Assembly: GCA_016744855.1 (NCBI GenBank) | Contig: JADGDO010000012.1 | Span: 1 to 64,000 of the forward strand | Length of the DNA stretch: 64,000 nt | Reading direction: 5' to 3' | Source: Candidatus Fermentibacteraceae bacterium | GTDB lineage: Bacteria > Fermentibacterota > Fermentibacteria > Fermentibacterales > JCC-6 | Shown here: piece after piece, positions 1-64,000 of the stretch | Layout of the letters: the number at the start of each line of letters is the position of its first letter | Position numbering within the stretch: position 1 is the first letter of the stretch | The notes under the pieces: generated by a model | Database searches by the model: none | What the model was told of the DNA's origin: nothing | Seen by the model: only the letters and a program-made list of their open reading frames with translations | Program-made: the position numbers and the translations under genes

Positions 1-330
1 CGAAGAGGAAGACAAAGACAAGAAGTAGTAAAGGCAGAAAACAGAAAACAAAGGCAAAGACAGAAATTAACTAAGGCATAAGGCAGAAGACAGAAGACAG
101 AAGGCAAAGGCAGAAGTAAGTTAAGACAGAAGACAGAAGACGAAGAGGAAGACAAAGACAAGAAGTAGTAAAGGCAGAAAACAGAAAACAGAAAACAAAG
201 GCAAAGACAGAAATTAACTAAGGCATAAGGCAGAAGACAGAAGACAGAAGGCAAAGACAGAAGTAAGTTAAGACAGAAGGCAAAGACAGAAATTAACTAA
301 GGCATAAGGCTGAAGGCAAATACAAGGAAA
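1..330. repeat. Purine-rich tandem repeat, period about 140 bp
   Basis: The + strand is almost only A and G with isolated C, built from small units such as AGACAGA, AAGGCA and GAAGACAGAAG. A long unit begins at 1 (CGAAGAGGAAGACAAAGACA) and the same string begins again at 141, so the period is 140 bp. The second copy has a 7-base insertion near 181-190. A third, partial copy (AAGACAGAAATTAACTAAGG onward) starts near 283 and decays by about 330. The repeat runs off the left edge, so its full size is unknown. There is no spacer diversity as in CRISPR and no credible coding. From 331 to 419 there is only an ordinary AT-rich leader to the next gene. Confidence 0.85.
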
Positions 331-419
331 TAAATGATTGAAGAGAAGAGAAAAAGGGAACATTTTTCAGTGAATCAAGTATCAGTTTCGGATAGTAAAC
401 AACAACGAATTGGAGAAAC

Positions 420-1031
420 ATGAGACAACTTGTTTTTATTCTGGTTATTGCAGGCATTCTCATAACTTCAGCATCCTGTGTGAGCGATCCTGTATCTATG
501 ATGGGGTGCCATTTCAGAATTGAGAGCACTTCTGATTTTCATCTTGCGGGGATAGATCTCTCTGATCTTGAGGAGTTGGATGTTAATCAGACAGAAACTG
601 TAACAGCAGCTCTTGAATCGGGAGATTGTCAAGTTGCTTTTGTGGTGAACATTGCCGCTAGGAATCCCGACAACACAGGTGATGTTACCATTCAGGACTT
701 CGACTGGGATGCACTTGTTGTAGCTCAGGGACTCTACAAGTATGCCTGTTCAGGAGGCATAACATCTTCAGTTACCCTCGGTGACGATGAGACCCTGTTG
801 ATTCCAGGGGCACTCTCTTTTGATGCAGCTGACATGCTCTACCCTGATATCAGCGCTGAGGGAATTATTGAGATGTGCCTTGCGCTTGGCGGGAAGAACC
901 GCAATCTTAGGGACAGTGATCATCTGGGAAGGTTGACTCTAGAAGTAACTCTTGCAGAGGATACCCCTCTGGGGCTGATCCTGGTGGTTGAACCGGTTAC
1001 AGTAGGGTTAGACTGGGTCCAGCCGGAATAG
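420..1031 (+). CDS. Small secreted lipoprotein, weakly LEA14-like
   Basis: 203 residues. The N-terminus is a lipoprotein signal: a hydrophobic stretch at residues 5-18, then a lipobox ending ITSASC with the acceptor Cys at residue 20. The mature part starts with a beta-rich segment (FRIESTSDF), has AARNPDN around residue 79, and near the C-terminus DLRDxDHLGRL-like wording (NLRDSDHLGRL). The NP-N core followed by a strand recalls LEA14/water-stress domains, but this is weak and no function follows from it. The next gene encodes a paralogue with the same motifs, so this is a tandem duplication. ATG at 420 has TGGAGA upstream as a ribosome binding site. Confidence 0.75.
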   Translation: MRQLVFILVIAGILITSASCVSDPVSMMGCHFRIESTSDFHLAGIDLSDLEELDVNQTETVTAALESGDCQVAFVVNIAARNPDNTGDVTIQDFDWDALVVAQGLYKYACSGGITSSVTLGDDETLLIPGALSFDAADMLYPDISAEGIIEMCLALGGKNRNLRDSDHLGRLTLEVTLAEDTPLGLILVVEPVTVGLDWVQPE

Positions 1032-1130
1032 GCGGATTTTCAGCGCTTTCAGCACTTCGGGTGTATGCCGAACTTGCTGACGCGGAAACTGCTCACTTGT
1101 TAGGGAACGTTTGGGAAAGGCTTGGAAATA

Positions 1131-1769
1131 ATGGGTAAAATTTTAGTGTTTATACTTTCACTGGTTCTCTTGGGAACCGGCTGCGGATTAACTGACATTC
1201 TTTCTTTCGCAAATGCAGATTTCAGAATTGAGAATACAACTGAATTCGCAATCTGCGGCGTCAACATTTCAGAAATCGGAAGTTTATCATTCTCCCAAGC
1301 TGCAACAGTGTTAAGTTACTGGGCTCAGGGTGAATTTCCTGTTGATTTCAATCTTGGTTTGGGCATTAAGAACCCTAATATCGGAAGCTCAGGTCTTCCC
1401 AAGATAGCCATAACTTTAACCTCTCTCGACTACGATATTTTCATGGATACAATTGAAGGTTCTGGCGAGGATACCGTTCAGGTTGCTGAAGGTCTTTTTA
1501 CCGGGAGCTTCGGTATTGGCGACGATGGGGAGATAGCGGTTCTGGGTCTGAACACATCATTCGACGGAGCTCAGGTTCTGGGTATCATTGGAGTTGACGG
1601 CCTTATTGATCTTGCTCTTGCAGTCGGTGGAATCGATGGAGATTTAAGAGACGAGGATCATCTTGGAAGACTTCAAATGTTTATGGTGCCTACAATTGAT
1701 ACGCCTCTCGGTGATATGACATGGGAAGACGGCTTCTGGGTAGGCCTTGATTGGACGGACGGGTCTTGA
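1131..1769 (+). CDS. Small secreted lipoprotein, paralogue of the preceding gene
   Basis: 212 residues from ATG 1131. A TTG at 1122 is in frame, but GGGAAAGG at 1113-1120 is spaced correctly for 1131. The lipobox is LGTGC after a short hydrophobic signal. It shares with the upstream protein the start of the mature region (FRIENTTEFAICGVNIS against FRIESTSDFHLAGIDLS), an NP-N motif (IKNPNIG) and DLRDEDHLGRL near the end. This supports a common LEA14-like or immunoglobulin-like beta fold of unknown role, facing the periplasm or cell surface. The two genes are separated by about 100 bp with no obvious terminator. Its stop codon overlaps the tRNA-Cys promoter. Confidence 0.75.
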   Translation: MGKILVFILSLVLLGTGCGLTDILSFANADFRIENTTEFAICGVNISEIGSLSFSQAATVLSYWAQGEFPVDFNLGLGIKNPNIGSSGLPKIAITLTSLDYDIFMDTIEGSGEDTVQVAEGLFTGSFGIGDDGEIAVLGLNTSFDGAQVLGIIGVDGLIDLALAVGGIDGDLRDEDHLGRLQMFMVPTIDTPLGDMTWEDGFWVGLDWTDGS

Positions 1770-1794
1770 TTTATTTTTACCATTTTTGTATGAT
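1766..1794 (+). promoter_or_regulatory. Sigma-70-type promoter of tRNA-Cys
   Basis: TTGATT (1766-1771), a 17-bp spacer, then TATGAT (1789-1794). Predicted start near 1801, 19 bp before the tRNA. The -35 box overlaps the stop codon of the upstream lipoprotein gene. Confidence 0.6.
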
Positions 1795-1819
1795 TGCGTC
1801 CCTATGAGTAATAATGAGG

Positions 1820-1894
1820 GGCGACGTGGCCAAGTGGTAAGGCAGTGGACTGCAAATCCACCATTCACCAGTTCGACTCTGGTCGTCGCCTCCA
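1820..1894 (+). tRNA. tRNA-Cys (GCA)
   Basis: Seven-base acceptor stem GGCGACG pairs with CGTCGCC (1884-1890). The anticodon loop CTGCAAA lies between GTGGA and TCCAC and gives anticodon GCA. The T-arm contains GTTCGACTC. Discriminator U at 1891, with CCA encoded at 1892-1894. It is transcribed from the promoter at 1766-1794. Confidence 0.95.
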
Positions 1895-2003
1895 TCCCTC
1901 TCCGAATAACACTCCTCATTTTTGCATTTCTTCTGGTTGTTGCCGGTTACCTTTTCGGTGACCCTGCTGCAATTCTTTCTAAAGCAACGAATATCTGCCT
2001 GGA

Positions 2004-2885
2004 ATGCATAGGAATAGGTTAACCCGGCACTCTGTTCTGAGGAAAGCTGTGCAGTTTTCTGCACTGCTTGCTACCAATCTGCATCTTTCAGGCTGGTTAA
2101 GCGGTACCATTTACACCGGATCATCCAAAGCAGCTATGATTCCGGGGCTGCATTGTTACAGCTGTCCTTCAAGTGTTCTCTCATGCCCTACGGGTTCTCT
2201 TCAGGCAATACTGGCTACGCCCAACTTCTGGGGAATGCTTGCAACCGGAAGACCTGATGCTCTTATTGTTCTCGGTGTTATCGGCTTTATAGCTCTTACC
2301 GGTCTGCTGGCAGGCAGATTTGCCTGTGGATGGTTCTGTCCTTTCGGACTCCTTCAGGAAGTTCTTCACAAAATACCTATTCCCAAAGTTTCATTTCAGA
2401 ATTCTCTCCGCCCGGCCAAATATGCTGTGCTGTTCCTTATGGTCTTTGCCTTGCCTGCATTTCTGAGACCTGTTGCCGGAGGATCGGGAGACCCCTGGTT
2501 CTGCAAAGCCTTGTGTCCTGCTGGAACCTCTCTTGCTGGTTGGCCTCTTGTCTCTCTTTCAGACGGTTCATACCAGATTGGATTTCTCTTCTGGTGGAAA
2601 TCTTCAGTTGCTCTTCTTGTTTTGCTCTGGGCTATGGTTGTGGAAAGACCTTTCTGCAGATCTTTGTGCCCATTGGGTGCCGCCTGGGGGCTGCTGGGGA
2701 AAGTTTCTGTTTTCAGAATGCATGTTTCAGATGCTTGTATTAGTTGCGGGAAATGTGCGAGTGTATGCCCTATGGGTATTGAAATTTACAAAACGCCCTC
2801 AAGTGCCGAGTGTATCAGATGCGGACGATGTGAGAAAGTCTGTCCCGTTGATGCTATTTCTCACTCGGTATCAGAAAAAGGTTGA
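2004..2885 (+). CDS. NapH/CcoG-like membrane polyferredoxin
   Basis: 293 residues with several hydrophobic segments (about 30-50, 85-108, 138-155, 195-215). Three membrane-associated cysteine motifs of the NapH/MauN type follow in order: CGWFCPFG, FCKALCPAG and FCRSLCPLG. The C-terminus holds two classical 4Fe-4S motifs, CISCGKCASVCP and CIRCGRCEKVCP. By family knowledge it passes electrons between the quinone pool or cytosol and a periplasmic partner. The next gene encodes a periplasmic thioredoxin, so supply of reductant across the membrane is a reasonable inference. ATG 2004 lacks a clear ribosome binding site. The frame is open only from 1983, so few alternative starts exist. Confidence 0.85.
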   Translation: MHRNRLTRHSVLRKAVQFSALLATNLHLSGWLSGTIYTGSSKAAMIPGLHCYSCPSSVLSCPTGSLQAILATPNFWGMLATGRPDALIVLGVIGFIALTGLLAGRFACGWFCPFGLLQEVLHKIPIPKVSFQNSLRPAKYAVLFLMVFALPAFLRPVAGGSGDPWFCKALCPAGTSLAGWPLVSLSDGSYQIGFLFWWKSSVALLVLLWAMVVERPFCRSLCPLGAAWGLLGKVSVFRMHVSDACISCGKCASVCPMGIEIYKTPSSAECIRCGRCEKVCPVDAISHSVSEKG

Positions 2886-2887
2886 TT

Positions 2888-3676
2888 GTGAAAAAGCACC
2901 TCTGGATTCCACTTGTTCTTGTTTTGATGATACCTGTACTCGTTGTTTCACTTTCTCACCATTCTCCTGCCGGCTCTTTGGTAAATGGTGCTCTGTTCAC
3001 CGGCACTGAGTCGCTTGACAGCATCCTGACAGCTGCTCGTGGAAGACCTGTTCTTATCAACTTCTGGGCTACCTGGTGCGGTCCCTGTGTAAGGGAATTG
3101 CCCGTGCTTGAGGAACTCGCAATCGCTCTTGGAGAGGAAGCTGTTTTTGTTGCCGTGGATATCGGCGATCCTGAGCTTGCCACTCTTGAGCTGTTCAGAG
3201 AAAACAATCCAATTGGAATTCCTGTTGTATGGCTCTCGGCTGATGATACTGAATTGATAGCAGCTCGTTATCAGCTGGCAACAGCACTTCCCATGACACT
3301 GATTTTTGATGGAATGGGCGAAGAGACCCAAAGAGCCGTGGGTGCCAGAAACCATGAGTGGTTTTCCTCCGCAATGGCCGGGGCTTCGGGTTCAGAGGTT
3401 GAGATTGTTCCGGAGGAGACTGATGTTCACATTTATGTGGTCGGTACTGCGGGAGACCCGGTTGTAGAGGCTCTTATCCAGGAAGCATCCGATATAGCCG
3501 GAGTTCATGGTTATGACCTTCTAGACCCTGCAGTCCCCGAGGATTCGCTTGCTATGGAAGAAGCATATCTTCCTGGGTCCGGATGGCCATATGCGCAGCT
3601 TTGCGTAGGAGGAGCCTGCAATCGTCCAGTGAGCACTCCCGCTGAACTTCGTGCAGCCTATGAGAGCATGAGATAA
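2888..3676 (+). CDS. TlpA/ResA-like periplasmic thioredoxin with extra C-terminal domain
   Basis: 262 residues. An N-terminal signal anchor (residues 5-20) precedes a thioredoxin fold with VLINFWATWCGPC, the catalytic WCGPC of TlpA/ResA reductases. The thioredoxin part ends near residue 165. A second segment of about 85 residues follows (VHIYVVGTAGDP onward, with an LCVGGAC cysteine pair), which is not part of a minimal TlpA protein and may be a second degenerate thioredoxin-like or glutaredoxin-like domain. The start is GTG 2888, with AAAAGG at 2876-2881. A TTG at 2882 overlaps the upstream stop but has no room for a binding site. It is coupled to the polyferredoxin gene, suggesting one redox relay. 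Confidence 0.85.
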   Translation: MKKHLWIPLVLVLMIPVLVVSLSHHSPAGSLVNGALFTGTESLDSILTAARGRPVLINFWATWCGPCVRELPVLEELAIALGEEAVFVAVDIGDPELATLELFRENNPIGIPVVWLSADDTELIAARYQLATALPMTLIFDGMGEETQRAVGARNHEWFSSAMAGASGSEVEIVPEETDVHIYVVGTAGDPVVEALIQEASDIAGVHGYDLLDPAVPEDSLAMEEAYLPGSGWPYAQLCVGGACNRPVSTPAELRAAYESMR

Positions 3677-4684
3677 TTGAGTTCCCCGGCGATTTCTGTT
3701 CTTGTTCCCTTTAAAGACACCGGCAGATATTTTGCTGCTGCACTACACTCCCTTTCTATTCAAACAATGACTGACTTTGAAGTAGTAATGGTGGATGACG
3801 GATCCACTGATAATTCCAGAGAAATTGCCGAGGGCTTCTGTCAATCCGACAAGCGCTTTAAAGTTTTCAATGGGGGAGACGGACTAATAGCATCTCTCAA
3901 TGTGGGACTTACTGAATCCACCGGCAAATGGATCGCAAGATTTGACAGCGATGATCTCTGCCATCCGAAAAGATTATCTCTTCAACTGGCGGCTGCTGAA
4001 AAGAATGGAGATAAAACAGTTATCTCCTGTAGGATAAGGAGCTTTCCCCATTCGGAAGTCAGCTCGGGGTACAGGCAGTACGAGTCATGGATAAACGGTC
4101 TTGAATCTTCCACCGAAATTGAGCACAGTTTGTTTGTGGAGAGCCCTATTCCACACCCGACTGCTTTTTACAACAGAAGAACTGTTATCGAAGCCGGTGG
4201 CTATAGGAATCTGGGTCTTCCAGAGGATTATGAGCTCTGGCTACGGTTGTGGAGCCTGGGGTTCAAATTTTTACGGATACCGAGAACTCTTCTTGCCTGG
4301 CGCGAGCGAGATGACAGATTCAGCAGAACAAGCTCTATGTATTCTCTTACTGCTTTCTACAGAACGAAAGCTCTCTATTTGGGTAATGTACCCTCTTTGC
4401 ACTTGAAGAATGTTTTTATTGCTGGCACCGGGCAGGCTGCCCGAAGACTCGGCAAAGAGCTGCAAAGACAGGGCTTTCAAATCGAGGCATTTCTATCTCC
4501 CGGTTTGATTTCCGCGAAAAGAGAGCTTCGGAACCGGCCGGTTATTTCTGTTACAGAATGGGAGAATCTCCCCGAGTTACCTGTGATTGTAGCTACTAGA
4601 AAACCAGGAGCTGTCGCTGAAATACGGAAGTATTTTGAGAGCAGGGGGCTACTTGATTGGAAGGATTTTGTGTTATGTACGTGA
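3677..4684 (+). CDS. Family 2 glycosyltransferase with C-terminal Rossmann-like segment
   Basis: 335 residues, TTG start directly after the previous stop. The GT2 (GT-A fold) part runs from SVLVPFKDTGRYF at the N-terminus through VVMVDDGSTDNS to ARFDSDD, whose DSDD is the metal/nucleotide-sugar DXD motif. EDYELWLRLWSLG near residue 180 is typical of GT2 enzymes that modify surface polysaccharide. From about residue 250 there is a separate segment with VFIAGTGQAARRLG, a glycine-rich nucleotide-binding turn as in PglD-like or sugar-nucleotide dehydratase N-domains. The acceptor cannot be read from the sequence. Confidence 0.85.
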   Translation: MSSPAISVLVPFKDTGRYFAAALHSLSIQTMTDFEVVMVDDGSTDNSREIAEGFCQSDKRFKVFNGGDGLIASLNVGLTESTGKWIARFDSDDLCHPKRLSLQLAAAEKNGDKTVISCRIRSFPHSEVSSGYRQYESWINGLESSTEIEHSLFVESPIPHPTAFYNRRTVIEAGGYRNLGLPEDYELWLRLWSLGFKFLRIPRTLLAWRERDDRFSRTSSMYSLTAFYRTKALYLGNVPSLHLKNVFIAGTGQAARRLGKELQRQGFQIEAFLSPGLISAKRELRNRPVISVTEWENLPELPVIVATRKPGAVAEIRKYFESRGLLDWKDFVLCT

Positions 4685-4754
4685 CATTGGTTCGCTAATT
4701 ATCTATTCTTATGCGTACGGAAGTGTTATACATTTTTTTTAGAGGAGGCTGGCA

Positions 4755-5096
4755 GTGAAAATTAAACAAGAGATTAAAGATGGGGTTATGGTTATTCGCT
4801 TAAGCGGTAAAGTGATAAGCGGACCAGATCTTATGGAGCTCAAAACAGTTTTTCAGACTGCTGTTAACAACGAGAAAGGCAATGTTCTTCTTGACCTCGG
4901 ACATGTAGCATGGATGGACAGTTCCGGTCTTGGAGTTCTTGTCAGTGGGCATACTTCTCTTACAAGAGAAGGCAGTAGAATGGCTATTTTGAATGCCACA
5001 AAAAAGATTCACGAGCTTTTCATCATCACAAAACTCATAACAATATTTGAGACCTTCACTGATGAAAGTGAAGCCCTTACCAGTCTTAAGGAATAG
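4755..5096 (+). CDS. STAS-domain anti-sigma factor antagonist (SpoIIAA/RsbV type)
   Basis: 113 residues, a single STAS domain. MDSSGLGVL around residue 55 carries the serine that is phosphorylated by the partner kinase in SpoIIAA/RsbV proteins. GTG start with a strong GAGGAGG 7 bases upstream. It opens a three-gene partner-switch set: antagonist, kinase (starting 2 bases after this stop) and a PP2C phosphatase fusion. An AT-rich stretch at 4700-4735 (TATACA at 4727) could be its promoter, but the -35 is weak. Confidence 0.93.
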   Translation: MKIKQEIKDGVMVIRLSGKVISGPDLMELKTVFQTAVNNEKGNVLLDLGHVAWMDSSGLGVLVSGHTSLTREGSRMAILNATKKIHELFIITKLITIFETFTDESEALTSLKE

Positions 5097-5098
5097 CC

Positions 5099-5515
5099 TT
5101 GCTTAAGGGAATAATTCTCAAGATACCCAGCGATGACACTATTGTAGAGACCATTCAGACCTTTGTCGAGAATATCGGTCTTACTGCCGGCGTTGCGGAA
5201 GAGGATGTCACCAGTTTGTCTATTGCCGTTATGGAAGTAGTTAAGAATGCCATGGAACACGGTAATGGAGGAGATCCAAAGAAACTTGTGACAATCTACA
5301 TTGATGTTTACTCCGGTAGATTACAGTTTATAGTCGACGATTGCGGTACCTGGCAGCCAGACTCCGAACTCGGACATGAGCCCGAGGAGGGAAAGGCATT
5401 GATCAGCAGTCGCGGTCGTGGAGTTCTCATCGCACGGAATCTTGCTCGTTGGTTGGATTACGGGTTGAACCCAGAAGGAAAAACCAGAGCGACCCTGATC
5501 TGGCCACTCACCTGA
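5099..5515 (+). CDS. RsbW/SpoIIAB-like serine kinase (HATPase_c_2)
   Basis: 138 residues, TTG start with AAGGA upstream. It has the GHKL ATPase motifs in order: N box NAMEHGNGGDP, G1 box DDCGTW, G2 box GRGVLIARNL. Family members bind either a sigma factor or the STAS antagonist and phosphorylate the antagonist. No sigma factor gene is adjacent, so the target may be encoded elsewhere or may not be a sigma factor. It lies between the STAS gene and the phosphatase fusion with almost no intergenic DNA. Confidence 0.92.
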   Translation: MLKGIILKIPSDDTIVETIQTFVENIGLTAGVAEEDVTSLSIAVMEVVKNAMEHGNGGDPKKLVTIYIDVYSGRLQFIVDDCGTWQPDSELGHEPEEGKALISSRGRGVLIARNLARWLDYGLNPEGKTRATLIWPLT

Positions 5516-5525
5516 CGGAGTATTG

Positions 5526-8500
5526 ATGGCCCACAGTTTTGAATTGCTTGTCTGGACGGACAGCTCTGTTCTTCCAGCAGGCGAGCGGTCTGTTGCGCTT
5601 TCTGAAGCCGGGAAACTAAGAGTTCCTGACTGGGCAGACGGCATGAGGCTTTCATTTGAATTCGGAGACTCAAAACCGGATGCTGCTTTGCTTTTATTGG
5701 GCACGACTCCTTCTCCCCAGGCTCGTTTTCTATTTTTCTCCCTTTTCAGAGCGGGAGTTCCGGTAGGTGCTCTTGTTCTCGGGGAACCCTCCTTTTCAGA
5801 ACCAATATTTGCCAAGCTTGAAGAGTGGACCCGGTGCTGGCCTTTCAAAGACCAGGGGCAACTTGTTTCAATAATTCACAACCTTGTTCAGGAGTGGATT
5901 TCCGGAATAAATAGAACAATGACATCCTATCCATACGGGGAAGACCTAATTCGTTCCTGGAATGGTGTTGCCGGTGAATCTGTTGACAGAGACAGTCTGA
6001 TAACTGCTTCTAGTATTCTCCGAAGCAGAGGTTTTGTCTGTGTCTCTGGGCCTCCCGGCGCAGGAAAAACAACCCTGGCAAGACTTCTTCTTATGGAGGC
6101 TGCAGACGAGGGACTTGTTCCTCTGGAACTGATTGCATCAGATGTTAATTCGAACCTTGTGGAGATGAAACTCAGAGGTCCGGACGATTGTGCTCTTCTC
6201 TTTGATATAGACGCTATAAGACGCATGACGGTTATTCATCCTCTTCACCTGTTTCTCTCCGCATTCAATATTATCCTGAAGTCTACCGATTCAAGAAGAA
6301 TGGTCATTCTCACCTCTTCCGACCCAAGAATTATCGGCTTATTCTCCTTGTTCGGAGATGCTCATGTTGAGTTACCTTCTCCGGAAACAAACAGACAATG
6401 GAGAGTGGAGCAGGGGCAGAGAGCTCTCGAAACATTCAGGAGTCTTGATCTTCTTTCAAAGGCTGAACTTGTTCTTCTTTCTCTTTTTGAACCCATTGTT
6501 TCTGAAGCTATTTTTAAGAGCTCTCTTCTCGAGATATGGTCCAGATTGCATTTCTTGCTCAGAGAGAACTTTCCATCTTCACAAACGCTTGAAGAAATGT
6601 ATGAAGATTCCAAAGCCAGGAAAGGTATTTCTCCCTTCAGACGACTCATGATTAATGGAGAAATGCATCTCTGCAGTGGAGACACTCTGCTTCTTGATGC
6701 AGTCGACACTGGAATGGCAGAACTATCTGGAGCAGGAAGCCCTCTAGTCAGAGTTGTTATGGAAACACTTCTCAATGGTGAGAATCCTGAACAGAGAAGA
6801 GCCGGTTACAACATTGCACACATGTACAGACACCTGTCATCTTCAGAAAAATCAAGACTTCTCTTCACAGCTTCGAGGGAATCACAGATTGATGTTCTCA
6901 ATGACTTTTTTGCCATGCTTCATGCGGATAAGGGAGCATTTGACAGAGCTGCTGAAGGTTTGTGCCGTCATATACTGGAATCCGGGTCTGTTGAAACAAG
7001 AACGGCTCTTGCAAAGGCACAAGGTGTTCCCTGGCTCCGTAAAGACCACTACTTCAGAGATCTTGCTGTTACAACTTCAACTGATCCGGATGATTCCGTT
7101 CGTGCCGGTCTTCTATACAGCATTGATATGTGGGGAATTTCAGGAGACCCCGGAGGCTTCATGGAAAAGCTTCTTCAGGATCGGGCACCTGCTGTCTCCA
7201 GGATTGCTCTCTACTATCTCGGTCGGAAGTTTCCCAATCTTAACACACGGGAAATGGAAATCGTTAATTCGGCAATGGATGGTGGCGAAAATGATCAGCT
7301 GATGCATCTTGTTTTCGGCTTGATGAACAGGCAGCTGGGCGAATTTGAGGAAGAATCCTGTGATCTGCTTTGGTTGCTTATGCAACGTTTGCCAGAAGGC
7401 GGGCGGGGGCTTGTTGCTTCTAGTATCGGTGCCAGGATAAGATTTTTTGGTAACACAATAAGAGATATGCTCTTCTCTGATATTTCTGAAAATGATATAA
7501 GAACCGTTGCTCAGTGTATGCTGATGAACTATCAGGATCTCCGGATATCTGAAAAATCAATTCTCTGGGAGCTTCTTTCCAGACACATGCCTTCCAGTGT
7601 CGAGATGGCCGCAATGGTTCTCCCGTACATAAGAATTCTTGATGATTCGGAGCAGAATGAGCTTGTCAGAATTGCTCTTGCCTCTGAAAGGTATGGAGCT
7701 AGAGAAGCTCTTTCTCAACTTCTTGCAGGAGGTAGGATTGACGTTGCTGCAATTGCAATTGATGTTGTTAAATTGCTTCTGAAGGAAGGTTCTGTTGAAG
7801 AGAGATCCCGACTTCCATGGTTCATTCTATGGAACAGAACTTCTATATCTGAGGATGCATCTTTACTACTCCAACAGCTCGCGAAGGATGCAGATCCATC
7901 TGTAAGGAAGGCAGTTGCACTTGGAATACATCGCCTCGGATTGATGGGGGAATGGGATACTGACCTTCTGGGTGAGCTGGCGCTGGATGGTGAAAGATCA
8001 GTAAGAGCTGCAGCAGGAGAAGCCCTAGCAGAGTTTTCCAGCCCCGGGGATATTCCTCTTCAGATTACAGTTCTAATTCAAGACAAGGATCCAACTGTCA
8101 GAATGGCCATTCTGCGCGGGGTTAGCAGTTCCCCCTTCCTGGAAGCAGGTGACAGGGCAGAGTTCTTCCTTAAGACTCTTGAAGATCACGACGCATCGGT
8201 CAGACTTCAGACGATCGGAGCAATAGAGAAGCTTTCCAACCTTGGAGGCATGCCTGGTCTTGTAGAAAAAATTACAGTTCTTCTAAGCGATAGATCAGAG
8301 AATGTCAGAAATGCAGCTGCCCGCCTTGTTACCAGCCATCCTTCGATTACTACATCTCGAGAGCTACGAGAAAAACTACCTGACCTTTACCTGGGAAGAC
8401 TTACCAGTGGAGAAACGCTTGCTGAGGAATTGAGTACTGCGAGGGAAATACAAATGGGTCTGCTTCCAGCTGAAGCACCAAGATATGAGAATTACAGTAT

Positions 8501-9140
8501 TGCTGTGTACTACAATCCTGCAAAAGAGGTTGGTGGTGATTACTACGATTTCTTCAACCTCGAAGGTGGGAATCTTGGCTTAGCTGTCGCAGATGTTGCA
8601 GGTAAAGGAATTCCCGCTGCGCTCACTATGGCAGGCATGAAAGGTACTCTTGGGGCTAGTGTAAGAAGCCTTTTCGATATTGGTCAGGTTATGGCGAGAG
8701 TAAACAGTGAATTAACTGTTGAAGGAGAAGTTACCGGTCTGGTTGGTCTCTTCTACAGTGTTCTTGATACCCAGAACGGTCTCCTTACTTACTGTAATGC
8801 AGGGCATAATCCTCCTCTTCTTGTTTCAAGAACCGGCGAGACTAAGTTTCTTGAAGAAGGTGGCCTGCTCATGGGAGTTTTGAAGAATGCAGAATACATC
8901 CATGAGACTGTGCAGATACATCCGGGTGATGTCATTGTTCTTTACACGGACGGAATTACCGAGACTATGGACAGCAATGATGTCGAGTTTGATGTATCAG
9001 GACTTTCAAAAGCGGTTCTTGAATACAGAGATCTAAGTGCTGAACAAATAGCTACACGTGTTCTAAAAGCCATGAATGCGCATGGGCAGGGATCAGTCCA
9101 GGCTGATGACAGAACTCTAGTTGTTATCAAGCATCGCTGA
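5526..9140 (+). CDS. P-loop / HEAT-repeat / SpoIIE-type PP2C phosphatase fusion
   Basis: 1204 residues from ATG 5526 (a TTG lies one codon earlier). Residues 1-140 form a domain I do not recognise. At about 174-183 there is a Walker A motif, GPPGAGKTT, followed by LLFDID as a possible Walker B, giving a STAND- or AAA-like ATPase. Residues about 520-940 contain HEAT-type repeats recognisable by D-x-x-x-SVR signatures (DADPSVRKAV, DGERSVRAAA, DKDPTVRMAI, DHDASVRLQT, DRSENVRNAA). The C-terminal 240 residues are a PP2C/SpoIIE phosphatase: EVGGDYYDFF, DVAGKGIPAALTMA, NAGHNPP and YTDGITETMD supply the metal-binding acids. It should dephosphorylate the STAS protein encoded two genes upstream, with ATP binding and HEAT scaffolding controlling activity. 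No membrane segment is seen. Confidence 0.9.
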   Translation: MAHSFELLVWTDSSVLPAGERSVALSEAGKLRVPDWADGMRLSFEFGDSKPDAALLLLGTTPSPQARFLFFSLFRAGVPVGALVLGEPSFSEPIFAKLEEWTRCWPFKDQGQLVSIIHNLVQEWISGINRTMTSYPYGEDLIRSWNGVAGESVDRDSLITASSILRSRGFVCVSGPPGAGKTTLARLLLMEAADEGLVPLELIASDVNSNLVEMKLRGPDDCALLFDIDAIRRMTVIHPLHLFLSAFNIILKSTDSRRMVILTSSDPRIIGLFSLFGDAHVELPSPETNRQWRVEQGQRALETFRSLDLLSKAELVLLSLFEPIVSEAIFKSSLLEIWSRLHFLLRENFPSSQTLEEMYEDSKARKGISPFRRLMINGEMHLCSGDTLLLDAVDTGMAELSGAGSPLVRVVMETLLNGENPEQRRAGYNIAHMYRHLSSSEKSRLLFTASRESQIDVLNDFFAMLHADKGAFDRAAEGLCRHILESGSVETRTALAKAQGVPWLRKDHYFRDLAVTTSTDPDDSVRAGLLYSIDMWGISGDPGGFMEKLLQDRAPAVSRIALYYLGRKFPNLNTREMEIVNSAMDGGENDQLMHLVFGLMNRQLGEFEEESCDLLWLLMQRLPEGGRGLVASSIGARIRFFGNTIRDMLFSDISENDIRTVAQCMLMNYQDLRISEKSILWELLSRHMPSSVEMAAMVLPYIRILDDSEQNELVRIALASERYGAREALSQLLAGGRIDVAAIAIDVVKLLLKEGSVEERSRLPWFILWNRTSISEDASLLLQQLAKDADPSVRKAVALGIHRLGLMGEWDTDLLGELALDGERSVRAAAGEALAEFSSPGDIPLQITVLIQDKDPTVRMAILRGVSSSPFLEAGDRAEFFLKTLEDHDASVRLQTIGAIEKLSNLGGMPGLVEKITVLLSDRSENVRNAAARLVTSHPSITTSRELREKLPDLYLGRLTSGETLAEELSTAREIQMGLLPAEAPRYENYSIAVYYNPAKEVGGDYYDFFNLEGGNLGLAVADVAGKGIPAALTMAGMKGTLGASVRSLFDIGQVMARVNSELTVEGEVTGLVGLFYSVLDTQNGLLTYCNAGHNPPLLVSRTGETKFLEEGGLLMGVLKNAEYIHETVQIHPGDVIVLYTDGITETMDSNDVEFDVSGLSKAVLEYRDLSAEQIATRVLKAMNAHGQGSVQADDRTLVVIKHR

Positions 9141-9154
9141 AGGGGAGGACAATT

Positions 9155-9943
9155 CTGAAAACACCATTATTTATTCTTTCGGATTTTGGGCACAGGGACA
9201 CTTACGTTGCTCAGATGAAGGCAGCAATCCTTTCTTTTTCAGGGTATGACACACCGGTAATTGATCTTACTCACGAGGTTGAGCCGGGCAATGTTCTTCA
9301 TGGGGCTTTTCACCTGCGTGCTGCCCTTCCGCACCTTCCCGAGGGTTCGGTAACTCTCGCTGTTGTTGACCCTGGCGTGGGAAGCAGCAGGCTGGGACTT
9401 GTCGCTTTGTGGAGAGGACGGTTTATTGTAGCCCCGGATAACGGTTTAGTTTCGATGCTGCCCGGCCCACTAAAAACATGGCAGCTGCCGCATGATGATT
9501 CATCCTCTTCCAAAACTTTTCACGGTAGGGATGTTTTTGCTGAATGTGCAGCAAAAGTGGCAATTAACCCGGGTTGGACTTCATTTCTTGAGGAACTTGA
9601 AAAACCTGTTTTACTTCCTCAACCCGAGACATCAGTTAAGGGAGAGTTGCTTTACACAAGTGTTTTGCATGTGGACAATTTCGGTAACTGCATTCTTGCT
9701 GTTGCCAGCGATGATCTGCGTGAGTTCACCCCCGATTTTCTGACAACAGACTCGACCCCTGATGAGATACCCCTGGTTGCAGTTGATTCCTACTATCAGT
9801 CACCTGAATCCGACTCAGTTCTTCTTGTACTTGGAAGCCAGGGTTTTTATGAACTTGCACTTAATGGAAGATCCGCATCAGAGCACCTTGATTTGCTGCC
9901 TGGATGCTCTATAACATTGATAAGTAAAAGGGGCAATTTTTAA
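9155..9943 (+). CDS. SAM hydroxide adenosyltransferase (DUF62 family), probable CTG start
   Basis: 262 residues if read from CTG 9155. The first ATG, at 9215, would remove KTPLFILSDFGHRDTYVAQ, which contains the family's N-terminal signature (LLTDFG-x-x-D-x-YVG-x-MK). AGGGGAGG at 9141-9148 is a strong ribosome binding site 6 bases from the CTG, and there is no ATG, GTG or TTG between it and 9215. ATT at 9152 is the other possibility. Further motifs are DLTHEVEPGN, VVDPGVGSSR and the FHGRDVF segment. Enzymes of this family hydrolyse S-adenosylmethionine to adenosine and methionine. The stop overlaps the next ATG (TAATG). Confidence 0.85.
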   Translation: MKTPLFILSDFGHRDTYVAQMKAAILSFSGYDTPVIDLTHEVEPGNVLHGAFHLRAALPHLPEGSVTLAVVDPGVGSSRLGLVALWRGRFIVAPDNGLVSMLPGPLKTWQLPHDDSSSSKTFHGRDVFAECAAKVAINPGWTSFLEELEKPVLLPQPETSVKGELLYTSVLHVDNFGNCILAVASDDLREFTPDFLTTDSTPDEIPLVAVDSYYQSPESDSVLLVLGSQGFYELALNGRSASEHLDLLPGCSITLISKRGNF

Positions 9944-11070
9944 TGAAGCACATAGGTTTTCTGTTACACTTCTATCAACCGCCAACACAGGATCCCGAAA
10001 TAGTTAAAAGGATAGACCGGGAGTGTTACAGACCTCTTTTCCAACTTCTGCTTGAAACCGGTGTTGAAGTTACTGTTAACATGAACTATTCTCTTACAGA
10101 ACAACTCGCCCTCTACGCTCCTGAAACGCTGAAGCTTGCTTCGAAATTAACCTGCTGCAGTTTTACTTCGAGTGCAGCATATCATCCCATCTTGCCACTC
10201 ATACCACGCAGTGAATCTGTCCGCCAGATTCAGTTAAATGATGAAGGTAACAGTGAATTGATTGGAGAAGTCTACCGTCCGAAAGGTCTCTTTCCTCCCG
10301 AGATGGCTCTCGATGAGGAAACGATTCAACTTGTCGGTTCAATGGGCTATAAATGGTTGATTACTGATGATGTGCCCTGGGTACATTCGCATTCAGATGT
10401 TCCTTCCGACTGGATCCCGGCTTCAGAGGGAACTGGGGTTTTTCTAAGAAGCAACTTCTGGTCAAATCTGATCTCGTTTCACGGTGGAAGCGGTTCTGAA
10501 ATGGTTGACAGAATGGTTCGAGATCTTCATTCCTGGTCAGGAGAAGAGGATTCCTATGTTATTTTGGCAATGGATGGAGAGACATTCGGACACCACAGAG
10601 ATGGTGCTATTGATTCATTCTTGCGACCGTTTTTTGAACAGATCGTTTCAAGAGAGAGAATTCGCATTTCTTCCCTTGACAGGATTTATAAAGAATTTCC
10701 ATTGCGAGAGTCTCCAGTTGTCTCTGGAAGCTGGTCTACAACAGGTGCTGACCTTGATGCCGGTGACCCATTCCCTCTATGGAACAGCTCCGGGAATACT
10801 GATCACCAGGCTTACTGGAAGCTCTTGAACTTTGTTTTGGAAGAGTGCAGAAAATCAAGTCCCGAGGGGGTTGCAGATACGGTGGATAAGATGTTATACT
10901 CCTGCCCTCTGTGGTGGGCCTCGCCGGGCCGTGAATCTTATTCACAGGTTCGAAGGGGTATTTTAATGATTATTGAAGCTGCCCTGCAAGTAATTACAGA
11001 CAGGGCACTCCTTGACAAAGTCATGGAGTTGGCTGGTCGAATTCCGGCCATGGCGCGAAAGGATAGATAA
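9943..11070 (+). CDS. Glycoside hydrolase family 57-like protein
   Basis: 375 residues. It begins with IGFLLHFYQPP, the conserved first strand and HxxQP motif of GH57 alpha-glucan enzymes. PPEMALDE near residue 108 matches the motif carrying the nucleophile glutamate, and AMDGETFGHH near residue 208 matches the motif with the catalytic aspartate. GH57 members act as amylases, 4-alpha-glucanotransferases or branching enzymes. The precise activity cannot be assigned. No signal peptide, so it should act on cytoplasmic glucan. It overlaps both neighbours by one base (TAATG) and is part of a tight operon. Confidence 0.82.
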   Translation: MKHIGFLLHFYQPPTQDPEIVKRIDRECYRPLFQLLLETGVEVTVNMNYSLTEQLALYAPETLKLASKLTCCSFTSSAAYHPILPLIPRSESVRQIQLNDEGNSELIGEVYRPKGLFPPEMALDEETIQLVGSMGYKWLITDDVPWVHSHSDVPSDWIPASEGTGVFLRSNFWSNLISFHGGSGSEMVDRMVRDLHSWSGEEDSYVILAMDGETFGHHRDGAIDSFLRPFFEQIVSRERIRISSLDRIYKEFPLRESPVVSGSWSTTGADLDAGDPFPLWNSSGNTDHQAYWKLLNFVLEECRKSSPEGVADTVDKMLYSCPLWWASPGRESYSQVRRGILMIIEAALQVITDRALLDKVMELAGRIPAMARKDR

Positions 11071-11270
11071 TGGCTAAGAAAGAAAGAGCATTTGCAGCTA
11101 AACTTGCACATGAGAGTCGCTCATCTCACAAAGAGATGTGTACTGTATGCGGCAAGGAAAAAGTCCCGGTAGTTTATATTGCTGCCCGTACTGGTTTGAA
11201 AGAAACATGGCGCCCTCAGCGTAGAAGAATCAAAATCTGTGATTGTAACAGAAAAGAAATCTACGGCTAA
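11070..11270 (+). CDS. 66-residue basic protein with possible zinc-binding cysteines
   Basis: The protein is highly basic, with CTVCGK at residues 24-29 and CDC at 57-59, a spacing that could bind one zinc ion. WRPQRRRIKI precedes the second pair. Size and style resemble small ribosomal or RNA-binding zinc-ribbon proteins such as bL33, but the sequence does not match bL28, bL32 or bL33 as I know them. The start overlaps the stop of the GH57 gene (TAATG), so translation is probably coupled. Function unknown. Confidence 0.6.
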   Translation: MAKKERAFAAKLAHESRSSHKEMCTVCGKEKVPVVYIAARTGLKETWRPQRRRIKICDCNRKEIYG

Positions 11271-11271
11271 A

Positions 11272-12123
11272 TTGCCAGGCAGACATATTCAAGGGGTTCT
11301 GTTCCTTACTGCCGGTTACGGCAGTAGAGCAGAACCCCTTTCTTTTTGCAGACCGAAAGCGCTTTTGCCTTTTGGTGGAGAGACAACACTTCTGGGAAAT
11401 CTTGTGAATCAATTTGCGGTTGCTGGACCGGATAAAATGGTTTTCAATGCCTCCAGATGCCCCGGGCTTGTTATGGAAGAAGGCAAACGTTACTGGAGCG
11501 GAAAGAGCGAGCTTTTGTTTGAGCAGAGGCCACTTGGCCTCCCCGGAACCCTTTCGAGAAATCAGGAGATGTTTGACAGTCACTGGATTATTTCAAACAC
11601 CGATATGGCCATTGATATACCGGTGAAAGAACTGGTTGATTTTCACTTGACATCAGGTTCCGAATGGACTGTGCTTACTGGTGATTTCCCTGTTCATGGA
11701 AGCTATGGAAGCCTTAATGTGGGTGGGATTTCAAGACACTACCTCGGAGTGAGTGTTATCTCACCGAATGTTGTAGCTCTGGCAGCAGAGAGACAACTTT
11801 CAACAGGTTTTTTCTCTGAGCTTCGGAGCACAGCTGAAGAAGCAGGAATTGTGATTAATGAGTTCTATACGAAAGCTACTTGGCTGGACATGGGGGAGGT
11901 TCAACTATTCAGGAAAAACCTTCTTGAAAAGGGTAGCTATATTCACCCTTCCGCTCGTATTGATAAGGATGTCTCCCTTGAGGGCTTTTACTGGATAGGG
12001 AGTTATTGTATAATCTCCCATGATGTGGTTCTCCGAAATTCTGTTATGCTTGAAGGTTCGGAGCTTTTACCCGGTTCTTCTCTGGTTGATGATGTTTTAC
12101 CCTGGTTCTCCCGAAGGAGCTGA
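11272..12123 (+). CDS. MurU-like sugar-1-phosphate nucleotidyltransferase
   Basis: 283 residues from TTG 11272, just after the previous stop. GTG 11239, overlapping the preceding gene, is an alternative and adds 11 residues. FLTAGYGSRAEPLS followed by PKALLPFGG is the nucleotide-binding loop of NTP transferases. NTDMAID supplies the metal-binding aspartate. It has a C-terminal extension with left-handed-helix character (YIHPSARIDKDVSL). The next gene is AmgK-like, and the AmgK-MurU pair activates recycled N-acetylmuramate to UDP-MurNAc. The assignment as MurU rests on that pairing. A mannose or glucose-1-phosphate nucleotidyltransferase is the alternative. Confidence 0.75.
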   Translation: MPGRHIQGVLFLTAGYGSRAEPLSFCRPKALLPFGGETTLLGNLVNQFAVAGPDKMVFNASRCPGLVMEEGKRYWSGKSELLFEQRPLGLPGTLSRNQEMFDSHWIISNTDMAIDIPVKELVDFHLTSGSEWTVLTGDFPVHGSYGSLNVGGISRHYLGVSVISPNVVALAAERQLSTGFFSELRSTAEEAGIVINEFYTKATWLDMGEVQLFRKNLLEKGSYIHPSARIDKDVSLEGFYWIGSYCIISHDVVLRNSVMLEGSELLPGSSLVDDVLPWFSRRS

Positions 12124-12126
12124 AGA

Positions 12127-13137
12127 TTGACTGAGCGCATGGAAGATGTTGCACGTTGGGTCGCAGACAAGTATGGAGATTCCTCTAGCATAACTCCAAT
12201 TGCCGGAGATGCTTCAGCCAGGGATTTCTATAGGATAGAGCACAACGGAGAGTCTTTTGTTGTAATGGATAGTTCACGAACTCCAATTTGGCCGTGGTTG
12301 GATATCCATACGCTTCTGAAGGGAATGGATTTTCCATTGCCACGGATAATTGCTAGTGATGATACCCGTGGTTATGTGATTCAGGAGGATCTGGGTAATA
12401 CCCGCCTCTGCGACATAGAAGACAAGCAAAGCTACAATGCATATCTGGCAGAATCGCTCTCCCTGCTCAAACGGCTTCAGAGAGAGATAACTCCGGAAAT
12501 TGCCAGCAGCAGCATTGCAGGCAGGAGATACTTCACGCCAAGCTTTTTTATGGCGGAGCTTGAGCATACTCTTGAACACTTGTTTTTCAGGCTTCTAAGA
12601 GTACCTGTTGAGGAACTGTTTGAACTTCAAAAACGCTTTAGAGAGCTTTCAGAACTTGCAATGGGTACCGGTAAAACAGCTTTTACTCACAGAGACTTCC
12701 ACTCTTCAAACCTTATGATTCACAAGGACAGAGTTCACATAATTGACTGGCAGGATGCTCGTCAGGGACCACCTTGCTACGACCTGGCAAGCCTTCTCAG
12801 AGATAGTTACAGAGATTGTGGTGAGGGATGGAAGGGAATGGCATCCTCATACATCCTCGGGGTGCATGGAGCTAACCTTTTTCAGTTTGTTTTCAGCGCA
12901 CTTCAGAGGAACATGAAAGCTATAGGAACTTTTGCTTATCAATACAGAGTTATGGGTAACAACAAGTATCTCAAATACATACCTCAAACTCTCCGTTATC
13001 TTGAAGGCTACGCTAAAGTATGTCCGGCAGTGAAACCAACTGTGGATGTTGTATTTAATCTAATCGACATGCATACCGGTGAGATAGATCTGAGAAATTT
13101 CAGGGATTCAGATTTACCGGTAAAAATAAACCTGTAA
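12127..13137 (+). CDS. AmgK-like sugar kinase (aminoglycoside phosphotransferase fold)
   Basis: 336 residues, TTG start with AAGGAG 6 bases upstream. The N-terminal lobe has GDASARDFYRI, the nucleotide loop of AmgK proteins. The catalytic loop is HRDFHSSNLM (Asp base, Asn) and the metal site is IDWQDARQGPPCYDLASLL. These are the hallmark strings of anomeric N-acetylmuramate/N-acetylglucosamine kinases. It follows the nucleotidyltransferase by three bases. Together they would feed cell-wall recycling by bypassing de novo UDP-MurNAc synthesis. A choline- or homoserine-kinase-like substrate cannot be excluded. Confidence 0.82.
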   Translation: MTERMEDVARWVADKYGDSSSITPIAGDASARDFYRIEHNGESFVVMDSSRTPIWPWLDIHTLLKGMDFPLPRIIASDDTRGYVIQEDLGNTRLCDIEDKQSYNAYLAESLSLLKRLQREITPEIASSSIAGRRYFTPSFFMAELEHTLEHLFFRLLRVPVEELFELQKRFRELSELAMGTGKTAFTHRDFHSSNLMIHKDRVHIIDWQDARQGPPCYDLASLLRDSYRDCGEGWKGMASSYILGVHGANLFQFVFSALQRNMKAIGTFAYQYRVMGNNKYLKYIPQTLRYLEGYAKVCPAVKPTVDVVFNLIDMHTGEIDLRNFRDSDLPVKINL

Positions 13138-13154
13138 AGATCGAAAGAGGAAAA

Positions 13155-14144
13155 ATGGAGAGAATTCTTACCGGTGACAGACCCACCGGTCCCCTTCATC
13201 TGGGACACTACGTGGGTTCACTGAGAAACAGAGTAAAACTTCAGAACCAGTACGAAACTTTTATTATTGTTGCTGACATTCAGGCACTTACCACTCATTG
13301 GGAAAACCCGGCGCTTATCGGAGCCAATGTTCGCGAGGTTGCTCTGGACAATATTTCAGCCGGTCTTGATCCGGAAAAAACCAGCATATTTGTACAGAGT
13401 ATGGTTCCCCAGATTGCAGAGCTTACTGTACTTTTCGGTCTTTATACAACCGTAAGTCGCCTCAAGCACAACCCTACCATTAAGACCGAAGCCAAGCAAT
13501 ACGGTTTTACAGATATGACCTATGGTTTCCTCGGATACCCTGTTAGTCAGGCAGCCGACATACTTTTTTGCAAAGCGAATCTAGTACCGGTTGGAGAGGA
13601 CCAACTACCTCACGTAGAGGTAACAAGATTTGTCGCTCGGAGATTTAATGAACTGTACGGTGATGTTTTTCCGGAACCCAAAGCAATGGTCAGTGAAATA
13701 TCAAGATTGATTGGTCTGGATGGAAACACCAAGATGAGTAAATCTCTTGGTAATGCTATTTACCTCAAGGATGAGCCCGGTGTTATCAAGAAAAAAGTTA
13801 TGAGCGCTGTTACAGACCCTGCCCGTATCCATAAAACTGATCCGGGGCATCCAGAAATCTGTACAATCTTCGCTTATCACAAAGCATTCAATGGGTGCGA
13901 GATTCCAGAGATTGAAGACTCTTGCAGGAAAGGCACCATAGGATGCGTTGCATGTAAGAAAAATCTGATCAGGAAACTCGAAGAAACACTTGCCCCGATC
14001 AGAGAGAGAAGAGCTCAGTTTGATAAGCCCGGCGTTATTGAAGATATCCTCATCAATGGTACGGAGAGGGCTATAAACGCCGGAGAAGAAACTATGGCAG
14101 CAGTAAGAGAAGCCATGCACACGAATTACTGGAAAGAGAGATAG
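13155..14144 (+). CDS. trpS: Tryptophanyl-tRNA synthetase
   Basis: 329 residues, the usual length of bacterial TrpRS. GDRPTGPLHLGHYVGSL holds the HIGH-type signature (class Ic) and NTKMSKSLGNAI is the KMSKS loop. DADILF-like and GEDQLPHVEVTR segments that position the adenylate are present. Near the C-terminus there is a cluster of cysteines (CVACKK), as in some TrpRS that carry a metal or Fe-S site. Ribosome binding site AGAGGAAAA before the ATG. Five bases upstream of cysS, so the two synthetases are cotranscribed. Confidence 0.96.
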   Translation: MERILTGDRPTGPLHLGHYVGSLRNRVKLQNQYETFIIVADIQALTTHWENPALIGANVREVALDNISAGLDPEKTSIFVQSMVPQIAELTVLFGLYTTVSRLKHNPTIKTEAKQYGFTDMTYGFLGYPVSQAADILFCKANLVPVGEDQLPHVEVTRFVARRFNELYGDVFPEPKAMVSEISRLIGLDGNTKMSKSLGNAIYLKDEPGVIKKKVMSAVTDPARIHKTDPGHPEICTIFAYHKAFNGCEIPEIEDSCRKGTIGCVACKKNLIRKLEETLAPIRERRAQFDKPGVIEDILINGTERAINAGEETMAAVREAMHTNYWKER

Positions 14145-14149
14145 CAAAA

Positions 14150-15577
14150 ATGCTTTCCCTTTACAATACAATGACCCGGAAAAAACAGGAATTTACACCT
14201 ATAGCACCCCCATTTGTAGGTCTATATATTTGTGGACCAACCGTATACAGCCATAGTCACCTTGGCCATGCTAAAAGCTATGTAAGTTTTGATGTACTGG
14301 TCAGATATCTCAGATATCTGGATTACAAAGTAAGATATGTTCAGAATATCACCGATGTGGGGCACCTTACTGATGATGCTGATTCGGGAGAAGATAAACT
14401 TCAGAAGCAGGCAAAACTTGAGCAGCTTGAACCGATGGAAATAGCTGAGAAATACGCTGCAAGTTTTTTCAGTGATATGGATACTCTGGGCAATCAGAGA
14501 CCAGATATTTCACCAAGGGCGAGTGGTCATGTACCCGAGCAGATTGAACTGATAAAAACCCTTCTTGAAAAAGGATATGCTTATCAGGTTGGTGGAAATA
14601 TCTACTTTGATGTTTCATCATTTCCTGAGTACGGTCAGTTAAGTGGTCGAACCGGTGACGATCAGAAGAGCGGTATGCGTATTTCTGTTGCGAGTGATAA
14701 AAGGGATCCCAGGGATTTTGCTTTATGGAAAGACTCGGGTGAAGACCACATTCTCAAATGGAACAGCCCGTGGGGTTGGGGATACCCTGGATGGCACCTC
14801 GAGTGTTCCGCAATGGCTATGCGGTACCTTGGGGAAACTATTGATATTCATGGTGGAGGACTGGACAATGTCTTCCCTCACCACGAGTGTGAGATAGCTC
14901 AGTCTAAGGGAGCCACTGGAAAAGATTTCGTCCGATTCTGGATTCACAACAACATGGTTACTGTAGATGGTAGAAAAATGGGCAAGAGCCTGGGTAATTT
15001 CACCCTTCTGAAGGATCTATTTGAGCGCTGGGACCCGATGGTGGTAAGGCTCTATATCCTAAGAAGTCATTACAGGAGCCCACTCGACTTCTCTGACGAT
15101 GGCCTTGCGGGGGCAAAGAGCGCGCTTGAGAGGCTTATTACCTTCAGGTCGAGGTTGGGTGATCCCGACAATGGAATTGCTTCCCAGGCCGTCTTGGAGC
15201 TTGTCTCGTCGACGGAGGCTCAATTCAGAAAATCTATGGATGATGATCTGAATACCCCGGGCGCCCTGGCTGCAATCTTTGAATTTGTCAGAGCCGGTAA
15301 CATCATTCTGGAGGGGAACCCATCCACAGCGGACAAATCAGAGATGATTGCCCTCCTCGACAACCTTGTAAAAGGTGCTCTCGGTATTGAGCTATCCACA
15401 GAAAGTGGAGGAGGTTCTTCTGAAGAGCTCTGCAATATCCTCGGAGAACTAAGAGGATACCTCAGAAAGAACAAACTCTTTCAGGAGGCAGACAAACTGC
15501 GGGATGATCTTGCTGAAGCGGGCTTCTCTGTACGGGACCTTCCTGGAGGATTTAGCGAGGTAACACCGGATCTATAG
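14150..15577 (+). CDS. cysS: Cysteinyl-tRNA synthetase
   Basis: 475 residues, standard for CysRS. CGPTVYSHSHLGHAKSY contains the first zinc-binding Cys and the HIGH motif. GWHLECSAMAM and FPHHECE supply the other zinc ligands. KMGKSLGNF is the KMSKS loop. The DALR-type anticodon-binding domain follows, ending with LREQAD-like helix wording (LFQEADKLRDDL). It is likely in one operon with trpS. Confidence 0.97.
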   Translation: MLSLYNTMTRKKQEFTPIAPPFVGLYICGPTVYSHSHLGHAKSYVSFDVLVRYLRYLDYKVRYVQNITDVGHLTDDADSGEDKLQKQAKLEQLEPMEIAEKYAASFFSDMDTLGNQRPDISPRASGHVPEQIELIKTLLEKGYAYQVGGNIYFDVSSFPEYGQLSGRTGDDQKSGMRISVASDKRDPRDFALWKDSGEDHILKWNSPWGWGYPGWHLECSAMAMRYLGETIDIHGGGLDNVFPHHECEIAQSKGATGKDFVRFWIHNNMVTVDGRKMGKSLGNFTLLKDLFERWDPMVVRLYILRSHYRSPLDFSDDGLAGAKSALERLITFRSRLGDPDNGIASQAVLELVSSTEAQFRKSMDDDLNTPGALAAIFEFVRAGNIILEGNPSTADKSEMIALLDNLVKGALGIELSTESGGGSSEELCNILGELRGYLRKNKLFQEADKLRDDLAEAGFSVRDLPGGFSEVTPDL

Positions 15578-15599
15578 CATGGAATAACCTTCTTCCTGA

Positions 15600-15614
15600 A
15601 ACTGTATCACAGTT
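15600..15614. promoter_or_regulatory. Inverted repeat upstream of the TonB-like gene
   Basis: AACTGT-ATC-ACAGTT, perfect 6-bp arms with a 3-base centre, lying 18 bases before the start codon and partly next to the ribosome binding site. It could be a small operator or a weak hairpin. No regulator is implied. Confidence 0.3.
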
Positions 15615-15631
15615 AAGAAAGGAGGTATGAA

Positions 15632-16267
15632 ATGACACGATCAAATGGAATGGGAATGGAGATCGGCTTTCTTGCCGGTCTCCTCTTTATTAACATCCTT
15701 TTTCAGTTCATACCCGGAACAGAGCTTGGTAGATTATCCACGAGAACAATCGATGACGTTATGGAATCAGTAGATGCTTTTCTGCCATACGATTCTTCCG
15801 TGGAGGACCAGGAGAAGGAGATAATAGAGGAAAAGGTTGTTATCGATCAGCAGGTTGAAGAATTCATCCAGGAGGTGACGATTTCTCTGACTACAGATAC
15901 TGTCGGGCTGAGCAGTGTACAAACCATTGAGAATTTTACAGTTGATGCTGGAAGTGTGGTAGAGGAAATAGGTCCTCCTGGATTCATGCCTGCTGAGATT
16001 TTCCCGAACTGCACATACATGCCTCCACCAACCTATCCGGAAATTGCAAGACTCGCAGGTGTGGAAGGTGTGGTGACATTGTGGGTTTACATAGACAAAG
16101 ACGGCGCACTCAGGGATGTACAGTTGATGAATAGTAGCGGTGTTTCATCTCTTGACCAGGCTGCAATGGAGGCTGCGCTGAACACAGGATGGTCGAGTGC
16201 TAGAAATAACGGGTTACCGGTTGGTGTGTGGACTACTCTTCGATACAACTTCTCGCTAACAGACTAA
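15632..16267 (+). CDS. TonB-family C-terminal domain protein
   Basis: 211 residues. One N-terminal membrane anchor (about residues 8-27), an acidic periplasmic linker (DQEKEIIEEKVV) and a TonB C-terminal domain from about residue 130: YPEIARLAGVEGVVTLWVY, SSGVSSLDQAAMEAAL and a final strand RYNFSLTD. Members transfer proton-motive energy to outer-membrane transporters. No ExbB/ExbD or receptor lies nearby. The linker is acidic, not proline-rich as in classic TonB. Very strong ribosome binding site (AAGGAGGT) 8 bases before the ATG. It ends directly at a bidirectional terminator. Confidence 0.88.
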   Translation: MTRSNGMGMEIGFLAGLLFINILFQFIPGTELGRLSTRTIDDVMESVDAFLPYDSSVEDQEKEIIEEKVVIDQQVEEFIQEVTISLTTDTVGLSSVQTIENFTVDAGSVVEEIGPPGFMPAEIFPNCTYMPPPTYPEIARLAGVEGVVTLWVYIDKDGALRDVQLMNSSGVSSLDQAAMEAALNTGWSSARNNGLPVGVWTTLRYNFSLTD

Positions 16268-16303
16268 AAAAAAGACCCCCTCGTAATCGAGGGGGTCTTT
16301 TTT
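16268..16303. terminator. Bidirectional intrinsic terminator between the tonB-like gene and rpsT
   Basis: Perfect stem AAAAGACCCCCTCG / CGAGGGGGTCTTTT with a TAAT loop. It is flanked by A and T runs, so it works on both strands and serves the two convergent genes. Confidence 0.92.
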
Positions 16304-16316
16304 ATGTATCAGTAAA

Positions 16317-16550
16317 CTACAGAACTCTACTTTTAAGACGTCTGGCCTTATTCGGGTGCATCAGTCTGGTTCTTCCGGCTTTGTCGATGAGACTTTGAGC
16401 CAGCTGAACTGCCTCTTTTCTCTCTTCCGGAGTTTCAGCGGCATTCACCTTTTTAATAGCTGTACGAAGTCTTTTTAGCTTCCTGTGGTTTCTCTCATTT
16501 TTAACTGCATCTGTCTTGAGACGCTTGAGCGATTGTTTGCTCCTTGCCAT
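16317..16550 (-). CDS. rpsT: Ribosomal protein bS20
   Basis: 77 residues, lysine- and arginine-rich helices typical of bS20 (MARSKQSLKRLKTDAVKNER at the N-terminus, RLMHPNKARRLKSRV at the C-terminus). It binds 16S rRNA early in 30S assembly. It is the only protein-coding gene on the minus strand in this window. AAGGAG lies upstream of the ATG on the minus strand. Its own promoter and a structured leader lie at 16599-16659, and the terminator at 16268-16303 ends it. Confidence 0.96.
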   Translation of the reverse strand: MARSKQSLKRLKTDAVKNERNHRKLKRLRTAIKKVNAAETPEERKEAVQLAQSLIDKAGRTRLMHPNKARRLKSRVL

Positions 16551-16598
16551 GAGCTCTCTCCTTTCGCAGAATAGACGGCATGAGCCGAACTTTTTTTA

Positions 16599-16628
16599 CC
16601 CGTCAGGGTTTATGCACCTTATGACGGG
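16599..16628 (-). promoter_or_regulatory. Leader hairpin in the rpsT 5' region
   Basis: On the minus strand CCCGTCA (16622-16628) pairs with TGACGGG (16599-16605) across a 16-base loop. It falls within the predicted transcript of rpsT. It is not a terminator in this direction because an A run, not a U run, follows. A role in S20 autoregulation is only a suggestion. Confidence 0.4.
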
Positions 16629-16630
16629 CG

Positions 16631-16659
16631 AATTTAAAGGATTCCCGCGCAATTGTCAA
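16631..16659 (-). promoter_or_regulatory. rpsT: Sigma-70-type promoter of rpsT
   Basis: Read on the minus strand: TTGACA (16654-16659), 17-bp spacer, TAAATT (16631-16636). Identical in both hexamers and spacing to the tRNA-Met promoter at 40730-40758. Confidence 0.75.
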
Positions 16660-16679
16660 CTATAGAGAGAGGATATCAG

Positions 16680-18110
16680 ATGAGTAAGATTCTTGTTGGA
16701 GTGCTTCTTTTGTTACTTCCAATGGTCATGAGTGCTGACAGACTGGTCAGGATTCCAATGGAAACTGACAATGACTTCTGTCAGATTCAGGAGATGGGTT
16801 ACGATGTTACAGCCGGCAGCAGAGAGGAAAACTGGGTTGATGTAATGATCAGCGAGAGATTTGTGAATGAAACTCTGCATCAGTATCCCGGGGCCAGACT
16901 TCTTCCAAGAGAATGGTCTGAACTGCTTCCGCAAACTGATTCCAATGAAATGGGCTTCTACTACGGACCCAACGAGAATGCACTTTTCTGGGCTGAACTC
17001 GCTGAAAGCAATGACATGGTGGATACTCCCACTTCCTACGGCACTTCCTACGAAGGAAGAGATTTGAATTATATTCGAATTTCCAACGCCCCTGCCGGTG
17101 CTCCATCCATACTTTTCACTGCGCTGACTCATGGCCGTGAGCCGGGTGGAAACTCAGTTATTATTGACTGGGCTCAGTGGCTTACCACTGAGTACGGCAA
17201 TGACACAATGGCAACATTTATTCTGGATAATGCCCAGATCTACATTATTCCAATCGTTAACCCGGATGCTTATGAGTACAACAATCCAAACGGCGGCAAT
17301 CAGAGAAAGAACATGAACTATGATTCACCTGTTGCATCCACTGGAATTGATCTTAACAGAAACTACAGTTACCAGTGGGGATACGATAACCAGGGCTCAA
17401 GCCCTGATCCCTATTCTGAAACCTACAGGGGAAGCGCTGCTCTCAGCGAACCCGAAACACTTGCGGAAACACAGTGGATAGATTCAATCCAACCTCTGGG
17501 AGGGTTTCACTATCACACTTATGGTGGATACCTTCTTTACCCTTACGGATACAACAACTCACCAACTCCTCATCAGGCCACTTTCTCGAGCTGGGGTAAC
17601 CAGATGGCAGCCCAGAATAACTACGAGGTCGGAAGATGCGGAGAGATTCTTTACGATGTAAACGGTGATGCTGTCGACTGGTCATACGGAGCGACTACTC
17701 ATTCACCGATGCTCTTCTTTACTCCTGAGGTTGATGACGATGGTTTCTGGGGTAGCCAGAACGATACAACCGCAATAGTAACAAACAATCTGGAATGCCG
17801 GTTTATGAACAAGCTTCTCTGCATGAACCTTCTCAGTACAGTCGGTATTGAAGAGGAAAGCAGCACAGGGCTTGAAGGTACTACCCTGAACCTTGTTCTG
17901 GGATCAAACCCGGTAAGTGCTGTTCTTAGCTACACTGTTACCGGTTCTGTCGGCAGCTCGATGTCTGTTCTAGATGTTACTGGAAGAGTTGTTGCAGCTC
18001 CCTCAGACGGGAATTGGGTTGTTCCGGAAGCTCTGCAGAATGGTGTTTACTTCCTTCGTGCAGATAATGGTAACCAATCTGTTTCTCAGAGATTCACGGT
18101 TTTAAGGTAA
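16680..18110 (+). CDS. Secreted M14 zinc carboxypeptidase with type IX-like sorting domain
   Basis: 476 residues from ATG 16680, preceded by GAGAGAGGA. Signal peptide MSKILVGVLLLLLPMVMSA. The M14 catalytic domain (about 115-385) has ALTHGREPGG (zinc His and Glu, HxxE), DLNRNYSYQWGY, the second zinc-ligand His in GGFHYHTYGG, and TPEVDDDGFWG with the catalytic Glu. Residues about 400-476 form a separate beta domain: NPVSAVLSYTV, VLDVTGRVV, LQNGVYFLRA and the end QRFTVLR. That arrangement closely resembles T9SS type A sorting domains. The expected role is an exported peptidase on the surface or released. The secretion system itself is not in this window. Confidence 0.9.
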   Translation: MSKILVGVLLLLLPMVMSADRLVRIPMETDNDFCQIQEMGYDVTAGSREENWVDVMISERFVNETLHQYPGARLLPREWSELLPQTDSNEMGFYYGPNENALFWAELAESNDMVDTPTSYGTSYEGRDLNYIRISNAPAGAPSILFTALTHGREPGGNSVIIDWAQWLTTEYGNDTMATFILDNAQIYIIPIVNPDAYEYNNPNGGNQRKNMNYDSPVASTGIDLNRNYSYQWGYDNQGSSPDPYSETYRGSAALSEPETLAETQWIDSIQPLGGFHYHTYGGYLLYPYGYNNSPTPHQATFSSWGNQMAAQNNYEVGRCGEILYDVNGDAVDWSYGATTHSPMLFFTPEVDDDGFWGSQNDTTAIVTNNLECRFMNKLLCMNLLSTVGIEEESSTGLEGTTLNLVLGSNPVSAVLSYTVTGSVGSSMSVLDVTGRVVAAPSDGNWVVPEALQNGVYFLRADNGNQSVSQRFTVLR

Positions 18111-18113
18111 GAT

Positions 18114-18902
18114 ATGAGCAGGGGTATAGAGAATACATCTTCAGATTACTACCAGATACTTGGCATTCGGAGAAACTCTGATCAGGATACAATTGAGACC
18201 GCTTACGCCAGGATGGCTCTCAAGCACCATCCTGATGTTGCCGGAGATTCTCGGAAGGTTCAGGTAAGATTTGCAACAATAAATGAAGCTTATTCTGTTC
18301 TGAGCAAACCCCTTGAACGAGCTGAATACGATCAGAAACTTAAAACTCCTGAGCTGATTTATCAGGAGGACGTTATTACCTCAGACGAGGGTAGAGGCAC
18401 CGTGGAGTCTTCTCCTGGTGCGGTGCCTCAACAACAGGATTCCCGTACCGCCACGGTGAACGAAAGCAAAGTAAAAGCTTCTTCCGGCCTTATGAGCAGA
18501 AACAGGTTTGAGAAGATAAAACAGGAGGCCCGAAAGCTCATCGCAAAAGGTGATTTCTGGCGGGCAGACCTTCTCATGAAAAAGGCAGTTGTTGCATATC
18601 CTCGCGATATTCCTCTGAGAAAATTGCTTGCAAAGGCTGCTGCTGGAAGAGGAAGACTCCGCGAGGCGGTTGAAGAGTTGAAGAAGGCGAGTGAAGTTGA
18701 GTACTTCAATCCGGAGATTCACTGCCTTATGGGGGATATGTATCTTCAAGGAAAGCAGATAGAGAGCGCTGCGAAGGCATACAGTAATGCTCTCTCATGG
18801 CAGGAAGATTACAAGCCTGCTCTTGATGGACTCGAGAAAATAAGAAGCTTAAAGAACAAAAATCTTCCCTGGTGGAAGAAATTGAGCGGGAGGGGGAAAT
18901 GA
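18114..18902 (+). CDS. J-domain protein with C-terminal TPR repeats
   Basis: 262 residues. A DnaJ domain at about 11-72 (YYQILGIRRNSDQ, then HHPDVAG with the essential HPD, then INEAYSVLS). A charged linker is followed by TPR-like helices at about 140-250 (ALSWQEDYKPALDGLEKI at the end). There is no zinc-finger or G/F region, so it is a class III co-chaperone that would recruit DnaK to clients through the TPRs. It overlaps the following MerR gene (ATGA). Confidence 0.87.
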   Translation: MSRGIENTSSDYYQILGIRRNSDQDTIETAYARMALKHHPDVAGDSRKVQVRFATINEAYSVLSKPLERAEYDQKLKTPELIYQEDVITSDEGRGTVESSPGAVPQQQDSRTATVNESKVKASSGLMSRNRFEKIKQEARKLIAKGDFWRADLLMKKAVVAYPRDIPLRKLLAKAAAGRGRLREAVEELKKASEVEYFNPEIHCLMGDMYLQGKQIESAAKAYSNALSWQEDYKPALDGLEKIRSLKNKNLPWWKKLSGRGK

Positions 18903-19276
18903 AAGAGGCAAGTGGAAGACTCTACTATTCGATAGGCGAGGTCAGTGAGATGCTGGGCATAAAATCTCATACACTCCACTATTGGGAAAGTGCTTTCCCT
19001 TCTCTGAAGCCGCACAAAAATCAGGCCGGTAACAGATGTTATCGACCTTCTGATATTGATGTATTGAAATTGATAGATCAGCTTCTCAACGGAGAGGGTT
19101 ACTCTATCGAGGGGGCGCGCAAGCAGATTGAGCTTCTTAAGAAGAAAGAAGGTCAACTTGCTTTAAATCTCAAGCAGGGTAATCAGTCAACAGAGCAGCT
19201 TGATAGCATATGCGTTGAATTGGAAGCAATTATCAGAGATCTTTCGCACCTGCCTCGTACTGAGCTTGACGGTTGA
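18899..19276 (+). CDS. MerR-family transcriptional regulator
   Basis: 125 residues from ATG 18899, with GGGAGGGGG just upstream. A MerR-type winged helix-turn-helix at residues 10-75: [20 protein letters not shown], the wing [14 protein letters not shown], then a coiled-coil helix to the end. There is no metal-binding C-terminus. It belongs to the stand-alone group with the [10 protein letters not shown] signature. The gene is coupled to the J-TPR gene, so regulation of protein-quality genes is a possibility but unproven. Its stop overlaps the tRNA-Pro promoter region. Confidence 0.88.
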
Positions 19277-19294
19277 AAGGCTGTTGCATAGAAT
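19266..19294 (+). promoter_or_regulatory. Sigma-70-type promoter of tRNA-Pro(GGG)
   Basis: TTGACG (19266-19271), 17-bp spacer, TAGAAT (19289-19294). Predicted start near 19301, 6 bp before the tRNA. The -35 overlaps the end of the MerR gene. Confidence 0.7.
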
Positions 19295-19306
19295 TGTCGT
19301 TCCTGA

Positions 19307-19383
19307 CGGGGCGTGGCGCAGTCCGGTAGCGCACTTGAATGGGGTTCAAGTGGTCGCTGGTTCGAATCCAGTCGCCCCGACCA
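19307..19383 (+). tRNA. tRNA-Pro (GGG)
   Basis: Acceptor CGGGGCG pairs with CGCCCCG (19373-19379). The anticodon stem CTTGA/TCAAG encloses loop ATGGGGT, giving anticodon GGG. T-arm GGTTCGAATCC. Discriminator A, then encoded CCA. Confidence 0.95.
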
Positions 19384-19393
19384 TGGAGCAAAG

Positions 19394-19424
19394 AGAGAGG
19401 AACCCTCGGGTTCCTCTCTTTATA
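19394..19424 (+). terminator. Hairpin terminator after tRNA-Pro(GGG)
   Basis: Stem AGAGAGGAAC / GTTCCTCTCT around a CTCG loop, followed by TTATAT. It separates the tRNA transcript from the pcm gene, though the U tract is short. Confidence 0.6.
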
Positions 19425-19438
19425 TCCAAGGAGTTTTT

Positions 19439-20074
19439 TTGATATCAAAAGCCGTTGAAATGACTGTATTGCTAAACAAGCTGTTTCCGGGGCAGAGCAC
19501 AAGGGTTCTTGCTGCGATGGCTGAAGTAAAGAGGGATGTTTTTGTTGATCCCGGCTGGAAACGAATGGCTTATACCGATCGTAGTCTGCCGATTGGTCAT
19601 GGACAGACAATCAGCAAACCAGCAACAGTATTCCGTATGCTCTCTGCCCTTGAACCTGTTTTCGGGGGGAAACTTCTTGAAACCGGTAGCGGCAGCGGAT
19701 ATCTGGCTTCCGTGGCCTCAAGGCTTTTCAGCCGTGTATACTGTGTTGAAAGGGTTTTGGGTCTTGTCGAGTCATCAAGAACGAATCTTCGTCAGACAGG
19801 AGCAGGTAATGTTGTAGTCCGCTATGGAGACGGAAGCTCCGGCTGGACGGATAACTCTCCTTTTGATGGTATTCTTTACAGCGCTGGAGCACCAGCACTT
19901 CCGGCATCTCTGGTTGATCAACTAAGAGAAGGTGGTCTGGCTGGTGTACCTGTCGGAACCAAATCATCGCAGGAATTTGTTGTGTGGAAGAAGAGCAATG
20001 GTGTGCTTGAAAAGGTCTCATCTTTTACCTGCTCTTTCGTTCCACTTATAGGAAAAGAGGGATGGAATGGGTGA
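19439..20074 (+). CDS. pcm: Protein-L-isoaspartate O-methyltransferase
   Basis: 211 residues from TTG 19439. AAGGAG at 19428-19433 fits this start. An in-frame reading from 19313 would run through the tRNA and is rejected. The PCMT fold is shown by LPIGHGQTISKPATV (substrate-binding loop) and LLETGSGSGYLASV (SAM motif I). It repairs isoaspartyl residues in aged proteins. The end overlaps the next gene by 8 bases. Confidence 0.93.
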   Translation: MISKAVEMTVLLNKLFPGQSTRVLAAMAEVKRDVFVDPGWKRMAYTDRSLPIGHGQTISKPATVFRMLSALEPVFGGKLLETGSGSGYLASVASRLFSRVYCVERVLGLVESSRTNLRQTGAGNVVVRYGDGSSGWTDNSPFDGILYSAGAPALPASLVDQLREGGLAGVPVGTKSSQEFVVWKKSNGVLEKVSSFTCSFVPLIGKEGWNG

Positions 20075-20591
20075 GCATATCGCACTGGTTCTGATTGATA
20101 GCCTCAAAAATCTCCCGGGAGAATTTGTTTTAATGCTTCTCTCCGCTCTTCCGATCACCGAACTAAGGGCTTCTATTCCTGTAGCTTTCACGGTGATGGC
20201 TGAAAGCTGGAACTGGCCCTGGTGGAAGGTCTACCTGCTTGCTGTGGCGGGAAACATGCTTCCTGTACCATTTATTCTCATGCTTCTTGGCCCGGTAAGT
20301 CGATGGCTTTCAAGGTGGAAAGTTTTTGACAGATTTTTCACATGGCTTTTCGAGAGAACTCGTAACCGTGTTGGCCCTCATATAAAAAAATACGAAGCTC
20401 TGGGTCTTACTGTTTTTGTGGCGATCCCTCTTCCGGTAACCGGAGCATGGACCGGCAGTGTTGCTGCCTTCATCTTTGATATTCCGAGGAAAAAAGCAAT
20501 TTTTTCAATTCTTTTAGGTGTGTTGATTGCCGGGGCAATAATTACCCTCATAATGAAGGGTGTTCTTTCCGGTCTCAGCTTCCTCCTGTGA
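20067..20591 (+). CDS. COG2426-type small membrane protein (putative small multidrug export family)
   Basis: 174 residues with about four to five hydrophobic segments. SALPITELRASIPVAF near residue 30 and the GAWTGSVAAFIF segment near residue 125 are characteristic of COG2426 (Sm_multidrug_ex), integral membrane proteins related to the DedA/SNARE-associated group. The substrate is unknown and the family name is not evidence of drug export. ATG overlaps the pcm gene end. Confidence 0.8.
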   Translation: MGEHIALVLIDSLKNLPGEFVLMLLSALPITELRASIPVAFTVMAESWNWPWWKVYLLAVAGNMLPVPFILMLLGPVSRWLSRWKVFDRFFTWLFERTRNRVGPHIKKYEALGLTVFVAIPLPVTGAWTGSVAAFIFDIPRKKAIFSILLGVLIAGAIITLIMKGVLSGLSFLL

Positions 20592-20601
20592 TTTAAGATG
20601 C

Positions 20602-20630
20602 TTGCAATAGCAGATTCATTTAATTAGATT
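20602..20630 (+). promoter_or_regulatory. Sigma-70-type promoter of tRNA-Pro(CGG)
   Basis: TTGCAA (20602-20607), 17-bp spacer, TAGATT (20625-20630), about 15 bp before the tRNA. Confidence 0.6.
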
Positions 20631-20644
20631 GCATCCCATTCGGT

Positions 20645-20722
<78 letters not shown>

Positions 20723-20737
20723 TTAACAATCCAGATT

Positions 20738-20766
20738 TTGACATTCACAACCTTTTTGCTATTTTA
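20738..20766 (+). promoter_or_regulatory. apt: Candidate promoter of apt
   Basis: TTGACA (20738-20743) and an AT-rich -10 (TATTTT or ATTTTA, 20760-20766) with 16-17 bp between. About 65 bp of leader would precede apt. Confidence 0.5.
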
Positions 20767-20832
20767 GCTTGTTGTTATAGACCTGTTAGTTAAGCAGGTA
20801 GTGTTTCCGCGAAGATATGATTGGGGATAGTG

Positions 20833-21366
20833 ATGCATAGTGTCGAGGATATTGCAGGTCTTTTCAGAAACGTTCCTGATTTTCCCAAAGAAGGTATTGT
20901 TTTCAAGGATGTAACAACTGTACTCACCCAGCCTGGTGCGCTCGGTGACTCTGTTACACACCTTCTTAAAATACTTGAAGACATAGAGTTTGATGCTGTT
21001 GCTGCCGTAGAATCCAGAGGTTTCATGTTCGGTGGGATTATTGCAGACAGATTGAGCATTCCCCTTATTCTTGTTCGTAAACCGGGGAAACTTCCAGCTG
21101 ATATTATCAGTGAGGATTACACACTGGAGTATGGAACTAATACAGTAGAGATGCACTGTAATTCAGTACCTCGAGGCTCAAGAGTCCTTGTTATTGATGA
21201 CCTGGTGGCTACCGGGGGTACTGCGCTTGCAACTCTGGAACTTATCCGTAGGGATGGGAGTGTCCCTGTTGCAGCTGCTTTTCTTATGGATCTGAGATTT
21301 CTTGGTGGAGCTGCCAAAATAGAGGACACCGGAGTTCCAGTACGTTCGCTGATAAAGATTGATTAG
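20833..21366 (+). CDS. apt: Adenine phosphoribosyltransferase
   Basis: 177 residues, typical of Apt. FPKEGIVFKDVTTVL is the N-terminal signature, AVESRGFMFGG the purine-contact region, and VLVIDDLVATGGTA the PRPP-binding loop. It salvages adenine to AMP. ATG 20833 is chosen. Upstream in-frame GTG (20830) and TTG (20821) give only a few extra residues. Confidence 0.95.
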   Translation: MHSVEDIAGLFRNVPDFPKEGIVFKDVTTVLTQPGALGDSVTHLLKILEDIEFDAVAAVESRGFMFGGIIADRLSIPLILVRKPGKLPADIISEDYTLEYGTNTVEMHCNSVPRGSRVLVIDDLVATGGTALATLELIRRDGSVPVAAAFLMDLRFLGGAAKIEDTGVPVRSLIKID

Positions 21367-21419
21367 AGAATAACAAAACTGGATCGGTTAATGAAAACTG
21401 ATCAAACAAAGGGGAGAGA

Positions 21420-22376
21420 ATGACAAAGATTACATTGATGCTTGCTGTTCTTCTTGCTGTATTTGCTTTCGGTTGCGCAGAGCAGGGAAATCCTGCTCCG
21501 GTAGACGGAGATGTGGAAACAAGCGAGAATGGCGATGTAGACGAGAATTCATCAGGAGATAATGGATCTATTGGCGATCTGGAATTCACCGCACCTGAAG
21601 TCGGTCAGTGGATAGCTTACGGCGTCGAAGGTGAAGAGGGCGAATTCAAGCTTTCTATCGTTGCCGAAGAAGACTACCAGGGCATGAGTTGCCTCTGGTA
21701 CCAGATTGAGATGGACGGAGAAGCCGTTGCTCAGGTTCTTGTTGATACAGCAGTTCTTGAAGAACTTATTGCTCTCAGTGGTGAAAACATGGAAGAATTC
21801 GTTGCTGATCCTGTTGCATACATCGAAGAAAATATGCCGGAAGACGGTAGCTTCATGAGCACTGACCAGGCAATGGAGAACATGATGCTTTCTCTCAGAG
21901 CCATCAAACAGGTTAAGATCATGCAGGACACACAGCTTATGCTTCTTGACATGGCCGGAGTACCTGAGCTCGTAGAGCAGATGATTGCAGATAATCCAGA
22001 GATGCTCGAAGAAAACATGGAATTCAATCCTTCAGATGATCCTGAATTTCAGGAATTCATGACAGAACTAGAAGATGCAGAGTTCAGCATGGAGAATATT
22101 GAAGTTGAGGGGCTTAGCTGTATTGAGTACACAGCCACACATCCAGAAAAAGGCAGCATAGTTGCTGTTATTTCTACTGAACTTCCAATCATTCCTCTCA
22201 TGAATGCAAGTGTTATACCAACTGATCCTGAGAATGAGGGCGGAAGCATTTATGTAGCAGGATTCGGTTTTGAAGGCGCTGAGAATCTTATGACTCAGGC
22301 ACCTGATCAGACTATCCCTCTTGCAATGATGCTTCAGGGTATGGCTTCTCAGATGCAGCCTCCATCAGCTAACTAA
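21420..22376 (+). CDS. Acidic secreted lipoprotein of unknown function
   Basis: 318 residues. Signal and lipobox FAFGC with the lipid-attachment Cys at residue 19, then a low-complexity acidic linker rich in D, E, N, G and S (residues about 30-50). The mature body is strongly acidic and methionine-rich, with two predicted halves and a short helix-rich centre (LLDMAGVPELVEQMIADN). I recognise no family. GGGGAGAG precedes the ATG, and a hairpin terminator follows. Confidence 0.75.
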   Translation: MTKITLMLAVLLAVFAFGCAEQGNPAPVDGDVETSENGDVDENSSGDNGSIGDLEFTAPEVGQWIAYGVEGEEGEFKLSIVAEEDYQGMSCLWYQIEMDGEAVAQVLVDTAVLEELIALSGENMEEFVADPVAYIEENMPEDGSFMSTDQAMENMMLSLRAIKQVKIMQDTQLMLLDMAGVPELVEQMIADNPEMLEENMEFNPSDDPEFQEFMTELEDAEFSMENIEVEGLSCIEYTATHPEKGSIVAVISTELPIIPLMNASVIPTDPENEGGSIYVAGFGFEGAENLMTQAPDQTIPLAMMLQGMASQMQPPSAN

Positions 22377-22397
22377 CAGCTGATTTTATTGTTTCTA

Positions 22398-22425
22398 GAC
22401 GGGTGTCCTTGAAAAGGGCACCCGT
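22398..22425 (+). terminator. Hairpin terminator after the acidic lipoprotein gene
   Basis: GACGGGTGTCC (22398-22408) pairs with GGGCACCCGTC (22415-22425) with one G-U pair and a 6-base loop. The tail (TTGCGTTATTG) is only weakly U-rich. Confidence 0.6.
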
Positions 22426-22478
22426 CTTGCGTTATTGAAAATAATTACTCATAATGCGTGATGGTTAAGGGGGTAGAA

Positions 22479-25400
22479 TTGAGAGACTCGGTGGAGATGC
22501 TGAATATCATCCTTGAGAACTCACGCATCGCTTACATAATTTTTGACAACACCGGATTTGTAACAGAAGCTCAGGGTTCTTTTACTGAACCTCTAACTTT
22601 AGAGTTATCTGATATGGTCGATCTCCCGGTGTCAGAGCTCTTTCCAGACCTTCCTGATGAGAGAAATACTACACTCTCATTCCCCTTTGCAACCGGCGGG
22701 AAAGAATTCACTCTAAGAGCACGAATTGTACCGCTCAAGGATTCTGCCACCTGCATTGTTATAAACGATGTAACCACCCTTCCCCCAAGCAGGGATGAGT
22801 ATCAGGTCGCTCAAAATTTTCTTGAAATTATGAAGAACGCCACACCAGATCTCCTTATTCTTAAAGATCGCTCAGGGAAGTGGATCGACTGGAATGAAAG
22901 AACTGAGGAACTGTTAAATCCATGCGATCTCCCCGATGGTGTAACTCCCTATCTTTCATCAGTGTGCGAGGAATCAGATAGAGACGTTTGGAAAACGAAA
23001 AAGTTTGTCAGACGGGAAGAAAAACTTCCCGATGGTCAGACATACGACGTTCTTAAAATACCCCTGAGAGACACGGATGGATCCTACCGTTTCATGCTTA
23101 CAATGGCTCGAGATATTACCGGTAGAAGCATTAGAGAAGAAAAAATAAGAAGTCTGAATGGCATTATTGCTATGTTGAGATCGATAGATCGACTGATAAT
23201 AGATATCAACGATGTTGAAGTTCTTCTAGATAAAACGGTTGGGATTCTTGCCAATTCCGGTGCTTTCCACCATGCTTCAATTCAGTTCATCAGAGATGAG
23301 GGAAGTACGACATTCGGCTGTTCTTCAGATTCTGTCAGTTCTGAATCAACCATCGTTTTTGAGCTCGGTTATAACGCAAAGTCATTCGGTTCTCTTTGGG
23401 CACAACCCTTGGAATCAGATTCTCCTGAGACTGTTAAAGAACTGACAGCGATACTCAAAGAACTAGCTGATGATATCGGGTTTGCTGTTCACGGAATTCT
23501 CCTCACCCAGGAGGAGGAACGGTCCCGGGAAATGCTTCATTCTTTCCTGGAGAACATCCCTGGTATTGCTTTCATAAGAGATTCCCATTCCAGATATATC
23601 ACAATGAATAAATTCATGCTTGATCAATACGCTGAACAGGATTGGCTGGGAAGAGAACCCGCTGAAATCTATCCGGCAATTCAAGCAGATAATCTGACCG
23701 AGAGAGATAAAGAAATCCTCGACAAGGGGCATGTTGTTCTTGAGAGAATGTTTGAAGACTCTCAAGGCAGGAGCCATGCTTTTGAGTCACATTATTTCAA
23801 GATACCCATTCTGGGAGATGAGCCTCTGATAGGAGGAGTCGGTCTCGAGGTAACCGATCGGCTTGATGCAGAAAGGTCTCTTCTTGAAAGTGAAGAGCGT
23901 TACAGGACAATTTATGAGAGCACCGGTACAGCTATGGGTATCCTCGATCCCACCGGTATTGTTGTTTCAGCAAATTCCAATGTTGAAGAGCTGACCGGAT
24001 ACAGTATTGAAGAAATAGTCGACAGAATGGGGTGGGTGAATTTTGTATACCCGGAAGACCTCGAATCCGTTACTGAGCAGAGAAGGCAAAGATTGGAGGG
24101 AGACCCCTCCAGACATCAAGAATACGAATTCAGACTTGTTAGGAAAGACGGAACTCTAAGAAACATCCGTATGCGTACAGGTACGATACCTAACAGCGAT
24201 GGGATGGGTGTTATCTCACTCTCCGATGTAACCAGTCTTATCGATTATCAGAAGCAATTGAATGATTCCTTAAGCAAAACAAAGGCTATTCTTGTAGCAG
24301 TTCCGGATCTGATGTTTGTTTTATCAAGAGATGGGAAGTACATCGATTCTCATGGAAACAGCAGTGAACTGTATTATTCTTCCGATGAAATTCCGGGCAA
24401 AAGCATTTTTGATCTGGGGCTGACTGCTACCAAAGCAGATGAAATACTAGGTGCAATTCACTCAACAATAGCCTCCGGAAGAGTTCATTCCGTTGAGTAC
24501 AGCCTTTCTTTCCCCGATGGATTACATTACTACGAGGCAGGAATGTCTCCTTACGAGACAGACGCAGTTCTTGTTCTGTGTAGGGATGTTACAGCCCGAA
24601 AAACTGCAGAGGAGCAACACCAGAAGCTACAGACACATGTTCAGCATGTGCAGAAACTGGAAAGCCTCGGGGTTCTCGCTGGTGGTATTGCCCATGACTT
24701 CAACAATATTCTCATGGCAATATCAGGCAACGCTCAACTTGCAGCGGAGCTGTGTAAGACTGGCGGTGAAGTTTCAAGTTATATCGAGGCAATTGAGACT
24801 GCTACAAATAGAGCTGCCAATCTGGCCGGGCAAATGTTGACCTACTCCGGCAGAGGCAAGTTCAAACTTGCTCAGGTTGATTTGAATTCGATTGTGGATG
24901 AAGTATCGGATATGCTTAGTGTAACTGTTTCAAAGAAGGCAACACTGACTATTAGCAGAGATGAAACCCTGCCTTTGATACTGGCTGATTCCACTCAGGT
25001 CGGACAGGTTTTCATGAATCTTGTTACCAATGCATCAGAAGCTCTTGAGAACGCACCCGGCACAATTGATATTTCCACCGGGGTTGTTTATTGTGACAGC
25101 AATTATGTGAATGCGCTTGAGCGATTAGATAAGCTTCCTGTTGGTAACTACGTTTATGTAGAGGTGAAAGACAGCGGCTCAGGAATTTCTGATGAGGTTA
25201 GACAAAACATATTTAATCCTTTTTTCACAACAAAATTTGCCGGTAGAGGGCTAGGCTTGTCTGCAGTACTCGGTATCATGAGCAGCCATAAAGGTGCACT
25301 TGAGATAGTATCTGAGTTGAACAAAGGTTCTACCTTCAGAGCCCTGTTTCCCGAGATGGCAGCAGACTTATCCAGTATTCCGGAAGCAAATGAAATACTG

Positions 25401-25787
25401 ACAGATTCTCCTTCTTCAGAGGGAACCATTTTGTTTGCGGATGACGAATCCATGGTTCGAGATGTTGTTGAAACAATGCTGGATCAGCTTGGTTTTAGAG
25501 TTCTTACAGCAGTTGATGGTATCGACTGTATAGAGAAATTCAGAGATAAAATTTCTGAAATTGACTTGATTCTTCTGGATATCACGATGCCTCGAATGGA
25601 TGGGGATGAAGCCTTCACTGAGATCAAGAAGTTGAGTAAGGATGTCCCGGTTATTATTGCAAGTGGTTATAGTGAGCATGAGATCATAACAAGATTCCCC
25701 GGAGAATATCCTGATGGTTTCCTTCAAAAACCCTATAGTGTTGGCGAGCTGTATAATAGAATTAAGACCCTGCTGAAACAGCAGTAG
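22479..25787 (+). CDS. Soluble multi-PAS hybrid histidine kinase
   Basis: 1102 residues from TTG 22479, which has AAGGGGG 5 bases upstream. ATG 22461 has no binding site. No transmembrane helix is seen. In order: PAS-like domain (about 5-105), a second PAS (110-225), a GAF-like region (235-345), two or three further PAS domains (350-720, including SEERYRTIYESTGTAMGI and the LVRKDGTLRNIRMR exit strands), a HisKA-type H box (LGVLAGGIAHDFNNILMA, about residue 735), HATPase (MNLVTNASEAL, DSGSGIS, GRGLGLSAV) and a receiver (ILFADDE, DLILLDITMPRMDG, the phospho-Asp, then IIASGYSEHE). It should sense a cytoplasmic redox or ligand signal. The output partner may be the ChpT-like protein encoded at 27172. 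Confidence 0.93.
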   Translation: MRDSVEMLNIILENSRIAYIIFDNTGFVTEAQGSFTEPLTLELSDMVDLPVSELFPDLPDERNTTLSFPFATGGKEFTLRARIVPLKDSATCIVINDVTTLPPSRDEYQVAQNFLEIMKNATPDLLILKDRSGKWIDWNERTEELLNPCDLPDGVTPYLSSVCEESDRDVWKTKKFVRREEKLPDGQTYDVLKIPLRDTDGSYRFMLTMARDITGRSIREEKIRSLNGIIAMLRSIDRLIIDINDVEVLLDKTVGILANSGAFHHASIQFIRDEGSTTFGCSSDSVSSESTIVFELGYNAKSFGSLWAQPLESDSPETVKELTAILKELADDIGFAVHGILLTQEEERSREMLHSFLENIPGIAFIRDSHSRYITMNKFMLDQYAEQDWLGREPAEIYPAIQADNLTERDKEILDKGHVVLERMFEDSQGRSHAFESHYFKIPILGDEPLIGGVGLEVTDRLDAERSLLESEERYRTIYESTGTAMGILDPTGIVVSANSNVEELTGYSIEEIVDRMGWVNFVYPEDLESVTEQRRQRLEGDPSRHQEYEFRLVRKDGTLRNIRMRTGTIPNSDGMGVISLSDVTSLIDYQKQLNDSLSKTKAILVAVPDLMFVLSRDGKYIDSHGNSSELYYSSDEIPGKSIFDLGLTATKADEILGAIHSTIASGRVHSVEYSLSFPDGLHYYEAGMSPYETDAVLVLCRDVTARKTAEEQHQKLQTHVQHVQKLESLGVLAGGIAHDFNNILMAISGNAQLAAELCKTGGEVSSYIEAIETATNRAANLAGQMLTYSGRGKFKLAQVDLNSIVDEVSDMLSVTVSKKATLTISRDETLPLILADSTQVGQVFMNLVTNASEALENAPGTIDISTGVVYCDSNYVNALERLDKLPVGNYVYVEVKDSGSGISDEVRQNIFNPFFTTKFAGRGLGLSAVLGIMSSHKGALEIVSELNKGSTFRALFPEMAADLSSIPEANEILTDSPSSEGTILFADDESMVRDVVETMLDQLGFRVLTAVDGIDCIEKFRDKISEIDLILLDITMPRMDGDEAFTEIKKLSKDVPVIIASGYSEHEIITRFPGEYPDGFLQKPYSVGELYNRIKTLLKQQ

Positions 25788-25816
25788 TTTTCTTCGTCCA
25801 GTATTTACAGCCCTTT

Positions 25817-25837
25817 CACTCCCGTGGGAGTGTTTTA
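25817..25837 (+). terminator. Short hairpin terminator after the histidine kinase gene
   Basis: CACTCC / GGAGTG with a CGTG loop followed by TTTTATATT. It ends directly before the rarA start, which argues against any upstream start for rarA. Confidence 0.6.
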
Positions 25838-25847
25838 TATTCATGCA

Positions 25848-27182
25848 ATGGAAAATACTCTATTTACGAATAAACGCGATGTAACGGTTCCTTTTGCTGA
25901 ACTGTTCCGTCCGCGTACTCTTGATGAGATTGCAGGTCAGAAACAACTGCTGGGGGCCGAGGCTTCGTTTCGCAGATCTCTTGAAGCTGGCTCTCTTGGA
26001 TCTTTCTTGCTATGGGGACCACCCGGATGTGGCAAAACCACTCTGGCTCTTATTGTTGCAGATCATGTTGAGGAACACTTTGTGCGGTTCAGTGCTGTAA
26101 CGGGTGGCGTTAAGGATGTACGCAAGATCGTTGCAGAGGCATCTTTGAGGCGAGATACCGGACAGGGAACAATGCTGTTTGTGGATGAAATACACCGGTT
26201 CAACCGTAGCCAGCAGGATGCTTTCTTGCCCCACGTGGAAGATGGTACCATCCGCCTGGTTGGCGCAACTACGGAGAATCCGTCATTCCATGTGAATGCA
26301 CCGCTTTTAAGCAGATCCTCTGTATACGTCCTGGAACCTCTCGCAGTGGTAGATCTTCAGGAAATGATTCAGCGAGTTGTGCTAAGCGACTTATTCAGGA
26401 AGCACCGCTCCGCTTCAATTAGCCCGGGCGCTATTGAGGTTATCGCAGGAGCTGCTGACGGTGACGCTAGAAGGTCTTTGAATCTGCTGGAGCAGTTAGC
26501 AGGTATTGCCGGAGAGGGAACTGTAACAGGTGAAATGGCAACAGATCTGGTACAGGCGGCACCGCTTCTTTACGATAACTCGGGTGAGGAGCACTACAAT
26601 CTTATCAGTGCTTTGCACAAGTCTATGAGATCCAGCGATGTCGATGCTTCTCTCTATTGGCTTGCTCGAATGATAGCCTCAGGAGAGGACCCACTGTACA
26701 TCGGCAGAAGATTGATAAGGTTTGCCTCAGAAGATATCGGGCTTGCAGACCCATCTTCTCTTACCATTGCTATGAGGGCTGTCGATGCTTATCGCTTTCT
26801 CGGTTCTCCGGAGGGTGATCTATCTCTTGCTGAAGCAGTTGTCTACATGGCTCTTGCCCCTAAATCAAACAGTGTATATGCAGCATGGAAGAAGGTGTTG
26901 AAGTCTGTAAAAGTACTTGGTAGCCTCAGGGTTCCCAGGCATCTCAGAAATGCCCCTACTACGCTTATGAAGGAACTTGATTACGGAAAGGGTTACCAGT
27001 ACGCCCACTCACAGAATGGTGGTATTGTTACTCACAACAATTTCCCTGATGAGATTGCTGAAACAGAGTTTTATAAGCCATCAAACTCGGGTCGGGAAGT
27101 TAGAATTTCAGAAGATCTCGATCGGTGGAAATCCGCTCGCAGAAAAGCCAGAGAGAATGAAAGGAAACAGCATGACCGATAA
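25848..27182 (+). CDS. rarA: RarA/MgsA-type AAA ATPase
   Basis: 444 residues from ATG 25848. The N-terminus FAELFRPRTLDEIAGQKQLL matches the clamp-loader-like ATPase. Walker A GPPGCGKTT, Walker B LFVDEIHRF, sensor 1 GATTENPS and sensor 2 DARRSLNLLEQL follow. The C-terminal MgsA domain (YNLISALHKSMRSSDVDASL, IRFASEDIGLADPS) is complete. It acts at stalled replication forks. No clear ribosome binding site is present, and the terminator hairpin sits 11 bases upstream, so the mRNA leader must be very short. Confidence 0.93.
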   Translation: MENTLFTNKRDVTVPFAELFRPRTLDEIAGQKQLLGAEASFRRSLEAGSLGSFLLWGPPGCGKTTLALIVADHVEEHFVRFSAVTGGVKDVRKIVAEASLRRDTGQGTMLFVDEIHRFNRSQQDAFLPHVEDGTIRLVGATTENPSFHVNAPLLSRSSVYVLEPLAVVDLQEMIQRVVLSDLFRKHRSASISPGAIEVIAGAADGDARRSLNLLEQLAGIAGEGTVTGEMATDLVQAAPLLYDNSGEEHYNLISALHKSMRSSDVDASLYWLARMIASGEDPLYIGRRLIRFASEDIGLADPSSLTIAMRAVDAYRFLGSPEGDLSLAEAVVYMALAPKSNSVYAAWKKVLKSVKVLGSLRVPRHLRNAPTTLMKELDYGKGYQYAHSQNGGIVTHNNFPDEIAETEFYKPSNSGREVRISEDLDRWKSARRKARENERKQHDR

Positions 27183-27939
27183 TCCGGTATTCAAGGAGAT
27201 AGAGGCTTCAGAAGACTACAGCCTGCTTTCCCCTGGACTGTACTCTGTTAACTGCCCGGGCAAATTTGATTCTCCGGTCATTCAACATCTTATTCAATGC
27301 GCATCCTCAATCGGAGAACCAGCTTTCTTCAATGGAACTTATGTCGGCATGATGCTACCTTACTACTTCCACAATGCGAACAACCTTATGGTGGGCGTGA
27401 TGGGAAACCTGGATCTTGCAGATATGTTCATGCCAGACACTGAAAAAGTAAAACCCAAGCTTGCCGGAGCAAGAACAGCTACCGGATCTGTGGTCGAGTA
27501 CATTCGTGACATATCATCTTCTATTCCTTCCAGCGACACTTTGTCTCTCGATCATGACTCTGTTAAGAAATGTCTCATTCTCCTGAAAGCTGCCTGTGGA
27601 AGAAGTGTTAACTGCGAAGGACTGGAGGAAATTGATATGAGTGGTGCAATCGATTGCACAAATCCCTCCTGTGCATTCGCTTCATTTCTCGGAATATCAG
27701 CCTGGGCAGTTCTTTCTCTAGGAGGCAGTGGGACTGTCTCTGGATCTTTCAGCGATAAAAAGCTTTCGATCAAGTGGGCAAGAGCGGAAGGAATGGGCCT
27801 TTCTTATATGCCGGGAGCCGAGAATGTTTCTTCAATACTGGCTTCAGCAGCAGGGTTGGCTCTCTCAGCCGGTATGATTTTTGTTGTGGAAAACTGTACG
27901 GAAAACTGCTGGGAGGTTTCTCTTGTCACTAAGCAGTAA
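27172..27939 (+). CDS. ChpT-like histidine phosphotransfer protein (degenerate histidine kinase core)
   Basis: 255 residues, ATG 27172 with AAAGGAAAC upstream, overlapping rarA by 11 bases. Around residues 62-85 there is FHNANNLMVGVMGNLDLADM, which lines up with histidine-kinase H boxes of the HDFNNLL-x-x-I-x-GN type, including a retained His. A four-helix pattern follows (KLAGARTATGSVVEYIRDI). The C-terminal half ends with LASAAGLALSAGMIFVVEN and a final strand, placed like the G2 box and last strands of an HATPase domain. The N box and the G1 DxGxG are missing, so it should not bind ATP. By analogy with ChpT it would relay phosphate. This is inference from pattern, and cysteine-rich patches (NCEG, CTNPSC, NCTENC) are unexplained. 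Confidence 0.55.
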   Translation: MTDNPVFKEIEASEDYSLLSPGLYSVNCPGKFDSPVIQHLIQCASSIGEPAFFNGTYVGMMLPYYFHNANNLMVGVMGNLDLADMFMPDTEKVKPKLAGARTATGSVVEYIRDISSSIPSSDTLSLDHDSVKKCLILLKAACGRSVNCEGLEEIDMSGAIDCTNPSCAFASFLGISAWAVLSLGGSGTVSGSFSDKKLSIKWARAEGMGLSYMPGAENVSSILASAAGLALSAGMIFVVENCTENCWEVSLVTKQ

Positions 27940-29971
27940 CGCCAGAGAGGTCCTTCATCTTCTTGCCTCTACCGGTGAAAGACTAAATATCCAGGCAATT
28001 AACAGTAGATTGCCAGAGGTTCAGGACAGAACTGGAGCAGTTGAAATTCTTTTGAAAGCCGGGCTGATATGGCATGCAGGCAAAGGTAGGTATGCTACTC
28101 TGAATACCCTTGGAATGGAAACTGGTACTATCAGGATGCATTCAGATGGTTCCGCAATTATGTTTTCGCAGGAACCAGAGTCCATACGTATTGTAATCGA
28201 GAAGAACGAATGTGGTGGAGCACTCGACAGGGATGTCGCGGTAGTCCGACTTCTAGAACCCATTCTCCACACGGGGGGATACCACGGCAGAGTTGTCGAT
28301 ATTCTGAAACGCGCTCGAACCAAAATTGCCGGAATCGCCAGGCAACAGGGTGATAACTGGTTTCTTGATCCGCTCGACCCCAAAATTAAGGGTCACATTC
28401 CTCTTGATCCCGGAGATAATGATTTAAGGCAGGGAGATCTTATCGGGTGCGATATTGAATATGGAAAGAGTTCAATCAAGGTTCGTGCCCTTTCATCGAT
28501 AGGCAGACCAGACTCTCCAGGAGCTCTTATTGATTCCGTATGCACCGACATGGGGTTACCCGATGATTTTCCCAAGGAAGTTCTACGCGAGTCAGACACA
28601 GTATGCATTGCTCCTGTACCCCACAGTTCAAGGAAAGACCTTCGAGATCTTTATACTCTTACCATTGATCCAGTTGATGCACGAGATTTTGATGATGCGA
28701 TTTCAATAGAAGTTTTACCTGAGGGAGGCTATCAGCTCGGTGTTCATATAGCTGATGTGTCTGCTTATGCCCCGATAAATTCACTCGTCGATAATGAAGC
28801 AATGAAGAGGGGAACCAGCGTTTATCTCCCTGACAGGGTAATCCCGATGATCCCTGAAATTCTATCTAACAGCGCATGTTCTCTGCAACCTGACCAGGAC
28901 CGACTGACGAAAACCGTGCTCATCAAATACGATTCCAAAGGTAAACGAACCGATTTTTCAGTCTTTTCCTCTCAGATCAGATCACGCAAAAGACTCAACT
29001 ATACCGAGGCATTTGCTATACTTTCCGGAGAGTCCTCCGGTGACACTGAGCTGGATGAGATTTTCAACCATTTTGCTTCTCTTAACAAAATTCTCGATAC
29101 TGTTCGCGAGAAAAGAGGAGCTGTTGATCTCGGTGCATCAGATTTCAGAGCAGAGTTCAGTGGGGAAGGTTTCCCATGCGGATTTAAAAGAGTTTCCGAT
29201 GATGTTTCTCACCGGATGATAGAAAACTTCATGGTTGAGGCTAATAGTGCAGTTGCTGAATTCTGCCGTTGGCTGGAATTGGATATTCTTTACAGGGTCC
29301 ATGGTGACCCTGCACCTGAAGCTTCTGAGAAGCTCCGAAGAACACTCTCTATATACGGGTTTAAAGTCGCCGGCCAGCTTTCACCCCGCGCTTCCTCTCT
29401 TTCAAAGGCTGTAAAGGAAGCAGAGGGAACCCCTCTGTATCCAATTGTAAGAGATGCAGTATTGAGATCTATGCAGAAAGCAGTTTATTCTCCTGAGAAC
29501 TCCGGACATTACGGCCTGGCCCTTCGAGACTACATGCACTTCACAAGTCCGATTAGAAGATATCCGGATCTGATTGTACATCAGGCAATTACTTGCTACG
29601 AAGAGGGAATTCTTCCTATTAGATCGGAATCTATGGTTTCTTTTGCTGATTCATGTTCACTACTTGAAAGAAGAGCGGCAGCCGCAGAACGCACAACAAC
29701 AGAGTTGATGGCTCTTCTCTTCCTTTCACGGGAGACCGGAAAGATTTTTAAAGGAGTTGTTCGTGATCGAACTGATTTTGGATTGTTCATAAGGCTTCTT
29801 GATGTGCCTGTGGAAGGACTACTTCACTCGAGTGCACTAAAGAAATACAGACAATTTGTGCCAGCAGACCTTCGTCCGGGAGCAGGTATCTATGTTGCTG
29901 TTGAAAGCGCTGATCCAATTGAAAGGAAGTTATCCCTTCTTCCCGCACCATCTCCGGAGGAAACTGAGTAA
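27923..29971 (+). CDS. rnr: Ribonuclease R (RNB-family 3'-5' exoribonuclease)
   Basis: 682 residues from TTG 27923. GGGAGG at 27910-27915 is 7 bases upstream, and the start overlaps the preceding gene by 17 bases. N-terminal winged helix (NAREVLHLLASTGERLN), cold-shock domains, then the RNB catalytic region with DPVDARDFDDAIS (the four metal-binding Asp), LPDRVIPM, NFMVEAN and HFTSPIRRYPDL. A C-terminal S1 domain (FKGVVRDRTDFGLFIRL) follows. It degrades structured RNA. The stop shares its last base with the nadE start. Confidence 0.95.
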   Translation: MSLSSNAREVLHLLASTGERLNIQAINSRLPEVQDRTGAVEILLKAGLIWHAGKGRYATLNTLGMETGTIRMHSDGSAIMFSQEPESIRIVIEKNECGGALDRDVAVVRLLEPILHTGGYHGRVVDILKRARTKIAGIARQQGDNWFLDPLDPKIKGHIPLDPGDNDLRQGDLIGCDIEYGKSSIKVRALSSIGRPDSPGALIDSVCTDMGLPDDFPKEVLRESDTVCIAPVPHSSRKDLRDLYTLTIDPVDARDFDDAISIEVLPEGGYQLGVHIADVSAYAPINSLVDNEAMKRGTSVYLPDRVIPMIPEILSNSACSLQPDQDRLTKTVLIKYDSKGKRTDFSVFSSQIRSRKRLNYTEAFAILSGESSGDTELDEIFNHFASLNKILDTVREKRGAVDLGASDFRAEFSGEGFPCGFKRVSDDVSHRMIENFMVEANSAVAEFCRWLELDILYRVHGDPAPEASEKLRRTLSIYGFKVAGQLSPRASSLSKAVKEAEGTPLYPIVRDAVLRSMQKAVYSPENSGHYGLALRDYMHFTSPIRRYPDLIVHQAITCYEEGILPIRSESMVSFADSCSLLERRAAAAERTTTELMALLFLSRETGKIFKGVVRDRTDFGLFIRLLDVPVEGLLHSSALKKYRQFVPADLRPGAGIYVAVESADPIERKLSLLPAPSPEETE

Positions 29972-30711
29972 TGTACGCAGAGCTGACTGAACAGATTACA
30001 GACTGGATTCGCAGCCGGGTTCACGGCGCTGGCATGAGCGGAGTTGTTATAGGACTTAGCGGGGGAATCGATTCAGCTGTTACTGCTGCTCTTTGTGTTC
30101 GCTCTCTAGGACAGAAGAATGTTCTTGGTCTCGTTATGCCCTGTGAAAGCATTCAAGCAGACACGACAGATGGCTTAAGAACTGCAGAGCATCTTGGTAT
30201 TCCTGTAAAGCAGATAGATATTTCACCGGTTCTGACTGCTTTTGTTGCCGCAGGGCATCTGGACTCTTCGAATCTGCTGAACCTAGCAAATGTAAAGGCT
30301 CGCCTGAGGATGACAATGGAGTATGCTTACTCGAAAAACAGACTGGTTGCTGGAACCGGGAACTATTCTGAAACTAAAACAGGTTACTGGACGAAATGGG
30401 GAGACGGTGCTGCTGACTTTTTACCTATTGCCGATCTCTGGAAAGACGAAGTAGGCGAACTTGCAAGGTATCTCGAACTTCCCGAATGGATAGTTCAGCG
30501 TGTTCCGTCTGCAGGACTGTGGGAGAACCAGAGCGATGAAAATGAAATGGGTGTTACTTACAAGGAAATAAAGGAGTTCTTTACTCTCGGAGCTGGAAGT
30601 GTTTCGGCTGAAGCTGCCAAGCGTATTGCTAGTCTGCACGCTTCGAGTGCCCATAAGAGAGAAGCAATTCCCTTTTACCACGCCAGGGGGTGGCTGGATG
30701 AAAACAAATAA
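29971..30711 (+). CDS. nadE: Ammonia-dependent NAD synthetase
   Basis: 246 residues: synthetase domain only, without the glutaminase domain. VVIGLSGGIDSAVTAAL is the PP-loop for ATP. Typical later motifs include ARLRMTMEYAYS, GTGNYSETKTGYWTKWGDG and IADLWKDEVGELA, and PSAGLWENQSDENE marks the substrate pocket. It makes NAD from nicotinate adenine dinucleotide, ATP and ammonia. TAATG coupling with rnr; its end overlaps purH by 14 bases. Confidence 0.96.
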   Translation: MYAELTEQITDWIRSRVHGAGMSGVVIGLSGGIDSAVTAALCVRSLGQKNVLGLVMPCESIQADTTDGLRTAEHLGIPVKQIDISPVLTAFVAAGHLDSSNLLNLANVKARLRMTMEYAYSKNRLVAGTGNYSETKTGYWTKWGDGAADFLPIADLWKDEVGELARYLELPEWIVQRVPSAGLWENQSDENEMGVTYKEIKEFFTLGAGSVSAEAAKRIASLHASSAHKREAIPFYHARGWLDENK

Positions 30712-32188
30712 AAGAACTGCGCTTATCAGCGTTTGGAACAAGGATGGTCTTGAAAATTTTGCAAAGGGTCTTTCTACCCTCGGCTGGGAACTCTGGGCTT
30801 CCGGTGGAACTGCTGACGCAATTGAAAAAGCAGGAGTAGATGTTCGTAGGACAGAAGAGCTTACCGGGATTAGCTCTATTCTTGGTGGCAGGGTAAAAAC
30901 ACTGCATCCCGAATTGCATGCCTCTATTCTTGCAGACGGCGCGGCCCGTGAGGAGCGTCTGCTGGAGGGAAAACCTGTTTTTGATATGGTTGCAGTTGAT
31001 TTTTATCCTTTTTACAAGGCTAGAAACATGGATCCCATTTCAAGAGAAACAATTGAGCTTGTTGATATCGGGGGCCCTACAATGGCCCGTGGCGCTGCAA
31101 AAAACTGGCATGAAGTTATCAGTGCAACCGGTTCAGATATCTTCCCTACTGTTCTGGAAACTATCCGGAATTCAGAAGATGACATCCATTTCAGGCAGGA
31201 GATGGCTTCAAGAACATTTTCGATAACATCTGCCTATGATCTCAATGTATCACTGAAGCTGGAAGAGGGAGTTGCTCCTGCTCTCAGATACGGGGAGAAC
31301 CCTCATCAGAAAGCTGCTGTACATTTCTCATGGCCAAGAGAAGGTTTCGGAAGAAGTGAGATTCTTGGTGGTAAACCTCTCAGTTATAACAACTATCTGG
31401 ATGCATCTGCTGCATGCGCTATTGCCGCTGATTTTGCCAGTGGTGTTCCATGTGTTGTTCTTGCAAAACACGGAAACCCTTGCGGTGTTGGTTGCGGTAG
31501 TACGGTGAGCGATGCTTTCCTGAACGCTTTCAGGGCTGACAGAGTATCTCCTTATGGGGGTATCCTGGCCTCTACTTCTGCAGTTGATATGCAGCTGGTC
31601 AAAGAATTGAAAGGTGTTTTTCTTGAAATAGTTATTGCCCCTGAGTTTGACGATGATGCACTTACTCGACTCCGCAAGCGGAAGAACCTCAGAATACTGA
31701 AAATGCCCATTGCTGCAGACAACAAACTGCTTTTACGTTCTATTTGGGGTGGTCTTCTGGTTCAGGAGCCGGACCTTGCCATTGAAAATGCAGCTGATTG
31801 CCAGGTTGTTACTGAAAGAAAACCATCACCTGAAGAGCTGATAGCGCTTGATCTTGCCTGGAAAGTGGTCAAGGGAGTCAAGAGCAATGCTATTGTTATC
31901 GGTGACAGTAACGGAACTCTCGGTGTTGGTATCGGTCAGCCCAGCAGAATCGAAAGTCTTGACCTGGCGGTTCGCAGAGCCCTGCGAGAGGGTAATGAGC
32001 TCGTAGGTTCTGTTCTTGCAAGCGATGCATTCTTCCCCTTCAGGGATGGACCTGAGAAGGCTGCGGAAGCGGGAGTTAAAGCAATAATTCAACCGGGGGG
32101 CTCTATCCGTGACGATGAAGTAATTGCTGCATGTAATGAAAACGGTATTGCAATGGTTTTCAGCGGCACAAGACATTTCAGGCATTAG
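30698..32188 (+). CDS. purH: Bifunctional AICAR formyltransferase / IMP cyclohydrolase
   Basis: 496 residues from ATG 30698 with AGGGGG 7 bases upstream. An earlier in-frame start inside nadE is rejected. The N-terminal cyclohydrolase (MGS-like fold) has ALISVWNKDGLENFAKGL and GGRVKTLHP. The C-terminal AICAR transformylase has RYGENPHQKAA, YNNYLDASAA, LAKHGNPCG (catalytic Lys-His pair) and the end QPGGSIRDDEVI. These are the last two steps of IMP synthesis. No other purine genes are adjacent. Confidence 0.97.
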   Translation: MKTNKRTALISVWNKDGLENFAKGLSTLGWELWASGGTADAIEKAGVDVRRTEELTGISSILGGRVKTLHPELHASILADGAAREERLLEGKPVFDMVAVDFYPFYKARNMDPISRETIELVDIGGPTMARGAAKNWHEVISATGSDIFPTVLETIRNSEDDIHFRQEMASRTFSITSAYDLNVSLKLEEGVAPALRYGENPHQKAAVHFSWPREGFGRSEILGGKPLSYNNYLDASAACAIAADFASGVPCVVLAKHGNPCGVGCGSTVSDAFLNAFRADRVSPYGGILASTSAVDMQLVKELKGVFLEIVIAPEFDDDALTRLRKRKNLRILKMPIAADNKLLLRSIWGGLLVQEPDLAIENAADCQVVTERKPSPEELIALDLAWKVVKGVKSNAIVIGDSNGTLGVGIGQPSRIESLDLAVRRALREGNELVGSVLASDAFFPFRDGPEKAAEAGVKAIIQPGGSIRDDEVIAACNENGIAMVFSGTRHFRH

Positions 32189-32202
32189 GAGCGTGACCGG
32201 GA

Positions 32203-34386
32203 ATGAATAAAGTTATTCTCACTACGATTGTTCTTCTCCTTCTGCTTGTTGCCTGCCGGGTAGTCAATGATGAGACATCTTTCAGGGAGCCTGAAGTTAC
32301 CACTGTTTCTCCCTTCTTTGAAGTTGATTCGTTGCTTCAGAACGGCAGGCAGGATCAGGCTATCAGAGTACTAAGGCAAATGAATCCCGGCGAGTTTGGG
32401 CAGGAAGATTTACTCTGGAGGTTCATTGGTGCCTGCAACAGCAGGGGAATGACATCACGCTGTATCAGTTTACTTGACAGCCTCGAGAGGAACGGTTGGG
32501 GAGACCTTACCGGATGGAAAATTTCTCTGTACGACCTGAGCAGAGAGCAGGAAAAAGCAGTTGAACTCATTTCTCCGGATGATATTCTCCTTAGAGGATG
32601 GCTCTTCCGCGACAGTCTTTCCGCCATGAATAACCTCTCGTCATTGCCTGTTCCCACTCATCTTGGTGAAAGAGCGGCAAGATTGCTTTTAGCCCCTGAC
32701 GGAATAACCCCCGGACAGGTACAGCTGGCAGCCTCGGATGTTCGCTATCTTCCTTCTACTATCGGCTCACGCGTTGCTGCGGAACTTGAAACATCACACA
32801 CATCTTCCGGTATCTGGTGGACAGATGCATTGAAGAGTTTTGACCCTTCAGGAGAGAGTGATTCCGCAATCAGGCTTACTGCTCTTAGAACGAAGTTTCA
32901 GGGGGTGGGAGACTATTCTTACTGGAACGAACTTATCGGAACTTCAGCTGAGCATACAGCAGCAGCAGTAATCGCCTCAAGATGGCCTGAGATGGTAGAC
33001 TGGGCAGTTGCAGACGTACTGATTGACTGTGGATCCAGTCGTACTGTTTCATCAATTGCAGAGTCCAGGAACGATTCATCATTTTCAACCGGAATACAAA
33101 TGTCTCTTCTGCGAAATTCCGGTCGCTATTCAGAACTTGAATCTCTCTGCTCTTCAGTTCAATCGGACGCTTCTGTTGAACTCAGGGCCAGAGCTGCATT
33201 ATTCAATGCCAGGTCTTTGCGTGCTCGAAGGCAGAACACAGCTGCTTACAGGGCATACTACCGCTTTGCTCAGGAATTTCCCTTCCACCCGACCGCAAGA
33301 GAGGCTTCCTATCTTGCTGGTAAGTACTTTGACAGTGAACAGAACTGGGGAGAAGCGGCTGACGCTTATCTTGCAAGTTTGAGGGCTTCCGGAGCATGGG
33401 ATGGTGATTCCAGAGGTCACTGGAGGGGCGGATTCTGTCTTTACATGAATGGCCGTGGTGCACTTGGCGATTCTCTTTGGCAAGCAGGTGTTTCTGAATT
33501 TCCTTACAGTCACTGGGCTGATGAAATGCTTTTCTGGAGGGCAAGATTTGCCGGAAGGCAAAATGATACTGATTTGCAGGATGAGTTGCTTCGTGAAGTA
33601 GCAGCAAGCCACCCTTGGGAGTTTTACGGAATGCTAGCAGCTGAAAGACTGGGAGCTGAAGACGACCTGCATTTTACGGTAGTTAGTCCCGTTATCAGGA
33701 ATGACGGTACTCTCTCCCTCGCAGCAGATCTCTTTAGCCAGGGGTACGGAACAGCCGCAGTGGAGATGCTTTTTTCAGGCAGTGAGGGTGACAGGGGGAC
33801 AAATGCAGTCGCTCTGGGCATACTTGGCGAACAAGGCCGGGCCATTGCCTCTATGAGATCTATGGATACGGAATACAGGGAAACTTATTCGGGTATTCTT
33901 CCTGACAGCCTGCTGGGATGGTATTTCCCGGCACCATACAGGGAAATGGTCTATGCAGTTACTGACACCATGACTCTGGACCACTCTTACGTTGAGGGAA
34001 TCATGCGGGAGGAAAGCTATTTCAATCGGTTTGTAATCTCAAGTGCAGGGGCTGCCGGATTGATACAGCTCATGCCGGGTACAGCGGGTGACGTTGCCAG
34101 GTGGAACGGTCTTCCCAGACTATCTCCGGAGGAATTCTTCAACCCGGGGAATTCAATCCTTTACGGCAGTCTTTATATTAACTCACAGGCAAGAAGATAC
34201 GATCATCCTGCCTTGTTCCTGGCAGCCTATAATGCGGGTCCTGGAAATGCTTCCCGCTGGGTTGATATGCATGGCTTTGATAGCACCGATCAGGAACTTT
34301 ATATTGAGCAGATTACATATAGAGAAACAAGAATGTACGCCAAAAAGGTGCAGCGTTCAGCGTGGATCTACGGAAGGATAAGATGA
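32203..34386 (+). CDS. Soluble lytic transglycosylase-like lipoprotein (Slt70 type)
   Basis: 727 residues. Lipoprotein signal ending LLVAC, with Cys near residue 18. Residues about 30-560 form an alpha-helical superhelix with TPR-like repeats (RSLRARRQNTAAYRAYYRFA), as in Slt70. The C-terminal catalytic SLT domain (about 590-715) has MREESYFN (catalytic Glu), GAAGLIQLMPGTA and AAYNAGPGNASRW. It would cleave peptidoglycan glycan strands to 1,6-anhydro-muropeptides, a source for the MurU/AmgK-type recycling genes at 11-13 kb. AGGAG lies upstream of the ATG. Confidence 0.92.
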   Translation: MNKVILTTIVLLLLLVACRVVNDETSFREPEVTTVSPFFEVDSLLQNGRQDQAIRVLRQMNPGEFGQEDLLWRFIGACNSRGMTSRCISLLDSLERNGWGDLTGWKISLYDLSREQEKAVELISPDDILLRGWLFRDSLSAMNNLSSLPVPTHLGERAARLLLAPDGITPGQVQLAASDVRYLPSTIGSRVAAELETSHTSSGIWWTDALKSFDPSGESDSAIRLTALRTKFQGVGDYSYWNELIGTSAEHTAAAVIASRWPEMVDWAVADVLIDCGSSRTVSSIAESRNDSSFSTGIQMSLLRNSGRYSELESLCSSVQSDASVELRARAALFNARSLRARRQNTAAYRAYYRFAQEFPFHPTAREASYLAGKYFDSEQNWGEAADAYLASLRASGAWDGDSRGHWRGGFCLYMNGRGALGDSLWQAGVSEFPYSHWADEMLFWRARFAGRQNDTDLQDELLREVAASHPWEFYGMLAAERLGAEDDLHFTVVSPVIRNDGTLSLAADLFSQGYGTAAVEMLFSGSEGDRGTNAVALGILGEQGRAIASMRSMDTEYRETYSGILPDSLLGWYFPAPYREMVYAVTDTMTLDHSYVEGIMREESYFNRFVISSAGAAGLIQLMPGTAGDVARWNGLPRLSPEEFFNPGNSILYGSLYINSQARRYDHPALFLAAYNAGPGNASRWVDMHGFDSTDQELYIEQITYRETRMYAKKVQRSAWIYGRIR

Positions 34387-35687
34387 TGAATTTCTTGTTT
34401 ATTGTTATTATGCTCGGATCAGGTTTTACTACCGATCACGAAGAGAATACTACAATGGTTTACCCACCCTACGGACACTGTATGGGTATCTATCGAGCAG
34501 GTCAGGACCAACTCAGCATGCTTCTCGGAGGGATGCTCCATTTCGATGATCCTCAGGGGCTGGCTGCAGTCCTTCCTGAAGAATGGGATACCCCTGACTC
34601 CGGGGATGACGATGAACTTGCTGTCTATGGTGTTAACAGTGGAACAGGTCATGTAATTTACAATGCTTCTATGTATGCTCTCGGTTTTTATGGTGGAACC
34701 GGTAGTGGAGCCGATGAACTCTCTTCTCCTCATGGTATTGCTGCTACCGAAACCGGAAGAGTTTATGTCGCCGATACCGGTAACCGCAGGGTTGCCGTGC
34801 TGAAAAGATCAGGTCAGAGGATTTCTCCTGAATCATTTATTGAAGGGTTTGTAGAACCCTGGGATGTCGCCATCGACGGTAGATACATCTGGATTACAGA
34901 CAGAGCTGCCGGAACTCTCTCCAGGTACACTTCGGCTACTGATGCGAATCCGGTTGTGGTATCTGTTAACATGCCCAGGGGGGTTGCAGCTACCGGTTTT
35001 GGTGAATACACAAGTGGCCATTCTGCATGCCAGGTTGTGATTACTGATGACGGAGCGAATCTTGCTAAATTTGTTGATGGTTCGGTTACCGCAACAGCTG
35101 ACCTTTCACGTTGCGGGGGCAGTTTCTTTAACTATGTTGAGTTGGATTACCACGGAAATGTCTGGGTAACAGATTCAATTGCATGCAAAATACATAAATT
35201 TGACTCTGACCTGAACTATCTTGATAGCTGGGGTCAGGGATACGGCGACGCTGATGACAGTTTTCTTCATCCAACAGGACTCGCAATTTGGGACAGGTTC
35301 GGCCAGATATTTGTTGCAGAAAGCTCCGGTGCGAGGTATTTCTGGCTGGGAGCAGACATCAGAAATCTGAGTTTTTCAAGCGATGCCAGTGGATGCTCTG
35401 TGTCTGGAAGACTTACAGAAAAAGCAACTGTCGTTGCTAACGTTTATTCGCAGGATGGTTCCGTTGCAAGAAATCTTTATACGGGAAGAATGTCTCCCGG
35501 TAATTTTGAGTTAGAATGGGATGGAACTAGGTTGCAAGGGGATCGTGTAATTGAAGGCGAGTATACGCTTTCAGTAAACATTGAACCCATTTACTCCAGC
35601 AGAACCTATTTTGACAAGACCTGGCAACGCGAATTCCATATGGATGGTTCTGAGGAGGGACAAGCTACCCAGGGAGAACGAATCTGA
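34383..35687 (+). CDS. Secreted NHL-type beta-propeller with FlgD-like Ig domain
   Basis: 434 residues from ATG 34383, overlapping the transglycosylase stop (ATGATGA). A short signal peptide (FLFIVIMLGSGF) is present. The middle part has NHL-repeat strings such as PHGIAATETGRVYVADTGNR, PWDVAIDGRYIWITD and HPTGLAIWDRFGQIFVAES, giving a beta-propeller. The last 80 residues form a FlgD-type Ig domain (MSPGNFELEWDG, GEYTLSVNI), common in proteins exported by FCB bacteria. Its job is unknown. Binding of cell-wall or extracellular ligands is possible. Confidence 0.8.
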   Translation: MMNFLFIVIMLGSGFTTDHEENTTMVYPPYGHCMGIYRAGQDQLSMLLGGMLHFDDPQGLAAVLPEEWDTPDSGDDDELAVYGVNSGTGHVIYNASMYALGFYGGTGSGADELSSPHGIAATETGRVYVADTGNRRVAVLKRSGQRISPESFIEGFVEPWDVAIDGRYIWITDRAAGTLSRYTSATDANPVVVSVNMPRGVAATGFGEYTSGHSACQVVITDDGANLAKFVDGSVTATADLSRCGGSFFNYVELDYHGNVWVTDSIACKIHKFDSDLNYLDSWGQGYGDADDSFLHPTGLAIWDRFGQIFVAESSGARYFWLGADIRNLSFSSDASGCSVSGRLTEKATVVANVYSQDGSVARNLYTGRMSPGNFELEWDGTRLQGDRVIEGEYTLSVNIEPIYSSRTYFDKTWQREFHMDGSEEGQATQGERI

Positions 35688-36883
35688 AATACGCAGCTCT
35701 GGCAATTCTGTTCTTGTTATCTGCTTTCTTCAGCGGAACAGAAACAGCCTGCTTCAGCTTAAGCCACCTTCAGAAAGAAAGAATGCTTTCAACAGCCGGG
35801 GGAAGAAGAGCGTTAAAGCTTCTTGCTAATCCCGGCAGACTTCTTACCTCTATACTATTGGGTAACACCTTTGTTAACGTGGGTGCATCCTCACTTGCAG
35901 CCGGTATAGCTGCTGACCTTATCCCCGGACCTCTTGGACTCGGTGTAGGTGTTCTTGTTATGACTTTTTTGCTTCTTGTTTTTGGTGAGATAACTCCAAA
36001 AACTCTTGCCAGAAGGAAAAACAGAGAGTGGATTGAAGCATCCTCTCCAATCATCGGGCTGATGTTACGGCTGCTATCACCTGCCGCTGGATTTTTGACA
36101 TATCCTGCTAATCTTGCAGACAAACTTATCACCGGCAGAGAAGGCTCTGATGGTTATATGACAACCGAGTTATACATCCTCATGGAAATGGCTCAGGATG
36201 AGGGAGTTCTGGGAGGAGAGGCTGCAACTGCTGTTGCGATTCTTGAGCTTGATGAACGTCACTGTGTTTCTGCTATGGTCCCTCGCGAGAAGGTTCTTGC
36301 CTTTATGTCCGACTGGAGTGTCGACAAGATAAAGCAGGAAGCTGAGAAGAGCTCACAGACTGCTTATCCATACATTGATGTATCCTCAGGGTTAATGACC
36401 GGTCTGGTGGATGTGAAAGATTTACTCGGTATGAACAAGTTTGTTATACGCACGGTCCCTTTCTTTCCCGAATCGGCAAGATTGAGCACAGTTTTGGCTG
36501 ATTTGAGGGCATCCGACTGCCGGATGGGTGCAGTCATTGATGAGTATGGAGACTGGACAGGAATAATTTCGATTGCCGACATTCTTGAGAGAGCCGTATT
36601 TGCCAGCGCAGCCGGTGTTCCGCTACCTGAGGGGGTTGATCGCAGTGGTGATGGTTTTGTTATTCCCGCGACTCTTTCTGTAGACACACTCGCTTCTCTG
36701 CTTAACTCTGATGATCTAAAAGCAAAGTATGCAGAATCTTGTGGCGGTCTGCTTCAGGAAATCACAGGCAGGCTTCCCAGCGAGGGCGAAGTAATAGAGT
36801 TTGCCGGTTATTCTTTCCGGATAATCAAAGTGGAAGTTAACTCTCTTGAAAGAATATTTGTCGAGAGAACGGAGAATTCATGA
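35684..36883 (+). CDS. DUF21/CBS/CorC-type transporter, probable CTG start
   Basis: 399 residues if translation begins at CTG 35684, whose last two bases are the TG of the upstream TGA stop (CTGA). AGGGAG at 35671-35676 lies 7 bases before it. The first standard start in frame, TTG 35714, would cut away half of the first membrane helix (KYAALAILFLLSAFFSGTE). DUF21 (CNNM) transmembrane domain to about residue 170, a CBS pair at 195-310 (MVPREKVLAF, VIDEYGDWTGIISIADIL), and a CorC_HlyC domain at the end (GYSFRIIKVE). Family members export magnesium or other divalent cations. An immediate paralogue follows. Confidence 0.85.
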   Translation: MKYAALAILFLLSAFFSGTETACFSLSHLQKERMLSTAGGRRALKLLANPGRLLTSILLGNTFVNVGASSLAAGIAADLIPGPLGLGVGVLVMTFLLLVFGEITPKTLARRKNREWIEASSPIIGLMLRLLSPAAGFLTYPANLADKLITGREGSDGYMTTELYILMEMAQDEGVLGGEAATAVAILELDERHCVSAMVPREKVLAFMSDWSVDKIKQEAEKSSQTAYPYIDVSSGLMTGLVDVKDLLGMNKFVIRTVPFFPESARLSTVLADLRASDCRMGAVIDEYGDWTGIISIADILERAVFASAAGVPLPEGVDRSGDGFVIPATLSVDTLASLLNSDDLKAKYAESCGGLLQEITGRLPSEGEVIEFAGYSFRIIKVEVNSLERIFVERTENS

Positions 36884-37800
36884 TCAGCTTTCTTATCTTC
36901 ACGGGAGCTTGTTTTCTTGCCGCTTTTTGCAGTGCATCTGAAACTGCGATTTCTGCTGCCGGTAAAATTCAAATAGCTGCTCAGGGTAAGAAGGGAGCAC
37001 GTGCACTCTGGTTCATGGAGAAACCTGCCCGTTACCTGGCCACAACCCTGGTTGGTACGAACATAGGAGTTGTACTCACCTCCACCATCAGTAACGGCTG
37101 GGGTGTTCAAATGGGGGGAATCTGGCAGCTTCTTTTTGCCTTCGGAACTGCACTGTTTCTGCTTGTTTTTGCAGAGATTACACCCAAGCAGCTTGCTCTT
37201 TTCAGAAGCAACAGATTTTCGGTAGTCGCTTCCCCTGTTCTTTACATTTTCCGCATGATAATGTTTCCATTGATTGCCACAGCAACAGCAATTTCCAACC
37301 TTGTGGCAGGATCTGATTCCGACGAAAGATTTTTCGAAAGCCGGGAGGAAGTGAAAGGACTTCTTCTTTCCGCAGGTGGTAGAAAGGGCAGACTTGCCTC
37401 CGTCGTGATCAGCATGGCTGATACCTTTGTTAGTGACTACTCAAAAGAATTGACAGGTTTTCCAGGAGTCGACTCAGCTGTTACGAAGAAGGATGCAGTT
37501 GAATTGCTCATCAATTCTGGGGAAAACCTGATTCTGGTCTGGGAAAAAGTCGGGGTTACTCTTATAGGTGCGGTAAAAAGCGCAGCGCTTGTCCGTTGGA
37601 ACGGGGAGGGCTCGATCACAAGAATATCGGTTGGGTTGCCCTATTTCGATGGAAGAACCCCTCCACTAAAGGTTCTCTCTGAACTATGGCGTTCAGGAGC
37701 CAGGGCGGCGGTTCTTCTGGATGAAACTGGTCAGCCTTCAAATCTGGTGACCGCTGAAATGTTGTTAACCTATCTTATCCCTGAACAAGTCAATGACTGA
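36880..37800 (+). CDS. Second DUF21-domain protein (shortened CBS region)
   Basis: 306 residues, ATGA overlap with the previous gene. The DUF21 membrane domain is clear (FCSASETAISAAGKIQIA, ETIN-like GTNIGVVLTS, FAEITPKQLA). The region after residue 170 keeps CBS-like remnants but is shorter and ends without a CorC_HlyC domain. Tandem DUF21 pairs of this kind are common and may form a heterodimer, with the first partner carrying the regulatory domains. Confidence 0.83.
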   Translation: MISFLIFTGACFLAAFCSASETAISAAGKIQIAAQGKKGARALWFMEKPARYLATTLVGTNIGVVLTSTISNGWGVQMGGIWQLLFAFGTALFLLVFAEITPKQLALFRSNRFSVVASPVLYIFRMIMFPLIATATAISNLVAGSDSDERFFESREEVKGLLLSAGGRKGRLASVVISMADTFVSDYSKELTGFPGVDSAVTKKDAVELLINSGENLILVWEKVGVTLIGAVKSAALVRWNGEGSITRISVGLPYFDGRTPPLKVLSELWRSGARAAVLLDETGQPSNLVTAEMLLTYLIPEQVND

Positions 37801-39403
37801 TTTCAACCCACTCACCGGTCTGCCTGGAAACTCTTCTATTCAGAAGAATCTCCGGAACCTGGTGATTGATGGTGGCAGCATCGCTGCATACGTTGATATT
37901 ATTGATTTCAAACCATTCAACGATTATTATGGATTCGCTCTCGGTGACTCTGTCATTCGAAGGTTGGGTCAGATTCTAGAGGAATCGATCCGGGGATTTT
38001 TTGTTGGGCACATCGGTGGTGATGATTTTATCTGTATTGGAAAGGGCGATAGCTTTACCTCCGGTGTTGAAAACGCAAGGCAGAAGTTCCGAAGTATTGC
38101 TCCTCGATTTTATACTGCTCGTGATCGAGAGCTGGGTGGGATTGAAACTTTTGACAGAGAAGGCAGTTACAGATTTCTTCCTCTTCTTGATGTCGCTATT
38201 GTGTACACTGATTCCGATGAGGTAGATGTTACGGTGGAGACCCTTGCCAGAAAAGCAGGACAAACAAAGAAGCTGCTAAAGGGTGAACAGATTGCAGAAT
38301 CTGTTTTCCCGGTTCTTAAAAGAGCGCTGGAGAATGGATACCCTGTAGAAAACACAAAAGCACTTGTTGAAGCATGTGGAGTTTTGCGTGAAGAGAAGGC
38401 TGTTCCAGTTCTGGCGGGAATACTAAACGGAAAGTTTAGCTGGAGCCTTAGGAAGAGTGCAGCTCTTGCGCTTGGGCACATAGGTAATGCTCGATGTACA
38501 GAGCTTCTTAAGGTTGCACTCCTCGACTCGAACCCTCATGTGAGAACGAGATCTGTTGATGGGTTGGTGATATCAATGGGCAGAAAATCCGGTCCTCTTA
38601 TCGCTCCTCTTCTTCGGGACGAATCAACATGGGTCAGAAGAGCTGCTCTGCGCGGAATCGGATACGCCGGCTGGCACAACGGAATACACTTCCTTAAAGC
38701 GGCGGCTACCTCTGTCGCTCTCGGGAGATCAATCAATACTTCCCGGGAAAGAAGCGCCGCTCTCGAGGGTCTGGCTATGCTTGGTCCCTCAGAGGAAGCA
38801 ACATTTCTTGCTGAGCTGTACAGCACTCCCGGATATTTTCCTAGAAATGAAGCTTACAGCGCTCTCTGTTCTGTAGGAACAGATATTGCAGCAGACGCAG
38901 TTATCGGACGAAAAGGCAGTATACCCCGGATTCTAAATCTGTTTGGAATGAGTGAGTCCAACTTGAGGAAGCTGGAAGTGATAGCGAAGGAATCGCTTAC
39001 GGGTAGCGTTGCGGAAGTTTCAGGAGCATTGAGATTTCTTGAAGGTTTTTCCCCTGAGTTCAGAGATTCAACTGTTGCTGAACTGAGGAATTGCCTTGGT
39101 AGTTTCTCAGGCGACATATTCAGGCGGTTGGTTATTCTTTTAGACAGTAGGGGGATTGCAGCTGACAGGTCATGTATTGCAAGGATCGCCAACAGAATTA
39201 GTTCTGGTCAGCAAATAGGAACTCCGGCTCTCTGCGCTTTCCTTGGATGGGTTGCCAGAAGGGGAGGAGTCTCACCGGGAAGTCTACTGAATGCATTCCT
39301 GAGGGGCGACAGGAGGGCGGTAGCGGCTTCTGCAGCCCTTACTGTAAGAGCTATTGCGTCCAGGGACTTGACGCAGGTGAAAAATGGAGAGACAATTAGC
39401 TAA
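37793..39403 (+). CDS. GGDEF-like domain fused to HEAT repeats
   Basis: 536 residues, overlapping the previous gene by 8 bases. The N-terminal domain (1-165) follows the GGDEF pattern: FNPLTGLPGNSSI, AYVDIIDFKPFNDYYGFALG (metal-binding Asp and nucleotide contacts) and IGGDDFICIG, where GGDEF is replaced by GGDDF. Residues about 190-420 contain HEAT repeats (LRKSAALALGHIG, SNPHVRTRSVDGL, ESTWVRRAALRGIGYAG). A diguanylate cyclase with reduced or altered activity, or a degenerate nucleotide sensor, is likely. The HEAT part would link it to a partner, in the style of the P-loop/HEAT/PP2C protein at 5.5-9.1 kb. Confidence 0.8.
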   Translation: MTDFNPLTGLPGNSSIQKNLRNLVIDGGSIAAYVDIIDFKPFNDYYGFALGDSVIRRLGQILEESIRGFFVGHIGGDDFICIGKGDSFTSGVENARQKFRSIAPRFYTARDRELGGIETFDREGSYRFLPLLDVAIVYTDSDEVDVTVETLARKAGQTKKLLKGEQIAESVFPVLKRALENGYPVENTKALVEACGVLREEKAVPVLAGILNGKFSWSLRKSAALALGHIGNARCTELLKVALLDSNPHVRTRSVDGLVISMGRKSGPLIAPLLRDESTWVRRAALRGIGYAGWHNGIHFLKAAATSVALGRSINTSRERSAALEGLAMLGPSEEATFLAELYSTPGYFPRNEAYSALCSVGTDIAADAVIGRKGSIPRILNLFGMSESNLRKLEVIAKESLTGSVAEVSGALRFLEGFSPEFRDSTVAELRNCLGSFSGDIFRRLVILLDSRGIAADRSCIARIANRISSGQQIGTPALCAFLGWVARRGGVSPGSLLNAFLRGDRRAVAASAALTVRAIASRDLTQVKNGETIS

Positions 39404-39428
39404 TCAAAGTCTATCCGAAAGGTGTTCA

Positions 39429-40571
39429 ATGAGCGAAAATGTACGTGAATTGCTGGCTCAGTTACGTATATCTGACGAACCTCAGCTTTCTGCTTTTCTT
39501 CCTGACGCTGAAGGTCAGAATGTTATTTTGAGAAATCTTCCATGCGCTCTTATCGTACAGGATTCCGATGAAGGTGTGGTTCTCGAACTAAATGATTATG
39601 CTCTCGACTTGTTCGGCGTGCAAAGATTTTCGCTTATCGGTAAAACACTTAAATCAATCGGTCTTCTAATGGACATCAACCGTGATTCCACCTTAACCTC
39701 TCCGGGAAGCCCTGCGCAAGGTTCAATCAAAGATTCCAGCGGTACTTCAATTCCTGTCCTTATACTGCAAAGAAGGGTTCGCCTTAGCGGTAGAAAAGCT
39801 GATGTGATTCTTTCTATTGATTCAACTCTTTTGGGCGGGAGTCGCACTGCAGAGGCCAGTTTTGATCTTTTCAAGAGAGCATTTTCCGAATCAAAAACTG
39901 CATATGTATTTTCCAAGATAGTTGGTGGAGCTCTTGAGAGAGATCTTGAGGTCGTTGAATTCGGTGGAGATATTCCTGAAGAACTGAGTGAAAAAATCGT
40001 CGCTGGATCATCAATTTCTGATGCATTTACACCCGTCAATGCAGCACGAGTAGTGGAAAATGCAATCATTCTATCGAGGAATGGTGGAGAGAAATTACTC
40101 GAACTGAAAAAATGCCAACCAATTAAAATGTATGCCAATCCCGTTGGCCAGGTGCTTCTTATTTTCCCGCCAGAAGACTGTGAGAAAAAGGCGATCAGGG
40201 CTAAAACAACTCAACTCAGTTCCGGAATGCAGCGATCTGTCCTGTACATCGCTTCCAGTGTTTCAGCCAGAAATGCCGGAAAGGGAATGCTGGAGATGAT
40301 AGGATTCCATGTAACCGATATGGAGTCACCTTCAACAGCCCGGATAATTCTGGATGAAAATCCGGGAAGATTTCATTTTGTAGTATGTGAGGAATTCACC
40401 GATGACCCGGATCTTCCTGATCTTGCCTTTGAACTGGAGAGGGCAGGAATAGGTCTGATTCTTGTAACAAATCAAGAATTTGTGCATGAAGGGAATTTGA
40501 AGATCGTGAAATTCGCTCCGCCTGTAAGCATAAATCTTCTCGCATCAGCGGTTTCTCAAGTGAATAATTAA
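39429..40571 (+). CDS. PAS-domain protein with receiver-like C-terminus
   Basis: 380 residues from ATG 39429, with AAAGGTG 5 bases upstream. ATG 39384 is an in-frame alternative overlapping the previous gene. An N-terminal PAS domain (about 40-110: CALIVQDSDEGVVLELNDYA) and a second, less clear PAS-like part. The last 110 residues (SVLYIASSVSARNAGKGMLE onward, with FHFVVCEEF and GIGLILVTN) match the beta-alpha pattern of a receiver, with the phospho-Asp position occupied by Cys/Glu. It could be a pseudo-receiver. No DNA-binding domain or kinase is seen. Confidence 0.65.
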   Translation: MSENVRELLAQLRISDEPQLSAFLPDAEGQNVILRNLPCALIVQDSDEGVVLELNDYALDLFGVQRFSLIGKTLKSIGLLMDINRDSTLTSPGSPAQGSIKDSSGTSIPVLILQRRVRLSGRKADVILSIDSTLLGGSRTAEASFDLFKRAFSESKTAYVFSKIVGGALERDLEVVEFGGDIPEELSEKIVAGSSISDAFTPVNAARVVENAIILSRNGGEKLLELKKCQPIKMYANPVGQVLLIFPPEDCEKKAIRAKTTQLSSGMQRSVLYIASSVSARNAGKGMLEMIGFHVTDMESPSTARIILDENPGRFHFVVCEEFTDDPDLPDLAFELERAGIGLILVTNQEFVHEGNLKIVKFAPPVSINLLASAVSQVNN

Positions 40572-40602
40572 CATTGTTGATGTTGCATCTCAGATGAGAA
40601 TG

Positions 40603-40688
40603 TGGTACCGGAGGAGGGACTTGAACCCTCACACCTCGAAAGGTAACGGATTTTGAGTCCGTCGCGTCTGCCATTCCGCCACTCCGGC
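40603..40688 (-). tRNA. tRNA-Leu (CAA)
   Basis: On the minus strand: acceptor GCCGGAG pairs with CTCCGGT (a G1-U72 wobble). D-arm GGCGGAATGGCAGACGC. The anticodon stem ACGGA/TCCGT around CTCAAAA gives anticodon CAA. A long class II variable arm is followed by T-arm GGTTCAAGTCC. Discriminator A and encoded CCA. It is divergent from the tRNA-Met gene. Confidence 0.94.
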
Positions 40689-40698
40689 ACGAAGGTGG

Positions 40699-40727
40699 AA
40701 TGTAATTGATATCTTCTCTGACGGCAA
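40699..40727 (-). promoter_or_regulatory. Promoter of tRNA-Leu (minus strand)
   Basis: On the minus strand TTGCCG (40722-40727), 17-bp spacer, TACATT (40699-40704), about 11 bp before the tRNA 5' end. Only two bases separate it from the divergent promoter at 40730. Confidence 0.6.
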
Positions 40728-40729
40728 CC

Positions 40730-40758
40730 TTGACAGAATGACTGAAATAGGGTAAATT
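40730..40758 (+). promoter_or_regulatory. Promoter of the tRNA-Met/tRNA-Val unit
   Basis: TTGACA (40730-40735), 17-bp spacer, TAAATT (40753-40758), 12 bp before tRNA-Met. Same hexamers as the rpsT promoter. Confidence 0.75.
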
Positions 40759-40769
40759 TCGCCTTCAAT

Positions 40770-40846
40770 GGGCCCATAGCTCAGTTGGCTAGAGCCACCG
40801 GCTCATAACCGGTCGGTCCCTGGTTCGAGTCCAGGTGGGCCCACCA
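40770..40846 (+). tRNA. tRNA-Met (CAU), elongator type
   Basis: Acceptor GGGCCCA pairs with TGGGCCC (40836-40842). Anticodon stem ACCGG/CCGGT around CTCATAA gives CAU. The sequence style matches elongator tRNA-Met. A lysidine-modified tRNA-Ile2 is the less likely alternative. CCA is encoded. Confidence 0.92.
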
Positions 40847-40863
40847 TTTTACTATTAAATGAA

Positions 40864-40939
40864 GGGCGGGTAGCTCAGTTGGTAGAGCACAAGCTTCACA
40901 CGTTTGGGGTCGCAGGTTCGATCCCTGTCTCGCCCACCA
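40864..40939 (+). tRNA. tRNA-Val (CAC)
   Basis: Acceptor GGGCGGG pairs with CTCGCCC (40929-40935, one G-U). Anticodon stem CAAGC/GTTTG around TTCACAC gives anticodon CAC. Encoded CCA. It is 17 bp after tRNA-Met and is followed by a terminator. Confidence 0.93.
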
Positions 40940-40945
40940 GTAAAT

Positions 40946-40971
40946 CGGACACCCGTACGGTGTCCGTTTTT
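40946..40971 (+). terminator. Intrinsic terminator of the tRNA-Met/Val unit
   Basis: CGGACACC / GGTGTCCG around CGTAC, followed by five T residues. Confidence 0.88.
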
Positions 40972-41001
40972 CTATATACATAGAAATTGGATGGTTTTAC
41001 A

Positions 41002-41715
41002 ATGGAAGAATTCATAGCTCGACTTCTGGATCTTCAAGACTGTGACAGAGATATAGACAGATTGAAGGCTGATTTAAAGTCAATACCGGAGGAACGAAAG
41101 ATACACAGAATGGATACAGAAGGGCACGAAGCGAAATTCAACCTCTTCAAAGAGAGCATGGATGCTATAAAGAAGAAGCAGAAGAAGCTCGCGACTGACA
41201 AGACTGATAATACTGCAAGAATTGCAGAATACAAAAGCAGACTTCTTACATTGAAATCAAATTCGGAATACACTGCAATGCTTAAGCAGATTGCTAACAC
41301 CGAAAAAATGAATGACCAGATCGACAACATGATACTTGAGGCAATGTATGAGGAAGACGAGGCTTCTCAAGAGCTCGATAGAGCGGTGAAGGAGCGTGAC
41401 AGAGCTGTTAAAAGATCGAAGATCCGCGAGGAAAGCCTCAATGAAAAGCTTCAAGAGCTCGAAGCTAAACTTGCCGATATTGAGATAAAACGTTCCAGTA
41501 TTGCTGCAAAAGTGGAACCCAGGCAGCTTAAAGTTTATGACAAAGCAAGAAGTTCAGGACACAGAGAAATCGTAACCGGGATTAAGCACTGCTCTTGTGG
41601 AGGATGTCTCACGAAAATACCTCCTCAGAAAGCCGGCGAGATAAAAGGTGGAAAAACTTACGTTTGTCCCCTTTGTGGTAGCTATGTAGTTTGGACTTCT
41701 GACAGTTCTTTTTAA
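41002..41715 (+). CDS. Coiled-coil C4 zinc-ribbon protein (COG1579/DUF164 family)
   Basis: 237 residues from ATG 41002 (TTG 40987 is an alternative). Residues 1-180 form a long charged coiled coil (LLDLQDCDRDIDRLKADL at the start). The C-terminus is a zinc ribbon with CSCGG and CPLCGSYVVW. Members of COG1579 bind nucleic acids or ribosome-related partners. The exact role is unsettled. Its end carries the rnpB promoter. Confidence 0.88.
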   Translation: MEEFIARLLDLQDCDRDIDRLKADLKSIPEERKIHRMDTEGHEAKFNLFKESMDAIKKKQKKLATDKTDNTARIAEYKSRLLTLKSNSEYTAMLKQIANTEKMNDQIDNMILEAMYEEDEASQELDRAVKERDRAVKRSKIREESLNEKLQELEAKLADIEIKRSSIAAKVEPRQLKVYDKARSSGHREIVTGIKHCSCGGCLTKIPPQKAGEIKGGKTYVCPLCGSYVVWTSDSSF

Positions 41716-41718
41716 TAC
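41691..41718 (+). promoter_or_regulatory. rnpB: Promoter of rnpB
   Basis: TTGGAC (41691-41696), 16-bp spacer, TAATAC (41713-41718). The predicted start falls within a base or two of the RNA 5' end at 41726. The -10 overlaps the stop codon of the zinc-ribbon gene. Confidence 0.65.
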
Positions 41719-41725
41719 ATGATGG

Positions 41726-42070
41726 AGCATCCGGCCGGGCGGACGGCTGCGGGATTCAAGTGAATTTCGAGGAAAGTCCGGGCTCCACGGGGCAGGACGC
41801 AGGGGAAATCCCTGGTGCAGTAATGCAGGGACAGTGCCACAGAAACGATACCTGATCCGGTTTACCGGTATCAAGGGTGAAAAGCAGGCAAACCCCGTCC
41901 GGTGCAAGGCCAAATAGGGAGAGTAGTTCCATACGGAACTGGGAGGCGGCCCGTCTTCTTTGCTCTTCGGGTTGGCCGCTGGAGGTGTTCGGTAACGAGC
42001 ACCCAAGATGGATAGCCGTCACTGTTTTCACTAACAGGACAGGACCCGGCTTACAGCCCGACCGGATGCT
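41726..42070 (+). ncRNA. rnpB: RNase P RNA, bacterial type A
   Basis: The terminal P1 helix is AGCATCCGG (41726-41734) with CCGGATGCT (42062-42070). Conserved core strings are present: GAGGAAAGTCCGGGC from 41769 (P4 5' strand), ACAGAAA near 41839, GGTGCAAGGCC near 41901, and AAGATGGATAGCCG near 42005 (CR V, P4 3' strand). Total length about 345 nt fits type A. It is the catalytic RNA for tRNA 5' processing. No gene for RnpA is in this window. Confidence 0.96.
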
Positions 42071-42073
42071 TTA

Positions 42074-43771
42074 ATGGAGAATGAATTGAAATACAAATGG
42101 ATACCCAGACCCGGGATAAACCTGGAAGATAGCTCATACAGCGAGTTTCTAGGGTTTCCTGATCCTGTCGAAGATATTGTTCAGAGAAGGGGTTTTAGCC
42201 CAGCATTTCTGAATTCTGACTACAGCGAACTCTCTTCCTGGAGGAATCTACCAGGTGCGGAGGAAGCCGCCTTAATTCTTGAAGAAGCCGTCAGAAATAA
42301 CGAATTGATAATTGTCCACGGAGATTTTGATGCAGATGGTATCACTGCGACAGCTACGGCTGTCAGGGTGATTAATGCACTCGGGGGCAGGGCGACATTC
42401 CATGTGCCATGCCGGTTCAAAGAAGGCTATGGCCTCAGAGAGACCGCGGTGCGTAAGTGTATCGAAAGTGAAGCTGGAGTTCTGATTACTGTTGACTGTG
42501 GAATAACTGCTATTGATGAGGTTGCAGCACTCAAGAAAGCTGGAGTGAAAGTGGTTGTTACAGATCACCACAAACCTCTGGATAAATTGCCTGATGCTGA
42601 TGCTTTGGTGGACCCTGAGCTTGCTGGAGATTGTAATACCCCATGGCGACACCTTGCCGGAGCCGGAGTTATTCATTTTGTACTCCGTGGCCTTGCAGAG
42701 AAAATGGGTGCAGAGAATATCCCGGAACTGGAACCTGATCTGGTTTCAATTGGAACCGTGTGTGATATGGTAGCTTTGACCGGAGATAACAGAATACTTG
42801 TAAAACGTGGTCTTGAAATTCTCAGGTCCAATCCCTCTCCGGGCATACAGGCACTAATCAGAGCATCCGGTGTAAAAAATACTGAACTTACAGCAAGAGA
42901 TATTGGATTTGGGCTCGGTCCTATCATTAATTCTTCCGGCAGGATTACTCATGCAAATGAGGCTGTGAAACTTCTCCTTGAAACAGAACCCAGACTTGCA
43001 GAGGAAATGGCTTCCTCACTTGAGAGGGTTAACAAAAAAAGGAGAAATCTTGACGCTTCGGTTTTCAGCGAGGCGACCACTCTACTCGCAGACACTGAGG
43101 CACATGTAGGTGTTGCCGCTTCAGCGCAATGGCATCCCGGGGTTCTTGGAATTTCAGCATCGAGACTGGCCAGACAACTGAATCGACCGGTAGTTCTTAT
43201 CTCTTGGGAAGGGGAAATTGGTCGAGGAAGTGCAAGAGGAGTTCAGGGTAAACCAGTTTATCAAATTCTTGCTGCTGCAATGGATAGAGGCCTGCTCCTC
43301 AGATTCGGAGGGCATGAGCAGGCTGCTGGGCTGACTATAGAGAAGGAAAAATACGAGGAATTCAGAACATTTGTCGATACTTGTGCAGAATCGCTCTTCC
43401 AGGATGTATCAACACCTGTTCTCTATATAGACGGTGGGCTTTCACCAAAAAACTGTAATGGTACTGTGCTTCATGCTCTTGAGAAGCTTGCTCCTTTCGG
43501 AGAGGGAAATCCGGAACCTGTCTGGATTGCAAGAAGCGTCTATCCTGTCTCTTTTCGATCTGTTGGCCAAGAAGGAAAGCACCTTCAGGTTTCTTTCCAG
43601 CAGGGGGAGAATACCCTCAGAGGAATCGGATTCGGATTGGGTCATAGAACTTCAGAGCTTAATCGTCTTCTTGATATTGCCTTTACCTTGTCAGCAGACT
43701 CTTGGCGTGGTGGAGACACCGTGCAGCTTGTTATCAAGGATATCAAACCTGCAGCAAGGAAATTGAATTGA
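42074..43771 (+). CDS. recJ: Single-stranded-DNA exonuclease RecJ
   Basis: 565 residues. The DHH-family motifs are HGDFDADGITATA, ITVDCGI and VVTDHHKP, all metal-binding. The DHHA1 domain carries GRGSARG and RFGGHEQAAGLT. An OB-fold follows. It trims 5' ends in recombination and mismatch repair. ATG 42074 is only 4 bases after the rnpB 3' end and has no separate binding site. TTG 42086, with GGAG 6 bases before it, is a credible alternative start. The stop overlaps the helicase start (TTGA). Confidence 0.95.
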   Translation: MENELKYKWIPRPGINLEDSSYSEFLGFPDPVEDIVQRRGFSPAFLNSDYSELSSWRNLPGAEEAALILEEAVRNNELIIVHGDFDADGITATATAVRVINALGGRATFHVPCRFKEGYGLRETAVRKCIESEAGVLITVDCGITAIDEVAALKKAGVKVVVTDHHKPLDKLPDADALVDPELAGDCNTPWRHLAGAGVIHFVLRGLAEKMGAENIPELEPDLVSIGTVCDMVALTGDNRILVKRGLEILRSNPSPGIQALIRASGVKNTELTARDIGFGLGPIINSSGRITHANEAVKLLLETEPRLAEEMASSLERVNKKRRNLDASVFSEATTLLADTEAHVGVAASAQWHPGVLGISASRLARQLNRPVVLISWEGEIGRGSARGVQGKPVYQILAAAMDRGLLLRFGGHEQAAGLTIEKEKYEEFRTFVDTCAESLFQDVSTPVLYIDGGLSPKNCNGTVLHALEKLAPFGEGNPEPVWIARSVYPVSFRSVGQEGKHLQVSFQQGENTLRGIGFGLGHRTSELNRLLDIAFTLSADSWRGGDTVQLVIKDIKPAARKLN

Positions 43772-45618
43772 GCCTCGCAGAGAAGGTAACAGCGGTTTTC
43801 CGTGATGGTCCCGCTGCCTCGGTCATTCCAAACTATTCTATTCGGAATGAGCAGGTGGATATGGCATCTTCAGTGGCTGATGTTGTCGATTTTGAGGGAA
43901 TTTCCGTGCTTGAAGCCGGAACCGGTGTCGGAAAGAGTTTTGCCTACCTTATTCCCGCTGTTCTCTCCGGTCAGGCCTGTGTTGTTTCAACCGCCACTTT
44001 AACCCTTCAGGATCAGCTTATCAGTAAGGATATTCCCATGGTGGGTCGAATCCTTGGTAAAAGAATTGATGCTGCTGTTCTAAAGGGTCGATCAAATTAT
44101 CTTTGTATGAGGAAGTGGCTTGAATGGGGAAGTGCAGTTGCTCCTGAACTTGCGAACTGGGTCAACGCCGGTAATGGTGATCTTTCCCTGTCTGAGATAA
44201 AAATAGGCTCTGACACCAGAAGAAAAATAGCCGGTGACGGTCTCGATTGTCTTGGTAATAAGTGCTCTGAAATGCACCATTGCCACTATTACAACGCAAG
44301 AAACAGAGCCAGAAAAGCTAAAATACTAGTGGTTAATCATCATCTTCTGTTGTGTGGACTTGATTCCGGTGACCTTATTCCTGATGCCTGGTTTCTGGTA
44401 GTTGATGAGGCGCACAGTCTTGATAATGCAGCATCTTCGAGTCTTGGCTATTCTCTCTCTGAGCAATTGTTGAACAGCGTTTTTGACTCGATAATTCTCA
44501 GTGGTAGAACTACTGAAAGGAAGACTGTTCTTCTTGACAGGGCTAGACTTATTGCAGGGCAGATCTCTGATTTAGCGGTCTTCGCCGGAAAAGATGGCGA
44601 GGTTGAATTAAATGACATTTTACCGAGCCTTCAGAATATTGCAGACGATGCTTCATCCTTCAAAAAAGATATAAGCAGCGAGGAAGACCTTGCCGGTGCA
44701 TCGCAGACTCTACAGAACCTTGAAAGATCCATCCTCTCCTTAACCCAGGTAAATGCTTCAAATTGGTGCTGCTACGTCGAGAAAAATAGGAAAAACTCTG
44801 TTCTGCGTTGCGTGCCGGTTCATCCGGGCTCGTTGCTTCGAGATACACTGTATAGCAGTTTCCCTTCCGTTCTTCTTACCAGTGCTACTCTGGCAGCAGG
44901 GAATTCATTTGCATATTCTGATTCGAGACTGGGTGTGCCTGAAGAGGCGGAGAGAAGAATTTTCCCAAGCCCATTCGATTACCAGAAGCAGTCTGTTCTT
45001 GTTCTTCCCTCCAACCTTCCTGAACAGAATGATCATAAGCTTATTGCGGAGTTTGCATGGCGGACTGCACGGGAAACTGCCTCAATTCTTGATGGGCGGA
45101 CGATGATTCTTTTTACGAGCTATCGTAATATGGAACTTTGTGTGGAAGCCGCAGAAAGCAATCCTCTGGAAGGTATTCCCCTGATGGTTCAGGGAAAAAT
45201 GAACAGATCTGCTATTCTGGAAAAATTCAGAGAGAATCCAAGAGCCGTTATACTGGGAACTGCGAGCTTCTGGGAGGGCGTCGATCTACCGGGAGAGCTT
45301 CTTCACTCGCTGATAATTGACCGTATTCCTTTCCCCAGCCCCGGACATCCTCTTACCAAAGCCAGAATGAATGCTCTCGAGGAGCAGGGTGTCAGCAGTT
45401 TCGCTAGACTAATGCTTCCCGAAGCAGCAATACGTCTGAAACAGGGGGCAGGTAGACTTATTCGATCCGGCTCAGACACAGGAGCCGTTTTTATACTGGA
45501 CAGAAGAATGGGTACAGCAGGTTATGCTAAGATGCTTCTGGCGTCTATGCCTCCTTTCAGAAGGGAAAGTCTTGAAGGTGCAATGAGCTTTCTGGTGGAA
45601 CAAGCCAGTCGTTCGTGA
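43768..45618 (+). CDS. DinG-family DNA helicase
   Basis: 616 residues, TTG start inside the recJ stop (TTGA), with AAGGA upstream. Walker A LEAGTGVGKSFAYL. A four-cysteine Fe-S region (NYLCMRKW, then DCLGNKCSEMHHCHYY). VVNHHLLL, the DEAH box VVDEAHSLD, and the C-terminal motifs ILGTASFWEGVDLPG and RLKQGAGRLIRSGSD. These define the XPD/DinG superfamily 2 5'-3' helicases. The N-terminal exonuclease domain of Gram-positive DinG is absent. Coupling to recJ suggests a joint role in repair. Confidence 0.92.
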   Translation: MSLAEKVTAVFRDGPAASVIPNYSIRNEQVDMASSVADVVDFEGISVLEAGTGVGKSFAYLIPAVLSGQACVVSTATLTLQDQLISKDIPMVGRILGKRIDAAVLKGRSNYLCMRKWLEWGSAVAPELANWVNAGNGDLSLSEIKIGSDTRRKIAGDGLDCLGNKCSEMHHCHYYNARNRARKAKILVVNHHLLLCGLDSGDLIPDAWFLVVDEAHSLDNAASSSLGYSLSEQLLNSVFDSIILSGRTTERKTVLLDRARLIAGQISDLAVFAGKDGEVELNDILPSLQNIADDASSFKKDISSEEDLAGASQTLQNLERSILSLTQVNASNWCCYVEKNRKNSVLRCVPVHPGSLLRDTLYSSFPSVLLTSATLAAGNSFAYSDSRLGVPEEAERRIFPSPFDYQKQSVLVLPSNLPEQNDHKLIAEFAWRTARETASILDGRTMILFTSYRNMELCVEAAESNPLEGIPLMVQGKMNRSAILEKFRENPRAVILGTASFWEGVDLPGELLHSLIIDRIPFPSPGHPLTKARMNALEEQGVSSFARLMLPEAAIRLKQGAGRLIRSGSDTGAVFILDRRMGTAGYAKMLLASMPPFRRESLEGAMSFLVEQASRS

Positions 45619-45643
45619 GGTATCAGAAGAGAATGGAGGCGCT

Positions 45644-46291
45644 ATGACAGTTATTCCGGAAACAGGATTGTATGCAGGACTCAGTGGGGTTAACGGGAAA
45701 CCCGACGAGGTTCCAGGAGATGCTCTCTTTCTGAATCAGACCCACAGCAATCGTATTGTTATAAATCCCATTGGCGGCGAGAACGCTGATGGAATGGTGA
45801 TGCCCAGGGGGTTTGGGATACCGGCTCTGAAGGTTGCAGATTGCCTACCTGTTTTTGCAGTTTGGGATGAGTATATCGGAGCGGCACATGCCGGTTGGAA
45901 GGGGCTTGCAGGCGGTATAGTTGAGAACCTGATAAGTTCTGTCGATTCACCCTTGAGGTGGCTGGTATTGGGTCCATGTATCTGCTGTGAATGCTATTCG
46001 GTTGGAAAGGATGTTTTTGAAGCTGTAGCGCAGGTTGAAGCTGAGGGACAAAGTCACAGAGTAGACCTCAGGGCAAATGCAATAAGAAGGGCCTCAAACC
46101 TTTGCAAAGAGCAATTTGGGTTGATTAATATAGAAGAATGTACAAAGGAATCTACAAGTCTGTACAGTTACAGGCGAAATGCAACGGCCAGCAGAAATAT
46201 ACTCTGGCTTGCAGAAACCGAACGGGGTGAACATATTCCGCACCTCAATAGTGAGATGGAATGTACTTCCCCTGAGAGGAGAAAAAATTGA
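45644..46291 (+). CDS. YfiH/LACC1-family purine nucleoside phosphorylase-like protein
   Basis: 215 residues. The catalytic-site triad of the multicopper-laccase-domain family is visible: NQTHSN (His), VADCLPVF (Cys) and GAAHAGWKG (His), with LGPCICCECYSV further on. Family members act on purine nucleosides and are placed near peptidoglycan genes in many bacteria. Ribosome binding region GAGAATGGAGG before ATG 45644. The end overlaps the next TTG start (TTGA). Confidence 0.9.
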   Translation: MTVIPETGLYAGLSGVNGKPDEVPGDALFLNQTHSNRIVINPIGGENADGMVMPRGFGIPALKVADCLPVFAVWDEYIGAAHAGWKGLAGGIVENLISSVDSPLRWLVLGPCICCECYSVGKDVFEAVAQVEAEGQSHRVDLRANAIRRASNLCKEQFGLINIEECTKESTSLYSYRRNATASRNILWLAETERGEHIPHLNSEMECTSPERRKN

Positions 46292-47856
46292 AGAAAATTA
46301 CTGTTTTGCTTTCAGCGTTGCTTATGCTGGCTTGTTCCACCGCTCTGGCGGAGGGCGATAGTGATGCAACTGCTGTTGGAATAATCCCTTTCGGATATAG
46401 TGACGATAATTCGCGCTGGATAAGCGGAAAACTCAGTGATTTTCTCAGGGATAACCTGGAATCCAGTGAGGATTTTGTGCTTATCAGCGAGAACGATCTT
46501 GATGACGCATTTGAAGATATCGGATTTGATCCTGATCAGTTTCAATATGGTGTTCCACCAGAGATGATTGTTGAAGCCGGAGCCGGTATGGAAGCCGATC
46601 TGATCGTATTCGGTTTTGTTGTTCCCGGTGGTGGAGACCAGTATCAGGTTCTCTGGAATATTGTTGTAGTTTCAAGCTCTAATACAATTTCACCAGCTCC
46701 ATCTATGATCGAGAAAAACACAGATCCTGTGAGAGAACTTGCAGAGGCTATTGTTTCCGAGATCAATGGTCACGTAGGAGCAAGGGCAGACGAATCACTG
46801 AACATGGCCAGGTATCACAGTGCTAACAGCACATGGAACAGTGCTATTACTTCCTACCATCAGGTTCTCGATGTCGATCCTGAACACATCGAGGCTATGA
46901 CTGAGCTTGCCGATGTTTACATGAAGAGTGAAGTCGATTCAGTAGCAAGCGCAGAAGCCATGTACACAATGGTTTTAAGCATTGAACCAGCGAACTCATC
47001 AGCGCTGAGCGGTCTTGGAAGAGTTGCTCTCAAGAATGAGAACTACGAGACAGCAAAAGACTTCTTTGATTCTGCTATCGAGGCAGATCCAGACAACACT
47101 GCTGCTTACTCTGGACTTGCAAGCGCATACACGTCTCTCGGCATGACAGATGAGGCTATCAACAGCTTTGAAACAGCACTTGAAGCCAATCCCGGTAACC
47201 TTCAGGCAAGGTATGCACTCGGACTTCTTTATGCTGAGATGGGTAATTACACCGATGCAATTCCTCATATCGAGGCTATTCTTGAAGTACGACCGGACTA
47301 CACAAATCTCCGTCTTAAACTTGCCTCTGCCTATTCCGAAATAGGAGACTACGGTGCTGCTGCCGATAATGCAGCTCTCGTACTGGAAGCAACACCGGAC
47401 GACAATGATCTGGCTCTCTACGTGGCTCAGTATGAGTCCAAAGCCGGCAGAACAACTGATGCAGTTAACAGACTTAACTCGATTATAGCCGCCAACGGAA
47501 GCAGACAGGCATATCTGATGCTGGCCACAGTTTACAGAGACAGTGGACAACGCAGTTCAATGCAGAGCACTTTCAACAGGCTTCACAGTGCGTATCCGGG
47601 TGATCCTGTAGCTAATTATATGGTTGGCGCATTCTACTACCAGAGTGGAAGCTCCAGAGCCAGAGTGAGTGAACTTGTTATAGGCAACGTTCCAACATGG
47701 GAGGGTGCTATTACAGATCTCCGATCTGCTATAAGCTTCCTGAATCAGGTAACCGGATACAGATCCGGTCAGGCTCAGAACATGGTTGCCGCAGCACAGA
47801 ATGCCATCAGTTTGTGTGAAGAGAAAATTGACAGGGTTAACCGCTACTCACAGTAA
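46288..47856 (+). CDS. Secreted TPR protein with CsgG-like N-terminal domain
   Basis: 522 residues, TTG start with AGAGGA 6 bases upstream. Signal peptide ending TALA. Residues about 25-160 follow the pattern of CsgG/penicillin-binding-associated domains (AVGIIPFGYSDDN, KLSDFLRDNLESS, ADLIVFGFVV), which form periplasmic or outer-membrane scaffolds. From 165 to about 490 there are at least eight TPRs (YEKA-like: YETAKDFFDSAIEADPDN, AINSFETALEANPGNLQA). Probably a periplasmic scaffold in envelope or secretion assembly. A hairpin follows the stop. Confidence 0.82.
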   Translation: MKKITVLLSALLMLACSTALAEGDSDATAVGIIPFGYSDDNSRWISGKLSDFLRDNLESSEDFVLISENDLDDAFEDIGFDPDQFQYGVPPEMIVEAGAGMEADLIVFGFVVPGGGDQYQVLWNIVVVSSSNTISPAPSMIEKNTDPVRELAEAIVSEINGHVGARADESLNMARYHSANSTWNSAITSYHQVLDVDPEHIEAMTELADVYMKSEVDSVASAEAMYTMVLSIEPANSSALSGLGRVALKNENYETAKDFFDSAIEADPDNTAAYSGLASAYTSLGMTDEAINSFETALEANPGNLQARYALGLLYAEMGNYTDAIPHIEAILEVRPDYTNLRLKLASAYSEIGDYGAAADNAALVLEATPDDNDLALYVAQYESKAGRTTDAVNRLNSIIAANGSRQAYLMLATVYRDSGQRSSMQSTFNRLHSAYPGDPVANYMVGAFYYQSGSSRARVSELVIGNVPTWEGAITDLRSAISFLNQVTGYRSGQAQNMVAAAQNAISLCEEKIDRVNRYSQ

Positions 47857-47881
47857 AAGTTAATTCTGCATAAGTCATTAA

Positions 47882-47905
47882 CGGGGGAGTCGCAAGACTC
47901 CCCCG
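47882..47905 (+). terminator. GC-rich hairpin after the TPR gene
   Basis: CGGGGGAGTC / GACTCCCCCG with a GCAA tetraloop, a very stable stem. No U tract follows, so it may end transcripts inefficiently or protect a 3' end. Confidence 0.55.
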
Positions 47906-47925
47906 CCTCGCGTTGGGCCTTGCTG

Positions 47926-47954
47926 TTGACTAATCGTATATTCCGGACTAACGT
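47926..47954 (+). promoter_or_regulatory. Candidate promoter of obg
   Basis: TTGACT (47926-47931), 17-bp spacer, TAACGT (47949-47954). It would give a leader of about 75 nt before the GTG start. Confidence 0.45.
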
Positions 47955-48036
47955 TAACAGCAAAAGTTTAATTTGTTCAGACATATTCATTTAAGTTTAT
48001 CCGGATAGAATTAGATAAAAATAGAAAGGTTCTCTA

Positions 48037-49050
48037 GTGGAAGGAAGATTTCTAGACAGGGTAGTCATTGCCGTTAAAGCCGGAAAAGGCGGAGATGGTT
48101 TAGTGGCTTTCCGAAGAGAGGCTTATGTGCCCAAGGGTGGTCCCAGTGGAGGAGACGGAGGCAGAGGGGGACATGTCTGGCTTGAAGTCAACCGGAAGCT
48201 TACAACCCTGGTTGATTTCACAAACGGATCTATCTTCCGGGCGGAAAAGGGTGTTCCGGGTGGAAAGAATGATATGACCGGAGCCAGAGGTAAAGATCTG
48301 GTCCTTTACATTCCTCCAGGTACAGAGGTTTACAATTTTGATACAAATGCTCTGCTCGCAGACATGACAGAACCCGGTCAGCGGATACTTATTGCCAGAG
48401 GTGGTGAGCATGGACTCGGAAATGCGAATTTTGCAACTCCCGAGAGACGAACCCCGAGAATTGCTACAAAAGGCAAACCGGGAGAAGAATTGAAGCTGCG
48501 GTTCGAACTCAAACTCATGGCTGATGCGGGTCTTGTAGGGTTTCCGAATGCCGGTAAATCTACTCTTGTTTCCAGAATAAGTGCAGCGAGACCGAAGGTC
48601 GCCGGCTACCCTTTCACGACTCTCAGCCCCTCCCTCGGTGTTGTAAAGTTCACTGATGGATTCAGTTACGTTGTAGCAGATCTCCCCGGTCTTATTGAAG
48701 GTGCCAGCAAAGGAGTCGGGCTTGGCCTGAGATTTCTAAGGCATGCAGAGCGCAACAGAATTCTTGTGTTTGTACTTTCTCCGGATATGGAGGTTACTCC
48801 AGAAGAGCAGTTGTCTACTTTGAGAAATGAATTACTGGAGTACGGTACAGATCTTAAAAGCATCAGTGCCATGGCAATTCTTTCCAAGTGTGACACTATT
48901 ACAGAAGTAGAGCAGGAAAAACTGCTTGCAACACTTCCGAAGGGCACAATGCCACTTAGTTCAGCAACGGGGAAGGGGGTTCAGGAATTTCTGAGAAGAC
49001 TCGGGAAACTGATCCTCAGAGAAAGACGGAGAGACTCAGATCCCTCTTGA
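48037..49050 (+). CDS. obg: Obg GTPase
   Basis: 337 residues, GTG start. The glycine-rich Obg fold is unmistakable (GKGGDGLVAFRREAYVPKGG, RGGEHGLGNANFAT). The GTPase domain has GFPNAGKSTL (G1), DLPGLIEGA (G3), and the G5-like SSATGKG. The G4 guanine-specificity motif, normally NKxD, reads SKCD here. There is no OCT extension, so it ends soon after the G domain. Involved in late 50S ribosome assembly and stress control. The end overlaps dprA (TTGA). Confidence 0.95.
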   Translation: MEGRFLDRVVIAVKAGKGGDGLVAFRREAYVPKGGPSGGDGGRGGHVWLEVNRKLTTLVDFTNGSIFRAEKGVPGGKNDMTGARGKDLVLYIPPGTEVYNFDTNALLADMTEPGQRILIARGGEHGLGNANFATPERRTPRIATKGKPGEELKLRFELKLMADAGLVGFPNAGKSTLVSRISAARPKVAGYPFTTLSPSLGVVKFTDGFSYVVADLPGLIEGASKGVGLGLRFLRHAERNRILVFVLSPDMEVTPEEQLSTLRNELLEYGTDLKSISAMAILSKCDTITEVEQEKLLATLPKGTMPLSSATGKGVQEFLRRLGKLILRERRRDSDPS

Positions 49051-50018
49051 AATTAGCACTCCTGGGGGCTCCCTCCAGGAGTGAACTCCGCAGACTTTTT
49101 TCTCTTGAAACCCCGGAAGCAATAGCAGATTTATCGCCCTTCCATCAGGTTGATTCAGCTTTTGCAACCTGTGAAAAGCAGGGAATTAAAGCTGTTTACT
49201 TCGGAGGAGAAGGTTATCCCGAACAGCTTATAAACATCCCTGATCCTCCAGCAATACTTTTCTACAAAGGTCTTTATTCCCCCGGTGAGTTACCGTTCAC
49301 AGTAGCGGTGATTGGTTCGAGGCGGTGTTCTCTCTACGGCAGAAAAACGGCAAGAAAACTTTCTATGGAGCTAAGTCGAGCCGGAGTATGTGTTGTCAGC
49401 GGCCTTGCGCGGGGAATAGATGGAGAGGCTCACAGAGGAGCTCTCGACGGTGGTTCTCCCACAGCAGCTGTGCTTGGTGGGGGTCTTGATATTATGTACC
49501 CACCAGAGCACAACTCTCTTGCCGAGCGCATCGCAGAAGGCGGAATACTCATATCAGAGTACCCTCCGGGGGTTAAACCTGCAAAATACACTTTCCCGGA
49601 ACGCAATCGAATAATCAGTGGTCTTTCAACTGCTGTCGTGGTTGTCGAGGCAGGAGAGAGAAGCGGAACGATGATAACAGTGGGAACTGCACTGGATCAG
49701 GGTAGAGATGTTTTTGCTGTTCCAGGCGATATCGACCGGTCCTCCTCGCGCGGTTCAAACAGGCTTTTGCGAGACGGAGCTGAACCGGTTCTTTCCCCAG
49801 AAGAGCTGATCGCAGAGTTTGGGCTCAATTCATACCCTCTCCCTGCTCCCAGCTCATCCGACCCGATACTTTCCTCCCTGATGAAAAAACAGTTAACCCC
49901 GGAACAACTTTCACTTGATCTTAAAGAAGATCCTTCTTTCATAAATACGAGGCTTCTTGAGCTGGAACTTCAGGGGCTTGTTATAAGAAGACCTGGAGGT
50001 ATTTACAGCCCTGTGTGA
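49047..50018 (+). CDS. dprA: DNA-processing protein DprA
   Basis: 323 residues, TTG start inside the obg stop. The Rossmann-like core has VAVIGSRRCSLYG, VVSGLARGIDGEAHRGAL, GGGLDIMYPPEH, FPERNRIISGLS and EAGERSGTMITV. A C-terminal winged-helix remnant ends the protein. It loads RecA on incoming ssDNA in transformation. Its position just before a type IV pilin-like operon is consistent with a competence link, but the promoter between them is separate. Confidence 0.94.
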   Translation: MKLALLGAPSRSELRRLFSLETPEAIADLSPFHQVDSAFATCEKQGIKAVYFGGEGYPEQLINIPDPPAILFYKGLYSPGELPFTVAVIGSRRCSLYGRKTARKLSMELSRAGVCVVSGLARGIDGEAHRGALDGGSPTAAVLGGGLDIMYPPEHNSLAERIAEGGILISEYPPGVKPAKYTFPERNRIISGLSTAVVVVEAGERSGTMITVGTALDQGRDVFAVPGDIDRSSSRGSNRLLRDGAEPVLSPEELIAEFGLNSYPLPAPSSSDPILSSLMKKQLTPEQLSLDLKEDPSFINTRLLELELQGLVIRRPGGIYSPV

Positions 50019-50058
50019 AGGACTCTTCACATCTGTGTACCCCCAGCTTCACACATAC

Positions 50059-50072
50059 CTACTAATTAGTAG
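50059..50072. promoter_or_regulatory. 14-bp perfect palindrome upstream of the pilin-like operon
   Basis: CTACTAATTAGTAG, 32 bp upstream of the sigma-54 -24 element. It could be a binding site for an enhancer-binding protein or a repressor. It is too short and AT-centred to be a terminator. Confidence 0.45.
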
Positions 50073-50103
50073 CCATTGAGGAGTGTAAAGACACTGAGCC
50101 GTT

Positions 50104-50119
50104 TGGCACCTTACTTGCA
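50104..50119 (+). promoter_or_regulatory. Sigma-54 (-24/-12) promoter of the pilin-like operon
   Basis: TGGCAC-N5-TTGCA. The GG (50105-50106) and GC (50117-50118) have 10 bases between them, the exact consensus spacing. Transcription should begin near 50130, 2-5 bases before the first start codon, so the mRNA would be essentially leaderless. Sigma-54 with a PilR-type activator drives pilin genes in other bacteria. The same region can also form a hairpin (50105-50112 with 50124-50131), but on this reading it would not be in the RNA. Confidence 0.6.
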
Positions 50120-50134
50120 TTAGAAGGTGTCATG

Positions 50135-51571
50135 ATGAAAAATAAAACTTTTAGAGATTCAGCAGAAAGCAGACGTGGAGCGGCATTAATGATTGCCCTT
50201 CTTGCTGCTGTTGTCGTCATGCTTGCTGCAACACTCTTAATCACACTCACCAGGAAACTGGTGGATGCTCATGTCAGCAGGCTCTTTGATGCTCAGATCT
50301 CACTTTCTGAGTCCAGTGCCGCTGACGGCCTGGCATTCCTGCTGGCAGAGAACGGACCATCTGCTTCCGGAGGACCGCTCAATTTTGAATTTGCCGGAGT
50401 CGTCACTGAATTCTCTCTTACAGAATCAGGTACAGCAGGAATCAGAACTGGTTTCTATTCCTTGCAGAATGCTCTGAGTGCTGTTTTTGTTCCTGCGGGA
50501 AGCAGGTTGATTTCTGCCCAAAGCATTAATGATTCATCTGCTTTAATAACCTTCTTCAGAGGAGACACCTTCCAGTCTACTGCGCAATTTGTTATTGAAA
50601 CGGATCTTCTTCCGGCTTCCGGTATCTCGTATACAACTTCTCTTGGGGAAGACGGAGCGATTATTGTTTTTGAGGGTAGTTCCAAGTCGCTTATATGTGT
50701 TGTTACATCGGCCGGCATTCAGTTATCTACCCCTGTTGCTTCACGGATACTCTCAACACGATCAATGCTATCTGCAGGAGAAGCTCCCGACGGAACACCT
50801 ATGCTAATTGTAACTAATGGTTCCAACCACGGGTTTGTGTACAACTGTGAAACAGGAAATCCTCAAAGCATTGACTCTCCATCAGGCACCTGCCCGGTCT
50901 TTCTTTCAAATGGTGAATTGTTTGGTTCTTTTTCAGAGACCTCCTCATCGTCCTTTGGTTCTGCGCAGGTTATTGATGTTTTCAACGGCGATTTCAACAA
51001 TGACGGCTGTGCAGATGTTGCTTTTGCGACGCGATTCTCTCTTACTGTTTACTCCGGTTCAACCGGGGAGCTGTTAAAGATTTCTCCCGGTGGTTCCCTT
51101 ACCTCCTGGGGAAGTGTCGAGGGAAGAACAGGTCTTTGCGGAATGTGGAACATGCCTTTTGCTGGCGATAAATGGTTCCGCCTGGGTTTTGAAGGGTTCA
51201 CAGAGTTCCATCCGGAGATGGTTTACGATCTCGGCTGGCAGGGGCGATTCCAGGGACGTGGCAATACCCTTACCGGTTTCATCGATGGTATGGCTGTTAT
51301 TGCTTCTTCTACAGGTTATGTACTCGAGCTGCTTGGCGGTGATGTTTTCACGGGAGACGCAGACGGAGGCGAAACCGACTTTTTCAGTGCAACAGAGAAC
51401 GGTGTAGAAGCGTGTTTTAATCCTGTTTATGGCGACGGTGTGGAACTGGCTTTCTCAACGGTAAACCATTACAGAGGAAATCGATACGCCGGGGAAACCT
51501 ATAAATTCTCCATATATGACTCCGGAAGCAGAACGAGGGTTTTTCACTCTATCGAGGGACTCGATTTATGA
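50135..51571 (+). CDS. GspK/PilX-like prepilin with FG-GAP-type beta domain
   Basis: 478 residues. ATG at 50132 or 50135; the second is chosen because AAGGTG at 50124-50129 is 5 bases away. After a short basic leader (SRRG) comes a single hydrophobic helix starting AALMIALLAAVVVMLA. It lacks the Glu5 of major pilins, as in GspK/PilX proteins. The rest is extracytoplasmic and beta-rich, and DVFNGDFNNDGCADVAFATR near residue 287 is an FG-GAP/VCBS-like calcium-binding string, suggesting a beta-propeller. It is the first gene behind the sigma-54 element and overlaps the next gene (ATGA). Confidence 0.8.
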   Translation: MKNKTFRDSAESRRGAALMIALLAAVVVMLAATLLITLTRKLVDAHVSRLFDAQISLSESSAADGLAFLLAENGPSASGGPLNFEFAGVVTEFSLTESGTAGIRTGFYSLQNALSAVFVPAGSRLISAQSINDSSALITFFRGDTFQSTAQFVIETDLLPASGISYTTSLGEDGAIIVFEGSSKSLICVVTSAGIQLSTPVASRILSTRSMLSAGEAPDGTPMLIVTNGSNHGFVYNCETGNPQSIDSPSGTCPVFLSNGELFGSFSETSSSSFGSAQVIDVFNGDFNNDGCADVAFATRFSLTVYSGSTGELLKISPGGSLTSWGSVEGRTGLCGMWNMPFAGDKWFRLGFEGFTEFHPEMVYDLGWQGRFQGRGNTLTGFIDGMAVIASSTGYVLELLGGDVFTGDADGGETDFFSATENGVEACFNPVYGDGVELAFSTVNHYRGNRYAGETYKFSIYDSGSRTRVFHSIEGLDL

Positions 51572-51942
51572 GAAATGGATTCACCCTTGTTGAATTGATA
51601 GTAGCCACACTCATTATTCTTGTTGTACTTACCGCTTTCTCTGTGGCAATTACTTCGTTTGTACGGGGTGGGAAAACTCTCGAGCTGCAGGATGGTGCTC
51701 TAACTCTGGCACGGGTAGAAATAGCAGATTTTGAGAGAAGAGAAAATATACCCGATGACGGGCGCACGCTAAGACCGGACACCCTATGGGGGCACCGCTA
51801 TACGGTGGAAACAACTGTACAGTCTCAGGGAAATAACACAGTCGACGTATTTGTAGCAGTCTCTTCAGGAGACTCTGTATCTATAGAATTATCAAGAAGA
51901 TTTTACACAGATATAAACACTAACAGACAGGAGCTCTTATGA
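51568..51942 (+). CDS. Type IV/II minor prepilin (GspH/I-like)
   Basis: 124 residues. MRNGFTLVELIVATLIILVV is a classic class III signal: cleavage after Gly, N-methylated Phe, Glu5 and a hydrophobic assembly helix. The globular part is small. Overlaps both neighbours with ATGA. It should be processed by a prepilin peptidase encoded elsewhere. Confidence 0.93.
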   Translation: MRNGFTLVELIVATLIILVVLTAFSVAITSFVRGGKTLELQDGALTLARVEIADFERRENIPDDGRTLRPDTLWGHRYTVETTVQSQGNNTVDVFVAVSSGDSVSIELSRRFYTDINTNRQELL

Positions 51943-52316
51943 ATAATCTGAGAATGCGCAGAGAGAAAGGAAGCGGATTCACTATCATCGAAGTTGTCAT
52001 TGCATCTATTATTCTGGCAATTGTTGTTACTGGAATTGCCGCTTTCTTCATGCACATTATTAAAATGTCTGATCAGATGGATGATCAGTCCAGAGCAATG
52101 GAGATTTGCAGAGAGGGTATTGAAACGCTTCGAACACTCGATGTAGTTGCAATGTCTGACGGCTGGCAGCCTGCTTCTACCATTGAGGGTTTTACAAGAG
52201 CTGTCTGGGTGGATACACCCTATTCTGAATACCCGGAAGCAAAACATGTTAGATGCAGAGTTATCTGGATGGGGGCAGCTGGAGCAGACAGCATAAGCCT
52301 CAGCACAATACTTTAG
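51939..52316 (+). CDS. Type IV/II minor prepilin (GspI/PilV-like)
   Basis: 125 residues. A basic leader followed by GFTIIEVVIASIILAIVVTG, with Glu5 present. The segment EICREGIETLRTLD in the first globular helix is as in PilV/GspI proteins. Followed after 13 bases by the giant pseudopilin. Confidence 0.92.
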   Translation: MNNLRMRREKGSGFTIIEVVIASIILAIVVTGIAAFFMHIIKMSDQMDDQSRAMEICREGIETLRTLDVVAMSDGWQPASTIEGFTRAVWVDTPYSEYPEAKHVRCRVIWMGAAGADSISLSTIL

Positions 52317-52329
52317 GGAGGTGGGTGAA

Positions 52330-55300
52330 ATGACAAATCTATTTTCAAGAAAACGCGCACCCGGTTCGAAATCGGGAATGACCCTTATCGAGCTGGTTGT
52401 TGTGATGGGAATTCTAGGAATACTTTTCACCGCTGTTTATATGTTCTTTGTAAAGGGAACTGAGCAGTTTCACTTCACGCGCCGCCAGAATCAGCTTGCC
52501 ACCAGTGGAAAACTCATTCTGGAGATTCTTTCCGACGAGATACTCTGGGCCGGCTATATGCCTGCGGGAGGCTGGACCGAAGAGGAATGGCGTCCTGTTG
52601 AGTTAGCTTCAACAGGTTCCTTCCATTTCTATGCTGACTATGACGAGAGTGAATCTCTCGATGACTCTGAGCACCGAAAAGTCTTCCGTGATGCCTTCGG
52701 TGTTGTCCATATAACAGATGACGACCACATGGACAGAATCGCTGGACGAGATGTTATTGATTTGCAGTTCAACTATCTGGACGAAGGCGGAAACTTTCTC
52801 GCAAAACCTCTCGATGAGGTAAGCAGGGAGGCTCTTCGTCATGTTGTTATAAAGATAACCCTTCAGGATACCTATATGGGGGATGTATACCAGACTGTAA
52901 TGCAGACAATGATTACACCGAGAAACCTTGGTGTTTTTCACAACTTTGACCCTCTCTTCTATCTCCCCGATGTTCCGGATGCAAAAATTGTTGTAAATAT
53001 CGATGGTGATTCACTTGCTCATACACCGACAAATCATCAAGAGGCTCTTCTTAGCATTCTTGACAGCTGGGGCTATACCCTTGTTGACCTGACTGATGAT
53101 GAGCTTGAATCATACGATTACGACAGTGCCGGAGTAGACATGGTGATTCTCAGGGATATGGGAATGGGATTGGATCATATAGGCATCGCCGCGACCCTGC
53201 AGGGGCTTCGCCTACCCATCATTGCCCTTGATCCAGAAGATGCTCAAAACGTATTTCTGATGGGAGATACGCCGGGAACCAGTGTCGTTACTGATTGCCC
53301 AATGAAATTTATTGATGTTCTAAATCCCCATCCAATCCATTATCTTCTCACAGATTCTTTTGAAGTTTATGATATCACTTATTCACCCACTTCCGACATT
53401 ACTACGCTTACAGATTTCACAGTAGGTACAGAACTTATCACAGGAGCCTTCTTCGGGGATGTGTACTCCGGTGTGTCTGTAATTCATGAGGATACACTCG
53501 AGCTGAGGCGAATTCATTACTGTGCACCCGAATTTGCCCACTACTCGCATGATGGAAAACGCTTCCTTTATAATGTAATCAGATGGCAACTTCCTACAGA
53601 AGTAATCCCTCCTCTAGGTGAAGAAATAGAGTTAGAGGGTTTCGAGGGAGACTCTCCGGGTGAAGTACCGGTTACTCTCTGGGAGGATGACCTCGAAGAC
53701 GGAGTACTGCTTCCGGATTCCATACCTATTTATACCGATTTCAGAGAACCTTCCAAGTCAATGCTGTGGGTCTTTTCATCCACCGGCTTGGGGGATATCA
53801 CCCGGCTTCCGGACACCACTCTCCAGATGCACAGAACCTCACTGGGAAGTTTTGACAGAAACATAGCAGCCAGCTCCGTCGACCTCTCTGCCTACAATGA
53901 GTTTTCTGATGAACTTTACATAAAGGTACAGAGCTGGAAGGGTGGCAGTGAAACCATAAATGCCGAAGACGGTGTTTTCCTGATTTCCACCGGAGGAGCA
54001 GTGGAAGAACTGGTCAATGAAGATTTTGAGACACTGGCTCTGGGTAATGGAGATGTTGAGTTTTGGGGTGACCTCTACGGACGGCACAGAATACATTCAC
54101 CGGAACCACCCTGGAATAACACTACTACTTTCGTTACTCTCGACAGCCGCGTAAACGGTAATTTGAGCAGGTCCCGTATGCTTATCGAGATTGACACGTC
54201 TACCCTTGCTGACGGTACTCCAATTACTGTGAGTTACAGAATGACTGATCATGCTGACAATACCCACAACTTCAACGCTTCAGATAATAGGGGAGACTAT
54301 GTTGGCTGGAGCCTCGGGAACGGGATAGATGATGTGGTTCTTGGCTACCAGAATCTGACACCCGGTTCCAAACCAAACGGAGTATGGGCAGATTACACAT
54401 ATGACTTCACACCCACGGGCACAATGCCCTCAACTATCTATGTTGTTTTCAGCCAGCGTGGTCGCCGAACTGCTTCAAGCGCAACTGGTACAGATGGAAT
54501 CAGCTTTGATGATATCTCAATAGTTGCAGACAAAACAAGTTTAGATCTTGACCGAGTGGGTGTTCCCCTTACAGGATCAAACTGGCAGAACATTGCCGTG
54601 GATCTGGATGACGCTGCTGTAACAAATGCTGTTCCTTTCTCTGCAGATTTTGGAATCGCACTCAGTCAGTACGGCATGGGCCCATGGGCAAACCACGGTA
54701 TGCACTGGAGGTATTTCGAGCTCGGATACATAGGAGAGAAATACACTCTTCCTCAGTGGTCACACGGACCATTTGTAATAGGTGATACCGATGACTGGCT
54801 GCTGGAGGATATCTCAGGCAACCACAAGTGGACACTCCACGCAAACAACCCCGCTACCTACAGCAGCTCAACAGACTGCTGGCTTGAAACTCCACAGTTT
54901 ATGATACCAGCCTCCACCCAGGATGCTATCTTCTCTTTCCATCACTCTCTTGATATAGAGAATAATAATGACTTCTGCTGGATAGAGATATCCACTAATG
55001 GCGGCACTAGCTGGAATCTTCTGGAATCAACTTCATACAACGGGTTCTATTCAGGAGGCGGTCACGATGCATACACTTCATCATTCGGTACTACAACCGT
55101 GGAGATTCCCCTTGATCTCTATGTAGGCCAGACTGTTCAGATAAGATTTGTCTTACACTCTGATTTGAACATCGTAGGATCGGGTTGGACACTCGACAAT
55201 TTTGAGGCTTCCGGTGTCGTTTCGGGAGTTGTTGTCGAGTCTATCGGATTCAAACCTGAAAACCCACTGGGTTCATGGTACTTCAATGATGTAGATGTTT

Positions 55301-56259
55301 ATCTCGGCAGCACAACCGATCTTTCCTTCTCAGGAGATGGTGAATGGGACAAGTCCTCTCTCACCCATTATGGAACCTATTCTGTCCCGTCTACAGGCAC
55401 GGAATGGGTAATCATCGACTTGAACGAAGACTTCATTCTTCCTTCGGCAGCCAATCTTGTTGTTAAGCTGGAGATGGAACAGACAGGAACCTCTCCCGGT
55501 TACAGCTGGATTGCCGCCAACCAGACAGATATGAGCAGGTGGGGAACTTCACCTTCCGGTGATCCATCCTTCTTGACTGTCGCTGACGTTAGGCCTGCCT
55601 TCATGATCAGAACTGCAAGCCACGGAGACCGGTTAGTTGATGCTGATTCAACCCAGACGAGTCTGGTAATGCCGCTTGCATTCTCCGCCCAGTGGGGAGA
55701 TTTTGAGGGGATATACCTGATATCGGAACTTGGATTTGGTGGAGAGACCTCATGGGTCAGCGGAGGCACAAAAAATGACTGGGAGATCGGTGCTCCTGTC
55801 TTTACACCTGATATAGATCCGGCTCTTGTGCCCAGTAATCAGAACAACATAGCCGGTAATGATCTTACAGATGATGGTCTCTATCAGCCTGTTGCCTGGG
55901 CATGGCTCCGGTCCGGCGCATTCGAGATGGCAGATGCAGCTGTATACGACACTGTTACAGTTTCTTTCGACCGGTGCCTGAGGCTTGCACTTAACGATTT
56001 CGCATATGTTCAGATGGCTTTTACCACGAGCGTTGACCCTCCTCTTACAGAAGGTGAATGGACTACCGTGAAAGAGTGCCACTACGATGACGTTAGCTGG
56101 CAAACTGAAATAATCCCGCTTACTTTCTACTTCAATGAGGCTCTTGGTGACGGTAAAACCCACTACTTCATTAGGTTTGTTCTTGACTCCGGAGTTTTCG
56201 CAGAATTCGGTGGCTGGAACATTGATAACGTCGGCTTCTACGGCCGCTTTGCGGAATAG
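52330..56259 (+). CDS. Giant PilW/GspJ-like pseudopilin with multiple extracellular modules
   Basis: 1309 residues from ATG 52330, preceded by GGAGGTGGG. N-terminus: leader RKRAPGSKSG, then MTLIELVVVMGILGILFTAV with Glu5. Residues 20-215 resemble a PilW/GspJ pilin head. Residues about 217-424 form an alpha/beta domain (AKIVVNIDGD, DMVILRDMGM, LPIIALDPED, FLYNVIRWQL) like class I glutamine-amidotransferase or ThuA folds. After it comes a long series of beta-sandwich modules: one at about 560-737 ending GTDGISFDDISIV, one at about 810-965 with IEISTNGGTSWNLL and GSGWTLDNFEASG, and a last one ending GGWNIDNVGFYG. These are hallmarks of MAM or choice-of-anchor J lectin-like domains. Normal pseudopilins are under 300 residues. 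Confidence 0.85.
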   Translation: MTNLFSRKRAPGSKSGMTLIELVVVMGILGILFTAVYMFFVKGTEQFHFTRRQNQLATSGKLILEILSDEILWAGYMPAGGWTEEEWRPVELASTGSFHFYADYDESESLDDSEHRKVFRDAFGVVHITDDDHMDRIAGRDVIDLQFNYLDEGGNFLAKPLDEVSREALRHVVIKITLQDTYMGDVYQTVMQTMITPRNLGVFHNFDPLFYLPDVPDAKIVVNIDGDSLAHTPTNHQEALLSILDSWGYTLVDLTDDELESYDYDSAGVDMVILRDMGMGLDHIGIAATLQGLRLPIIALDPEDAQNVFLMGDTPGTSVVTDCPMKFIDVLNPHPIHYLLTDSFEVYDITYSPTSDITTLTDFTVGTELITGAFFGDVYSGVSVIHEDTLELRRIHYCAPEFAHYSHDGKRFLYNVIRWQLPTEVIPPLGEEIELEGFEGDSPGEVPVTLWEDDLEDGVLLPDSIPIYTDFREPSKSMLWVFSSTGLGDITRLPDTTLQMHRTSLGSFDRNIAASSVDLSAYNEFSDELYIKVQSWKGGSETINAEDGVFLISTGGAVEELVNEDFETLALGNGDVEFWGDLYGRHRIHSPEPPWNNTTTFVTLDSRVNGNLSRSRMLIEIDTSTLADGTPITVSYRMTDHADNTHNFNASDNRGDYVGWSLGNGIDDVVLGYQNLTPGSKPNGVWADYTYDFTPTGTMPSTIYVVFSQRGRRTASSATGTDGISFDDISIVADKTSLDLDRVGVPLTGSNWQNIAVDLDDAAVTNAVPFSADFGIALSQYGMGPWANHGMHWRYFELGYIGEKYTLPQWSHGPFVIGDTDDWLLEDISGNHKWTLHANNPATYSSSTDCWLETPQFMIPASTQDAIFSFHHSLDIENNNDFCWIEISTNGGTSWNLLESTSYNGFYSGGGHDAYTSSFGTTTVEIPLDLYVGQTVQIRFVLHSDLNIVGSGWTLDNFEASGVVSGVVVESIGFKPENPLGSWYFNDVDVYLGSTTDLSFSGDGEWDKSSLTHYGTYSVPSTGTEWVIIDLNEDFILPSAANLVVKLEMEQTGTSPGYSWIAANQTDMSRWGTSPSGDPSFLTVADVRPAFMIRTASHGDRLVDADSTQTSLVMPLAFSAQWGDFEGIYLISELGFGGETSWVSGGTKNDWEIGAPVFTPDIDPALVPSNQNNIAGNDLTDDGLYQPVAWAWLRSGAFEMADAAVYDTVTVSFDRCLRLALNDFAYVQMAFTTSVDPPLTEGEWTTVKECHYDDVSWQTEIIPLTFYFNEALGDGKTHYFIRFVLDSGVFAEFGGWNIDNVGFYGRFAE

Positions 56260-56269
56260 GGGGATGACA

Positions 56270-57727
56270 ATGACAAACAGAACAACAAACAGAAAAGGTT
56301 CAGCCCTGGTTCTGGTGCTGGTGGCATCTCTCTTTCTGATCATTCTTACCGCCGGAGCATTCAGATATTTCCAGACTAATGTTAAATCACAGATTTGGAC
56401 CAGAGACAGAATACAGGCCAAGCTTTCGGCTGAAGCCGGTGCCAATCTGGCAACTCACATGCTTATCGCAGGAGCTTCGCTCCCAACCGATTTGAATCCG
56501 GCACCTATCCTCGGTACAGAGTTAAGTTTTTTTGATCTTCCAGGTGAATTGGGAAGCGTATTTGCCTGTGTCGACCCATCCGACAGCAATGAAGTGGTCA
56601 CTTCAGCCAATGCCTACATGATACGGTGTATCGCGAATGTTCCCGGTACTACTATTGAAACATTCGGCGTCAGGTCAATTGTAATGCCGGAGAATCTGGC
56701 AAGATTCTCCGTCTTCATGAACAACCCCAGCACTTCCGGATATTACGGGGATGGTTACAGATTCGATGGTCCCTTCTACGCTAACGGACCTGTCAGGGTG
56801 CAGAGTTCCAGTGCTACCCACGATGCTGACCCCTTCTTCTACAGTTTCAGACTGACCTCAGATTACTATCTGGCTTCCGGGTCTGTTCACCAGACAACGC
56901 CTTCGGATGGCGGTAATCTCGAAATGAGGCCTTTTGAACGGCTCACCATGGGTGCTCCCTATTTTGAACTGGGTATCGACCCCATTCCATTTGGTGAGGA
57001 TGAACTCGACTGGGAGGGAGTGAGATCAGCAGCTATGTCCGGTGGTCTAGTTCTTAACAACACTGATGTACCTGATTTTTCACGACTTGCCCTTAAAGGT
57101 GACACGCTTTTGGTAAAATCAACTATAACTGCAACAGTTGATAGCTATTACCTGGGAGGTATGGATAATCCTGTTGTCTGGATTGAGAACGAAGGACAGT
57201 GTATCTATCTCAGGGGTAGTCAGCTTCAGGGACTCAGTATGGCCCTAACCATTGGCTGCATGGGTGATGTGCGTATGTCCGGTAATCTTCATTACGAGAA
57301 CCCCGACCCTCAGGACCCCGATAACAATGATCTTCTTGGGATCATCACAGTACGTGGAAATATGATTATAGCCGAGGATCAGGGTGCACAGCTTGGTTGG
57401 TTGCCCGAATGCTTCCGAGTAAGAACAGACAACGGATTTGACTACTCTGCTGTTCTTGTTGCTCTCGAGGGCAATCTTCTTGCAGAGGATTGGACTGAAC
57501 CTGATCCGGGACCGGTAGAGTTCAGGATTATTGGTGGATACATGATACAGGAGGAGGGCTACACCAGCACAAACACCACCGGTTACGAGATAGGTGTTTA
57601 TTTCGATCCGAGACTGCTGTTTATGCACCCGCCTTTCTTCCCGACCACTGCAAACTGGAACACAACAATGTGGGCTGAGGATCCCGGAATGTCCACAGAT
57701 GATGTATACGCAATTGGACAATACTAG
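56270..57727 (+). CDS. GspK/PilX-like prepilin with DUF4900-like surface domain
   Basis: 485 residues from ATG 56270; AGGGGG ends 6 bases upstream, too close for ATG 56264. Leader NRKG then SALVLVLVASLFLIILTAG, no Glu5. Residues about 150-480 form a beta-rich domain with YRFDGPFYANGPVRV, a string that recalls the FxGPVHSNG of DUF4900 proteins (from memory). The end HPPFFPTTANWNTTMW is shared with the next gene product. It is probably a tip component. Confidence 0.78.
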   Translation: MTNRTTNRKGSALVLVLVASLFLIILTAGAFRYFQTNVKSQIWTRDRIQAKLSAEAGANLATHMLIAGASLPTDLNPAPILGTELSFFDLPGELGSVFACVDPSDSNEVVTSANAYMIRCIANVPGTTIETFGVRSIVMPENLARFSVFMNNPSTSGYYGDGYRFDGPFYANGPVRVQSSSATHDADPFFYSFRLTSDYYLASGSVHQTTPSDGGNLEMRPFERLTMGAPYFELGIDPIPFGEDELDWEGVRSAAMSGGLVLNNTDVPDFSRLALKGDTLLVKSTITATVDSYYLGGMDNPVVWIENEGQCIYLRGSQLQGLSMALTIGCMGDVRMSGNLHYENPDPQDPDNNDLLGIITVRGNMIIAEDQGAQLGWLPECFRVRTDNGFDYSAVLVALEGNLLAEDWTEPDPGPVEFRIIGGYMIQEEGYTSTNTTGYEIGVYFDPRLLFMHPPFFPTTANWNTTMWAEDPGMSTDDVYAIGQY

Positions 57728-57745
57728 AAACAGGGGAGATAGCCG

Positions 57746-59146
57746 GTGAAAAGTCAGCGTGGAAGTGCTCTCGTTATGGTTGTGGGTGTGGCTTCGGTTT
57801 TGTTCATACTTACCGGAGTTGTTTACACCTACTTCCAGATGAATGCTCGTACTACCAGGTTTCAGATGAACAGAATTCGTGCGGCAACAGCTGCCGAAGC
57901 TGGAACAGCTCTGGCTCTTCACCATCTTTCCTCTCTCGAAGCACTTCCCGCGAGTGGTCAGCCCTATCTGCTTCAGATGGAAGAAGACAGCTCCGGTTGG
58001 ATTGATCTCGCGGATTGTGGCAAGTTTTATGTTGTAATCGACCCGCTCGATGGGTTTGGAGGGCATACCAGCAATGGTGCTGTTGAGGTTCGCTCCAGAG
58101 GCCTTGCCGGAGATATTACAAGAGATGTTTACGTGAGGGCTGCTCCCGCATACCCATCCAGCTATGCTCTGCTCGTAGATGACGCTATTCCTGCAGGTTA
58201 TTTTATTGACGGCAGAATGGTGGACGGCTCTGTTCATTCCAACGGAGAAATAAATTTCAGCAGTTATTCACCCGACTCAACCGATGATCCGTATGTCTCC
58301 ATGGTTTCAACAACATCACAGGGTGGCTTCAGGTTTTCCGGCGGAGTCTCTTCCGACGTGCCCCATCCAGAGGGCAGCAGTGTCTGGGTAAGACCATACA
58401 GCAGACACCGGCAGGGCAGCCCCTACTGGCAGCCGAATTCACCTGAAATCGATTTTTCAAGGATGGCTGATCACTTCAGAGGAATTGTAAACGGTTCTGT
58501 TCAGAGTGATGCTGTTCGCATTAGTGCAGAAAGAGTTCTTATCGAAGGGCAGAGACTTCTTTACAAGGAGAGCGAGACCTCTGTTGAACAAGTTTTGTCT
58601 CTTGATCATGTTAATCTCGTAATTGTCCGAAATGGCTTTTCACCGGTAATGATAAAGACCGTTAGAAGACCTGATCATTCACTTACAATCATTGCTTCAA
58701 ACGATATGGAAATCGGAGGCGGGATTGACGGAGGAGCTACCGGCTCCGGAGGTCCTATGGGTCTGGTGACTCTCGGGAATTTCATCATTCCAGCAGATCC
58801 CGATGAAACCGGAGACGAAGACTGGTCCGGACGCTGGGAAATAGAAACAGACGGTGGATTCCTTATCAGAGCTTGTCTTGTTGCACCTTCTGGTACCTTT
58901 AAAGCTCAGACTCCTTACATACCTTCAGATCAGACCAGAGTTACTGTAACCGGAAGCCTTGTGGAGAGAACAATGGGTCGACTTTCTTCAGGGAACAGTG
59001 GCTATCAGCTTGGAAATACATGGGAACAGGGCCTCGGAGCCCTGCACCCTCCCTACTTTCCTCTGCTTGGCAGATGGAATGTTTACAGCTGGATAATCGA
59101 TCCTCCTGAACAGGAGGGTTTTGAAATAGAAGATGATGCAATATGA
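57746..59146 (+). CDS. GspK/PilX-like prepilin, paralogue of the preceding gene
   Basis: 466 residues, GTG start with GGGGAGA upstream. Leader SQRG then SALVMVVGVASVLFILTGVV. DGRMVDGSVHSNGEINFSS near residue 158 is the DUF4900-like signature, and the protein ends with HPPYFPLLGRWNVYSW, matching its neighbour. Despite this the two share little else, so the duplication is old. Lacks Glu5. Confidence 0.78.
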   Translation: MKSQRGSALVMVVGVASVLFILTGVVYTYFQMNARTTRFQMNRIRAATAAEAGTALALHHLSSLEALPASGQPYLLQMEEDSSGWIDLADCGKFYVVIDPLDGFGGHTSNGAVEVRSRGLAGDITRDVYVRAAPAYPSSYALLVDDAIPAGYFIDGRMVDGSVHSNGEINFSSYSPDSTDDPYVSMVSTTSQGGFRFSGGVSSDVPHPEGSSVWVRPYSRHRQGSPYWQPNSPEIDFSRMADHFRGIVNGSVQSDAVRISAERVLIEGQRLLYKESETSVEQVLSLDHVNLVIVRNGFSPVMIKTVRRPDHSLTIIASNDMEIGGGIDGGATGSGGPMGLVTLGNFIIPADPDETGDEDWSGRWEIETDGGFLIRACLVAPSGTFKAQTPYIPSDQTRVTVTGSLVERTMGRLSSGNSGYQLGNTWEQGLGALHPPYFPLLGRWNVYSWIIDPPEQEGFEIEDDAI

Positions 59147-59186
59147 TAACTGTAATAACAGTCAATTTGAAAGAGAGGAGACAATC

Positions 59187-62102
59187 ATGAAAACTTCTAA
59201 GGGTTTTACCCTTGTGGAGATAGTGATGGTCGTTGTTCTAATCGGAGTGATCTCTGCTGCTGCGTTTATTTTCCTTAGGGGAGGGCTCAGTGCCGCAGAT
59301 TCTGCGTCTGAACATTCCGTAGAGGCAAGCAGAGTGCAACTAGCTGCTTCAGAAATCGAATCACTTCTTGAAAATGCTGGATATCCAGGAGATCTGTTCA
59401 GAATTGATGAACCGGTACTGGAAGCTTCATCCGAGAGATTCAGTTTTTTCGCAAACACTACAAACCCGAGGGAATCGGGGCTTGAAGACGAGATTACGAT
59501 CGCTAACAATGATGGTTCCGTAACTGTTACTGACGGTTTCGGTACAAATTTGGTTTCCCCTCTTGGGAATGCTGAAATAGCTTTTGCATACACCAACTCT
59601 GCGGGAGAATCTATAGTAGATGCTGCTTCCGTAAGAAATGTTAGTTTTACAATAACGCTTGACTCCGGAATGGAGTACAGAGGCTATTCCTCTCCCTACA
59701 ACCTTGAGTTGGCTGGCCTCTCTCCTGAGGACTACCGCGAAATCTATGTTGCTATGGATGGGAACCCGAACCGCTGGACCGAATACAAATTCCAGGAAGA
59801 TTTCGAAACTCACCCCGGGTATGTTTTTGAGGATAATATGGAGGGTGATTTCGTATGGGAACCTGTTATACAGGAAGATTTTGAAAGCGCAGCCAGCTGG
59901 GCCAACAATTGGGATGGCTGGATCAGTGATCCCGGTTTTGGCAGGATACAGAGGCTGAACGACGCTTCCCTGGCCTACGAGGCAAACAACTGTCTTGTTC
60001 TTGACTGCTGGAAAACAGGTATCAGCACCAATATGGCCATCTGGACTGTTGATCTCAGCGATTATACAGATACAGACATGAGATTGAGATTTCACTGGCG
60101 TGAAGCTAATGATCAGCTGCATTATGAAGATGGTGTTTTCCTCCCGACCTTCACAGCGGGAGATACAACAGAGATTGATATTGAAGGATTTTCTGATTTC
60201 AGAAACGGCTTCAATAAAGGCTGGACCTACTGGACAAATGATTATGGCAGGATTGTTGTTACACAAGATTTCGCCACCGATGGGAATTACCTCAATATGG
60301 ATTCCCGAAGGAATGGTAGCGCCAATGAATGTCGTATAATGAACACATACGACCTTTCCGCCTATTCGGGAAGCAGCAATGTATGGCTCAGATACGACTT
60401 TGCCAGCCGCGACGATGAGAACAGCGCAGGCGATTTTATAGGAATCATGGGGGGATCTATCCAGGATGATCCACTCGCTCAGGTCGCCCTGACACCTGCT
60501 TCTTTCCCCAACGGCTCCTGGATAACAAGAACTGTTGATCTGGATGATCTGGCCCCTTCCGGATATGACTGGTCGGATTTCCGAATAGTCTTTGCACAGG
60601 AAGATAATGATCCTACTACTTCTGCTTCTGGTCTTGATGGAATCAGCATCGACAATGTAACAGTTATTGAAACTGTTGCAGATGCCTGGGATCTCTCGAA
60701 CAGAATGCTTCAAGCACCTTCTAATTTCCAGGCCTGGGAAGAGGGGCTCATAGATCTTACTGCAGAGGCCGCTTCAGCCGGTATTCCCTTCTCTAACGAC
60801 TTCAATATCGGATTCAGTGCAACAAACACCGATCCGTTCGATCTCGATGGCATCCTTTTTGATGCCATATATATTGATGCCAGGAACTTCGGTATGGCTG
60901 GATGGACTCACGGAGTCTGGCCCGGTTACACAGAAGACGAGTGGTTAGCTGTAGACAACAATGCAGATGCAAAAGAAGGAGACTGGTACTATTCTGTCGG
61001 TGGAACCACAAACTACAATACAACACCCACAAATGCCTGGCTTCAGAGCCCGGAGATAGATCTATCAACATTTTCAGATGGAGATAGGGTAGCCTTTGCT
61101 TTTTTCCACAAGTATGACTTCGGTAATGCCGGTGGAGGATGCAATATTATGATCAGTGACGATAATGGAGCCACATGGGATGTTATAGCTCCCTATTTCG
61201 GTTACTACACCAGTGCCGTAGCTTCTCTCGGCGGGCAGCCCGGCTGGACAGGACAGAACTATGGATGGGGTACAACCGGTCCTGATTCATACGATTTTGC
61301 CGTTTTTGATATAACTGAATATGCCGCAGCTAGTTCAGTAAGGATAAGGTTCAATTACGGAACATACGGAGAATCCCATGGTGGTTGGCAGGTAGATTAC
61401 TGCCGCAGCCGTGGTGGAGCCGACTGGCCTCAGGTAGATATGAATGGTGGAGGTTTCGACTGGTTTGCCTACTCCAATAGCGGAAATCCTGATCCTTCCT
61501 CAACCCCTAACGGCAGTTATTGGGCCGGTAATGATATGTCCACCAGTGGAGCTTGGGACCGCGAGTACGAAAACAACCAGAACAACTACCTTCTTTCTCC
61601 TCCGGTCTGTTTCGATAATGATACTGGTGCAGGTATCTATTCCTACCTCGAGTTTATTGCATCTCCCAGAACCCGATCGAGTGATTATGCGATCCTGGAA
61701 GTTGCAGCTTTCTCTCCAGTGGCACCGCCCAGTTGGCACACCATTTTTTCCGCTTCAGGAATTTCACCTTCATTCCAGCAGTTTAGGTATCGCATAGATT
61801 GGCTTCCACCTGATCTGGTCTGGACCGATAATAAAACTGTTGTGTTCAGGTGGCGCATGTATTCCAATGGATCCAGCACCGCCGGAGGATGGAATCTTGA
61901 CAATATCGAGTGTTTCACATCGGAGCAGGTTCTACCTGACATGTTCAATGGATCACCGGTCTTACTAGACTATGACGACACGGAAACTGACGATTTGCAT
62001 ATTGTTGATCCGCTGCTTGTCAGAGAATCATATACAACAAGAAGAGAGTCTGTAAGAGCACTCTATGCACCCGGACCACAAAGACTACTGGAGGATCGAT
62101 AG
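59187..62102 (+). CDS. Second giant pseudopilin (PilW/GspJ-like) with MAM/choice-of-anchor-type modules
   Basis: 971 residues from ATG 59187 with GAGAGGAG upstream; the earlier in-frame ATGs have no binding site. KGFTLVEIVMVVVLIGVISA is the prepilin motif with Glu5. The pilin head extends to about residue 195. Then a chain of beta-sandwich modules: DFE openings near residues 208 and 230, a unit at about 332-494 ending SGLDGISIDNVTVI (related to the module in the first giant pseudopilin), a unit with IMISDDNGATWDVI near residue 655 and RIRFNYGTYGESHGGWQVDY, and a last one ending STAGGWNLDNIECF. The final 40 residues are outside the last module. It stops directly before the lipoprotein gene. 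Confidence 0.85.
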   Translation: MKTSKGFTLVEIVMVVVLIGVISAAAFIFLRGGLSAADSASEHSVEASRVQLAASEIESLLENAGYPGDLFRIDEPVLEASSERFSFFANTTNPRESGLEDEITIANNDGSVTVTDGFGTNLVSPLGNAEIAFAYTNSAGESIVDAASVRNVSFTITLDSGMEYRGYSSPYNLELAGLSPEDYREIYVAMDGNPNRWTEYKFQEDFETHPGYVFEDNMEGDFVWEPVIQEDFESAASWANNWDGWISDPGFGRIQRLNDASLAYEANNCLVLDCWKTGISTNMAIWTVDLSDYTDTDMRLRFHWREANDQLHYEDGVFLPTFTAGDTTEIDIEGFSDFRNGFNKGWTYWTNDYGRIVVTQDFATDGNYLNMDSRRNGSANECRIMNTYDLSAYSGSSNVWLRYDFASRDDENSAGDFIGIMGGSIQDDPLAQVALTPASFPNGSWITRTVDLDDLAPSGYDWSDFRIVFAQEDNDPTTSASGLDGISIDNVTVIETVADAWDLSNRMLQAPSNFQAWEEGLIDLTAEAASAGIPFSNDFNIGFSATNTDPFDLDGILFDAIYIDARNFGMAGWTHGVWPGYTEDEWLAVDNNADAKEGDWYYSVGGTTNYNTTPTNAWLQSPEIDLSTFSDGDRVAFAFFHKYDFGNAGGGCNIMISDDNGATWDVIAPYFGYYTSAVASLGGQPGWTGQNYGWGTTGPDSYDFAVFDITEYAAASSVRIRFNYGTYGESHGGWQVDYCRSRGGADWPQVDMNGGGFDWFAYSNSGNPDPSSTPNGSYWAGNDMSTSGAWDREYENNQNNYLLSPPVCFDNDTGAGIYSYLEFIASPRTRSSDYAILEVAAFSPVAPPSWHTIFSASGISPSFQQFRYRIDWLPPDLVWTDNKTVVFRWRMYSNGSSTAGGWNLDNIECFTSEQVLPDMFNGSPVLLDYDDTETDDLHIVDPLLVRESYTTRRESVRALYAPGPQRLLEDR

Positions 62103-64000
62103 ATGAGCTGGACAAAAATACTGATTGCAGGAGTACTGATTCTTTTTGCTGTCGGTTGCGGTGAGGATTCAAGTGGACCTTCCGAGGAGCTCGCTGTTAC
62201 TGTCACTGCTCCACCTGCTGGTGGTGCCTCAGCAGTAGATACATATACTGTGACGTGGACATCATCCGCTACAAGCGGAACAGTATCTCTCTTTTACAAC
62301 ACGGTTGCAGGTCCTATAGGGCAACAGCAAATAGCCTCCGGTCTTTCGGCCAGCGGCTCACACTCCTGGGACCTTTCTGGAATTGCCGACGGTGAGTATT
62401 TTGTAAGAGCAATAATTACCAGTGGCGCTTCCTCTGGTTCAGACTGGTCGGATGGGTCTCTTACTGTGGATCATTCCAGTGGAGATCCTGCTATTACGGT
62501 GACAACACCACCTGAAACCGGTGCATCAGCAGATACATCTTTTGCTATAAACTGGGTTTCATCAGGTTATTCCAGTGGTATTGTTAATTTCTTTGTCGAC
62601 ACAGATACTGACCCAGCTTCCGGTCTTATTGAAATTGCAAAAAACCAGGATGACTCGGGTGAATATATCTGGAGCTGTGCTTCCTTCACCGAGGGGTACT
62701 ATTACATCTATGCGGTAATCACAGACAGTGTAAACACCAGCTCTGATTACAGCGCTGGAATACTGACTGTAGATCACGGTGGTCTGAACCCTGATTTTTA
62801 CATCACAAAACCGCCTGCTGCCGGTGCTGAAGCAGATAACGTCTATACAATTCAGTGGGAGAGCACAGCGCCACTGAATTCAACTGTTGATCTCTACTAC
62901 GATACAGATGAGGACCCATCATCAGGGCTTGTAGAGATAACAAAGGATATTTTTGACGATGGTTACTACTCCTGGAATTGTTCTTCTGCACCAGAGGGTG
63001 TTTACTATATCTACGGAGTTCTGGAAACTTCGACACCCAGTCGGCAGTCCGGCAGTGTTTTCTCTCTGGTTAATTCAGTGTCCAGGGGTACAATTGTAAC
63101 TGATTACAGTAATGGAACCCTCACAATTGCGCACACTGGTCAGTACTCCATTGAAGTAACAGAACCTCCTGCCTCGGGGGCTTCAGCGGATCAGAGTTTC
63201 CAGATTGAGTGGAATACAGATGCTCCTTCTTCAGAACCTCTGAGACTTTATTATGCTGCAGATACCACTGGAAGTGAACTCCTCGATTTAGCAACACTCG
63301 AACCTCCTGTCGGAACTGATTACAACTGGGATTGCAGCTCAATTCAAGATGGTAGTTGGTTTATTTACGCCGCTCTGGGTTCAAGAGGTATGGGTTCAGA
63401 CTGGAGTGCCGGCCCTGTAAACATTTCCCACGAAGAAGAATACAGTTTTACCATGACCACACCACCCGTTTCAGGTGCTACTGCGAATGAAGACTATCTT
63501 CTTCAATGGGAGACAGATGCCCCTCCTTCGGCCTATGTTTCTCTTTACTACGGTGTAACTTCAGAACCCGGTGGTACGGTGTACAGCATCGGAACTGGAA
63601 TCATGAACGGTGGTCAGTTTAACTGGCACTGTGAAGCAGTTGACGAGGGAGAGTACTTCGTTTACGGTGTCGTCAGTGATTCGCGTAACCCGCATGCTGA
63701 TGACAGAGGTGCCGGCAGTGACTGGAGTGACGGAACTCTGATTATCGATCATACGGGATATTCCATTAACATTACAGCTCCTTCGAGTCCGGGTGAACCT
63801 GCAGATGAGAGCTATCTTGTTGAGTGGCAGGCATCGGGAAATCCTGATTGCGCTATAGACCTTTACTACGATGATGATACTAATCCTTCAGATATGACTC
63901 TTATTGCAGAAGGATTGACTAACACCGGCTCACATGAATGGAATACACTTATCGCCGGTGAAGGTGAGTATTTCGTATATGGAATTATTTATGATCCAGC
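62103..64000 (+). CDS. Repeat-containing surface lipoprotein (3' end beyond the window)
   Basis: Open reading frame without a stop to the window edge (632 codons seen). ATG 62103 immediately follows the pseudopilin stop, with GGAGG upstream. Signal and lipobox LLFAVGC, Cys at residue 19 (MSWTKILIAG start). The mature protein is a tandem array of repeats of about 100 residues, each beginning with a TPP-x-x-GA-x-A segment, an IxW strand (YTVTWTS, FAINWVS, YTIQWES, FQIEWNT, YLLQWET, YLVEWQA), an LYY strand, then W-x-C or W-x-L, EGxYYIYGVI and a closing DWSDGTLxIDH. Six units are visible. This looks like Ig/fibronectin III-type rods anchored in the outer membrane. It is the last visible gene of the pilin-like operon. 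Confidence 0.85.
   Translation, partial: MSWTKILIAGVLILFAVGCGEDSSGPSEELAVTVTAPPAGGASAVDTYTVTWTSSATSGTVSLFYNTVAGPIGQQQIASGLSASGSHSWDLSGIADGEYFVRAIITSGASSGSDWSDGSLTVDHSSGDPAITVTTPPETGASADTSFAINWVSSGYSSGIVNFFVDTDTDPASGLIEIAKNQDDSGEYIWSCASFTEGYYYIYAVITDSVNTSSDYSAGILTVDHGGLNPDFYITKPPAAGAEADNVYTIQWESTAPLNSTVDLYYDTDEDPSSGLVEITKDIFDDGYYSWNCSSAPEGVYYIYGVLETSTPSRQSGSVFSLVNSVSRGTIVTDYSNGTLTIAHTGQYSIEVTEPPASGASADQSFQIEWNTDAPSSEPLRLYYAADTTGSELLDLATLEPPVGTDYNWDCSSIQDGSWFIYAALGSRGMGSDWSAGPVNISHEEEYSFTMTTPPVSGATANEDYLLQWETDAPPSAYVSLYYGVTSEPGGTVYSIGTGIMNGGQFNWHCEAVDEGEYFVYGVVSDSRNPHADDRGAGSDWSDGTLIIDHTGYSINITAPSSPGEPADESYLVEWQASGNPDCAIDLYYDDDTNPSDMTLIAEGLTNTGSHEWNTLIAGEGEYFVYGIIYDP

Follow-up and report, generated by a model that had tools for sequence, protein, structure and literature searches.

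Analysis of a 64,000-nucleotide stretch from a Candidatus Fermentibacteraceae bacterium (hereafter the window) revealed an open reading frame at positions 5526–9140 of the forward strand that encodes a 1204-residue member of the SpoIIE/RsbU phosphatases, in which an N-terminal domain, an nSTAND3-like NTPase, a helical solenoid with HEAT repeats, an RsbU-type linker and a SpoIIE PP2C domain follow one another. The best reading, and one that we consider probable, is that this protein is a partner-switching phosphatase whose C-terminal effector is controlled by a STAND-like NTPase and a HEAT receptor, the opposite of the order customary in STAND proteins.

Domain organisation of the phosphatase

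The initial annotation had placed a P-loop, HEAT repeats and a PP2C domain in one protein of this length; the reading frame proved exact, with a TTG at 5523 as an alternative start, and the domain search agreed. In the window protein Pfam recognised nSTAND3 at residues 155–205 (E 2e-8), HEAT (E 4e-15) and HEAT_2 (E 7e-15) with the best stretches around residues 776–835, and SpoIIE at residues 1014–1203 (E 7e-44), and each of the four families matched all 24 aligned homologues (E<=0.001). Structure prediction used four sequences, those of the window protein and of loci L034, L035 and L036. No Pfam family matched the N-terminal domain (approximately residues 1–135; 5526–5930, forward strand), which was modelled at low confidence as alternating strands and helices; the mean pLDDT of the predicted structure of residues 1–490 was 37.5. 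The strand and helix spacing suggested a receiver (REC) domain, a candidate that was dropped with no support from hhalign: comparison of the N-terminus with 28 receiver domains of the same genome gave probabilities of 0.1–0.35%, and a control comparison of half versus half gave 100%.

The P-loop NTPase (approximately residues 153–300; 5982–6425, forward strand), assigned from the nSTAND3 match and invariant columns, carries the Walker A sequence GPPGAGKTT at residues 175–183. A degenerate motif, which the initial annotation had named as a finding that would refute it, was not observed: G175, G180, K181 and T182 of the Gx4GK[ST] pattern are invariant in 24 of 24 aligned proteins. Equally invariant in these 24 are D227 and D229 of the Walker-B-like ALLFDID (residues 223–229), where the residue following D227 is non-acidic, together with R232, R233 and S265. 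The invariance of Walker A and of the two Walker-B-region aspartates, over homologues that range from 36% to 82% identity, suggests that nucleotide handling matters for the protein. The nSTAND3 family (PF20720) scored 34.4 bits in the window protein against a cut-off of 27.2, and matched the NTPase in all 20 members scanned with the best E-value among the families there. Across the phylum, 30 of 42 genomes exceeded its curated cut-off, and the match spanned model positions 4–129 of 155 in the best-covered members.

In Avs5, an nSTAND3 protein described in excerpts of PMC12931631, the NTPase lies ahead of a repeat sensor and its Walker A is needed; the Walker B likewise departs from the h4D[DE] consensus and is followed by a conserved arginine, Arg438. 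The place expected for this arginine, set by eye, is taken in the window family by the invariant S265, and because the arginine thus seems to be replaced, the protein may depart from nSTAND3 proteins in NTP hydrolysis or in the course of the STAND cycle. According to the same excerpts, the usual STAND order is an N-terminal effector, a central NTPase and a C-terminal repeat sensor. The STAND-type resemblance seen by the initial annotation was borne out in part: the nSTAND3 match stands, but the domain order is reversed and the conserved arginine is seemingly a serine. Although the NTPase is nSTAND3 by Pfam score, the whole protein is better called STAND-like, since its domain order sets it apart from ordinary STAND proteins.

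Pfam, the structural model and a motif count delimit the helical solenoid with HEAT repeats (approximately residues 421–948; 6786–8370, forward strand). The pattern D/E/S-x(0-2)-[SATN]VR occurs six times, at residues 522, 790, 823, 855, 889 and 924, whereas 2000 shuffled versions of the protein averaged 0.67 occurrences and reached 5 at most. The claim of at least six SVR-type HEAT repeats therefore held, with a solenoid longer than had been recognised. The model of residues 419–1204, of moderate to low confidence, has about 38 helices and is all-helical from approximately residue 421 to 956, which predicts a solenoid of about 500 residues; its pLDDT by blocks was mostly 50–92 from about residue 470 to 945. 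The best Foldseek matches of the solenoid model in the PDB were HEAT chains of the PP2A A-subunit (E 3e-7), weak ones with TM of 0.26–0.31 at the top ranks.

The putative linker helix of RsbU/RssB type, LAEELSTAREIQMGLLP (approximately residues 960–985; 8403–8480, forward strand), was modelled at low confidence and its assignment rests on sequence, namely invariant columns (E968, L969, A972, R973, I975 and Q976 in the 24 aligned proteins) and a phmmer match to RssB that begins at residue 946. The RssB receiver-PP2C protein, 3eq2, is the closest solved relative. The SpoIIE/PP2C domain follows at residues 1014–1204 (8565–9137, forward strand) with 150 bits for PF07228 over a cut-off of 25; the predicted structure of this part had a pLDDT of about 20–40. 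Its metal-binding motifs, described as complete in the initial annotation, contain D1005, D1023, D1142, D1194 and D1195, and the aspartates are invariant in 24 of 24 proteins. Going by motif, we take D1023, D1142, D1194 and D1195 to be the equivalents of the metal-binding aspartates of SpoIIE. The latter are D628, D746 and D795 in the excerpted text of PMC5468089. A linker-dimer mechanism has been published for RsbU-type phosphatases (PMC12143880, in part), and in RsbU and SpoIIE pairing of the linker helices brings two PP2C domains together as a dimer, switch helices move and the metal site is completed (excerpts of PMC12143880 and PMC5468089).

Partner genes and signalling inventory of the genome

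Directly upstream of the phosphatase lie the STAS and RsbW-like genes that had been proposed there, both confirmed by Pfam. The first (4755–5096, forward strand; STAS E 2.5e-13) encodes an RsbV/SpoIIAA-like anti-sigma-factor antagonist that exceeds the NCBIfam ant_ant_sig cut-off; its phospho-acceptor region reads WMDSSGLG, of which DSSG is unchanged in all 31 sequences aligned, and it is the sole PF01740 match of its genome in a search without STAS_2. The second (5099–5515, forward strand; HATPase_c_2 E 3e-18) encodes an RsbW/SpoIIAB-like kinase of the GHKL type with intact N (E..KN...HGN), G1 (D.G.W) and G2 (RGRG) boxes, the core residues of which are conserved in 31 of 31 sequences. Among the four PF13581 matches of the genome it is the sole small free-standing one, the others residing in frames of 298–665 amino acids. 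The genome encodes three SpoIIE proteins, and the two besides the window protein carry GAF domains and have N-terminal halves that appear hydrophobic by eye; all three phosphatases may feed one STAS/RsbW switch.

The initial annotation saw no adjacent sigma factor, and tblastn with five of the nine sigma proteins of the genome found none in the window or in 32 neighbourhoods of the phosphatase gene. Partner-switch modules control non-sigma targets in some bacteria, and the missing sigma gene would fit such a target here. We regard this as rather doubtful, as nine Sigma70_r2 genes are present elsewhere in the genome, none of them on the contig that holds the window (C11), and an unlinked sigma target is therefore available; two of these genes encode proteins of 280 and 291 amino acids with regions 1.2, 2, 3 and 4. 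A scan for promoters and terminators returned counts at chance level.

Conservation within Fermentibacterota and searches elsewhere

The sample comprised 385 genomes, 42 from the phylum Fermentibacterota and 343 from elsewhere. The phosphatase is present in 38 of the 42: a query of residues 1–958 found 37, and a profile search added G002, where the last 224 residues stand alone on a contig and score 422 bits, compared with at most 283 for those PP2C domains that were listed from other phyla. It was not found in G014 (98% complete), G040 (92%), G018 (61%) and G021 (66%). Thirty proteins including that of the window (29 of 32 loci used) are 1184–1205 residues long with no internal stops. In G027 (71% complete) the gene is in pieces with a stop and is therefore broken or misassembled.

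The three signalling genes are inherited as a unit. STAS and RsbW genes directly precede the phosphatase gene in 30 of 32 loci, so that the synteny of the three genes proved conserved; the other two loci (L057 and L059) reach a contig edge. In the 11 loci measured, the three genes are separated by −1 to 31 bases. Upstream neighbours encode a 4Fe-4S protein, a thioredoxin-like protein and a GT2 enzyme, and downstream neighbours a SAM hydroxide adenosyltransferase, GH57, a nucleotidyltransferase, a phosphotransferase, TrpRS and CysRS (the 4Fe-4S protein, nucleotidyltransferase, phosphotransferase and both synthetases were named by eye, the others by domain search). This order is kept across three family-level groups with small losses, of GT2 in L042, the SAM enzyme in L052 and GH57 in L043; the genes upstream of STAS are missing in L040 and L049. 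Of the 38 genomes with the phosphatase, 35 have an RsbW match of E 3e-15 or better beside it, and in the other three (G002, G006 and G031) the contig ends there. The best RsbW match in the four genomes without the phosphatase has an E-value of 1e-7 and lies in frames of at least 546 amino acids, and a SpoIIE match (E 1e-10) is absent from G014, G021 and G040, while the 61% complete G018 keeps three. Since the free RsbW and mostly SpoIIE are missing where the phosphatase is missing, genomes seem either to retain the entire pathway or to lose it. G016 and G003 are exceptions to a single node, each with another strong RsbW-like domain in a long frame, the one in G016 beside a second STAS, and a few short frames elsewhere have weak PF13581 matches (e.g., G031:C288 and G038:C142).

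The NTPase module was not found in the 343 sampled genomes outside the phylum. With two candidates scored per genome, the listed outside matches of the full-length profile start at position 953 or later and cover the linker and PP2C only. A profile of residues 1–480 matched 36 genomes of the phylum and three outside it, the latter over a P-loop stretch of only about 37–76 positions (E 3e-6 to 9e-6). Among 146 genomes, nSTAND3 passed an E-value of 1e-8 in 30 from the phylum and, outside it, in G100 alone; the 14 control genomes gave no such match. A scan of genome contigs yielded three loci, all assigned by title to the same phylum; no relative of residues 1–958 was found in plasmids and none of residues 1–480 in phages, nor did viral contigs match the alignment of residues 1–480.

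The notion that the usual inputs of such phosphatases are HAMP, GAF or PAS agrees with the long SpoIIE proteins encoded at nine of 12 loci fetched from other groups and with PMC12143880. Three of the nine carry HAMP, three GAF, one GAF with PAS and a solute-binding domain and one an RsbW-like ATPase; nothing beyond SpoIIE was recognised in the last, and an NTPase or HEAT repeats were found in none. Excerpts of PMC12143880 propose a common linker by which PPM phosphatases can accept interchangeable sensor modules, and name PAS, receiver, GAF, HAMP and the RsbU N-domain. The main text of PMC12088040, on bacterial PP2C domain architectures, does not contain HEAT, AAA, NACHT or STAND as whole words, and a literature search over titles and the beginnings of abstracts retrieved no NTPase-HEAT-PP2C protein and no description of partner switching in this phylum.

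Proposed mechanism and relation to known systems

We propose that the three genes form one partner-switching module, in which the RsbW-like kinase would phosphorylate the STAS protein and hold a target, probably one of the sigma factors whose genes lie elsewhere. The 1204-residue protein would be the module's dedicated phosphatase in the cytoplasm and release the target by dephosphorylating the STAS protein. The HEAT solenoid would bind a protein or a large assembly, and the nSTAND3-like NTPase would set and hold the on or off state through NTP binding; these roles, of ligand sensor and latch, are assigned by analogy with Avs5 as it appears in excerpts of PMC12931631. The change would travel along the solenoid and reach the RsbU-type linker helix, and this helix would pair two PP2C domains and complete their metal site. 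More tentatively, the protein could represent a non-immune STAND-type receptor of reversed order, encoded in one operon with the single STAS/RsbW node that it feeds in most genomes of the phylum. Through PP2C partner switching it would convert the reading of a protein or large assembly into a transcriptional decision of global reach.

Alternatively, the NTPase might be a constitutive assembly or scaffold element, with the HEAT repeats mainly holding the phosphatase to one constant partner or substrate, in the manner of the PP2A A subunit, and regulation left to the two GAF-bearing phosphatases of the same genome. The PP2A A-subunit chains that head the weak structural matches of the solenoid and the seeming absence of the conserved nSTAND3 arginine are consistent with such a role. 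We nevertheless find it unlikely: the PP2A matches reflect the general HEAT fold, and the Walker A residues and two Walker-B-region aspartates are invariant across homologues of 36–82% identity. A defence- or conflict-type STAND sensor, converting phage or damage recognition into a sigma-driven response, is highly improbable and was rejected because synteny is phylum-wide, for although Avs5 has an NTPase of this nSTAND3 type (PMC12931631, in part) and PADLOC returned weak HEAT and P-loop matches (HEAT-ARM_XIII at E 9e-6), 38 of 42 genomes keep the gene in a fixed collinear housekeeping block, unlike mobile and fast-changing defence genes, and the plasmids, phages and viral contigs searched hold no relatives over the residue ranges given above.

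If the gated phosphatase is the correct reading, a STAND-like NTPase with HEAT repeats on the shared linker adds an input class able to read proteins or assemblies and ties STAND switches to gene regulation beyond immunity. A genome with one STAS protein, one free RsbW and three phosphatases would also offer a simple natural system for the summing of inputs at one switch. The combination of NTPase and HEAT sensor is better known from immune sensors than from stress-response phosphatases.

The protein resembles the RsbU, RssB and SpoIIE group of PPM phosphatases in its C-terminal SpoIIE PP2C domain with complete metal ligands, its LAxEL..AR.IQ linker and the STAS and RsbW genes alongside. It differs from them in its input, an NTPase and a HEAT solenoid instead of the PAS, GAF, HAMP, receiver or RsbU N-domain modules named in excerpts of PMC12143880, and its cluster contains no sigma factor gene, which RsbU-RsbV-RsbW clusters commonly, though not universally, include. 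With nSTAND3 STAND NTPases such as Avs5 it shares a P-loop domain followed by helical repeats; unlike Avs5, as presented in part of PMC12931631, it has a PP2C effector that is C-terminal after the repeats and not an N-terminal one of Sir2 type, the conserved arginine seems absent, and the gene is held phylum-wide in a housekeeping block. A long HEAT solenoid serving a Ser/Thr phosphatase also recalls the PP2A scaffold subunit A (PR65), by analogy only, as the phosphatase families are unrelated, PR65 is a separate chain, and the structural model is weak with low TM.

Three SpoIIE phosphatases and a possible shared partner switch

In total, the genome holding the window (G000) encodes three SpoIIE phosphatases, a single Pfam STAS protein and a single free-standing RsbW-like kinase. 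Besides the 1204-residue phosphatase of the window, there is an 851-aa protein (L140:3925-6477, contig C19) and a 762-aa protein (L141:3416-5701, contig C107), each with a GAF domain and an N-terminal half that, by eye, is hydrophobic. Given the single Pfam STAS protein and free RsbW, one node, i.e., the putative partner switch formed by these two proteins, may be the meeting point of all three phosphatases.

Gene surroundings of the phosphatases

A gene for a 184-aa ECF-like sigma factor (L140:8030-8584) lies on the strand opposite to the 851-aa phosphatase gene, about 1.5 kb beyond its start. The 762-aa phosphatase gene is preceded on its 5' side by a long ORF (L141:59-1957) whose sequence, by eye, resembles the terminal part of a STAND-type regulator rich in repeats, with a HisS-like gene in between. 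In the window, the signalling genes are followed by genes for a SAM hydroxide adenosyltransferase and a GH57 glycoside hydrolase (9215-11070), an arrangement found in most of the 32 neighbourhoods compared.

Other genomes

In one genome, G027 (locus L058, contig C3), the counterpart of the 1204-aa phosphatase gene is in pieces with a stop codon, its neighbour genes being retained; this split gene is either a pseudogene or an assembly error. Clustered STAS, RsbW-like and SpoIIE domains in G016 (C5:147614-148977), and RsbW-like and SpoIIE domains in G003 (C69:719-1983), suggest second, separate partner-switch modules in these genomes.

Follow-up and report, generated by a model that had tools for sequence, protein, structure and literature searches.

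The minor pilins of a type IV pilus determine what it adheres to, and several described systems resemble the operon studied here. As a class, modular pilins are well established: 264 architectures are described, and the most extreme multi-domain protein singled out has 860 residues and 12 repeats (PMC8179133). In Streptococcus sanguinis, PilB and PilC each carry bulky binding modules grafted onto a small pilin module, are thought to be located at the tip, and are encoded alongside a partner lacking Glu5 (PMC8179133, PMC9934059). ComZ of Thermus thermophilus is a DNA-binding, GspK-like pilin with a long helix, a small pilin sheet, and a large inserted beta-solenoid, and the tip has been argued to be the one place where it fits (PMC6561018). 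More generally, Glu5 is absent from K-type tip pilins, and it is argued that the tip alone can accommodate bulky modules (PMC9934059, PMC6561018, PMC7541494). Finally, the H-I-J-K sets, FimU-PilV-PilW-PilX with PilY1 and GspH-I-J-K, provide a common plan of minor subunits. Verru_Chthon cassettes also contain pilin-like proteins, including very large members; their models (TIGR02596 and TIGR02599) matched here at chance level (E 0.09 and 0.15), scoring 12.8 and 11.3 bits where the cut-offs are 70 and 256.5.

We analyzed a stretch of 64,000 nucleotides (the window) from the little-studied phylum Fermentibacterota (Candidatus Fermentibacteria, Hyd24-12), assigned to the genus Candidatus Sabulitectum by the contig names of its relatives. 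It carries seven prepilin-like genes, g1 to g7, and a lipoprotein gene, g8 (table). We propose, with a probability of about 0.7, that the products of this operon make up the complex of minor pilins that primes, and forms the tip of, the one retractile type IVa-type pilus in Candidatus Sabulitectum and in the Fermentibacterota at large. The initial annotation knew of no described system with such a composition; this was too strong, as modular pilins (PMC8179133, PMC9934059), ComZ (PMC6561018), and the H-I-J-K tip operon have all been described. The operon follows a known minor-pilin plan, and we see it as an enlargement of an existing theme, not as the start of a new system. Unusual here are the sizes of the subunits, the number of Glu5-less pilins, and their fixation across a phylum.

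Table. Features of the operon and its surroundings; positions are those of the window unless a locus is named.
Feature	Position	Strand	Remarks
dprA	49047..50018	+	113-bp gap to g1; identity read from sequence; a neighbor, membership in the system not implied
g1, Glu5-less PilX-like prepilin	50132..51571	+	479 aa; C-terminal half with a weak FG-GAP (propeller-type) signal
g2, small Glu5 minor pilin in the H/FimU/FimT position	51568..51942	+	124 aa; N_methyl above cut-off
g3, small Glu5 minor pilin, PilV/GspI-like	51939..52316	+	125 aa; N_methyl above cut-off
g4, giant modular PilW/GspJ-like pilin	52321..56259	+	1312 codons; alternative start ATG at 52330 gives 1309; N_methyl above cut-off
g4 pilin module	52321..52965	+	about residues 1-215; orthologue model, EpsI/EpsJ match
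g4 alpha/beta module, class I glutaminase-like fold	52972..53640	+	about residues 218-440; without conserved Cys
g4 beta-sandwich region, MAM-type jelly rolls	53641..56256	+	about residues 441-1312; shorter in Aegiribacteria
g5, Glu5-less PilX/GspK-like pilin	56264 (or 56270)..57727	+	full-length homologue of g6
g6, Glu5-less ComZ-like pilin	57746..59146	+	466 aa; long N-terminal helix; large beta-rich insertion, predicted to be a solenoid
g7, second giant modular pilin	59187..62102	+	971 aa; g4 paralogue without the alpha/beta module; N_methyl above cut-off
g8, lipoprotein with repeated Kre9/KNH Ig-like domains	62103..64000 in the window, end at contig position 64691	+	862 aa
REP-type transposase-like genes	L048:10378-11289; L049:11375-12286 and L051:4183-5094 (reversed loci)		identified by reading the sequence

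All seven prepilin ORFs were found where the initial annotation had placed them, with spacings from −4 (overlap) to 40 bp between g1 and g7, all on the same strand. A cut site and a hydrophobic helix are visible in 7/7 prepilins and Glu5 in 4/7. The proposed division into four class III signals with Glu5 (51568, 51939, 52330, 59187) and three without (50135, 56270, 57746) was borne out by the sequence and by the Pfam N_methyl model, which scored g2, g3, g4, and g7 above its cut-off; g1, g5, and g6 begin with a signal-like G/A-hydrophobic helix that lacks Glu5. Both giants, g4 and g7, are several times the usual size of a pilin, which is the single point in favor of their being misjoined frames or assembly errors. 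Orthologues of g4 of about 1300 aa (1302-1323 aa) are nevertheless single open frames in assemblies of several genera that come from separate studies, and intact g7 orthologues of 976-995 codons occur in several other genomes. In every segment of both genes dN was far below dS (dN/dS ≤0.25 where defined, which was in part of the segments only, dS being mostly saturated), as under purifying selection, and naked forms of g7 mark a clean module boundary. Because relatives of similar length occur in several independent assemblies, we consider the giants genuine, as first annotated, and the chance of a misjoin close to nil. In the Ca. Sabulitectum silens JCC-6 assembly (L104), several operon genes are broken into frame-shifted pieces, probably through sequencing errors.

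To describe the distribution of the operon, we surveyed related genomes. g6 was present in 39/42 Fermentibacterota genomes, including 24/24 of those of good quality, and in all nine genera. The order of the six-gene core, g1 to g6, was kept across the phylum, a conservation that the initial annotation had proposed to survey. A g6 profile compared with 84,980 genomes returned Fermentibacterota loci alone, in a search that used one peptide pattern and could have missed distant relatives.

The smaller subunits gave modest matches. At the profile level, the helix of g1 aligned with that of g6 (hhalign probability 74.5, E 2.7e-5). In the g1 family, 6/12 relatives matched FG-GAP_3 (best E 0.0027) and 4/12 matched FG-GAP (best E 6e-4). 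Compared with PDB sequences, g1 gave one weak match in its FG-GAP-like region, to a secreted esterase (E 0.0014), and it had no match in NCBIfam; the reading of a propeller in its C-terminal half therefore stays weak. Beyond N_methyl, g2 had weak and ambiguous matches to several minor-pilin models. g3 appears to be PilV-like, with a match to TIGR02523 (E 1.8e-6, 28.5 bits) that lies below the curated cut-off of 52.2.

For the giant pilin g4, the family model was built from an 853-aa Aegiribacteria orthologue rather than the window copy (pLDDT 67, pTM 0.35; its arrangement of domains is unreliable). The model has a 57-residue helix (14-70) and a sheet (85-191), and this head matched the EpsI/EpsJ pseudopilin complex 2ret (Foldseek probability 1.00, TM to target about 0.5). 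Judged by length, the matched chains (155-159 residues) would be EpsJ, and the model thus predicts a J/PilW-type pilin head. A second part of the model matched the GATase (class I glutaminase) domain of GMP synthetase (Foldseek E 2.8e-4, probability 1.00). No Cys is present among the conserved columns of the alignment of this domain, which is therefore probably a binding scaffold without the catalytic Cys. The large beta-sandwich domains that the initial annotation had expected to be exposed resemble MAM-type folds, both by Pfam and by fold comparison: the InhA-type MAM family was detected in window g4 (E 2.9e-5, a match below the curated cut-off or only moderately significant) and in 7/14 relatives (best E 4.8e-7), and the model matched the immune inhibitor A2 protease (Foldseek E 2.8e-4) and, more weakly, Reelin, gingipain adhesin, and MAM domains. 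The top fold match of g4, chain G of a levan-use complex (2.6e-6), was given no weight on account of a poor whole alignment (rmsd 20.7). In most genera g4 measures about 1300 aa. One genus has a g4 of 1145 aa, and in Candidatus Aegiribacteria, where most modules of residues 441-850 are absent, it has 785-866 aa.

The second giant, g7, aligned with g4 at E 1.2e-65 (hhalign). Four loci of family f2 carry naked g7 orthologues of 197-206 aa ending in ...SPPNLSL, which coincides with the end of the pilin module in the giants (...SPYNLEL). A giant g7 is also present within this family (G004), and modules must therefore have been lost or gained, as read from these sequences. In g8, PF10342 was matched at E 1.2e-18, with three stretches in the portion that lies inside the window, and the protein starts with a lipobox-like LFAVGC. 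Full-length g7 and full-length g8 were found together in 8/8 genomes versus 0/30 others (Fisher p 2e-8, a value that ignores shared ancestry); four genomes in which g7 was cut by a contig end and g8 was not found were left out of this count, and in some of the eight the genes are split over contig ends or lie in broken frames. This strict co-occurrence suggests that g7 and g8 are a functional pair, in keeping with the original inclusion of the repeat lipoprotein in the operon, and the two may be an optional addition to the system. In S. silens the pair is adjacent and lies apart from the operon core. In several Aegiribacteria, a REP-type transposase-like gene directly follows g6, in the place taken elsewhere by g7.

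Next, we examined the Glu5-less pilins g5 and g6, which are full-length homologues (hhalign over 460 columns, E 7.5e-75). Among 20 relatives of g5, PilX_N was detected in 4 (best E 5e-5) and GspK in 12 (best E 6.5e-5), and several members of the g6 family gave weak matches to both models. These matches, all below curated cut-offs or only moderately significant, are weak and suggest that g5 and g6 are K/PilX-type pilins. A profile search of PDB sequences with g5, g6, and the giants found no relative except the pilin helix of g4, and we therefore compared folds instead. The AF2 model of g6 (pLDDT 78.5, pTM 0.76) consists of a helix (2-62) and a small sheet (85-134), followed by a lengthy beta-rich insertion before the last strand (444-451). 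In a PDB-wide fold search with this model, three Thermus ComZ chains were the only matches at E <0.001 (8.9e-6, 3.4e-5, 3.2e-4); ComZ had been named as a lead before the fold of g6 was known. Global TM scores against ComZ were low (0.21-0.33), so the match rests on local structure, and sequence similarity between the two was undetectable in the profile search. By residue ranges rather than strand pairing, g6 is thus predicted to follow the ComZ plan of a GspK-like pilin with a beta insertion before the last strand. Together with the PilV match of g3 and the EpsI/EpsJ-like head of g4, these likenesses lend good support to the reading of the operon as a GspI-J-K or PilV-W-X tip made in the initial annotation. 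A secreted protein related to the inserted domain of g5 and g6 (L066:9892-11157; C96:116292-117557) recurs in roughly twelve of the phylum's genomes; it has an ordinary signal peptide, no pilin helix, and no Pfam match.

To identify the machine that these pilins might serve, we turned to the rest of the genome. The initial annotation had reported no ATPase, platform, secretin, or prepilin peptidase; this holds for the window and fails for the genome, whose other regions encode one full type IV pilus machine. We found four PilB-like and two PilT-like ATPases, one secretin, and one prepilin peptidase, and Pfam confirmed PilB, PilC, PilM, PilO, PilQ with an AMIN domain, and PilD. One of the PilT-like retraction ATPases shares the operon's contig, about 15 kb farther downstream (L008:17551-18657; C11:79551-80657). 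A 469-aa lipoprotein-like protein without a Pfam match lies between PilO and PilQ, the usual place of PilP (L077:7885-9294), and immediately upstream of pilB is an ORF of 1874 aa that begins with a signal peptide (L081:1433-7057). PilY1 (PF05567) gave no match in the genome, and the control was likewise silent. The remaining N_methyl prepilins are small and PilA-like, and the operon is the only cluster of modular prepilins found. With one machine, and small prepilins alone outside the operon, we therefore found no candidate other than this operon for the minor pilins of the sole pilus.

We considered what this set would do. One prepilin peptidase would cut all seven prepilins. On the basis of earlier work on tip complexes (PMC7541494, PMC9934059, PMC12040237), we infer that an H-I-J-K-type set composed of g2, g3, g4, and g5/g6, joined by the likewise Glu5-less g1, nucleates the filament at a PilB/PilC/PilM/PilO platform and then rides at its end as PilA is added below. 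The set would leave the cell through the one PilQ secretin and be pulled back by PilT. If it rides at the tip, the extra modules would therefore be displayed there as ligand-binding surfaces: ComZ-like beta-solenoids, MAM-type jelly rolls, the Cys-less glutaminase-like fold, and possibly a propeller. Before retraction these would most likely stick to particles, polymers, or other cells, and they may bind DNA as well. Adhesion is the likeliest use because the added modules are mostly of the MAM type. We also entertain, tentatively, a more specific possibility: a very large multi-ligand head, specific to the phylum and about 0.4 MDa if each subunit is present once, with three Glu5-less and two giant modular pilins, in which g7 and the surface lipoprotein g8 would form a receptor pair between tip and cell surface. 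Three Glu5-less pilins per operon do not fit a model with a single cap unless extra assumptions are made.

Other functions were weighed against the same observations. The likeness to ComZ, the dprA-like gene, and ComEC make DNA capture a serious rival: the two ComZ-like pilins would bind DNA at the tip of a competence pilus, which would retract and hand it over for uptake by ComEA, ComEC, and DprA. ComZ is the only confident match of the g6 model in the PDB, with g5 a full-length homologue, a dprA-like gene directly precedes g1 here and in several other genera, and the genome encodes ComEC and helix-hairpin-helix domains of the ComEA type. However, ComEC, HHH_3, and dprA occur widely, including in bacteria without known competence (10/14 control genomes were positive for ComEC), and in the Aegiribacteria loci read, the operon lies away from dprA. 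Moreover, with pI 4.3 and 4.8, g5 and g6 are acidic proteins, and giant MAM modules are not needed for DNA. On balance we regard competence as unlikely to be the main role.

The similarity to GspI, GspJ, and GspK could instead point to the tip of a type II secretion pseudopilus that recognizes secreted proteins. The sole secretin, however, has an AMIN domain and belongs to a PilM-PilO-PilQ operon, and the genome has two PilT-type ATPases. Almost all genomes of the phylum have exactly one secretin (of the two that deviate, one has a split gene and the other shows 7% contamination), and no separate type II secretion secretin was found in the phylum genomes searched, making this function improbable. 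An enzyme-display pilus, which the initial annotation had suggested, is more improbable still: the glutaminase-like fold of g4 speaks for it, but that domain has no conserved Cys and the remaining modules are of binding types, leaving the suggestion unsupported.

Returning to the priming and tip complex, we compared the operon with its closest counterparts. Like PilB and PilC of S. sanguinis, the giants join non-pilus domains to a small pilin module, as seen in the MAM and GATase-like folds of g4 and in the naked and giant forms of g7. They are larger, at 971 and 1312 residues against 860 in the most extreme case of the survey (PMC8179133), and bear MAM-type and glutaminase-like modules in place of vWA or lectin ones; in addition, a single operon, fixed across a phylum, holds several modular pilins. 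The predicted plan of g6, and by homology g5, resembles ComZ in its helix, small sheet, and large insertion, though here there are two copies per operon. Compared with the H-I-J-K sets, the same kinds of subunit occur in the same order (g2, g3, g4, g5/g6), with a K-type lacking Glu5, whereas here the PilW/GspJ-type subunit is a giant, two K-type pilins are present, and an extra Glu5-less subunit (g1) and a second giant (g7) are added.

A whole phylum thus has a fixed operon with a PilW-type subunit of up to ~1300 residues and ComZ-like pilins in duplicate, outside Thermus. This raises the questions of how a secretin passes so bulky a tip and how more than one Glu5-less pilin is placed. The strict linkage of g7 to g8 provides a testable partner, and the naked and giant forms of g7 offer a natural before-and-after of module grafting.
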